This document shows positions 1 to 33,481 of a DNA stretch of 33,481 bases, in pieces. The position numbers were made by a program, and so were the translations under genes. This stretch comes from Ignavibacterium sp. GTDB lineage: Bacteria; Bacteroidota; Ignavibacteria; Ignavibacteriales; Ignavibacteriaceae. Under the pieces are notes generated by a model. The model was not told where the DNA came from, searched no databases, and saw only the letters and a program-made list of their open reading frames with translations. Every line of letters starts with the position of its first letter. Positions within the stretch are counted from its first letter, which is position 1. The stretch is taken from positions 1,475,731 to 1,509,211 of the forward strand of contig CP070637.1 of NCBI GenBank assembly GCA_020354005.1, read 5' to 3'.

Positions 1-1
1 T

Positions 2-79
2 ATGTTTTTGGAACCTGCTGCATTTATTCACAGGGCACATAAATGGTTGTGGGGTGTGGTTGGTAAGCTGCCGCAATAA
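2..79 (+). CDS. C-terminal end of a gene cut by the window edge
   Basis: An open frame runs from the window edge to a TAA at 77-79 and would encode the last 25 or so residues of a protein, ending in a tryptophan-rich basic stretch (HKWLWGVVGKLPQ). The only ATG in it is at position 2, so the true start is probably outside. I do not recognise the family. The coding call rests on the open frame and on its position 42 bp before a well-supported gene on the same strand, so it is tentative. Confidence 0.35.
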   Translation: MFLEPAAFIHRAHKWLWGVVGKLPQ

Positions 80-121
80 TAGTTTTATAAAAGTAGTAAG
101 AGTTTTACTTAAGGAGGAAAA

Positions 122-508
122 ATGGAAGAAAACAAAATGCAGAAGCATGTAACGGTTGTTGCAGCGCTTCAAGTAGGTTACAGCTTGTTTGGGATAATTG
201 CTGCAATAGTAGTATTTATAGTTTTGAGACAGGTCTCACATTTTGCTGATGACTATGAAGCACAATATGTATTGTGGGCAGTAGGTACATATGTTCCGTT
301 ATTCTTATTTATACTTTCTATCCCAGGCCTGATAGGAGGTATAGGACTCTTTTTATATAAAAGCTGGGCGAGAATATTAGTATTAATCGTATCGGCACTT
401 GCTCTTTTAAATTTGCCAATTGGAACTGCTATTGGTGTCTATTCAATTTGGGTTCTTGTGCAGGATGATACAGCTAAGTTGTTTGAATCTACAACAGTTG
501 AACAATAA
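122..508 (+). CDS. small multi-pass membrane protein of unknown function
   Basis: A 128-residue protein with about three or four hydrophobic segments: roughly residues 12-35, 52-78 and 84-112, the last perhaps split in two. The pattern GGIGLFLYKSWARIL followed by a hydrophobic helix and then IGTAIGVYSIWVL resembles a common class of small bacterial membrane proteins in which a K-x-W-A-R turn joins two helices; their role is not known. A strong ribosome binding site (AAGGAGG at about 111-117) supports the ATG at 122. It lies 42 bp after the partial gene at the edge and may be its co-transcribed partner. No catalytic residues are apparent, so no function is assigned. Confidence 0.75.
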   Translation: MEENKMQKHVTVVAALQVGYSLFGIIAAIVVFIVLRQVSHFADDYEAQYVLWAVGTYVPLFLFILSIPGLIGGIGLFLYKSWARILVLIVSALALLNLPIGTAIGVYSIWVLVQDDTAKLFESTTVEQ

Positions 509-655
509 ATTGTCATCTTTATAAAGAGTAATACTACGATAAACAGAGTTAATATTGAGGCTAACTATAATAATTGTTCCCATTGGTATTCATAATATTT
601 TGTATTACTTTCATCCCCATTATTAATAAAGGAAGTTATTTCCCCATATTCTTAT

Positions 656-1468
656 ATGATCTTACACAGAACCGTACTACTGCTTCTTGCGCTTGTATTT
701 CATTTAAACCCAATTAACCATGCACAAAACGAACACTACAGTCCTTTTAAATTAGATGTTACACGAGAAGCATTAATATATGGAGCAGGAATAGTTTCTG
801 GCATAACAGCCTTAGCGTTACTTTCAAAACTTCCTCCGCTTACAGTTGATGAGGTTAATGCGCTTAACCCTGCTGATGTAAATAGTTTTGATAGGTCTGC
901 GATTGGACCAAAGCGGGAAGAGAATGCCGGGGATTTCCTTTTATTTACATCCTATTTGTTACCATTAACATTTCTTGCATACGAAGAAACTCGAAATGAT
1001 TTTCCCGAACTTTTACTAATATATGGTGAAGTTCTTATTATTACCGGCAGCTTAAATGGAATTGTTAAAGGAATTGTAAAAAGAACAAGGCCATATACAT
1101 ATTCTGATGAAACACCAATTGAAAAAAGAACAACAGCCGAAGCGCGTGTTTCGTTTTACTCAGGACATACAGCCGTTACTGCAGCGATTACTTTTTATAT
1201 GGCAAATGTTTTTACAACTTACATCTCTAACAAAACTACTCAGATTTTAATATGGAGTGCAGCTGCATTGTATCCTGCTATTACCGCTTACCTTCGCGTT
1301 GATTCCGCAAATCATTTTCCTACAGATGTAATAGTGGGTTATTTGGTCGGTGCAGGCATTGGCTTTTTAGTACCGGAGCTTCATAAAGTGCAAAAAGAAA
1401 ATAATTTTTCACTCGGGGCAATGATGACTGATAGGGGTAGTGGATTATCACTAAAATGGAATTTTTAA
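656..1468 (+). CDS. exported PAP2-family (type 2 phosphatidic acid phosphatase-like) phosphatase
   Basis: A 270-residue protein with an N-terminal signal sequence (hydrophobic residues 5-16, ending near NHAQ at 21-24). All three motifs of the PAP2/haloperoxidase superfamily are present: K138-x6-R145-P146, then Y-S-G-H at 168-171 (usually P-S-G-H), and R214-x5-H220-x3-D224. H171 and H220 are the expected catalytic histidines. Hydrophobic segments around 95-130 and 195-235 suggest membrane association. Family members remove phosphate from lipid phosphates such as phosphatidate or undecaprenyl pyrophosphate, with the active site facing outward; the substrate here cannot be read from the sequence. 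It appears monocistronic, with about 150 bp of non-coding DNA before it and a hairpin repeat after it. Confidence 0.9.
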   Translation: MILHRTVLLLLALVFHLNPINHAQNEHYSPFKLDVTREALIYGAGIVSGITALALLSKLPPLTVDEVNALNPADVNSFDRSAIGPKREENAGDFLLFTSYLLPLTFLAYEETRNDFPELLLIYGEVLIITGSLNGIVKGIVKRTRPYTYSDETPIEKRTTAEARVSFYSGHTAVTAAITFYMANVFTTYISNKTTQILIWSAAALYPAITAYLRVDSANHFPTDVIVGYLVGAGIGFLVPELHKVQKENNFSLGAMMTDRGSGLSLKWNF

Positions 1469-1502
1469 TTTTCAATTCTATAGGCCTTATAAGATTTCGT
1501 AT

Positions 1503-1540
1503 GTCACACCATCCACCACAGCGGGTTGTCGAAGTGTGAC
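1503..1540. repeat. hairpin repeat with GTCGAA core, copy 1
   Basis: GTCACAC at 1503-1509 pairs exactly with GTGTGAC at 1534-1540. The conserved word GTCGAA sits at 1528-1533, directly before the right arm. The same design, with a different but again self-complementary stem, occurs at 27778-27804 and 27822-27850. It lies 35 bp after the PAP2 gene, so it could end transcription or protect the 3' end, although no clean T-run follows immediately (CTTTCTTTTTA). Confidence 0.75.
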
Positions 1541-1618
1541 TTTCTTTTTACTCCCGAATCTTGTTTCTCCACACGTAATAAATTAGATTAACATTATGAT
1601 TTGCATTCTCCTCATAGT

Positions 1619-1650
1619 CCCCTCCTTGGAGGGGATTAAGGGGTGGGTTA
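1619..1650. repeat. short inverted repeat CCCCTCC-TT-GGAGGGG with a G-rich tail
   Basis: CCCCTCC (1619-1625) and GGAGGGG (1628-1634) form a 7-bp stem with a TT centre, followed by ATTAAGGGGTGGGTT. G-rich words like this stand out sharply in AT-rich DNA, and I associate them with dispersed repeats of Bacteroidota-like genomes. The element ends about 5 bp before the ATG of the next gene, so its purine-rich tail takes the place of that gene's normal ribosome binding site. Confidence 0.65.
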
Positions 1651-1654
1651 ATAA

Positions 1655-2326
1655 ATGAATAGGAACAATCCATTGAAAACACGAGTGTTAAAAATCTTTG
1701 AAAAAGAGGGAAACAAAGCTGCTGAAAGGGTTGCAGAACTCGCTGTTAAAAACAAATCCGTGTTGAAGCAGGTTTTAGATGGAGCCACATCTGAAAACAA
1801 ACGAATAAAAAACGCTGCCGCAAAGTGCTTAAGAGAAGTTAGCAGAATAAATCCCAAAAAACTTTATCCCGACTTTAATATTTTTGTAAAGCTGATTGAC
1901 GGAGATGATACAATACTTAAATGGAACGTAATTGAAGTACTTAGCAATCTCACCGAAGTTGATAATGAAAACCTGCCTGCCGGCAAGGCAGGTAAGTTTA
2001 ACATAAAAGTTCTTAATAAATATTTTGCACTTCTTTACGATGAAAGTATGGTTACTGCTGCAAATACAATTACAGCATTAGGAAAGGTTGCGCTTAACAA
2101 ACCACGTTTAAGAAATAAAATTACTGAAGAACTTGTTAAAGTAGATGCTCTCCCACACAGCACCGAGTGCAGAAACATATTAGCCGGACACGCATTCCTT
2201 GCATTTGAAAAATATATTGATGGAGTAAAGGACAAAAAAGAAATTAAACTTTTTGTAGAAAAGCATCTTAAAAACAGAAGGAATGCAACGAGGAAGAAGG
2301 CAGAGAAATTTTACTCTTCACTGTAG
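1655..2326 (+). CDS. HEAT-repeat-like helical protein with an in-frame palindromic insertion
   Basis: A 223-residue, lysine-rich protein with no signal peptide, made of paired amphipathic helices (for example around 25-52, 60-100, 115-135 and 138-158). This is the look of HEAT/ARM repeats, which usually serve protein-protein contacts; the partner is unknown. The tail (KHLKNRRNATRKKAEKF) is very basic. Residues 106-113 (NLPAGKAG) are encoded by a perfect palindrome at 1971-1993 that keeps the frame and falls between two helices, so it is probably a tolerated loop insertion. The ATG at 1655 is preceded by a G-rich repeat rather than a standard Shine-Dalgarno. The HEAT assignment is from pattern only and is moderate; that the gene is real is well supported by its composition. 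Confidence 0.75.
   Translation: MNRNNPLKTRVLKIFEKEGNKAAERVAELAVKNKSVLKQVLDGATSENKRIKNAAAKCLREVSRINPKKLYPDFNIFVKLIDGDDTILKWNVIEVLSNLTEVDNENLPAGKAGKFNIKVLNKYFALLYDESMVTAANTITALGKVALNKPRLRNKITEELVKVDALPHSTECRNILAGHAFLAFEKYIDGVKDKKEIKLFVEKHLKNRRNATRKKAEKFYSSL
1971..1993. repeat. palindromic repeat inserted in frame inside a coding region
   Basis: Arms ACCTGCCT (1971-1978) and AGGCAGGT (1986-1993) are exact reverse complements around GCCGGCA. The element is far more GC-rich than the surrounding gene. It adds about 21-24 bases without disrupting the frame and is read as N-L-P-A-G-K-A-G. The same L-P-A-G-K-A-G peptide is one I associate with dispersed repeats in Ignavibacteria-like and other Bacteroidota-related genomes. 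Confidence 0.8.
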
Positions 2327-2378
2327 ATCATTTTTCTATATCTTAAACACCATTCAATTTTTACATTTTGTGAAAAAG

Positions 2379-3227
2379 ATGAAATTCTTAGTAATAATTT
2401 TATTATCAATCTCAGTAATTATTCTACTTTCTTGTTCCCAAGAAACATATTACTCACTATCCGGCGAAATATTATATCTCCAGCGCACTGTATTAACAGA
2501 AGAAGCAGTTGTCACAATCCAGCTTGTTGATATCTCAAAACAGGATGTGAAGGCAAAAGTTGTTACAGAGAAGGTTATAAATAATCCGGGACAGGTTCCA
2601 ATCAAGTTTGATATTCAATACAATCGGGATGATATTCTTCCCACAAACACTTACTCATTAAATGTAAAAATAGAAGATAAAGGCACCCTTCTTTTTATAG
2701 CAGATAAAACTTATCCGGTTATTAAAAATGGCATTACGGATAACATCAAAATAAATGTTGTCCCTGTAGATGTTGCTGTGAAAAAAGAAACAGAAGTAAA
2801 TCTAAACACTCCAATAGAAATTGATGCTTACATAGATAATATGCAATTAGTTCCCGGTTACTGGGAAATGGGTGATGCTTCTTCTGTTATTGAAGCATAC
2901 TATGCAAAAGATGAATTGAAGTTGATTATCGAGCAAATGGATATGGGTGATTATGGTTCATCTGAATATAAATATTACTTTAAGGACGGGTATCTTTTTT
3001 ACCACGAGCAAAATGGTAAAAGGATTGATTTGAATTCAAAAAACCCGGGCGAAACTGTTGATGTTAATGTGGTAATGCTTTTTGATGAAGCTGGAAATCT
3101 TGTTGGTTCACGAAAAACAATAGACCTTAAGCCTGTTGAACTTCACGAAATTGAAGCTCCGGGTGTGCTAAAACATTGTGAACTGATTGTGCAAATTGCA
3201 AATCAAAATTTCAATCAGAATTTGTGA
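2379..3227 (+). CDS. lipoprotein of unknown function
   Basis: Read from the ATG at 2379, the protein has 282 residues and begins with a typical lipoprotein signal: MKFLVIILLSISVIILLSC, with the lipobox cysteine at 19. The frame is open further upstream to 2283, but that part overlaps the preceding gene and would bury the signal, so the later start is preferred. The mature part is rich in beta-strand-like stretches and aspartate/lysine and shows no catalytic motif I recognise. Residues roughly 20-130 look like a beta-sandwich module and the rest a second domain (contains VPGYWEMGDASSVIEAYYAK). It is probably tethered to a membrane on the periplasmic side. Function unknown. Confidence 0.8.
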   Translation: MKFLVIILLSISVIILLSCSQETYYSLSGEILYLQRTVLTEEAVVTIQLVDISKQDVKAKVVTEKVINNPGQVPIKFDIQYNRDDILPTNTYSLNVKIEDKGTLLFIADKTYPVIKNGITDNIKINVVPVDVAVKKETEVNLNTPIEIDAYIDNMQLVPGYWEMGDASSVIEAYYAKDELKLIIEQMDMGDYGSSEYKYYFKDGYLFYHEQNGKRIDLNSKNPGETVDVNVVMLFDEAGNLVGSRKTIDLKPVELHEIEAPGVLKHCELIVQIANQNFNQNL

Positions 3228-3371
3228 ATTTTAATTAATGAATTAAACTGCTTATTATTTTATTTTCTCACATCTAAGAAAATCCAATACGCTATTTCTC
3301 TGATTTGAAAATTAAAAAGCTTATTTCAAATAAAAAGAGGGTTTTGCTGCAAAAATCGGTGCTTGAAATCA

Positions 3372-3424
3372 TGGAATATTATTTGTCTGTGTAATGCGGT
3401 TAATGAGGGCGGGTAAATATTCCA
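3372..3424. promoter_or_regulatory. widely spaced inverted repeat upstream of etfB
   Basis: TGGAATATT (3372-3380) and AATATTCCA (3416-3424) are exact 9-bp inverted repeats with centres 44 bp apart, ending 37 bp before the etfB start. A second, AT-only palindrome (TTATTTCAAATAA, 3321-3333) lies upstream. They could be half-sites of a regulator of the acyl-CoA oxidation operon or a weak leader hairpin. In AT-rich DNA a chance origin is not excluded. Confidence 0.3.
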
Positions 3425-3461
3425 ATTCAGTCATAATTTTTTTATAGTCTAAAGTATATTT

Positions 3462-4349
3462 ATGTACAACTCAATTGTAATGGTTAAACAGGTTCCTGAC
3501 ACTGCAAATATATCCGGGAAAGTGATGAAAGACGACGGAACCGTTAACCGGGCTAAACTTCCAGCCATATTTAATCACGAAGATAAGGTTGCGCTTGAGT
3601 TAGCACTTCAGATAAAAGAAAAGTATGGTGGTAAAGTGACGGCTATAACTATGGGTCCTCCGCGCGCATCCGAAATTTTACGTGACTGCCTTTATATGGG
3701 TGCTGATGAAGTGTATCTGATAAGCGATAGAAAATTTGCCGGAGCCGATACATTGGCTACTTCTTTTGTATTGAGTGAAGCGATTAAGAAAATTGGTGAT
3801 TATCATTTTGTTTTTGCAGGCAGACAGGCAATAGATGGTGACACTGCACAGGTTGGTCCCCAAACAGCTGAAAAGTTAAAAATCCCGCAAATAACTTATA
3901 CTGAGGAAATAAAAGAAGTTAATACTCAAAAAGTAATAGCCAGGAAAAAAATAGATGGTGGATATGAGGTTGTGGAATGTAAACTTCCTGTATTGCTAAC
4001 TGTTTTAAAAGATATTGTTGAGCCACGTCCTTTTAGTTCAAAGAGAGTTATGGCTTTCAAGAATGCTAAATCTTTAATGGATCTTGAAAAACTTACAGAG
4101 GAAAACTCTTTACTGTATATTGATGATCTTGTCCACGAGTATGAAGAGCGTGGCTTATTAATAAAAACTCTTACAATGGATGACTTAGAATTAGATCCCA
4201 AACGCTGCGGTATTAAGGGGTCACCCACAAAAGTTTATAAGGTGGAATCTGTTGTACTTGCTGGTTCCAGCCAAACTAAAGTGGAACCAACAAAAGCAGC
4301 AATGGGAGAGTTAGTTGATCAATTAATGACTGATCATATTTTTGGTTGA
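3462..4349 (+). CDS. etfB: electron transfer flavoprotein, beta subunit
   Basis: A 295-residue EtfB. Family landmarks are clear: the N-terminal VKQVPDT, the TMGPPRASEILRDCLYMGADE segment in two parts, LISDRKFAGADTLATS, and the nucleotide-binding GRQAIDGDTAQVGPQ. EtfB and EtfA form a soluble FAD-containing dimer that takes electrons from acyl-CoA dehydrogenases and passes them toward quinone or another acceptor. The long form with D-R-x-F-A-G-A-D-T-L-A-T-S and the K-G-S-P-T-K-V motif (about residues 250-256) resembles EtfB of anaerobes that use NADH in electron bifurcation more than the mitochondrial type; this is from memory. It overlaps or abuts etfA, so the pair is translationally linked. 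The Shine-Dalgarno is weak. Confidence 0.95.
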   Translation: MYNSIVMVKQVPDTANISGKVMKDDGTVNRAKLPAIFNHEDKVALELALQIKEKYGGKVTAITMGPPRASEILRDCLYMGADEVYLISDRKFAGADTLATSFVLSEAIKKIGDYHFVFAGRQAIDGDTAQVGPQTAEKLKIPQITYTEEIKEVNTQKVIARKKIDGGYEVVECKLPVLLTVLKDIVEPRPFSSKRVMAFKNAKSLMDLEKLTEENSLLYIDDLVHEYEERGLLIKTLTMDDLELDPKRCGIKGSPTKVYKVESVVLAGSSQTKVEPTKAAMGELVDQLMTDHIFG

Positions 4350-4353
4350 GCGA

Positions 4354-5370
4354 ATGAAATTTATAAATGAAGTATGGGTATTTATTGAGCAGCACGATGG
4401 TAAACCTGCTGATGTAAGCTTTGAGCTCCTTTGTAAGGGAAGAAAGCTTGTTAAGGAAATGAAAGGCACGCTTAAGGCGATTGTTATAGGGGCAGATGCT
4501 GAAGATATAGCAAAACAAACTTTTACTTATGGTGCTGATGAAGCAATCCTGATTGAGCACCCATCATTAAAGCATTATCAAACTCTTCCCTATTCAAGTA
4601 TTTTAAATGAGCTGGTAAACAGTAAAGTCCCGCGTATTGTTCTGTTCGGTGCTACAGTAATTGGACGGGATCTTGCACCTAGAGTTGCTTCTAACACAAA
4701 AAGTGGATTAACAGCGGATTGTACCGATCTTCAAATTTCTGATGTAAAATATTTAAAGCAAGATTACCTAAAACTTCTTCTGCAAATAAGACCTGCCTTT
4801 GGCGGAAATATTATTGCAACAATCATTACACCCGATGTACCAATACAGATGGCAACTGTGCGTGAAGGTGTTATGGAACTTCAACCTATTGAAAATCCTA
4901 AAACCGGTAAGATTACAAGGATCAATTATAAACCTGATTCGGTGAATGATCTTGTAAAAATAGTTGAGCAGCATAGGGAAGACAATAAAGTAAATTTAAA
5001 GGCGTCGCCGATAATTGTTGCCGGTGGTTATGGTCTTGGAACAAAAGAGAATTTTAAGTTGATTGAAGAGCTTGCACATACCATTGGCGGCGAAGTAGCA
5101 GGCAGTCGTGCAGCTGTTGATGCAGGTTTTATTTCTCCCGACAGGCAGGTTGGTCAAACAGGTGTTACAGTAAGACCTAAGCTTTATATTGCAGTTGGCA
5201 TATCAGGTGCCATTCAGCATCGAGCAGGAATGCAGGAATCACAAAAGATAATTGCTATAAACAGTGATCCGGAAGCACCGATCTTTGATGTTGCTCATTA
5301 CGGAATTGTTGGTGATGCTACAGAAGTGATCCCTACTTTTATTGATGTATATAAACATAAGTTGAAGTAA
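4354..5370 (+). CDS. etfA: electron transfer flavoprotein, alpha subunit
   Basis: EtfA of 338 residues from the ATG at 4354, five bases after the etfB stop. A TTG start at 4342 (overlapping etfB by 8 bp, adding MVER) is possible but less likely. The C-terminal FAD-binding domain is plain: GGYGLG followed by KENF, then SRAAVDAGF, the VGQTGVTVRP loop, GISGAIQH and INSDPEAPIFD. The N-terminal half has the Rossmann-like fold shared with EtfB. Together they form the ETF heterodimer, electron acceptor of the acyl-CoA dehydrogenase encoded six bases downstream, which makes the operon's role in acyl-CoA oxidation coherent. No membrane segment is present; the protein is cytoplasmic. Confidence 0.95.
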   Translation: MKFINEVWVFIEQHDGKPADVSFELLCKGRKLVKEMKGTLKAIVIGADAEDIAKQTFTYGADEAILIEHPSLKHYQTLPYSSILNELVNSKVPRIVLFGATVIGRDLAPRVASNTKSGLTADCTDLQISDVKYLKQDYLKLLLQIRPAFGGNIIATIITPDVPIQMATVREGVMELQPIENPKTGKITRINYKPDSVNDLVKIVEQHREDNKVNLKASPIIVAGGYGLGTKENFKLIEELAHTIGGEVAGSRAAVDAGFISPDRQVGQTGVTVRPKLYIAVGISGAIQHRAGMQESQKIIAINSDPEAPIFDVAHYGIVGDATEVIPTFIDVYKHKLK

Positions 5371-5376
5371 TAGACT

Positions 5377-7098
5377 ATGCCAAACTATTTTACAGATAAT
5401 AACGATATGCAGTTTAATTTTAACAACCTTGATTTAAATGAGGTTGTTGAAATCGCGGAAGATAATTTTGAGCAAGCTAAAGAGTTCAACTATGCACCTA
5501 CAAGCTATGAAGATGCAATTGAGAATTATAAAAAGGTACTTGAAATAGTTGGAGATATAGCCGGAAACTTTATAGCTGAGCGCGCTGCAGCAGTTGATGA
5601 GGAGGGTGCGGAATATAAAGATGGCGAAGTATTTTATGCAAAAGGAACAGAAGAAAATCTGAAGCAGCTTGCTGCTGCTGATCTAAGGGGGATGATATTT
5701 CCCAGAAAGTACGGTGGATTGAATATCCCGTTTAGCATTTATATAATGGCAATAGAGTTAATTTCTCGTGCAGATGCTTCGTTGATGAATATATTCGGTT
5801 TACAAGATATTGGCGATACAATTATGAAGTTTGGCAATGAAGAACAGAGACAGGAATTTTTACCCGGGTTCTGTACGGGCGAATATACCGGCGCAATGGC
5901 TTTAACAGAACCTGATGCAGGTTCCGATCTTCAGGCAGTCAAACTTCATGCTTACCAGGATGATAAGGGGCAGTGGTATCTGAAGGGAGTAAAAAGATTT
6001 ATCACTAATGGTAATGGCGATGTTCTTCTTGTTTTAGCCCGCTCTGAACCTGGCACAAAGGATGGAAGGGGTTTAAGTATGTTTGCGTGTTATGGTGATA
6101 AAACCGTTAAAGTGAGGAGAATAGAAAACAAGCTTGGCATTCATGGCTCACCTACCTGCGAACTTCAATTTAACGATACACCAGCGCAGCTTGTTGGTAG
6201 TAGAAGGTTCGGATTAATAAAGTATGTCTTTGATCTGATGTTTCGTGCAAGAATGGGCGTCTCAGCTCAAGCGCTAGGAATTTCACAGGCGGCTTATGAA
6301 GAAGCATTAAAATACGCTAAGGATAGAGAACAGTTTGGTAAATCGATTTATAACATTCCGGTTGTTGCAAACATGTTAATAGATATGCGTGTTATGCTAG
6401 AAGCCAATCGTGTTCTATTGTATAACGTGGCAAGGATTGTTGATTTAAAGGAAAAGCTGGAAGAGAAAATCGCAAAGCTTAAAGAAGAAGGAAAGCCATT
6501 TGGTGAAGAAAATCTGCGATTAAAAAAATTAGTTAAGGAAGCGAACCTATTAACTCCCATAGCCAAATATGTTCTAACAGAAGGAGCAAATAAAATCACA
6601 TATGATGCGTTGCAGATACACGGCGGCACAGGTTATATGCGTGAGTTTAAAGTTGAAAGATTAGTGCGGGATGCAAGGATCACAAATATTTATGAAGGCA
6701 CATCACAATTGCAGGTTGTTGCAGCTATCGGTGGTGTAATGAACGATGTTTTGGGTGAATTATTTGATGAGAAAGAAAAGAAAGAATATACTGGAGGTGT
6801 GGCGACACTGGTAAATCATCTAATTGAAATAAGAGAAATTTTCAGGGATTGCCTTAAGTACGTAAATGAAAAAAAGGACCCTGCATTTCAGGATGTTGCT
6901 TCAAAAGAATTAGTTGAATTATACAGTTACATCTTTATTGGCTACCTGTTATTAGATCAAGCTGAGAAAGAACCTAAGAAAGTCTTTATTGCAAACAGGT
7001 ATGTATTAACTTCACTTGCAAATGCAAGGAAGAATGCGGAATCCATTAAAGATGGGTTATTCAATGATATTTTACACACAGAGAAAATTTTAGCATAA
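5377..7098 (+). CDS. acyl-CoA dehydrogenase (FAD-dependent)
   Basis: A 573-residue acyl-CoA dehydrogenase, longer than the usual ~380 because of an N-terminal lead, a charged helical insert (about residues 350-385, with LKEKLEEKIAKLKEEGKPFG) and a C-terminal helical extension after residue 460. FAD/substrate signatures: ALTEPDAGSDLQ, GVKRFITNG, and QIHGGTGYMREF. The catalytic base is E440 in IYEGTSQLQ, the equivalent of the glutamate in medium-chain enzymes. It removes two hydrogens from an acyl-CoA to give the trans-2-enoyl-CoA and passes the electrons to ETF, whose genes directly precede it. The chain-length range cannot be told from sequence; the extended form resembles long-chain enzymes. 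Confidence 0.93.
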   Translation: MPNYFTDNNDMQFNFNNLDLNEVVEIAEDNFEQAKEFNYAPTSYEDAIENYKKVLEIVGDIAGNFIAERAAAVDEEGAEYKDGEVFYAKGTEENLKQLAAADLRGMIFPRKYGGLNIPFSIYIMAIELISRADASLMNIFGLQDIGDTIMKFGNEEQRQEFLPGFCTGEYTGAMALTEPDAGSDLQAVKLHAYQDDKGQWYLKGVKRFITNGNGDVLLVLARSEPGTKDGRGLSMFACYGDKTVKVRRIENKLGIHGSPTCELQFNDTPAQLVGSRRFGLIKYVFDLMFRARMGVSAQALGISQAAYEEALKYAKDREQFGKSIYNIPVVANMLIDMRVMLEANRVLLYNVARIVDLKEKLEEKIAKLKEEGKPFGEENLRLKKLVKEANLLTPIAKYVLTEGANKITYDALQIHGGTGYMREFKVERLVRDARITNIYEGTSQLQVVAAIGGVMNDVLGELFDEKEKKEYTGGVATLVNHLIEIREIFRDCLKYVNEKKDPAFQDVASKELVELYSYIFIGYLLLDQAEKEPKKVFIANRYVLTSLANARKNAESIKDGLFNDILHTEKILA

Positions 7099-7119
7099 AG
7101 AAAAATCAGAGGAAGAATA

Positions 7120-7332
7120 ATGGGTGAAAAAAAGCTTTATTATTATCGCATATACGATGATAAAGAGAGACTCAACTATATGAAAAGCTCACTGCCTCAC
7201 GATGAGGTAGAGCGCTGGCTGAAGGAATATGAAAGAACGCATCAGAAGTATTTTAATCCTGAGTTCATTCATTATCTGCACGAACATGATCCTGAAGCCG
7301 AAATAATTGAAGTAAGCGATATGTCATATTAA
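7120..7332 (+). CDS. small conserved-looking protein riding on the etf/acyl-CoA dehydrogenase operon
   Basis: A 70-residue, strongly charged protein (tyrosine, lysine, glutamate and histidine rich) with no membrane segment or signal. It starts with a good Shine-Dalgarno (GAGGAAG) 21 bp after the dehydrogenase stop, so it is almost certainly in the same transcript, and a strong hairpin follows about 85 bp downstream. The pattern beta (KLYYYRIYD), helix (HDEVERWLKEYERTH), helix, beta (AEIIEVSDM) suggests a small compact domain. I do not recognise the family and assign no function. Confidence 0.7.
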   Translation: MGEKKLYYYRIYDDKERLNYMKSSLPHDEVERWLKEYERTHQKYFNPEFIHYLHEHDPEAEIIEVSDMSY

Positions 7333-7417
7333 TCCACCCGTTATGATCGTGTCGCTTTTAATTCCCGGCTTGCTGTTCTCTATATCCTGTATTGTGTCGG
7401 GAATTTTATTTTTTAAA

Positions 7418-7442
7418 AGGTTGGGATAGTAAATCCCAACCT
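7418..7442. terminator. hairpin after the etfBA operon
   Basis: AGGTTGGGAT (7418-7427) pairs perfectly with ATCCCAACCT (7433-7442) around a 5-base loop. A second inverted repeat, AATTCCCG (7360-7367) with CGGGAATT (7398-7405) and a T-rich tail, lies just before it. The T-run after the main hairpin is poor on the plus strand (AATAATTT), so it may act in RNA stability or be a dispersed repeat as much as a classical terminator. Confidence 0.6.
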
Positions 7443-7527
7443 AATAATTTAAACCACAATATTTATATTATTTTTTAATATAGATTTTTCAAAAATAATC
7501 TCACAAATAAACTAGAGGGAAGAAATT

Positions 7528-8655
7528 ATGAAAGAGAAAACTGCTGACCTTGCTGGCCCCGGAATTGGGACCTACGAAGAAGTTGAACAAATACTTCCAA
7601 CTGATTACACACCCATACTTAATCCAAAGGAAACACAAATTGCACTCTTCGAGGTAAAAAAATATATCGAAGAAAATCTTGCAAAGGAATTAAACCTTAT
7701 CCGTGTTGAAAGCCCGTTGATAGTTGATAGGGATAGCGGGATGAACGATTATCTCGATCGTGATGGTTCAAGAACTCCGATCGATTTTCATATCAATAAT
7801 GATTACAACAAAAATCCTGTCGAAGCGCAGGTAGTACAAGCTGCTACAAAATGGAAAAGATGGGCATTAAAACAATTTGGAATGGAAGTAGGTGAAGGCT
7901 TGTTTACAGACATGCGTGCTGTTCGTAAAGATTATTTCTTAGATCACGATCACAGTTCGTATGTAGATCAGTGGGATTGGGAAAAAGTAATAACCGCTGA
8001 TGATAGGAATCTTGATCTTCTGAAAGATGTTGTAAAAAAACTATGGAAAGTTATAGTAGGTGCAGGAAAGCATGCTGAAGAACTTTTCCCACAACTTAAA
8101 GGTAAATATCCGGATTTCCCGGAAGAATTAACCTTCCTTCACGCTGAAGAGATACTTGAAATGTTCCCTGATCTGCCGCGTAAGCAGAGAGAGACTGAGG
8201 TTATTAAAAAGTATCCCGCAATATTTATAATAGGGATTGGAGCAATACTTGAAGATGGATACCCGCACGAAATGAGAGCTGCAGATTACGATGATTGGGT
8301 AAGTCCAACGATAAAGAAAGATGGAAAGCAGATGTACGGCTTAAACGGCGATATACTGGTTTGGAATCCTGTAACAAAACGCCGTCACGAGCTTACATCA
8401 ATGGGCATTAGAGTTACAAAAGAAACATTAAAAAAACAGCTTGAAATTACTAATCAACTTGATTTCTTAGAATTGCCTTATCACAAGATGATCCTTGCTG
8501 ATGAAATTCCACTTAGTATAGGCGGCGGTATTGGGCAGTCTCGTACTTATATGTATCTATTGAGAAAAGCCGCACTGGGCGAATGCAGTGTAACAGTTTG
8601 GCCAAAGATTCTTAGAGATATTTGTGCTGATAAGAAAATTCATTTACTTCAATAA
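7528..8655 (+). CDS. asnA: aspartate--ammonia ligase (asparagine synthetase A)
   Basis: A 375-residue AsnA, somewhat longer than the ~330 of E. coli. It makes asparagine from aspartate, ammonia and ATP, through an aspartyl-AMP intermediate, in the cytoplasm, and belongs to the class II aminoacyl-tRNA-synthetase fold. Diagnostic stretches: RVESPLIVDRDSGMNDYLD, the Q-W-D-W-E-K-V segment, the DILVWNPVTKRRHELTSMGIRV region (in parts), and the class II motif 3-like GGGIGQSR ending at R339. The ATG at 7528 follows AGAGGGAAG. It stands alone, between the etf operon hairpin and a terminator. No T-box or other leader is seen upstream. Confidence 0.95.
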   Translation: MKEKTADLAGPGIGTYEEVEQILPTDYTPILNPKETQIALFEVKKYIEENLAKELNLIRVESPLIVDRDSGMNDYLDRDGSRTPIDFHINNDYNKNPVEAQVVQAATKWKRWALKQFGMEVGEGLFTDMRAVRKDYFLDHDHSSYVDQWDWEKVITADDRNLDLLKDVVKKLWKVIVGAGKHAEELFPQLKGKYPDFPEELTFLHAEEILEMFPDLPRKQRETEVIKKYPAIFIIGIGAILEDGYPHEMRAADYDDWVSPTIKKDGKQMYGLNGDILVWNPVTKRRHELTSMGIRVTKETLKKQLEITNQLDFLELPYHKMILADEIPLSIGGGIGQSRTYMYLLRKAALGECSVTVWPKILRDICADKKIHLLQ

Positions 8656-8677
8656 ATAAAACTTATTATTACTTTAT

Positions 8678-8700
8678 AGGCGGCTCTTTTGGGTCGCCTT
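8678..8700. terminator. shared terminator between asnA and the convergent peptidase gene
   Basis: AGGCGGCTC (8678-8686) pairs with GGGTCGCCT (8691-8699, including G-T pairs) around a TTTT loop and is followed by TTTAATTATTT. On the opposite strand the hairpin is followed by ATAAAG, so it works best for asnA but lies where both convergent genes end. Confidence 0.75.
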
Positions 8701-8723
8701 TAATTATTTAAATCTCTGGTAAT

Positions 8724-10919
8724 TTATTCTACCACAAACTCTTCACCAAAGAAATGCCTGTACCAGAAGTTTATTTTACTGCGTTGTGAATGTGACCATT
8801 TGGGCATCCACCATCCATGTCCTTCATTCGGGTAAATCATTAATTCAAAATCCTTGTCAAGATCTGTTAGCACATCTACCAATTGCAGAGTTTGCTGAAA
8901 GTGAGCGTTATCGTCAGTTGTTCCATGAACTATGAGCAGTTCCCCCTTTAATTTTTCGGCGTGTGTCATCACAGAACCAAACTCATATCCATCCGGATTT
9001 TCATCCGGTTTATCCATATACCTTTCAGTATAAACGTTATCATATAATTTCCAATCGGTACCTGGAGCTTCTGCATAACCGTGTGTAAAGTAATCTGAAC
9101 CATATGTTAATCCCATTAAAGCCATATACCCGCCGTAGCTGCTTCCTTCAATTCCAATTTTTGTTTCGTCAACAAATGGTTGCTCTCTTAGCCACTCAAC
9201 AGCTTCGATGTAATCCATTATTTCTATCTTGCCAAGATTTCTATGCATCAATGAAGTACCTTTCTTCCCAAAATGTGATGAACCTCTGTGATCCACCTGA
9301 AAATATATTATTCCGCTTTGTGCAATGAAATATCTGTCGAGAAAATGGAAATAGCTATTTTTAACATCCTCAAAACCTGGCCCTCCATATATTGCCAGAA
9401 TAACGGGATATTTTTTGGTTGGATCAAAATCTTTTGGCAGAACCCACTTCGCTGGTAATTCTGTACCATCCTGGATTTTGATTTTAAAGAGTTCAGTTTT
9501 TCCAAATAGATAGTCATCATACAGCACTGTCTTTCTTTCTGAAATTGTTCTTATAAATTCACCATTTATGTTATGCAATTCGAGCTTAGTCGGTTGATTG
9601 ATACTGCTGTAATTGCAATAGAAGTATGAAGCCCCGGGTGAAATATTTGATTCATGTCTGCCATCTTTTTTGGTGATCTTAGTAAGTTCCTTCCCGTCAA
9701 GATTCACTCTGTACAGATGTCTGTTAAATGAATTGTCTCTCCATCCTTCGAAGAATACAACTTCTGCTTCTTCATCTACATAAACAATCCTTTCAGCAAC
9801 CCATTTGCCTGCTGTTATCCTGCTAATGATATCACCATTCATATCATAATAATATAAATGTCTCCACCCATCTTTATCTGATCTTAAAATAAATCCGCTA
9901 CCGTTTTCAAACAGATAAATGTTTTCATAGAATTCAACCCAGGTTTCTTGTACTTCATTATAAGCAACTCTGTTTTTCCCGGTTTCAGGATTTGCAGCAA
10001 AAAATGTTAAACTGTCCTGTCCCCTGTTCAAAACTTGGTAAAATAATTCATTGCTGTCTTTTGTCCAGAATGGCCATGCAGTGTACTGGTCAATATTTTC
10101 ATCCTCTTCAACCCAAATTATTTTATTCTCCTCTATGTGAGCTATTCCCATCTTAACATTAGGATTGGGATCGCCCGCTTTTGGAAAGCGCTGCCAAATT
10201 ATCTCACCACGGACACCATCTGAATTATAAAGTGGAAATTTTGGAACAGGTGAATCATCAAACCAGAGGAATGCAATCATCTTACTATTGGGTGCCCACC
10301 AGTATGCTTTGTTTCTGGTGCCCCGACCGAGGATTTCTTCCCAGTAAACCCAGGACGCCCAACCGTTGTAAACAGCATCAGAACCATCAAATGTGAGCTG
10401 TGTTTCTTCTCCGGTTTCTACATCAACTGCAAATAAATTGCGTTCTCTTGTAAATGATACTTTTTTACCATCGGGAGAAAAGGTTGGGTTGTTTTCTCTG
10501 GCTTCGGATTCTGTTAATCTCTTATAATTTTCATTTTCTGTTGAATAGTAGTATAAATCATTCTCTTTATTAAACAGGAATCCTTTGGAATCCTCTGTCT
10601 CGTCGATAGTTCTTGTTGCATTAAATCCTTCAGGTAAGTTTTTATTAATAGCTGAATAATCAATATATATATCCTCCTTACCGGATTCTGCATTTACTTT
10701 CATCAAATAATTACTTTCATTTTCTATTTTCATTTGCAAGAAATGATTGTCATCCAGCCACCCCTTCATTACAGGCAGTCGTTGTAATATTCTTGGCTCA
10801 CTGAATTGGTACACCTGGCTGAAAGTAAGGTTTTTATTTTGGGCAAAGATAATTCCATCGGCTGATAGAATTAACAGTATAAGAATAAAAATAATCTGCA
10901 AATATTTGTATGATTTCAT
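8724..10919 (-). CDS. exported dipeptidyl peptidase IV (S9 family)
   Basis: A 731-residue serine peptidase with a signal sequence (hydrophobic 8-20, AQ near 27). Residues about 60-460 form the beta-propeller (repeated segments such as NPTFSPDGKKVSF and YYYDMNGDI). The C-terminal alpha/beta-hydrolase domain carries the triad S594 (GSSYGG), D669 (first D of DDNAHFQ) and H701 (EGHGWW); the 32-residue Asp-His spacing matches human DPP4. The paired glutamates that hold the substrate's free N-terminus are present as E194-E195 in VYWEEI, so DPP-IV proper, releasing N-terminal dipeptides (typically X-Pro or X-Ala), is more likely than an acylaminoacyl peptidase. It acts in the periplasm or outside in peptide use, and is divergent from tkt. 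Confidence 0.93.
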   Translation of the reverse strand: MKSYKYLQIIFILILLILSADGIIFAQNKNLTFSQVYQFSEPRILQRLPVMKGWLDDNHFLQMKIENESNYLMKVNAESGKEDIYIDYSAINKNLPEGFNATRTIDETEDSKGFLFNKENDLYYYSTENENYKRLTESEARENNPTFSPDGKKVSFTRERNLFAVDVETGEETQLTFDGSDAVYNGWASWVYWEEILGRGTRNKAYWWAPNSKMIAFLWFDDSPVPKFPLYNSDGVRGEIIWQRFPKAGDPNPNVKMGIAHIEENKIIWVEEDENIDQYTAWPFWTKDSNELFYQVLNRGQDSLTFFAANPETGKNRVAYNEVQETWVEFYENIYLFENGSGFILRSDKDGWRHLYYYDMNGDIISRITAGKWVAERIVYVDEEAEVVFFEGWRDNSFNRHLYRVNLDGKELTKITKKDGRHESNISPGASYFYCNYSSINQPTKLELHNINGEFIRTISERKTVLYDDYLFGKTELFKIKIQDGTELPAKWVLPKDFDPTKKYPVILAIYGGPGFEDVKNSYFHFLDRYFIAQSGIIYFQVDHRGSSHFGKKGTSLMHRNLGKIEIMDYIEAVEWLREQPFVDETKIGIEGSSYGGYMALMGLTYGSDYFTHGYAEAPGTDWKLYDNVYTERYMDKPDENPDGYEFGSVMTHAEKLKGELLIVHGTTDDNAHFQQTLQLVDVLTDLDKDFELMIYPNEGHGWWMPKWSHSQRSKINFWYRHFFGEEFVVE

Positions 10920-11171
10920 CCCACTTTCTCCCTTTAATTTGACAAAGAAAAGTTTATTTGAATAACTTATTTAAATATCAACCTTACAATCCCCTCACAC
11001 AAGCAGATTGGGTTGAAGGAAAAATTCTGTGGGTGAACGGTATTATCTTTTCAATTTACACTTTGACAATCCGCAGCAGAGAACAGTTTGACACTTATTC
11101 AAAACTTCCTGTTCTTTTTAATATATTTGACGAAATAATTTAGAATTTATCTACTGTTTAGGAAACATTCT

Positions 11172-13169
11172 ATGCCTGCAGATATTGATCGGCTTTCAAT
11201 AAACACAATTCGATTTTTAGCAGTTGATGCTGTACAGAAAGCTAATTCCGGGCATCCAGGTATGCCGATGGGATGCGCACCAATTGGATATATGCTCTAT
11301 AAAAAGTATATGAATTACAATCCAGCCAATCCCGAATGGCCTAACAGAGATAGATTTGTTTTATCTGCCGGTCATGGCAGTATGCTTCTTTATTCACTGC
11401 TTCATCTTTGCGGATATGATGTGTCTTTGGATGATTTGAAAAACTTCAGGCAATGGGAAAGCATTACACCCGGTCATCCTGAGTACGGATTGACTCCCGG
11501 TGTTGAAACTACAACCGGCCCATTAGGTCAGGGATTTTCAAATGCAATTGGAATGGCAATAGCACAGGAATATCTTGCAAAGATTTTTAATAAAGATGAT
11601 ATAAAAATTCTTGATCATTATATCTACGGTATCTGTTCCGATGGTGATTTGATGGAAGGAGTATCACACGAAACAGCATCGTTAGCGGGTCATCTCAAAC
11701 TCGGGAAATTAATTTTCTTTTATGATGATAACAGTATTACAATCGACGGAAGCACATCACTTACATTTTCTGAGGATGTTGGAAAAAGATTCGAAGGTTA
11801 TGGTTGGCAGGTACTTCGTGTTAATGATGTAAACGATCTTAAGCAGATTGATGATGCTGTTGTTGCAGCAAAAAAGGACACTTCAAAACCAACCTTGATA
11901 ATAACTAAAACACACATTGGTTACGGTAGCCCAAACAAGCAGGATACAGCGAGTGTACACGGTTCACCACTTGGTGAGGATGAAGTGAAACTCACTAAAG
12001 AAAATCTGGATTGGCCAACCGATAAATTATTTTTAATTCCCCCGGAGGTGAAAGAACATTTTAAGCCAGTTCAGGCTAAAGGAAATGAAATTGAAGAGGA
12101 ATGGAATAAACTATTTGAGCGTTTTAAAGCGAAGTATCCGAAAGAAGCATCACTGTTTACCTCTGTAATGAACGAAGAGTTTGGAAACGAATGGAAAACA
12201 AAATTACCATCATTTAATGATCCTTCAGAAAAAGTGGCAACACGTTTTGCATCTGGTAAAGTACTAAATGCAATTGCAGATTCATTGCCAACCTTAATAG
12301 GAGGTTCTGCTGATTTAGCTCCTTCGAACAACACTATGCTCAACGATTTTGAAAAGTTCACAGCCGAAGACAGACGGGGAAGAAATTTTCACTTTGGCAT
12401 AAGAGAGCACGGTATGGGAAGCATACTTAACGGAATGGCTATCTATGGCGGCGTAATTCCTTACGGTGGAACATTTCTTGTCTTCTCTGATTACATGCGT
12501 CCATCGATACGACTGGCATCTCTTTCCGGAATAAAAGTTATATATGTTTTTACACATGATAGCGTAGGATTGGGAGAAGACGGTCCAACACATCAACCGA
12601 CTGAACATATAGCTTCGCTAAGAGCAATACCGAAGGTTTTGGTCATACGTCCTGCTGATGCTAATGAAGCGGTTAGTGCGTGGGAAACTGCTTTAGAGCA
12701 TGAAGGCAGTCCGGTTGCTCTTTTATTAACAAGACAAAAACTGCCGGTTATCGATAGAACTAAATATGCTGGAGCTGATAAATTGAAAATGGGTGCTTAC
12801 ATAATTAAAGACGCAGGAGATAATCCGGATGTGATCTTAATTGCATCGGGATCCGAAGTTGGAGTAACACTTGAAGCTGCAGAAAAACTAGAAGAGATGG
12901 GTATACGAACAAGAGTTGTAAGCTTTCCAAGCTGGGAATTGTTTGAAAAACAAAATGACGATTATAAGGAAAAAGTTTTACCTTCTTCAGTTAAAGCAAG
13001 AGTATCAGTTGAAGCCGGTGTAAAACAAGGCTGGGAAAAGTATGTTGGCAAGCATGGCGATTTTATAAGCATTGAAAAGTTCGGAACTTCTGCACCTTAT
13101 CAAACTATATTTGAAAAATACGGATTTACAGTTGATTATATTGTTGCTACTGCAGAAGATGTTCTTTAG
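11172..13169 (+). CDS. tkt: transketolase
   Basis: A 665-residue, full-length transketolase of the pentose phosphate pathway: it moves two-carbon units between sugar phosphates using thiamine diphosphate. Visible landmarks: SGHPGMPMG (H28), AGHGSM (H68), GPLGQG (116-121), the cofactor motif SDGDLMEG from 156 to N187 (the usual G-D-G here begins with S), the catalytic E412 in GIREHGMG, and PTHQPTEH near 475. The order (pyrophosphate domain, pyrimidine domain, C-terminal domain) is intact. It is divergent from the DPP-IV gene across a 252-bp gap and seems to be monocistronic; a short GTGA-loop hairpin lies after it. Confidence 0.96.
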   Translation: MPADIDRLSINTIRFLAVDAVQKANSGHPGMPMGCAPIGYMLYKKYMNYNPANPEWPNRDRFVLSAGHGSMLLYSLLHLCGYDVSLDDLKNFRQWESITPGHPEYGLTPGVETTTGPLGQGFSNAIGMAIAQEYLAKIFNKDDIKILDHYIYGICSDGDLMEGVSHETASLAGHLKLGKLIFFYDDNSITIDGSTSLTFSEDVGKRFEGYGWQVLRVNDVNDLKQIDDAVVAAKKDTSKPTLIITKTHIGYGSPNKQDTASVHGSPLGEDEVKLTKENLDWPTDKLFLIPPEVKEHFKPVQAKGNEIEEEWNKLFERFKAKYPKEASLFTSVMNEEFGNEWKTKLPSFNDPSEKVATRFASGKVLNAIADSLPTLIGGSADLAPSNNTMLNDFEKFTAEDRRGRNFHFGIREHGMGSILNGMAIYGGVIPYGGTFLVFSDYMRPSIRLASLSGIKVIYVFTHDSVGLGEDGPTHQPTEHIASLRAIPKVLVIRPADANEAVSAWETALEHEGSPVALLLTRQKLPVIDRTKYAGADKLKMGAYIIKDAGDNPDVILIASGSEVGVTLEAAEKLEEMGIRTRVVSFPSWELFEKQNDDYKEKVLPSSVKARVSVEAGVKQGWEKYVGKHGDFISIEKFGTSAPYQTIFEKYGFTVDYIVATAEDVL

Positions 13170-13226
13170 AAAATTAAACAAACTATTGAGTGAATTTATT
13201 TAACAATGTAATTTTTAACTCAATAA

Positions 13227-13242
13227 TTCGATGTGAATCGAA
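13227..13242. terminator. small hairpin after transketolase
   Basis: TTCGAT (13227-13232) pairs with ATCGAA (13237-13242) around a GTGA tetraloop, which is of the stable GNRA type in RNA. The following sequence (GTCCAGTTTCCTTTT) has only a late T-rich stretch, so termination is possible but weakly supported. Confidence 0.35.
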
Positions 13243-13284
13243 GTCCAGTTTCCTTTTACTAATTAGTGGATATTAATCACATCA

Positions 13285-14415
13285 ATGAAAAAGATAATTA
13301 TACTTGGAGGGGGGATGGTGGGCAGTGTAATTGCTGCCGATCTTTGTAATGAGTATGATGTAACCATATCTGATAAAAGTCTCGATAGATTAGATCAGTT
13401 AAAAAACCAATACAAGATAAGAACTGTTTTGTGGGACCTTTCAAAAGATCGCGATCTAAAAGATTTTCTTGAACCATTCGATTTAGTGATTGAAGCTGTT
13501 CCGGGTAATATCGGTTTTGAAGTTCTTCAAGCATTTATATCGGCGGGAATAAATGTTGTGGATATTTCTTTTTTCGAGCACGATTCGTTTGAATTAAAAG
13601 AACTTGCCGATGCAATGAATATTACTGCTGTTGTAGATTGTGGCGTTGCTCCAGGATTGAGTAATCTTATTCTTGGCTTACATACCGAGCAGATGGAAAT
13701 TGAATCCTTCAAATGTTATGTGGGCGGCTTGCCTTTCAAACGTAACTGGCCTTACCAGTATAAAGCGTTTTTCTCTCCTACTGATGTTATTCATGAATAT
13801 CTTCGCCCTGCACGTTTTGTAGTTAATGGTAAACTTGTTGTTAAGGAAGCACTTTCTGATCCCGAATTTATTGAGGTTGATGGAATAGGAACGTTAGAAG
13901 CATTTAATACTGACGGACTAAGAACCTTATTGCAAACAATGAAGATTCCAAATATGATTGAGAAAACGTTGCGCTATCCTGGGCACAGGGAGTTGATGAA
14001 CATACTCAAGTATTCGGGGTTCTTTAATGAAGAGGAAATTAAAATAAAAGATCAAACTGTTCGCCCGATTGATATAACTTCAAAATTATTATTCCGGCTT
14101 TGGAAACCGGAGAGAGAAGACGATGAGTTTACTGTTATGAAGTTGTTTATAAGTGGTACAGAGAACGATGAAAAAAAAGAATATGTTTATGAAATCTTTG
14201 ATAAATTTGATGAGGAGACAAAAACAACTTCGATGGCAAGAACAACGGGATACACTTGTACAGCGGTTGCACGACTGATATTAGAAGGAGGATTAAATAA
14301 TAAAGGTATCTTTCCACCCGAATATGTTGGTGCAATTCCAGGTTATTGTGAAAAAGTCTTAGATTATTTACTGCAGAGGAATATTCAAGTAATAAGTAAC
14401 GAGTTAAGATATTAA
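13285..14415 (+). CDS. saccharopine dehydrogenase-family protein, probably lysine 6-dehydrogenase
   Basis: A 376-residue oxidoreductase with an N-terminal Rossmann NAD(P) fold (IIILGGGMVGS at 4-14, acidic D31 at the end of beta-2). The sequence matches what I know of Geobacillus L-lysine 6-dehydrogenase in several places: DCGVAPGLSNL, YVGGLPFKRNWPYQYKAFFS (in parts), GTLEAFNTDG, TLRYPGH and MARTTGYT. That enzyme oxidises the epsilon-amino carbon of lysine with NAD, releasing ammonia and giving piperideine-6-carboxylate. Saccharopine dehydrogenase or another member of the family cannot be excluded. The ATG at 13285 lacks a strong Shine-Dalgarno. A polyphosphate kinase gene follows after 27 bp and is likely co-transcribed. 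Confidence 0.85.
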   Translation: MKKIIILGGGMVGSVIAADLCNEYDVTISDKSLDRLDQLKNQYKIRTVLWDLSKDRDLKDFLEPFDLVIEAVPGNIGFEVLQAFISAGINVVDISFFEHDSFELKELADAMNITAVVDCGVAPGLSNLILGLHTEQMEIESFKCYVGGLPFKRNWPYQYKAFFSPTDVIHEYLRPARFVVNGKLVVKEALSDPEFIEVDGIGTLEAFNTDGLRTLLQTMKIPNMIEKTLRYPGHRELMNILKYSGFFNEEEIKIKDQTVRPIDITSKLLFRLWKPEREDDEFTVMKLFISGTENDEKKEYVYEIFDKFDEETKTTSMARTTGYTCTAVARLILEGGLNNKGIFPPEYVGAIPGYCEKVLDYLLQRNIQVISNELRY

Positions 14416-14442
14416 CCTTATATGAAATTTTGAGAGGGAAGG

Positions 14443-15300
14443 ATGGCTAAAAAGAAAAAAAGTAAGGTAAAAGAGAACGCTCAAAAAGTAAGTTATACGG
14501 ATATAACTCAAAGCAAAAAGAAAAATGCACTTACTGGAAAGGAATATGAAGAAAAGTTAACACTTCTTCAGGTAGAGCTTGTAAAATTGCAGAGGTGGAT
14601 ACACGAACATGATTTAAAGGTGGTTGTATTATTTGAAGGCAGAGACGCCGCAGGGAAAGGTGGTGTTATAAAAAGGATAACTCAAAGGTTAAATCCTCGT
14701 ATATGCCGTGTGGTTGCATTGGGTACACCAACCGAAAAGGAAACTACGCAATGGTATTTTCAAAGATATGTACCGCATTTACCGGCTGCAGGCGAAATGG
14801 TTCTCTTTGATAGAAGCTGGTACAACCGTGCAGGTGTTGAATATGTAATGGGTTTTTGTACGGAAGAGGAACACCGTGAGTTTTTAAGATCGTGTCCGGA
14901 ATTTGAGAGAATGCTTGTACGTTCAGGCATTATACTTATAAAATATTGGTTTTCGGTTAGTGATGAGGAACAGGAAAGAAGATTCCAGAACCGTATTAAA
15001 GACAGAACTAAAAGATGGAAGTTAAGTGAAATGGATTTGGAATCGAGAGAAAAATGGGTTGAATATTCTAAAGCAAAGGATATAATGTTTGCTCATACCG
15101 ATATTAAACAAGCTCCATGGTACGTTGTTAATGCCGATAACAAAAAACGTGCAAGACTTAACTGTGTCAGCCACCTGTTAAGTATGATACGCTATAAAGA
15201 TATAAAACCCGAGCCTATCAAATTACCACCGAGACACAAAAAAGTTGGCTACGTAAGACCTCCATTCGAAGATCAAAATTTTGTGCCGGAGAAATATTGA
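14443..15300 (+). CDS. ppk2: polyphosphate kinase 2
   Basis: A 285-residue single-domain PPK2. It moves phosphate between polyphosphate and nucleotides (class I enzymes mainly turn polyphosphate plus ADP or GDP into the triphosphate). The P-loop kinase features are all there: Walker A EGRDAAGKGG (65-74), Walker B LFDRSWYNRAG (from 121), and the basic lid RIKDRTKRWKLSEMD (from 184). The N-terminus is very lysine-rich (residues 2-9 and 25-27), which may help bind the polyanion. A good ribosome binding site (GAGGGAAGG) precedes the ATG. It sits 27 bp behind the lysine dehydrogenase-like gene, an association whose meaning is not evident. Confidence 0.94.
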   Translation: MAKKKKSKVKENAQKVSYTDITQSKKKNALTGKEYEEKLTLLQVELVKLQRWIHEHDLKVVVLFEGRDAAGKGGVIKRITQRLNPRICRVVALGTPTEKETTQWYFQRYVPHLPAAGEMVLFDRSWYNRAGVEYVMGFCTEEEHREFLRSCPEFERMLVRSGIILIKYWFSVSDEEQERRFQNRIKDRTKRWKLSEMDLESREKWVEYSKAKDIMFAHTDIKQAPWYVVNADNKKRARLNCVSHLLSMIRYKDIKPEPIKLPPRHKKVGYVRPPFEDQNFVPEKY

Positions 15301-15417
15301 CAATAATATTACTTTGTACCCAGACGAACGTAGATAAAGAAATAAAAGACCGCACTATTTAATAAGTTATTATTGGAAGGTGGATTTAAAGTGTAATATT
15401 GATAAATTTTATACCTG

Positions 15418-15849
15418 ATGAAATTATTATCAATACTGCCAATCTTTATTCTTCTTCCAAACTTCATATCAGCACAACAGGAAGATATTTTTGTGCCGTC
15501 TCTGCTAGATACTGTATTAAGATATCAGGGAATAAATCCTTATATGAATTACTACTATGATGATTTTGAATTATATTTCCCATTTAACTTTTCTGTTACA
15601 GAATCTGAACAATTGGTAGAGGGTGATCTATCAATATTACAACTCCGAACGGATTTAGCATTGTCATATCCAACATCATTTAAAACAAGCACTGTTGGAG
15701 CTTCAGATCACCTGATGTTACCATATTATAAGCAGTACCTGGAGAATTCAAAAATAGATCCCATAAGATATATACTTGGATTAGCACAAACAGCTGCCGT
15801 GGGATATATGGCTTATCGTCACATAAAAAAATATGGTTTTTGGAAATAA
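15418..15849 (+). CDS. small exported protein of unknown function
   Basis: A 143-residue protein with a clear signal peptide (MKLLSILPIFILLPNFISAQQ, in which AQ at 19-20 marks the likely cleavage). The mature part is rich in tyrosine and aspartate early (NPYMNYYYDDFELYFPF) and has one weak hydrophobic stretch near the C-terminus (about 118-133, ILGLAQTAAVGYMAY) followed by a basic tail. No known domain is recognised. It is separated by 117 bp from ppk2 and by 170 bp from the next exported protein, so its operon membership is uncertain. Confidence 0.7.
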   Translation: MKLLSILPIFILLPNFISAQQEDIFVPSLLDTVLRYQGINPYMNYYYDDFELYFPFNFSVTESEQLVEGDLSILQLRTDLALSYPTSFKTSTVGASDHLMLPYYKQYLENSKIDPIRYILGLAQTAAVGYMAYRHIKKYGFWK

Positions 15850-16019
15850 TCCTTCTTACAATTTAATATAATCTGCTTCCAGGCTTCACTTCAGCAAGCT
15901 TATCTACCACATATCACCATTTTAGTCCATTTCAATAGAAGGCAAAGAAGTAGCAGAACATAACTTCTGGAACTGCGTCCTAATTTATGATTGCTAATTA
16001 AAATTAGGAGCAAAATACC

Positions 16020-16718
16020 ATGAAGAAAAAATTAACTGTTTTCGTCGGTTTGACATTTCTAATTATATTATTTTTCACTTTCCAATCTTCAATTTCCAAA
16101 CCACATATAAATAACAATGAAAACTCGCACTTCTCTGAAATAGATACATTTGACTTTGACACAGAAGAATTTAAAAAAGAAATGGAGGAACTTCGTGAGG
16201 AGCTTAAGTCACTAAAAAAGGAGAAGATAAAAATTGAATTTGATGCTGAAAAGTTTCGGGAGGATATGGAGGAATTAGCAGTTGAGATGGAAAATCTCCG
16301 TAAGAAAGATTTCAAATTTCATTTTGACTCCGAACAATTTAAAGAGGATATGAAAGAGTTATCAATGAAATTGAAAGATAAAAAGATAGTCATTAAGGAT
16401 TTTGATTTTGATATGAGTGAATTCAAAGAACAGATGAAGGAATTAAAGAAAGAGCTGAAAGATATTAAAATCGAATTAAGGGATATTGATGACTTAAGTT
16501 TACTGGGTAAATTTATGAAAGAATTAAAGCTGGAGATGAAGAACGATGGTCTGATTGAGGATGAAAATGAAGAAATAAACTTAAAGTTGAATAAAGATGA
16601 AATTATCTTAAATGGTGAACGTGTTCCTGATGAATTATTTCAAAAATATATTGAACTCTATAAGGATCATTTTAACAAAGAACTGGGAGATGAATTCAGT
16701 ATCCATATTTATAAGTAG
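16020..16718 (+). CDS. membrane-anchored protein with four exact 28-residue repeats
   Basis: A 232-residue protein with an N-terminal hydrophobic segment (5-21), acting as signal or anchor, then a highly charged region. The core F-D-x-x-x-F-[KR]-x-x-M-[EK]-E-L starts at residues 46, 74, 102 and 130, an exact 28-residue period with no insertions. Each unit has a helix (FKKEMEEL-like) and a short alternating strand (KIKIEF, FKFHF, IVIKDF, IKIEL). The last ~50 residues (after 185) form a different segment (LKLNKDEIILNGERVPDELFQKYIELYK) that recalls C-terminal segments of Bacteroidota BlaR1-like M56 proteins, which I recall only loosely. An AGGAG site precedes the ATG. It probably projects into the periplasm; function unknown. 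Confidence 0.78.
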   Translation: MKKKLTVFVGLTFLIILFFTFQSSISKPHINNNENSHFSEIDTFDFDTEEFKKEMEELREELKSLKKEKIKIEFDAEKFREDMEELAVEMENLRKKDFKFHFDSEQFKEDMKELSMKLKDKKIVIKDFDFDMSEFKEQMKELKKELKDIKIELRDIDDLSLLGKFMKELKLEMKNDGLIEDENEEINLKLNKDEIILNGERVPDELFQKYIELYKDHFNKELGDEFSIHIYK

Positions 16719-16775
16719 CAGGGTGTAAATAAATTTTTTGGAAGATTTTTTGTAACTCCTTCAACCACAGAACAT

Positions 16776-16800
16776 AAGCCAGCAAAAGTCGCTGGCTTTT
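16776..16800 (+). terminator. rho-independent terminator after the repeat protein
   Basis: AAGCCAGC (16776-16783) pairs with GCTGGCTT (16791-16798) around a 7-base loop, followed by TTCTTATTT. This is a standard intrinsic terminator 58 bp after the gene. Confidence 0.85.
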
Positions 16801-16947
16801 CTTATTTAGTACCGTATTCATATTTCATTAACATATAATTTTTACTATTTTGTTAATGACCATTCCGTAGCAATTAAATTCAATTTTGGCACAATAATCA
16901 TTTTATAGCAAATTAACTTTATATATTAATTAAACAAGAAGGAAAAG

Positions 16948-17817
16948 ATGAAAGTATTAGTTATAGGGGGCACAGGTACTGTTGGTAGTCAAACAGTGGC
17001 ACAACTATTAAATAGGGGTACCGACGTAAGGGTGATGACCAGCAAGGAGGAAAACCTTCAGAAATTACCCAAAGGTGTTGAGGGTGTAGTTGGTAATCTT
17101 CATAATGAAGAATCATTGAGTAAAGCATTTGATGGGATTGACCGTGTGTTTATCATTACACCGGTAAGCCAGACGGAGACAGAAGAAGGTCTTGCCGCAG
17201 TTAAAGCTGCCAGGAATGCTGGAGTAAAGCGAATAGTCTATTTATCAGTTCACCGTCTGGAAGATATACAAGAGGCACCGCATTTTAGCAGCAAGATACC
17301 GATAGAGAACGCAATCAAATCATCAGGCATTGAATACACAATATTAAGGCCAAATAGTTTTTTCCAAAACGATTACTGGTTTCAGCAGCCGATGCTTGAG
17401 TATGGCATATATCCCAATCCTATTGGAAATAAAGGCGTCAGTCGTGTTGATGTACTTGATATTGCGGAGGCTGCATCCAATGCTCTGATGGAAGATGGTT
17501 TTACAGGAAAAACATACTCGCTTGTCGGTCCGAATATTAATACTGCAGATGATACCGCAGCCACATTTAGTAAGTATTTAGGCAAGGAGATTAAATATTC
17601 CGGGGATGACCTAGATGCCTGGGGCACTTCTGCAAAACAAATGATGCCAGATTGGATGGTTAATGACTTTAAGATCATGTTTAAGCATTTTCAGGATAAA
17701 GGATTTATTGCTACCGATGAGGATCACATACAAACAATGGAGATATTACATAGAAAGCCACATACGTTTGATTCCTTTGCAAAAAATCTTTCTGAGCAAT
17801 GGAAGAAAGGATCATAA
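16948..17817 (+). CDS. NmrA-like NAD(P)-binding protein (atypical short-chain dehydrogenase family)
   Basis: A 289-residue protein with an N-terminal glycine-rich dinucleotide motif (VIGGTGTVGS, 5-14), followed by the family's second strand (VRVMTS), GVVGNLHNEESL, the VFIITPV segment and the YTILRPNSFFQN motif. This is the NmrA-like/atypical SDR group, whose members bind NAD(P)H and act as redox sensors or as quinone or ether reductases; the catalytic Tyr-x-x-x-Lys of classical SDRs is not present in the normal place. Its substrate is not known. The start at 16948 follows an AAGAAGGAAAAG site. It is bounded by terminators on both sides, so it is monocistronic. Confidence 0.85.
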   Translation: MKVLVIGGTGTVGSQTVAQLLNRGTDVRVMTSKEENLQKLPKGVEGVVGNLHNEESLSKAFDGIDRVFIITPVSQTETEEGLAAVKAARNAGVKRIVYLSVHRLEDIQEAPHFSSKIPIENAIKSSGIEYTILRPNSFFQNDYWFQQPMLEYGIYPNPIGNKGVSRVDVLDIAEAASNALMEDGFTGKTYSLVGPNINTADDTAATFSKYLGKEIKYSGDDLDAWGTSAKQMMPDWMVNDFKIMFKHFQDKGFIATDEDHIQTMEILHRKPHTFDSFAKNLSEQWKKGS

Positions 17818-17830
17818 CATCTTTTTAGTT

Positions 17831-17866
17831 AAGCCGGTGATGTTAGATGATGTTACCGGCTTTTTA
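17831..17866 (+). terminator. rho-independent terminator after the NmrA-like gene
   Basis: AAGCCGGT (17831-17838) pairs with ACCGGCTT (17855-17862), and the hairpin is followed by TTTATTAC. The 16-base loop contains the direct repeat GATGTTAGATGATGTT. Confidence 0.85.
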
Positions 17867-18099
17867 TTACCATATTATGTTTAATGGTTTAGAATTTATC
17901 ATCAAACTAAAAAAATAGGGGATTTCTTATCACAACTTATCATCTGGAATTATAAACAGCACAGAACTAAATTTTGAAAAAATTATTTTGCTTCTGTTTT
18001 TAATATTTTAATTTAGGATTAGCAATCTTCAACCAAAAATATTCTTAAGACCTGAGCAAAAAGTTTTTTGTGAATTTAAATATTCAAAAAGGTATTTAA

Positions 18100-19770
18100 A
18101 TGAAAAAAGTATCATTCCTCCAGCTAGTAGCCATTAGTGTCGTTTTAAGTATTATCACAATTGTTATTGTTCTAACAGTCACTGAGCAAAGAGAGATTGA
18201 AACAAAAGAAGTTGAAATCGCAGAAAAACTAATCGGACTCAAATTCATTCTATCTGAACGAGATTCAATGCTGGATAATCTTATAGAGTATCGAAATAGC
18301 TATAAATCAAATTGGGATGTTGAACTAAAAAATAGTGTTGTACCTTCCGTTCTATTCAATCCCCTCCCAGTTGGATTTGAATTTAACAAAGTGCAGAAGC
18401 CGCTTGAGTTCAGTGATTATTCTAAAACAAAGATGCCTGAGGATATTGAGGAGCTTGCTTATTACTCAATTGGTGAATTAGCAGAACTGATCCGTACTAA
18501 ACAAATATCCTCGGTTGATTTGACGGTATTCTTTTTAGAAAGAATGGAAAAGTTCGGACCGAAACTCGAATGCATAATTACAATTACAAAAGAACGTGCT
18601 TTAAGGCAGGCATCGTTTGTGGACAAAGAAATTGCTCAGGGAAAATATAGAGGATTATTACACGGCATTCCATTTGGGGTAAAAGATCTTCTTTCTACCA
18701 AGGATTATAAAACGACCTGGGGCGCTACGCCATTTAAAGATCAGGTGATTAATGAAGATGCAACAATTATTAAAAATCTTGAAGAAGCGGGAGCTGTGCT
18801 TTTGGCTAAATTAACTATGGGTGCATTAGCTTGGGGAGATGTTTGGTACGGTGGAAAGACAAGAAATCCCTGGGATGTTACAAAAGGTTCAAGCGGTTCT
18901 TCAGCAGGATCTGCTTCTGCAGTTTCTGCAGGGTTGGTGCCTTTTGCGATTGGCACCGAAACCTGGGGCTCGATTGTATCGCCATCAACTGTTTGTGGTG
19001 TGACTGGATTGCGCCCGACTTATGGAAGAGTAAGCCGCACAGGAGCAATGGCATTAAGCTGGTCGATGGATAAGATAGGGCCGATTTGCAGAAATGCTGA
19101 GGATCTTGCCATTGTTTTTAATGAAATTTACGGACCGGACAATATTGATCAATCTTTATACGACGTGCCATTTAACTACACAAATGAGGTTGATCTGAGA
19201 AATCTGAAAATTGGTTATTTAAAAAATGATTTTGATGGCGATTATGATTTTCATAAAAATGATTCACTAACTCTTAATAAGCTAAAAGAACTTGGAGCAG
19301 AGTTAATCCCGGCTGAGTTACCAAATATCGATGTTGAGGCACTCTCATTTATACTCTCGGCAGAAGCAGGTGCAGCGTTTGATGAACTTACCAGAACTAA
19401 TAAAGATAAACTGCTCGTAAGACAGATAAAAAAAGGGTGGCCGAATGTATTTCGCTCTTCAAGATTTATTCCCGCTGTTGAGTATATAAATGCAAACAGG
19501 ATCCGTGCTTTACTTATAAAGGAAATGCAGGAATTAATGGTGCGTGTTGATGTTTATCTCGCACCATCCTGGGAAGGAGATAATCTTCTTCTTACTAATT
19601 TAACAGGGCATCCGTGCGTTGTTCTGCCAAACGGTTTTTCTGATGAAGGGACTCCAACAAGCATTAATTTTATGGGAAAATTATTTGATGAGGGAACTTT
19701 AATTGCTGTTGCAAAGGCATACCAGGATGCGACAGATCATCATTTAAAACATCCTGATTTGAGTTTTTAG
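18100..19770 (+). CDS. membrane-anchored amidase (amidase signature family)
   Basis: A 556-residue amidase with a Ser-cisSer-Lys triad: K195 in GIPFGVKDL, cis-S267 in GSSGSSAGSAS, and nucleophile S291 in GTETWGSIVSPS (24 residues apart, as in fatty acid amide hydrolase). The N-terminus has one hydrophobic helix (about 5-27) followed by a charged helical stretch, so the enzyme is probably tethered outside the cytoplasm. The usual GTDTGGS is GTETWGS here, and the loop before the active site has extra serines; both look like a sub-type, not decay. Family members hydrolyse amides; it is not GatA, since gatB/gatC are absent nearby and it carries an anchor. Substrate unknown. Confidence 0.9.
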   Translation: MKKVSFLQLVAISVVLSIITIVIVLTVTEQREIETKEVEIAEKLIGLKFILSERDSMLDNLIEYRNSYKSNWDVELKNSVVPSVLFNPLPVGFEFNKVQKPLEFSDYSKTKMPEDIEELAYYSIGELAELIRTKQISSVDLTVFFLERMEKFGPKLECIITITKERALRQASFVDKEIAQGKYRGLLHGIPFGVKDLLSTKDYKTTWGATPFKDQVINEDATIIKNLEEAGAVLLAKLTMGALAWGDVWYGGKTRNPWDVTKGSSGSSAGSASAVSAGLVPFAIGTETWGSIVSPSTVCGVTGLRPTYGRVSRTGAMALSWSMDKIGPICRNAEDLAIVFNEIYGPDNIDQSLYDVPFNYTNEVDLRNLKIGYLKNDFDGDYDFHKNDSLTLNKLKELGAELIPAELPNIDVEALSFILSAEAGAAFDELTRTNKDKLLVRQIKKGWPNVFRSSRFIPAVEYINANRIRALLIKEMQELMVRVDVYLAPSWEGDNLLLTNLTGHPCVVLPNGFSDEGTPTSINFMGKLFDEGTLIAVAKAYQDATDHHLKHPDLSF

Positions 19771-19811
19771 TATATATTTTCAGTTAAGAAATTAATGTCG
19801 GACTGAATGCA

Positions 19812-19885
19812 GGGTGGCCGAGACTAATCTCTGTAAATTGAAAAATTTCTATTGTTAAATGTTAGTCTCACAAATTTATCCCACC
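19812..19885. other. nested inverted repeats in the 307-bp gap before the RRM gene
   Basis: The gap 19771-20077 holds no convincing gene. Within it, GGGTGG (19812-19817) can pair with CCCACC (19880-19885), GAGACTAA (19820-19827) with TTAGTCTC (19862-19869), and AAATT with AATTT around a GAAA loop (19835-19848). GAGACTAATCTC can also fold on itself as an alternative. If transcribed, this would be a layered hairpin, either the amidase's 3' end or part of the RRM leader. The rest of the gap, apart from a weak CGGCT/AGCCG pair (20009-20041), shows nothing. Confidence 0.4.
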
Positions 19886-20077
19886 TAAGCTTGACTTGTA
19901 ATTGCTTATTATTTGTTCTAAATTTCCAATATCCAGCAGAAAAATTCAGATAATTTTTACACACCGCAGAACGTACTTTATCTAAATTTTTATTCACGGG
20001 TAAGTAATCGGCTAAGTTGACTGATATAGACGGAAGCCGTTTGATAATTAATCCAAATATGTACTAAGGAGAAAAAA

Positions 20078-20392
20078 ATGAATATTTATGTGGGCAATCT
20101 CGCTCCCGAAGTTAATGAAGAGGATCTTAACACGTTATTCAGTGAGTATGGCAAGGTTAGTAGTTCTAAAATAATTCGCGATATGTTCAGCCAGGATTCA
20201 CGTGGCTTTGGGTTTGTTGAAATGCCTTCGCAAGCAGAAGGACAAAAAGCAATTGATGGACTAAATACACAAGAGCTTAAAGGAAAGAAAATAGTTGTTA
20301 ATGAAGCTCGACCAAGACGGGACTCCAGAGGAGGAGGTCGCCGTGGCGGAGGAGGAAGAGATAGGGGAAGAGGCGGACAACGCAAATATTAA
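20078..20392 (+). CDS. RRM-type RNA-binding protein with arginine/glycine-rich tail
   Basis: A 104-residue protein of one RNA recognition motif: RNP2 is IYVGNL (3-8) and RNP1 is RGFGFVEM (42-49), with the two aromatic residues that stack on RNA bases. After residue 80 comes a disordered arginine/glycine tail (RGGGRRGGGGRDRGRGG). Small bacterial RRM proteins of this kind, known from cyanobacteria and Bacteroidota, bind single-stranded RNA and in some species rise in the cold. A perfect Shine-Dalgarno (AAGGAG) precedes the ATG. The long upstream gap with paired segments could support autoregulation at the RNA level, which is only inference. It is followed by a strong terminator. Confidence 0.93.
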   Translation: MNIYVGNLAPEVNEEDLNTLFSEYGKVSSSKIIRDMFSQDSRGFGFVEMPSQAEGQKAIDGLNTQELKGKKIVVNEARPRRDSRGGGRRGGGGRDRGRGGQRKY

Positions 20393-20414
20393 CATTCCGC
20401 TATAATTGAACTTA

Positions 20415-20440
20415 ATGCCGTACCTTGATACGGCATTTTT
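20415..20440. terminator. terminator between the RRM gene and the convergent histidine kinase
   Basis: ATGCCGTA (20415-20422) pairs with TACGGCAT (20429-20436) around CCTTGA, followed by TTTTTATTTTT on the plus strand. On the minus strand the hairpin is followed by TAAGTTC, so it serves mainly the RRM gene. Confidence 0.9.
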
Positions 20441-20493
20441 TATTTTTATCAAGTCCTGCAAATTGATTTTAACTTTTAAGCAATAATTGCAAA

Positions 20494-22014
20494 CTAACTA
20501 TACTCAACTTCTTTCTGTACACTTTGTTTAAATTTGTACATTGGAATCTTGAATGAAAAGATTGTCCCCGATTCTTTACTGCTTTCAACTTTAATCTCAA
20601 TGTTATGTACCTCTAAAATCTTTTTAACAATTGCTAATCCAAGTCCAAGACCTTCGTTTTCAGTAGCCGTTGTTCTCTCAGCTTTTTGATATCGTTCGAA
20701 TATATGCGGAAGGGCATCGGAACTGATGCCACGTCCATTATCTTTTACGCCAACTAATACATCCTGTTTCTGAGGAGTTAAACTTATTTTGATAATGCCA
20801 CCCTCTGGAGTAAACTTTAGTGCATTGTCCAATAGATTCTGTAATACCTTTTCCATCATGCCAATATCTGCATTGACCATCGGTAGATCATACGGAAAAT
20901 CTAATTTAAGTTCGATCTTTTTTGGTTCTGCAAAAACTAAATTTTTCTGTTTTACATCCTGAACTAATTCAGCAATTGAAAATGGTTCCGGGTTGGGCTT
21001 GCTTTCTCTCGCTTCAAGTTTTGATAGCTCAAATAATTCTTCAACTAAATTTTTTAATCTTTCTGTGCTGCTGAAAATAGTTTCCATATAATTTTTTCGT
21101 TCTTCTTCAGAAAGCGAGTCTGCTTTTATAAGAATGGTTTCAATGTAGCCCTGAATTGTAGCAAGCGGGGTTCTTAAATCGTGGGATACATTTGCAACAA
21201 GTTCTCTTCGTAAATTATCCATCGTTTTCATCTCTTCAATGTTTCGTACTATTGTATCAGCCATCTCATTAAATGAATCTGCGAACTCACTTATTTCTCC
21301 TTTCCCTTTATGTTTTACTCTCGCGCTTAAGTCGCCTTCCTTAAATCTTCTTATCACAAGCACAATTCTTCTTAGATTTCTTGTTATGAATGCAAGAGAT
21401 ATCAGACTAATTATAGCTGCGGCAATAAGTGTAATGGTCATTGAACGAACACCTAAGCGCAGCATATAACTCCCAAAAACGAACTGTGTAGCATTTTCAT
21501 ATTCCTCGCCACCAAGGATAACATAAATATATCCCCTGAAAACTGAGTCTTCGTACACTTCAGATGCAGAGAATCCTTTCATCACTTCTGCATTTTTGGG
21601 ATCAACACCCATAAAAAATGATTCTTCCTCTGCATTAATAAATTCATTTATCGGTACTAAGGGAACATATTCGAGCTCAACTACTTTGTTTGGTGCAAAG
21701 TAGGTTAGAATTTTTCCTTCTGTATCCAGCAGATAAACTTCTATACTTGGATTTATCACCATTACATCGTGAAATACATCTTTCAATACTTTTTCATTTG
21801 CTTCGCCATTAATAAAACATCTATTCTCATCGGCAATATGAGGTGCTACTTCTGCATTTAACTTTTGGCTGGCCTCCTGGAAATACATCTCGGCAGTGTA
21901 AACCGATATATATAGATACACCGCAGAAAGGACTATGAGTGTTACTAAAAAGGTGGCACCGATTTTCCAGAACAAGCTGTTGAAAAAATTATGACTACTC
22001 TTTTGTGATTTCAT
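20494..22014 (-). CDS. membrane sensor histidine kinase
   Basis: Read from the ATG at 22014 the protein has 506 residues; upstream starts (ATG 22041, GTG 22059) overlap the response regulator gene and lack a good ribosome binding site, while GAGGAG lies before 22014. Layout: transmembrane helix near 18-38, a periplasmic sensor domain of ~140 residues, a second helix (about 195-212), a HAMP segment, the dimerisation/phosphoacceptor helix VANVSHDLRTPL (H278 phosphorylated), and the HATPase domain with N box (NLLDNALKFTPEGG), DNGRGI and GLGLGLAIVKK. It would autophosphorylate on ATP in response to an unknown external signal and pass phosphate to the regulator gene directly upstream. It diverges from NDH-2, which may be a target. 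Confidence 0.92.
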   Translation of the reverse strand: MKSQKSSHNFFNSLFWKIGATFLVTLIVLSAVYLYISVYTAEMYFQEASQKLNAEVAPHIADENRCFINGEANEKVLKDVFHDVMVINPSIEVYLLDTEGKILTYFAPNKVVELEYVPLVPINEFINAEEESFFMGVDPKNAEVMKGFSASEVYEDSVFRGYIYVILGGEEYENATQFVFGSYMLRLGVRSMTITLIAAAIISLISLAFITRNLRRIVLVIRRFKEGDLSARVKHKGKGEISEFADSFNEMADTIVRNIEEMKTMDNLRRELVANVSHDLRTPLATIQGYIETILIKADSLSEEERKNYMETIFSSTERLKNLVEELFELSKLEARESKPNPEPFSIAELVQDVKQKNLVFAEPKKIELKLDFPYDLPMVNADIGMMEKVLQNLLDNALKFTPEGGIIKISLTPQKQDVLVGVKDNGRGISSDALPHIFERYQKAERTTATENEGLGLGLAIVKKILEVHNIEIKVESSKESGTIFSFKIPMYKFKQSVQKEVEYS

Positions 22015-22021
22015 AAGATTT

Positions 22022-22723
22022 TCAAATCTCCTCAATCTCATTAAATCTATAACCAACACCCCAGGAGGTTAAAATATATTTTGGATTGGATAAATCGGAT
22101 TCAATTTTACTTCGAAGCCTGTTAATATGTGAGTTCACCGTGTGTTCGTAACCGTTATACTGGTATCCCCAAAGAATACTCAATAGTTGTTCTCTTGTAT
22201 ACGTTCTTCCCGGATGGGATGCAAGTAAATGGAGAAGATCAAACTCCTTGGGAGTAAGTTCTATCCTCTCACCGTTAAGAATAACTTTACGCTTAGCAAC
22301 TTCTATAGTTAACGGACCCGTTATAATATCATTTTCATTAAATGTTTCTTTTTGGATGGCCTCAATCCTTCTAAAGATTGCTTTTACTCTTGCTATGAAT
22401 TCTCGTATACCAAAGGGCTTAGTAAGATAGTCATCTGCACCAATTTCCAGCCCGATTACTTTATCAACTTCTTCCGATTTTGAAGTGAGCATTAATATTG
22501 GTATGTAAATATCCTTTCGTCTTACTTCTTTACAAATCTCCAGGCCATCTAATTTGGGCAGCATTAAATCAAGTACAATAAAGTCATACTTCTCGCTCAG
22601 GGCTTCCTTTAATCCTGCTTCACCATCCAGCGCTTTGGTTACTTTACAACCCATATCCTTCAGATGGATTTCTAGCAAATCAGCTATTGATTTATCGTCT
22701 TCAATTACAAGTACGTTTTTCAT
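22022..22723 (-). CDS. OmpR-family response regulator
   Basis: A 233-residue two-domain regulator. The receiver domain has the acidic pair E8-D9-D10, phosphoacceptor D52 (LDLMLPKLDG), T80 and K102 (LTKPF). The C-terminal winged-helix DNA-binding domain includes PKEFDLLHLLASHPGRTYTRE and the recognition helix region TVNSHINRLRSKIE. Phosphorylated by the kinase whose gene follows, it would bind DNA as a dimer and alter transcription. It is the first gene of the two-gene operon, with a short overlap or gap of 7 bp to the kinase depending on the start used, and a 189-bp divergent region to the NADH dehydrogenase gene. Its target genes are not known. Confidence 0.94.
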   Translation of the reverse strand: MKNVLVIEDDKSIADLLEIHLKDMGCKVTKALDGEAGLKEALSEKYDFIVLDLMLPKLDGLEICKEVRRKDIYIPILMLTSKSEEVDKVIGLEIGADDYLTKPFGIREFIARVKAIFRRIEAIQKETFNENDIITGPLTIEVAKRKVILNGERIELTPKEFDLLHLLASHPGRTYTREQLLSILWGYQYNGYEHTVNSHINRLRSKIESDLSNPKYILTSWGVGYRFNEIEEI

Positions 22724-22912
22724 AATATTTTAGTATTATTTTCTATATTAATATAGAATTAGATTATAACAAAATTATCACAGTATCAATATAAATTTGT
22801 AAGAACAACCAAAATCTCCAAATAATAATTATTCGTTGAGTGGGATCACAGCCACAAAAAGTTTTCTTTCTTATTTTAGAATTACAATTAGGTTGTTAGA
22901 ATATTTAAAATA

Positions 22913-24181
22913 ATGGACAAGAAAAAAGTTATAATTATCGGTGGTGGTTTTGGGGGGTTAAGTGCCGCTAAAGATTTGGTTAAACATCCTTTTGATATCA
23001 CATTAATTGATAAAACCAATCACCATTTATTTCAACCGTTGTTATACCAGGTTGCTACCGCGGCACTTTCACCGGGAGATATTGCCAATCCTATTCGTTC
23101 GGTATTCAGAAAGACAGATAATATAAATATTATTATGGCTGAGGCAACTTCGATTGATAAAGAAAACAGAACGGTATCCTTTAACAACTCTGCAATACAA
23201 TTTGATTTTTTAATATTTGCTGCCGGTGTTCAGCAATTTTATTTTGGTAAAGATGAATGGGAACCTTATGCTCCCGGTTTAAAAACACTTAATGATGCTT
23301 TAAAAATAAGAGAGAATATTTTGCATTCTCTTGAAACTGCAGAAAGATTAGAAGATGCAGATGAACGCAAACAATATTTGAACTTTGTAATTGTGGGTGG
23401 AGGAGCGACCGGTGTTGAGCTTGCAGGTGCAATTGCTGAAATAGTAAACAAAAACCTCATACGGGATTATAAGAATATCAACAGCAAGATGACAAAGGTA
23501 TTTTTGATTGAAGCACATCCAGAGGTGTTAAATATTTTCCCTGAAACATTATCAAAAAAAGCAAGTGAAGACCTTAAACAATTAGGTGTAGAAGTATTTG
23601 TAAATAAACGTGTATCCAAAATAAATGAAGAGGGTGTTTGGCTTGGTGATGAATTAGTCAAATCAAAAAATATTATCTGGGCTGCCGGCAACAGAGCATC
23701 TCCACTATTATTAACGCTTAATGTAGACCTGGATAATTTCGGAAGAGTAGAAGTCAATGAAGATTTAAGTCTGCCAGATTTTCAAAACATATTTGTCTTA
23801 GGAGATGCAGCTGCATATAAAGATGAAAAGGGAAATCTATTACCGGCGTTAGCACCTGTGGCGATTCAGCAAGGCAAGTTTGTGGCGAATATCATTGCAA
23901 ATAATCTTACAGAAAAAGAGAGAGGCAGATTTAGATATCGTGATAAGGGTACTATGGCAACTATTGGTAAAGCGAGGGCTGTAGCAGTTATTAAGGGCTT
24001 AAAGCTCAGCGGGTTATTCGCCTGGTTAACATGGTGTGTTGTACATATAATGTATCTTATTAGTTATCGAAACCGCTTGAGGGTAATGCTGGAATGGGCA
24101 TGGCATTATGTAACAAACAGACCGGGTATTAGATTGATTGTTAAGGATTCAAGTAAAGATACAGATTCCTATCTGGCTTGA
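22913..24181 (+). CDS. ndh: type II NADH dehydrogenase (NDH-2)
   Basis: A 422-residue flavoprotein with two Rossmann folds: FAD motif IIGGGFGG (8-15) and NAD motif FVIVGGGATGVELAG (from about 157), the family's FLIFAAG and LGDAAA strands, and the LPALAPVAIQQG segment near the quinone site (often AQ-A-Q; the Q is P here). The C-terminal hydrophobic/amphipathic helices (GLFAWLTWCVVHIMYLISYRN, in parts) anchor it to the membrane. NDH-2 oxidises NADH and reduces quinone without pumping protons. It fits a respiratory organism and the neighbouring lysine- and acyl-oxidising enzymes that make reduced carriers. No strong Shine-Dalgarno is seen. Divergent from the two-component operon. Confidence 0.92.
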   Translation: MDKKKVIIIGGGFGGLSAAKDLVKHPFDITLIDKTNHHLFQPLLYQVATAALSPGDIANPIRSVFRKTDNINIIMAEATSIDKENRTVSFNNSAIQFDFLIFAAGVQQFYFGKDEWEPYAPGLKTLNDALKIRENILHSLETAERLEDADERKQYLNFVIVGGGATGVELAGAIAEIVNKNLIRDYKNINSKMTKVFLIEAHPEVLNIFPETLSKKASEDLKQLGVEVFVNKRVSKINEEGVWLGDELVKSKNIIWAAGNRASPLLLTLNVDLDNFGRVEVNEDLSLPDFQNIFVLGDAAAYKDEKGNLLPALAPVAIQQGKFVANIIANNLTEKERGRFRYRDKGTMATIGKARAVAVIKGLKLSGLFAWLTWCVVHIMYLISYRNRLRVMLEWAWHYVTNRPGIRLIVKDSSKDTDSYLA

Positions 24182-24202
24182 TTTACAATCTTCTAAATAA
24201 AA

Positions 24203-24349
24203 AAGAGTTTATCATGAATGTATCTTTAATTAGAGTTCCTTCGTGTCATGGTGACTTAGTGGTGAATAATATTTATGCGAAAAATAGAATCATTTGCCAC
24301 CAAGACACTAAGTCTCAAAGGTTCACTAAGTCATTTCAGATAAACTCTT
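24203..24349. repeat. 147-bp imperfect palindromic element with 11-bp terminal inverted repeats
   Basis: AAGAGTTTATC (24203-24213) and GATAAACTCTT (24339-24349) are exact inverted repeats. Further in, the left arm (24236-24267: AGTTCCTTCGTGTCATGG then TGACTTAGTGGTGAAT) matches the reverse complement of the right arm (24295-24326: AGTGAACC then TTTGAGACTTAGTGTC and TTGGTGGC), roughly two thirds identical with a few indels. The whole looks like a small non-autonomous palindromic element or a very long hairpin. Frames open through it (24178-24372) have no coding character. It separates ndh from the convergent AHSA1 genes. Confidence 0.6.
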
Positions 24350-24399
24350 ATCGAACTATTAGTAATAAATAGACTATAAGTCAGATTAATCTGCAGTTG

Positions 24400-24840
24400 C
24401 TATTCAAACCTTGGAGTACCCTTTCCGGTTTCCAAATAATTTTTTAAGCTCGTTGCAACAAAATAGTCCCAGCCTGATTCGCATATATCGTAACAGTTTA
24501 GTTCGGGTGTCAAGCCATTGTGTTCCATTGAAATTTCAACATCATCACTATCTTTATTAAAAGCCCAGACGACCTCTGTATTCAACCATTCTTCTTTGAT
24601 ATCTGTGAACCCGTCTACAAAATGTTCAGCTTCAATACATTTCCAGGTAATCCTGTCGTATTTAGAAAATTCAGTTATTTTGAATCTCCATTTTGTTTTT
24701 CCGAAGGAGATTGTGAATTCATCACCTACTTTAAATACTGGACTATCAACCCTTCCCCACCACATGTTCAATTCACTTGCAACTGCTTTGAATGCACTTT
24801 TTTTTTCTGTTTTTACCTTAATAGAAGATTCGTAGTTCAT
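24400..24840 (-). CDS. SRPBCC (AHSA1-like) domain protein, second copy
   Basis: A 146-residue cytoplasmic single-domain protein. The helix-grip pattern of the SRPBCC/AHSA1 family is seen: an N-terminal strand, a helix (KSAFKAVASEL), the tryptophan-rich turn MWWGRVD, paired strands (FTISFGKTKWRFKITEF) and a long C-terminal helix (ESGWDYFVATSLKNYLETG) that packs over a hydrophobic cavity. Such domains bind small hydrophobic ligands or partner proteins; this one is diverged from its neighbour and its ligand is unknown. It lies 42 bp behind the first AHSA1 gene, in the ArsR operon. Function beyond fold cannot be read. Confidence 0.85.
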   Translation of the reverse strand: MNYESSIKVKTEKKSAFKAVASELNMWWGRVDSPVFKVGDEFTISFGKTKWRFKITEFSKYDRITWKCIEAEHFVDGFTDIKEEWLNTEVVWAFNKDSDDVEISMEHNGLTPELNCYDICESGWDYFVATSLKNYLETGKGTPRFE

Positions 24841-24882
24841 AAGCCAAATCAGTTTTATTAATAGATTTATGGTGATTGATAA

Positions 24883-25317
24883 TTAACTTACTTGTTCAAT
24901 GCTTTCAACAAGTTCTTTGAGCTTCTGCCCGAATCGTAAGTCCCAACCTTCGCTGTGAGAATTTCTTGTCTCTTCCTGGTTTGCAGTCATTTTATCCCAA
25001 CCAGAGTGAACAAGTGATAGATCGGTCTTATCTCCATTTTCAGTTAACTCAAATTCAACAAGAGTCTCAGCATTAATAAAAGTAGTATTCCAGGTATAAG
25101 ATAGTTTCTTTTTATCAACAACTTCTTTAACACTGCACTTAAATACTCCATCCCATTCTTCCGTTACATCAGACTTGAAGGTAAAGTTTTCTCCGGATGC
25201 CGGTTCAAAATCAGTGGACATCAACATCCACTGCTGTAACTCCTTTGGATTCGTTAGTGCCTCCCAGACTTTATTTACCGGCGCATTGACCGTGAGTTTC
25301 TTTTCGATTGGTCCCAT
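24883..25317 (-). CDS. SRPBCC (AHSA1-like) domain protein
   Basis: A 144-residue AHSA1/START-fold protein: KKLTVNAPVNKVWEALTNPKELQQWM is the typical start (strand, then helix with W-x-A-L-T-x-P), followed by antiparallel strands and a C-terminal helix (SEGWDLRFGQKLKELVESI). Its ATG overlaps the ArsR stop by one base (TAATG), which implies coupled translation. ArsR-plus-AHSA1 gene pairs are common in bacteria, and the proteins are thought to bind hydrophobic ligands, but the ligand is generally unknown. Here two AHSA1 genes stand in tandem, which may mean a heteromer or different ligands. Confidence 0.9.
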   Translation of the reverse strand: MGPIEKKLTVNAPVNKVWEALTNPKELQQWMLMSTDFEPASGENFTFKSDVTEEWDGVFKCSVKEVVDKKKLSYTWNTTFINAETLVEFELTENGDKTDLSLVHSGWDKMTANQEETRNSHSEGWDLRFGQKLKELVESIEQVS

Positions 25318-25631
25318 TATTCAGCCTCCAGATAGTTTTTTAATGAATTTAATTTGTCATCCCAAAATTTATCATAGAATTTTAGCCAGTCTCGTACATC
25401 ATTTAGAGGTTCAACATTAAGCTGGTAAAATCTCTCTCGTCCCTTTTGTCCTGTTGTAACCAATTTCGTATTCAGAAGAACTTTAAGATGTTTAGAAATT
25501 GCTGGTCTGCTAATCTTAAAATTTTCTGCTATAGATTTCACAGTCATTTTCTTATCGGATAGCATCAGAAGTATTGCTCTACGGTTCTGATCTGCAAGTG
25601 CGGAAAAGACATCATCTATTTTATAAGCCAT
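25317..25631 (-). CDS. ArsR-family winged-helix repressor
   Basis: A 104-residue DNA-binding protein. The N-terminal IDDVFSALADQNRRAILLML and the winged-helix section (helix-turn-helix about 29-52: TVKSIAENFKISRPAISKHLKVL, in parts; then the wing GQKGRERFYQL) match the ArsR group associated with AHSA1 genes (SdpR-like). No cysteine metal-binding motif is present, so it is not a classical arsenic or metal sensor. It should bind as a dimer to the paired palindromes just upstream of its own gene and shut off its operon until a ligand, perhaps one also bound by the AHSA1 proteins, releases it. First gene of the operon, overlapping the next by one base. Confidence 0.93.
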   Translation of the reverse strand: MAYKIDDVFSALADQNRRAILLMLSDKKMTVKSIAENFKISRPAISKHLKVLLNTKLVTTGQKGRERFYQLNVEPLNDVRDWLKFYDKFWDDKLNSLKNYLEAE

Positions 25632-25660
25632 TTCTAATTCAATTTGTGATTTTGTTAATT

Positions 25661-25704
25661 AGTAACCAGTTAGTTACTCAACATACGTAACTAAGTAGTT
25701 ACGT
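25661..25704. promoter_or_regulatory. two tandem operator-like palindromes upstream of the arsR operon
   Basis: AGTAAC-CAGTTA-GTTACT (25661-25678) and ACGTAAC-TAAGTA-GTTACGT (25685-25704) share the design GTAAC-N6-GTTAC. Their centres are 25 bp apart, a little over two turns of the helix. They begin 30 bp upstream of the ArsR start. The match of spacing, half-site and position makes them the likely autoregulatory operator. Confidence 0.75.
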
Positions 25705-25919
25705 GTCAAGTAATAAATTCTATCACTTAGATTAATCGTTAACTTTTCTAAATGAAGAATTTTACCCTTCATTCGGACTATAATCCTTTTATCAATTATT
25801 TAGAAATTATCTCTCATTTTTAACAATATTTAACAGAATTAATGTAGAATTTTGCGTTTATTTGTTGCCCACAAAATAATTTGTTTAGTAATATTCATAA
25901 AAATTTTAGAGATAATAGA

Positions 25920-27740
25920 ATGAAAAAATTATTCCTATCAACGTTGCTGATAATCAGTATTAGCTTCAATTACTGGACTATTGCACAAGATAATTCTTCA
26001 CCTGAAATCATTTACAGTGTTGACATAACAAACCATCAAGATGATTTATTCCACGTTACTGTTTTTGTAAACGGATTATCACAAAGAAACAATGTTTATA
26101 ATTTTGCTTCAACAACGCCCGGAACTTATTCAATAATGAATTTTGGCAGATTTGTTAAATCATTTAATGCTTATGATGCAGATGGTAATAAATTATCAAC
26201 CGAAAGATTATCAACAAACAGGTGGGAAATTAACTATGCAGAGAAACTATCAAAATTAGTTTATGATGTTGAAGATACATTCGATGCCGAATATACAGAG
26301 AACAAAATATATCCAATGGCTGGAACAGGAATAGAGGAAGATTTTATTGTACTTAATACATTCGGATTATTCGGATATTTTGAGGGACTGCAATCTCATC
26401 CATCACAAGTAAAAATTGATTATAATCCTGATTGGATTGTAGGTACCGCACTACTGCCAAATGCCGATGGCTATTATGAAGCTGAAACATTTGATCATCT
26501 GGCAGACTCCCCTTTCCTGATTGGTGAACTGACAGTTGCAGGTACAAAAGTAAACGATATGGATGTAGGTGTATATGTTTACGCCGCTGATACAACAATT
26601 ACTGCGGAAGGAATTTTGGAAGCTGTTGATGAGATCCTTCAGGCAGCAGGTGAGTATGTCGGTTACTCGCCCGTAACTCATTATAAATTTCTCTTTTGCC
26701 TGGTTGATATGGAAACATTTCAAAGAAACAACCTTAACGCCGCTGGTGCTCTGGAACATTCGTACAGCTCTTTGTACGTTCAGCCAGGAATGGGTGGAAT
26801 GCATCAGGGTGTTCGCAACGAAATAGCTCATGAATTTATGCATATACTCACCCCATTAAACCTGCATAGTAATATCATTCAACCATTCAATTTTCTTGTG
26901 CCAACGGCTTCAGAACATATTTGGTTATATGAAGGAGTAACCGAGTGGAATTCAGATATAATGCAGCTACGTGCCGGATTGATTTCAATAGAAGATTATC
27001 TCGATATTATTTCCGAAAAATTAGTTTTTAATGACCGGTTTGATGAGAATGTTAGCTTGAGCCAGATGAGTATAGAAGCACACCATTCGGATGTTATTGG
27101 TGAATTTTTAAATTTTTATAATCGAGGTGCTGTCACTGCGGCAATGTTGGATATTAAACTTCTTGAACTCTCAAATGGTACACGTGGATTGCGAGAAGTT
27201 TTTTTGGAACTGTTAGAAATGTATGGGAAAGACAAACCATTTCCTGAAGATGAATTCTTTCAAGTTATAGTGGATATCACTTATCCCGAGATTGAACAGT
27301 TCATTGATGATTACATCAAGGGCGCTGAACCATTACCCTACGTTGAGTATATGGAAAAGCTGGGCTTTCAATATGTTGGAGAAGTGCCATCCAAAGACAC
27401 CCGTCCGACTTTGGGATTTGCTTTAGGGCGTAACGAAAATGGTGAACTGATGACATTAAATGTTTCAGACAGAGGAAGAGAGAACGGTGTAGAAGAAGGC
27501 GATGTTATGTTAAAGGTTTTAGGTAAGGATTTTAATATGCAAACTGCCCGGCCAATAGTACAGGAAGTTTGGGCGATGAATGTAGGAGATACTTGCAACA
27601 TAGTTATTAAACGTGATGAGGAGGAAATAGAATTAAATGCAGTGTTGATGCAAAGAACGGATAGACATGTATTTGAAGACATGGAGAATCTTACTGAGGA
27701 ACAGAAATTTTTAAGAGATGCCTGGTCACGCAACCTTTAG
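25920..27740 (+). CDS. M61-family metallopeptidase with PDZ domain
   Basis: The ATG at 25920 gives a 606-residue protein opening with a signal sequence (MKKLFLSTLLIISISFNYW, then IAQ near 20-22); an upstream start at 25881 would add 13 residues and hide the signal. Residues 25-200 form the family's N-terminal beta domain; the catalytic domain has the zinc motif H304-E305-F-M-H308 and the third ligand E338 in WLYEGVTEW. A PDZ domain follows near 500-590 (RPTLGFALG, GVEEGDVMLKVLG). M61 enzymes (glycyl aminopeptidase-like) cut near N-termini rich in Gly/Ala; the exact specificity is unknown. It lies on the opposite strand from the M16 pair, and shared repeats separate the 3' ends. Confidence 0.9.
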   Translation: MKKLFLSTLLIISISFNYWTIAQDNSSPEIIYSVDITNHQDDLFHVTVFVNGLSQRNNVYNFASTTPGTYSIMNFGRFVKSFNAYDADGNKLSTERLSTNRWEINYAEKLSKLVYDVEDTFDAEYTENKIYPMAGTGIEEDFIVLNTFGLFGYFEGLQSHPSQVKIDYNPDWIVGTALLPNADGYYEAETFDHLADSPFLIGELTVAGTKVNDMDVGVYVYAADTTITAEGILEAVDEILQAAGEYVGYSPVTHYKFLFCLVDMETFQRNNLNAAGALEHSYSSLYVQPGMGGMHQGVRNEIAHEFMHILTPLNLHSNIIQPFNFLVPTASEHIWLYEGVTEWNSDIMQLRAGLISIEDYLDIISEKLVFNDRFDENVSLSQMSIEAHHSDVIGEFLNFYNRGAVTAAMLDIKLLELSNGTRGLREVFLELLEMYGKDKPFPEDEFFQVIVDITYPEIEQFIDDYIKGAEPLPYVEYMEKLGFQYVGEVPSKDTRPTLGFALGRNENGELMTLNVSDRGRENGVEEGDVMLKVLGKDFNMQTARPIVQEVWAMNVGDTCNIVIKRDEEEIELNAVLMQRTDRHVFEDMENLTEEQKFLRDAWSRNL

Positions 27741-27777
27741 GAATAATTGTCTTTATTAATTTTGTTGCAAATCAAAA

Positions 27778-27804
27778 GTCATCCTGAGCCCGTCGAAGGA
27801 TGAC
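27778..27804. repeat. hairpin repeat with GTCGAA core, copy 2
   Basis: GTCATCC (27778-27784) pairs exactly with GGATGAC (27798-27804). The interior is TGAGC-CC-GTCGAA. It lies 37 bp after the M61 gene and 17 bp before copy 3. Compare the stem with copies 1 and 3: the arms differ but each is self-complementary. Confidence 0.85.
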
Positions 27805-27821
27805 TGAACACAAATTTAAAC

Positions 27822-27850
27822 AGTCACATTTCGACATGCTCAATGTGACT
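27822..27850. repeat. hairpin repeat with GTCGAA core, copy 3 (opposite orientation)
   Basis: AGTCACATT (27822-27830) pairs exactly with AATGTGACT (27842-27850). Read on the minus strand the interior is TGAGC-AT-GTCGAA, so it is copy 2's element facing the other way with another stem. It ends 7 bp before the stop of the M16 gene, so it falls right at that gene's 3' end. Confidence 0.85.
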
Positions 27851-27857
27851 CTTGCAT

Positions 27858-29249
27858 TTAAAACCCATCCTCTGCAATATCTCTCTCGATAACCTTTCCA
27901 TACTTCTTTACAACATCTCGTATATCATCAGCCTTACCAATCAATACGAACTGAAGATCATCTTTTGGAAAATGTTTTTTAATTAATTCACTGGTGCGAT
28001 CAAGATTCAGAGCATTTACCTTACTTTCAAAATCATTTATGTACGAATCGGTTAATTTATAAACATACATTTGCGTAAGAAGATTTGCCAAAGCACTTGC
28101 TGTTTCATAATCCGGCGGGAACTGTCCCTTCACATAATTTTTTGCTGATGTAAGTGTTTCTTCATCAATACCTTTTTCGAAAAGACGGTTATAAGTTTTT
28201 ATTGCCAAATCGAGTGCTGCTTCGGTGTTTTTTGTTGCTGTAAAGCTTGCCATATAAAATGTTCCCGATTGCTTGTATGCTCTGAATCGGCTCCCCGCGC
28301 CATAAGTTAACCCAGCATTAATCCTTAACTCATCATTTAACCATGAAGTAAATCTTGCACCAAGAATCGTGTTTATTACGTCGATTTGTGTTTGATCTTC
28401 ATTATTCATCTTAATTCCGTATCCACCAATACGAAAAGTTGTTTCTGTTGCGTTAGCTTTATCTATCAAGTAAACTTTAGATTCAGTAAAAGGAACTTCA
28501 TTATAATAAGTATCACCAATTGTTTTTATTGGGTAACCTTTCCAATCTCCGAATAAATCAGAAAATGTAGACTTCATCGTCTCAGCATCAAAATCACCGA
28601 CAACAGCAATTGCTGTGGAAGACGGGCTATAATTAAAATTATAAAACTCTTCTACCACATCCCCACTTAACTTCTCTATGCCCGTTTTTGTACCGTTTAC
28701 AGGATTACCATATGGTGAATTACCATAAATTAGTTTGTTATAGTAACTACCTATAACAGTGCGCGGACTCTCCTTAGCTTGATCCAGTTCAGCAAGCCAG
28801 CGCTGCTGACGATTTGTTATTTCTTCTTCAGGAAAAGTTGGCGAAGCAATTACCTCTTTAATAATTGGAAAAAGTCCGTCAGCATTGTCTTTCATTATCG
28901 TTGTGCTTAATCCTGAATAATCAAGTTCTGCATAGGTACTTAAATTGCTTCCATAAAAATTGAAGAGAGAATCAATCTGGTTTTTTGTATAACCGGCTGT
29001 TCCAAATCTTAATGCTTCAGTAGTAAACGATGCTATACCGGAATACTCGCCATCTCTTTCGGCACCTGCATTAAATACTGCTGAGATTGAAATCAGAGGC
29101 ACATCGTGTTTTTCCATTAAGTAAATTGTTAAACCGTTTTCGAGTTCAAACTTGTCGTATGGAGGAAGTTTAAACTGTGCGCAGGTTGTAATGCTTAAAA
29201 CTGTTATTAATAAAGTAATAGTTAACGTAAAGTTTAAATTCCTTTTCAT
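27858..29249 (-). CDS. M16-family peptidase-like protein lacking the zinc motif
   Basis: A 463-residue exported protein (signal in residues 1-25, ending CAQ) with the two-lobed M16 pattern (NGLTIYLMEKHDVPLISI, then the GEYSGIASF region and the second-lobe region near 200-260). The expected H-x-x-E-H is S74-F-T-T77-E78, so the zinc ligands are lost and it is not expected to be catalytic alone. In heterodimeric M16 enzymes one subunit has the active site and the other has none but helps hold the substrate. The partner with intact HFFEH is encoded directly upstream and overlaps by one base (TAATG), so the two are very likely one periplasmic complex. Substrate unknown. Confidence 0.9.
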   Translation of the reverse strand: MKRNLNFTLTITLLITVLSITTCAQFKLPPYDKFELENGLTIYLMEKHDVPLISISAVFNAGAERDGEYSGIASFTTEALRFGTAGYTKNQIDSLFNFYGSNLSTYAELDYSGLSTTIMKDNADGLFPIIKEVIASPTFPEEEITNRQQRWLAELDQAKESPRTVIGSYYNKLIYGNSPYGNPVNGTKTGIEKLSGDVVEEFYNFNYSPSSTAIAVVGDFDAETMKSTFSDLFGDWKGYPIKTIGDTYYNEVPFTESKVYLIDKANATETTFRIGGYGIKMNNEDQTQIDVINTILGARFTSWLNDELRINAGLTYGAGSRFRAYKQSGTFYMASFTATKNTEAALDLAIKTYNRLFEKGIDEETLTSAKNYVKGQFPPDYETASALANLLTQMYVYKLTDSYINDFESKVNALNLDRTSELIKKHFPKDDLQFVLIGKADDIRDVVKKYGKVIERDIAEDGF

Positions 29250-30556
29250 TAATTCACCTCCTCGGTCTGCAATATTCCCACGGTCCGGTTTTGCCTTGTA
29301 AAATACTTGGCTGCAACATTTTGAATGTCTTCTGTTGTAACCTTATTATACAGGTCGGGTGCTAAAAATAGTTTTTTATAATCACCAAAGAACAGCTCAT
29401 ACGTTCCGATTGTATTTGCCATTCCGTTTATAGTTTCGGTTGTTTTGTAAAATCTCATCAGTTTTTGATTCTTTACTTTTTGAAGTTCATTTTCACTAAC
29501 GCTTGCGTTTATAATACTATCAATCTCAGTTAGTATTGCATTCTCAAGCTGAGTTGCAGTTACATTATCGCTGCATATTCCGTAAAAGTGAAACAATGTT
29601 GGATCAAAAGCGTTCCAGTATGCTGCGCCGACTTCTATTGCAAGTTGTTTATGATCGATGATTGAGCTGTACAATCTTGATGATCTTCCCTGTGATAGAA
29701 TTGATTTTAAAAGATCAAGCGCATAATGTTCATCACTTCCTGTTTCAGGTACATGGTAAGATATCATAACATATGGATTTGGAACTTCGCGTTTTACAAA
29801 AACTCTTTTCTCTCCAAGCTGTTCCGGTTCGACAGTGTGAACGTCTCGAGGTTTGGGTCCCTCTGGAATTGGTTCAAAATATTGTTCAGCAAGATTTTTA
29901 ATTTCACTTAACTTGACATCTCCAGCTATTACAACAACACAGTTATTTGGTGCATAGTAGGTACGAAAATAATTTTCCAGATCTTCTTTTGTCCAGTTCT
30001 TAATATCCGATTCGTAACCTATAATAGGCCACTTATAAGGGTGTGCAAAAAACGCAACATCTTGAACCTGATCCCAAAGCTGTTCCATTGGATCATTTTC
30101 CAGGTATGTGCTTCTCTCTGAAAGAATAACACCTCTTTCACTTTCGATCATTTTCGGATCGAAATTTAAGTTTGCAATCCTATCTGCTTCAAGTTCGAAG
30201 ATAACTTCTGTGGCACTTGATGGGAACCAATTTGTGTAAGCAGTTATATTTTGTGATGTATATGCGTTGTTTGCTCCGCCGTTTGCTTCCATAACACGAT
30301 CGAATTCTTTTGGACCATATTTCTTTGCACCGTTGAACATCATATGTTCAAAGAAGTGTGAGATGCCGGTTATTCCTGGATACTCGTTCCTGGAACCTAC
30401 TTTGTAAAACAAATACATATTGGCGTTAGGTATGGAATGATCCTCAAGAACCATTATTTTCATTCCATTCTTTAGCGTAATGGTTTGTACATCATCTGCT
30501 GTTACCTGTGCAATTGTAGTAACGGTAAAGATGATGAATATAAAAAGGTATTTCAT
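29249..30556 (-). CDS. M16-family zinc peptidase (active subunit)
   Basis: A 435-residue exported M16 peptidase. Signal: MKYLFIFIIFTVTTIAQVTA. The inverted zinc motif H67-F-F-E70-H71 lies in GISHFFEHMMFNG, and the third zinc ligand E147 sits in ERGVILSE, 76 residues on, as in pitrilysin. The second domain with the R/Y motif is complete in length. These enzymes degrade unfolded peptides inside a clam-like chamber. It precedes the zinc-less partner gene by a 1-bp overlap. It reads leftward with a 142-bp gap after the EamA gene. Probably imports or clears peptides in the periplasm along with the M61 and DPP-IV enzymes of the window. Confidence 0.93.
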   Translation of the reverse strand: MKYLFIFIIFTVTTIAQVTADDVQTITLKNGMKIMVLEDHSIPNANMYLFYKVGSRNEYPGITGISHFFEHMMFNGAKKYGPKEFDRVMEANGGANNAYTSQNITAYTNWFPSSATEVIFELEADRIANLNFDPKMIESERGVILSERSTYLENDPMEQLWDQVQDVAFFAHPYKWPIIGYESDIKNWTKEDLENYFRTYYAPNNCVVVIAGDVKLSEIKNLAEQYFEPIPEGPKPRDVHTVEPEQLGEKRVFVKREVPNPYVMISYHVPETGSDEHYALDLLKSILSQGRSSRLYSSIIDHKQLAIEVGAAYWNAFDPTLFHFYGICSDNVTATQLENAILTEIDSIINASVSENELQKVKNQKLMRFYKTTETINGMANTIGTYELFFGDYKKLFLAPDLYNKVTTEDIQNVAAKYFTRQNRTVGILQTEEVN

Positions 30557-30698
30557 TTTACTATTCTGTGAGATTATTAATGTGAAGCACTAAAATAGTA
30601 AAAGCTAAATGGATTAGCATGTAGTATTAGATTTGTAGAAATACTTTCAACTTTTCGATTTGTTCATAAATGATTAAGATAGAAATCTCATCAAAATT

Positions 30699-31694
30699 TT
30701 ATGTTACTTCCGGACAGCAATCACTTTCAGTTTTCGGCTGAACTAATTTTTGTTTTGAAAGGGATGCTTTAAAAACTTTTCCGTTTGCAAACGGTTTGTT
30801 AATCAAAAGAACAGAAACAAGGATTGCAGCAGCACCGAAGATCATAATTGATGTTATTGGTTCATCTGCAATAATCCATCCTAAGAAAACTGCAATTAAA
30901 GGATTAAAGAATGCATACGTACCAACTTTAGCTGGGGAGCTAACCTTCAACAGCCAAACATATGATGAATAACCTACTAAAGTCCCAAGAAATATTAGAT
31001 AAACTAACGAAGTAAGTGAGACAAAGGAGATACTTATAACAGATGTTGCAGCTATTTCACCACGTATAAAACCTAATAGCAGTAGAGCCACACCGCCGGC
31101 TAATATTTGTATGCTTACAGAGTAGAGGAGTGGTACATCCTTATTGAAATTACGTGATTTTACTGATCCGAATGCCCAGAATAAACCGCTGCCTACTAAG
31201 AAAATTATACTTGTGATTACAGTACCACTGCCCGCAGTTGTGCTTATAGAAAATTCTTCTCCCGTTACTGATAGTAGAGCAACTCCTGTAATACCTAAAA
31301 GGATTCCAACAACAGTGAATTTATCCGGGCGGTCGCTGCGAGATTGCATCCATCCCATTAGAACCATCCAGACCGGGATTGCAGAGCAAAGCAGGGCAGC
31401 AAAACCAGATGAGATGTATTGTTCTGCCCATGCTAAGCTGCCGTGTCCAACAAATATCATTAGCAAGCCTGTGATTACTGGCAATTTTAAATCGGATAAA
31501 GTAATACTCACTGAGTAGCGATAGTAGCACCATGCAAAAAGTAGCAAACCGGCTATTGTAAAACGAAGCCCTGCCATCATAAATGGTGGAATTGTTTCAA
31601 GTGCAAACCGTATCGCCAGAAAAGTTGTACCCCAAACAATGTAAATGGCAGCAAATGCCGCTGTAATTTTTATGTTATCAGTTACTTTTCCCAT
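30699..31694 (-). CDS. EamA-family (drug/metabolite transporter) exporter
   Basis: A 331-residue integral membrane protein with ten predicted hydrophobic helices in two EamA halves (about 10-150 and 160-300), including VWGTTFLAIRF and P-x-x-M-x-x-x-R-F in the first half and the VGYSSYVWLL and FFNPLIAVFLGWI stretches in the second. EamA exporters of this type (YedA-like) often expel amino acids or metabolites. A perfect AGGAGG lies before its ATG. It lies 24 bp behind an Lrp/AsnC regulator on the same strand, which suggests amino-acid-controlled export. The C-terminal tail is lysine-rich and ends with paired cysteines. Confidence 0.9.
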   Translation of the reverse strand: MGKVTDNIKITAAFAAIYIVWGTTFLAIRFALETIPPFMMAGLRFTIAGLLLFAWCYYRYSVSITLSDLKLPVITGLLMIFVGHGSLAWAEQYISSGFAALLCSAIPVWMVLMGWMQSRSDRPDKFTVVGILLGITGVALLSVTGEEFSISTTAGSGTVITSIIFLVGSGLFWAFGSVKSRNFNKDVPLLYSVSIQILAGGVALLLLGFIRGEIAATSVISISFVSLTSLVYLIFLGTLVGYSSYVWLLKVSSPAKVGTYAFFNPLIAVFLGWIIADEPITSIMIFGAAAILVSVLLINKPFANGKVFKASLSKQKLVQPKTESDCCPEVT

Positions 31695-31718
31695 GGTACC
31701 TCCTGCAGTTTTACTTTT

Positions 31719-32180
31719 TTATTTCTCGTTATCAGGTAACTTTAGACTGCAAGTCTCTTTAACAGTATCTAAAACGATTACTGTTCTTGTATTACTAATA
31801 GTTTTAATCTTGCCCAATTTTTCCCGGATGAATTTTGCGAGTGATTGATTGTCAGTGTGGCGAACTTTGAGTAAATAGCAATCTTCTCCGGCAACATGAT
31901 GTACTTCAAGTATCTCAGGCAGCTTTGCCAACTCTTGTGCAGAGTTTAGTCCACCAGGTGATTCATTTGTCCGTACAAAGATGAATGCAAGCAATCCCAA
32001 GTTCAGATTATCGGATTTTAAGTGAGTGGCATAATCCGATATGAAACCTTTGTCCTCTAGCTTCCTGATTCTTTCCTGCACACCGGATGGAACCATCTTC
32101 ACCTGTCGTGCAATTTCTGCATTTGTAATTCTTGCATTTTCCTGTAAAAGCGCGAGAATTTTTTTATCTGTTTTATCCAT
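31719..32180 (-). CDS. Lrp/AsnC-family transcriptional regulator
   Basis: The ATG at 32180 gives 153 residues; an upstream TTG start (32192) would add only four and is less likely. The N-terminal helix-turn-helix is typical (DKTDKKILALLQENARITNAEIARQVKM, in parts, then PSGVQERIRKLEDKGFI). The C-terminal half is the RAM/ligand-binding domain (LAFIFVRTNE, VHHVAGEDCYLLKVR), where family members bind an amino acid and assemble as dimers to octamers. It likely controls the exporter gene behind it and perhaps the divergent gene at 32418. The effector amino acid is not known. Confidence 0.93.
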   Translation of the reverse strand: MDKTDKKILALLQENARITNAEIARQVKMVPSGVQERIRKLEDKGFISDYATHLKSDNLNLGLLAFIFVRTNESPGGLNSAQELAKLPEILEVHHVAGEDCYLLKVRHTDNQSLAKFIREKLGKIKTISNTRTVIVLDTVKETCSLKLPDNEK

Positions 32181-32417
32181 TATTTTTCTCAAATATTGAT
32201 TAATATTCTATCTGATGACAATTATAATGTATTTTATTCTTAGTATCAAGTATATATTAGTAATATCTACACGAATAGTCCAATAAACAAGAATATATTT
32301 TCTTTTTGCTGACATTTCAAGCAATTTTCATCAAATTTTTTAAGTTTTATTTGATGAATGGTATTTGAGTATTTTGCGTCTAAATTTAATTTTTGGAAAA
32401 AAGCAGTGAGAAATGAA

Positions 32418-33269
32418 ATGAGTAGTAATAAACAACAAAAAAAATCTGAACGATTTTTAGCACTTCACAAGCAAGATAAACTTCTTGTGCTGCCAAATGT
32501 CTGGAATCCCATTACAGCCAGAATATTAGAGGCAAAAGGATTTCCTGCTGCCGCTACGGCCAGCGCTGCTATCTCATCCTCATTAGGTTATCATGATGGA
32601 GAGAAGATTAAACTTTCAACACATCTTGATATCATCAAACGAATTGTAGATAGTGTTAACATACCTGTTACTGCGGATATTGAATCCGGATATGCATCTA
32701 ACACCAGCGAGTTGAAAGCTTCGATAAATCAAATTATTGATACAGGTGTTGCAGGAATAAATATAGAAGACAGCAAAGGCAAGGAAGGAATTATAAGAGA
32801 TACTACTGAACAATGTGAGCGTATCTCAACGGTGAGAGTAGTTGCGGAAGAAAGAGGATTGCATTTAGTAATTAATGCAAGGATTGATTGCTTCTTATCA
32901 AAGGATGACAAAACAATGAATGAAATCAGTGAAGAAGTGATAAAAAGAGCGGATGCTTATATTAAGTCCGGTGCAGATTGTGTTTATCCGGTTGGTGTCC
33001 TGGATCTGGAAACAATAAAAGCTTTGCGTAAATCAATTAATTCTCCCATAAACATTTTAGGCTCTCACAGAACAATACCATTAAAGACTATGCAGGAGGT
33101 AGGATTAAATCGGGTTACTTTCGGTCCATTTCTTTTTAGATCGAGTTTGAAAAAATTTGTAAACATCGTTGAAGAGTTAGGCAATTTGGGCAGCTATGAA
33201 TGCTTTAGTGAAGATACATTTTCGTTCGATGAAGCGTTGCAGTTTTTAAGAGATCAGAAAGAAAAGTAA
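32418..33269 (+). CDS. PEP mutase/isocitrate lyase-family enzyme
   Basis: With the ATG at 32418 the protein has 284 residues, starting near the domain as usual in this family; an ATG at 32358 would add 20. The (beta/alpha)8 fold signatures are present: LLVLPNVWNPITARILEAKGFPAAATAS (in parts), the D60 in GYHDGE, TADIESGY with D87 and E89, and INIEDS with E118-D119, giving the Mg-binding site. The isocitrate-lyase-specific K-x-C-G-H is lacking, so it is not a true isocitrate lyase; members cut or rearrange C-C or P-C bonds of 2-oxo acids (phosphoenolpyruvate mutase, 2-methylisocitrate lyase, oxaloacetate decarboxylase). Substrate cannot be read. It is divergent from the Lrp gene. Confidence 0.88.
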   Translation: MSSNKQQKKSERFLALHKQDKLLVLPNVWNPITARILEAKGFPAAATASAAISSSLGYHDGEKIKLSTHLDIIKRIVDSVNIPVTADIESGYASNTSELKASINQIIDTGVAGINIEDSKGKEGIIRDTTEQCERISTVRVVAEERGLHLVINARIDCFLSKDDKTMNEISEEVIKRADAYIKSGADCVYPVGVLDLETIKALRKSINSPINILGSHRTIPLKTMQEVGLNRVTFGPFLFRSSLKKFVNIVEELGNLGSYECFSEDTFSFDEALQFLRDQKEK

Positions 33270-33301
33270 GATCGTAAACATTTTTATTAAGGAGAAAATA
33301 A

Positions 33302-33481
33302 ATGAACAAGGTAAACATTAATAATAAGCTCTCACTTTTTAATGAGTATTGGGATCCAAAAATTGTTGGCGAGCTGAATGGACAATATGTAAAGCTAGTA
33401 AAGTTTAAAGGGGAGTTTGTCTGGCACAAACACTATAATGAAGATGAGATGTTTTATGTAGTGAAAGGGAAATTTAATATG
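33302..33481 (+). CDS. cupin-domain protein, 5' part only
   Basis: The first 60 codons of a gene that runs off the window edge, with a strong AAGGAG site before the ATG and 32 bp after the PEP mutase-family gene, so likely in its operon. The final stretch WHKHYNEDEMFYVVKG is the first cupin metal-binding motif (G-x5-H-x-H-x3-E type), so it has a metal-binding beta-barrel, which may act as isomerase, dioxygenase or storage-like protein. The second motif would be beyond the edge. Confidence 0.85.
   Translation, partial: MNKVNINNKLSLFNEYWDPKIVGELNGQYVKLVKFKGEFVWHKHYNEDEMFYVVKGKFNM

Follow-up and report, generated by a model that had tools for sequence, protein, structure and literature searches.

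In the receptors BlaR1 and MecR1, the external sensor is the part of the protein that follows the last membrane helix, beyond the protease (PMC7593790). On the evidence of sequence comparison, the position of this outer sensor is occupied in a group of M56 proteins by the ectodomain family described here. The family also occurs as stand-alone proteins, mostly lipoproteins. We examined one stand-alone member, encoded in a 33,481-nucleotide stretch of the genome of Ignavibacterium sp. (hereafter the window), and find that its repeats are real and diverged. The protein is best interpreted as an orphan receptor ectodomain, with a function suggested by the context of its relatives.

The repeat protein and its gene

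The open reading frame is a convincing gene. It is a single frame of 232 codons from ATG to TAG, with an AGGAG ribosome-binding site 9 nt before the start (Table 1). Compared with relatives in the genus, synonymous change is saturated and pN is ~0.3, which fits purifying selection acting on the protein. Against one relative (L037), identity is 49% over the repeats and 55% over the C-module. The copy in one genome (G001; L006/L038) is broken by two in-frame stops and split into two ORFs; the gene may be dispensable, or the assembly may be in error there. The hairpin scan returned two hits against 0.4 expected, both being the same hairpin, one per strand. The original prediction called the protein anchored; it does have one hydrophobic N-terminal segment, which could be a signal peptide or a membrane anchor.

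Table 1. Features of the repeat-protein locus (window coordinates)
Feature	Position	Strand	Basis and remarks
143-aa neighbour	15418..15849	+	kept beside the repeat-protein gene in part of the family; synteny, probably no partner
Repeat-protein gene	16020..16718	+	232 aa; AGGAG at 16006-16010; genus orthologues; pN ~0.3
Hydrophobic N-terminal segment, residues 4-24	16029..16091	+	sequence and lipobox scan; without lipobox
Repeat unit 1, residues 46-73	16155..16238	+	lag autocorrelation, family gap survey, hydrophobicity profile
Repeat unit 2, residues 74-101	16239..16322	+	lag autocorrelation, family gap survey, hydrophobicity profile
Repeat unit 3, residues 102-129	16323..16406	+	lag autocorrelation, family gap survey, hydrophobicity profile
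Repeat unit 4, residues 130-157	16407..16490	+	lag autocorrelation, family gap survey
C-module, residues 161-232	16500..16715	+	common to M56 protein tails; D, KY, Y invariant in alignment
Terminator-like hairpin, then T-rich stretch	16776..16798	+	hairpin scan

Four repeat units begin at exactly residues 46, 74, 102 and 130, with zero indels, as originally described. Over residues 40-160, the mean BLOSUM62 autocorrelation at lag 28 is 2.13, with 42% identity. When the best lag of each shuffled sequence was taken as a control, the 99.9th percentile was 0.81 and none of 2000 shuffles reached the lag-28 score. Lags 7, 21, 35 and 56 are also prominent, as heptad-like helices under a longer period should produce. 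Any two units have 8-16 of 28 residues and 41-52 of 84 bases in common; the repeats are thus diverged, and the earlier claim that they are old yet have kept their spacing is a fair one.

In an average of 25 family units, hydrophobicity falls on positions 1, 6, 10, 13, 17 and 20, and then at 25, 27 and 1. Positions 3-20 have a periodicity peak at 100 degrees per residue, which is helical, and positions 25, 27 and 1 alternate, with a peak at 160 degrees. This pattern suggests that each unit is a ~19-residue amphipathic helix plus a strand rather than part of a continuous coiled coil. AlphaFold models of the protein, alone and with three relatives drawn from the set of related loci, were uninformative (pLDDT 41-43): both place one helix per unit, at a confidence too low for use. 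For a closed, leucine-rich-repeat-like alpha/beta solenoid fold, the models likewise stay at pLDDT 41-43.

The strict period does not hold as a family rule. Among 23 family members, the gaps between units are 14, 21, 25, 26, 28, 30 and 34 residues and longer, with 28 the commonest. In stand-alone members, 26 of 48 gaps are exactly 28 residues long, versus 1 of 14 in M56-linked members, a count that takes in one locus whose protease part is cut off (L056). Only some of the family thus keep the strict period. Unit number ranges from 2 to 5 or more and differs even between syntenic relatives.

Relatives with and without a receptor protease

Our family search returned matches in 45 of 97 related genomes. 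The family has no Pfam or NCBIfam name, and we found no paper on it among open-access papers on M56 tails in Bacteroidetes. Its full architecture is an N-module (~53 aa), two to five helix-strand repeats and a C-module (~72 aa). The C-terminal segment was rightly singled out as a separate module, and this C-module is the best conserved part among relatives (mean column identity 52%, four invariant residues). Its profile matches the window protein, stand-alone relatives and M56 protein tails. By the family tests, the window protein has both the C-module and the helix-strand repeats; the N-module profile does not match it at E 1e-3, and L037 is likewise without this module. Among syntenic stand-alone relatives, L050 has the N-module, repeats and C-module, and L002, L099 and L100 have the N-module without the C-module. 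The two module profiles have a common motif, NG..VP....KY (hhalign probability 87%, 21 columns), a weakly supported hint that they may be related to each other.

Candidate matches to named families were rejected. Pfam and NCBIfam matches of the window protein lie below cut-off and reflect coiled-coil composition; this includes SurA_N_2 (PF13623; residues 3-83), where the likeness lies in a hydrophobic N-terminus with a charged helix after it. That match scores 26.2 bits against a curated threshold of 28.5, the window protein has no isomerase domain, and we take the match as one of composition. PDB searches with the window protein and both module profiles returned chance-level matches only, the C-module has no consistent match in Pfam, and no viral contig with the family was confirmed.

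The window's taxonomic family has the stand-alone form; in the sister family, the ectodomain is mostly the outer, C-terminal half of a BlaR1-like M56 protein of ~580-720 aa. Pfam M56 was confirmed in order-level fused loci L052-L055 (E 1e-27 to 1e-34), and the gene adjoining L052, L053 and L055 carries Penicillinase_R (E 1e-27). A BlaI-like start, PT.SELEILQ.LW, was also read by eye in the adjacent ORF of L054, L086, L087, L089, L092, L095-L098 and others. Beyond the order, the C-module is found in seven further genomes elsewhere in the phylum, mostly in long ORFs; five of six scanned proteins have Pfam M56, and the sixth (L090) is stand-alone. One match of this set, in a short ORF resembling another enzyme (L083), is probably due to chance. 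Two M56 proteins, of 999 and 880 aa (L084 and L087), carry the C-module twice in tandem.

Within the order, one genome has both forms, 26 have the stand-alone form only and 18 the M56 form only (Fisher p 0.01, uncorrected for kinship). This exclusion largely tracks the split between families; with the window's family set aside, p is 0.07. Resolution of the family tree is poor: on the direction of change, fusion versus fission, parsimony on this weak tree gives seven changes, of which only one is forced by well-supported branches.

The window lineage lacks the protease. A Pfam scan found no M56 domain (PF05569) in the window protein, and neither its genome nor those of the five other genus members contain an M56 match under E 1e-10. 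The window genome is estimated to be 80% complete, so absence from it alone is weak evidence; across 61 genomes of the taxonomic family, there are three weak, short M56 matches only and no full BlaR1-like M56. By inspection, the two weak matches in the window genome resemble Ste24- and HtpX-type M48 proteins. There is no BlaI-type gene beside the repeat-protein gene among the window ORFs, and the best match to PF03965 in the genome (E 0.004) falls below cut-off. Several members of the taxonomic family are without the repeat-protein gene itself.

The original prediction pointed to M56, anti-sigma or sigma-70 genes as neighbours. The M56 link holds in another form, as relatives are themselves M56 proteins with a BlaI-type gene beside them, but no sigma-70 or anti-sigma gene adjoins the window gene. 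The only anti-sigma-like case is at another locus, L004 (6576-8363 there): a 595-aa protein with similar charged C-terminal repeats and a start resembling that of an anti-sigma factor; no C-module was found in it. The 143-aa neighbour, which ends GYMAYRHIKKYGFWK and has no Pfam match, was rejected as a likely partner, as in many genomes it is present without the gene and away from the gene. Its adjacency probably represents synteny.

Lipoboxes in stand-alone proteins and receptors

Among the 22 stand-alone proteins whose start is complete, a reading of the N-termini gives ~15 with a lipobox (12 by pattern; L002, L047 and L048 by eye). It is absent, together with the N-module, from the window protein and from L037 and L039 of the same genus.

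In several fused M56 proteins, the last membrane helix itself ends in a lipobox (for example FAC/SSGN, AAC/STTN, AAC/SSNI). We found this in 14 of 45 different M56 ORFs (L009, L010, L011, L013, L014, L016, L131 and L132, and also L105, L116, L119, L122, L126 and L128) versus none of 148 other predicted helices (Fisher 2e-10). This p-value overstates the evidence: the proteins are related, L128 and L119 do not differ in this stretch, and the search pattern was broadened once the first cases had been seen. The contrast between last and other helices is still strong. Of the 14, eight are order-level proteins bearing this ectodomain, and the rest belong to other families with unrelated tails that look TonB-like by eye. 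It is as though the protease and the ectodomain were linked by an embedded lipoprotein signal peptide. Another clade (L020, L024, L025, L030, L031, L069) has YSSASA/KEN or similar in the same place, like a signal peptidase I site.

We found no paper combining BlaR1 with a lipobox among open-access papers. We tentatively propose, while judging it unlikely, that many BlaR1-like receptors of Bacteroidota have an embedded lipoprotein signal peptide as their last membrane helix, such that Lgt and LspA would lipidate the ectodomain and release it as a lipoprotein. Stand-alone relatives of the window protein would then be this product encoded by a gene of its own, and the window protein a further reduced form of it. 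If true, this would point to a new means by which receptors shed or anchor their sensors.

Candidate roles of the window protein

We hold with moderate confidence that the window protein is an orphan, N-terminally shortened ectodomain of a kind that elsewhere makes up the outer half of BlaR1-like M56 receptor proteases or occurs as a free lipoprotein, and that its repeats would serve as the C-module's spacer. The protein would be exported, the export side being predicted, and probably held at a membrane. Its helix-strand repeats would form a spacer of roughly fixed pitch carrying the C-module into the periplasm, where it would recognise a ligand or partner. Conservation and the variation in unit number point to this division between spacer and working end, and the known BlaR1/BlaI pathway suggests that the ectodomain is the signal-receiving part. 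In M56-bearing relatives, recognition by the C-module would control the protease and, via BlaI, gene expression; in the window lineage, where the protease is absent, the ectodomain would work alone, with recognition still its job. The C-module is not the sole useful part, because L002, L099 and L100 are without it yet kept. These C-module-less relatives count against an orphan ectodomain, as do the poor AlphaFold models, the stops in G001, the poorly resolved tree and the fact that M56/stand-alone exclusion largely mirrors the split between families.

The same repeats could instead belong to a structural envelope protein that senses nothing, in which the charged repeats would build a rod or an oligomer to space or brace the envelope, capped by the C-module for oligomerisation or attachment. 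The heptad-like helices are highly charged, unit number differs between syntenic relatives as for a length-tuned spacer, and relatives without the C-module persist. However, these modules also occur joined to a receptor protease, both in the sister family and in other parts of the phylum, which makes a purely structural role less likely there, and C-module conservation exceeds what a rod cap needs. We regard this role as possible, if somewhat unlikely.

A periplasmic accessory role in TonB-dependent outer-membrane transport or its regulation seems to us quite improbable. Three stand-alone relatives (L043, L045, L049) sit immediately upstream of, and on the same strand as, a gene whose product has a CarboxypepD_reg-like domain; beside L043 this product is a full TonB-dependent receptor. 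In L088, an OMP_b-brl_3 protein comes after the M56 gene. However, most relatives, and the window gene too, have no such neighbour, and genes of this kind are plentiful across the phylum. That the protein is a decaying, functionless remnant of a lost receptor is very improbable: the N-module, lipobox and protease are all missing, the G001 copy is disrupted and the gene is missing from several members of the taxonomic family, but pN is ~0.3 under saturated synonymous change across the genus, and the intact frame, clean ribosome-binding site and strict 28-residue spacing have been kept.

The orphan-ectodomain reading places an unnamed repeat family: it forms the outer half of M56 receptors and can exist both with the protease and without it. 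Unlike BlaR1/MecR1-type M56 proteins (PF05569) with BlaI (PF03965), the window protein has neither a protease domain nor a BlaI neighbour, and unlike BlaR1, the family ectodomain gives no profile match to the penicillin-binding sensor. The likeness lies in the C-module following the last membrane helix, joined in full-length members by the N-module and repeats, and in the BlaI-type gene beside the tested order-level fused genes. Unnamed stand-alone lipoproteins of the same order (such as L050, L045 and L049) differ from the window protein in keeping the lipobox and N-module, and resemble it in their repeats, their C-module and, in part of the family, their syntenic place.
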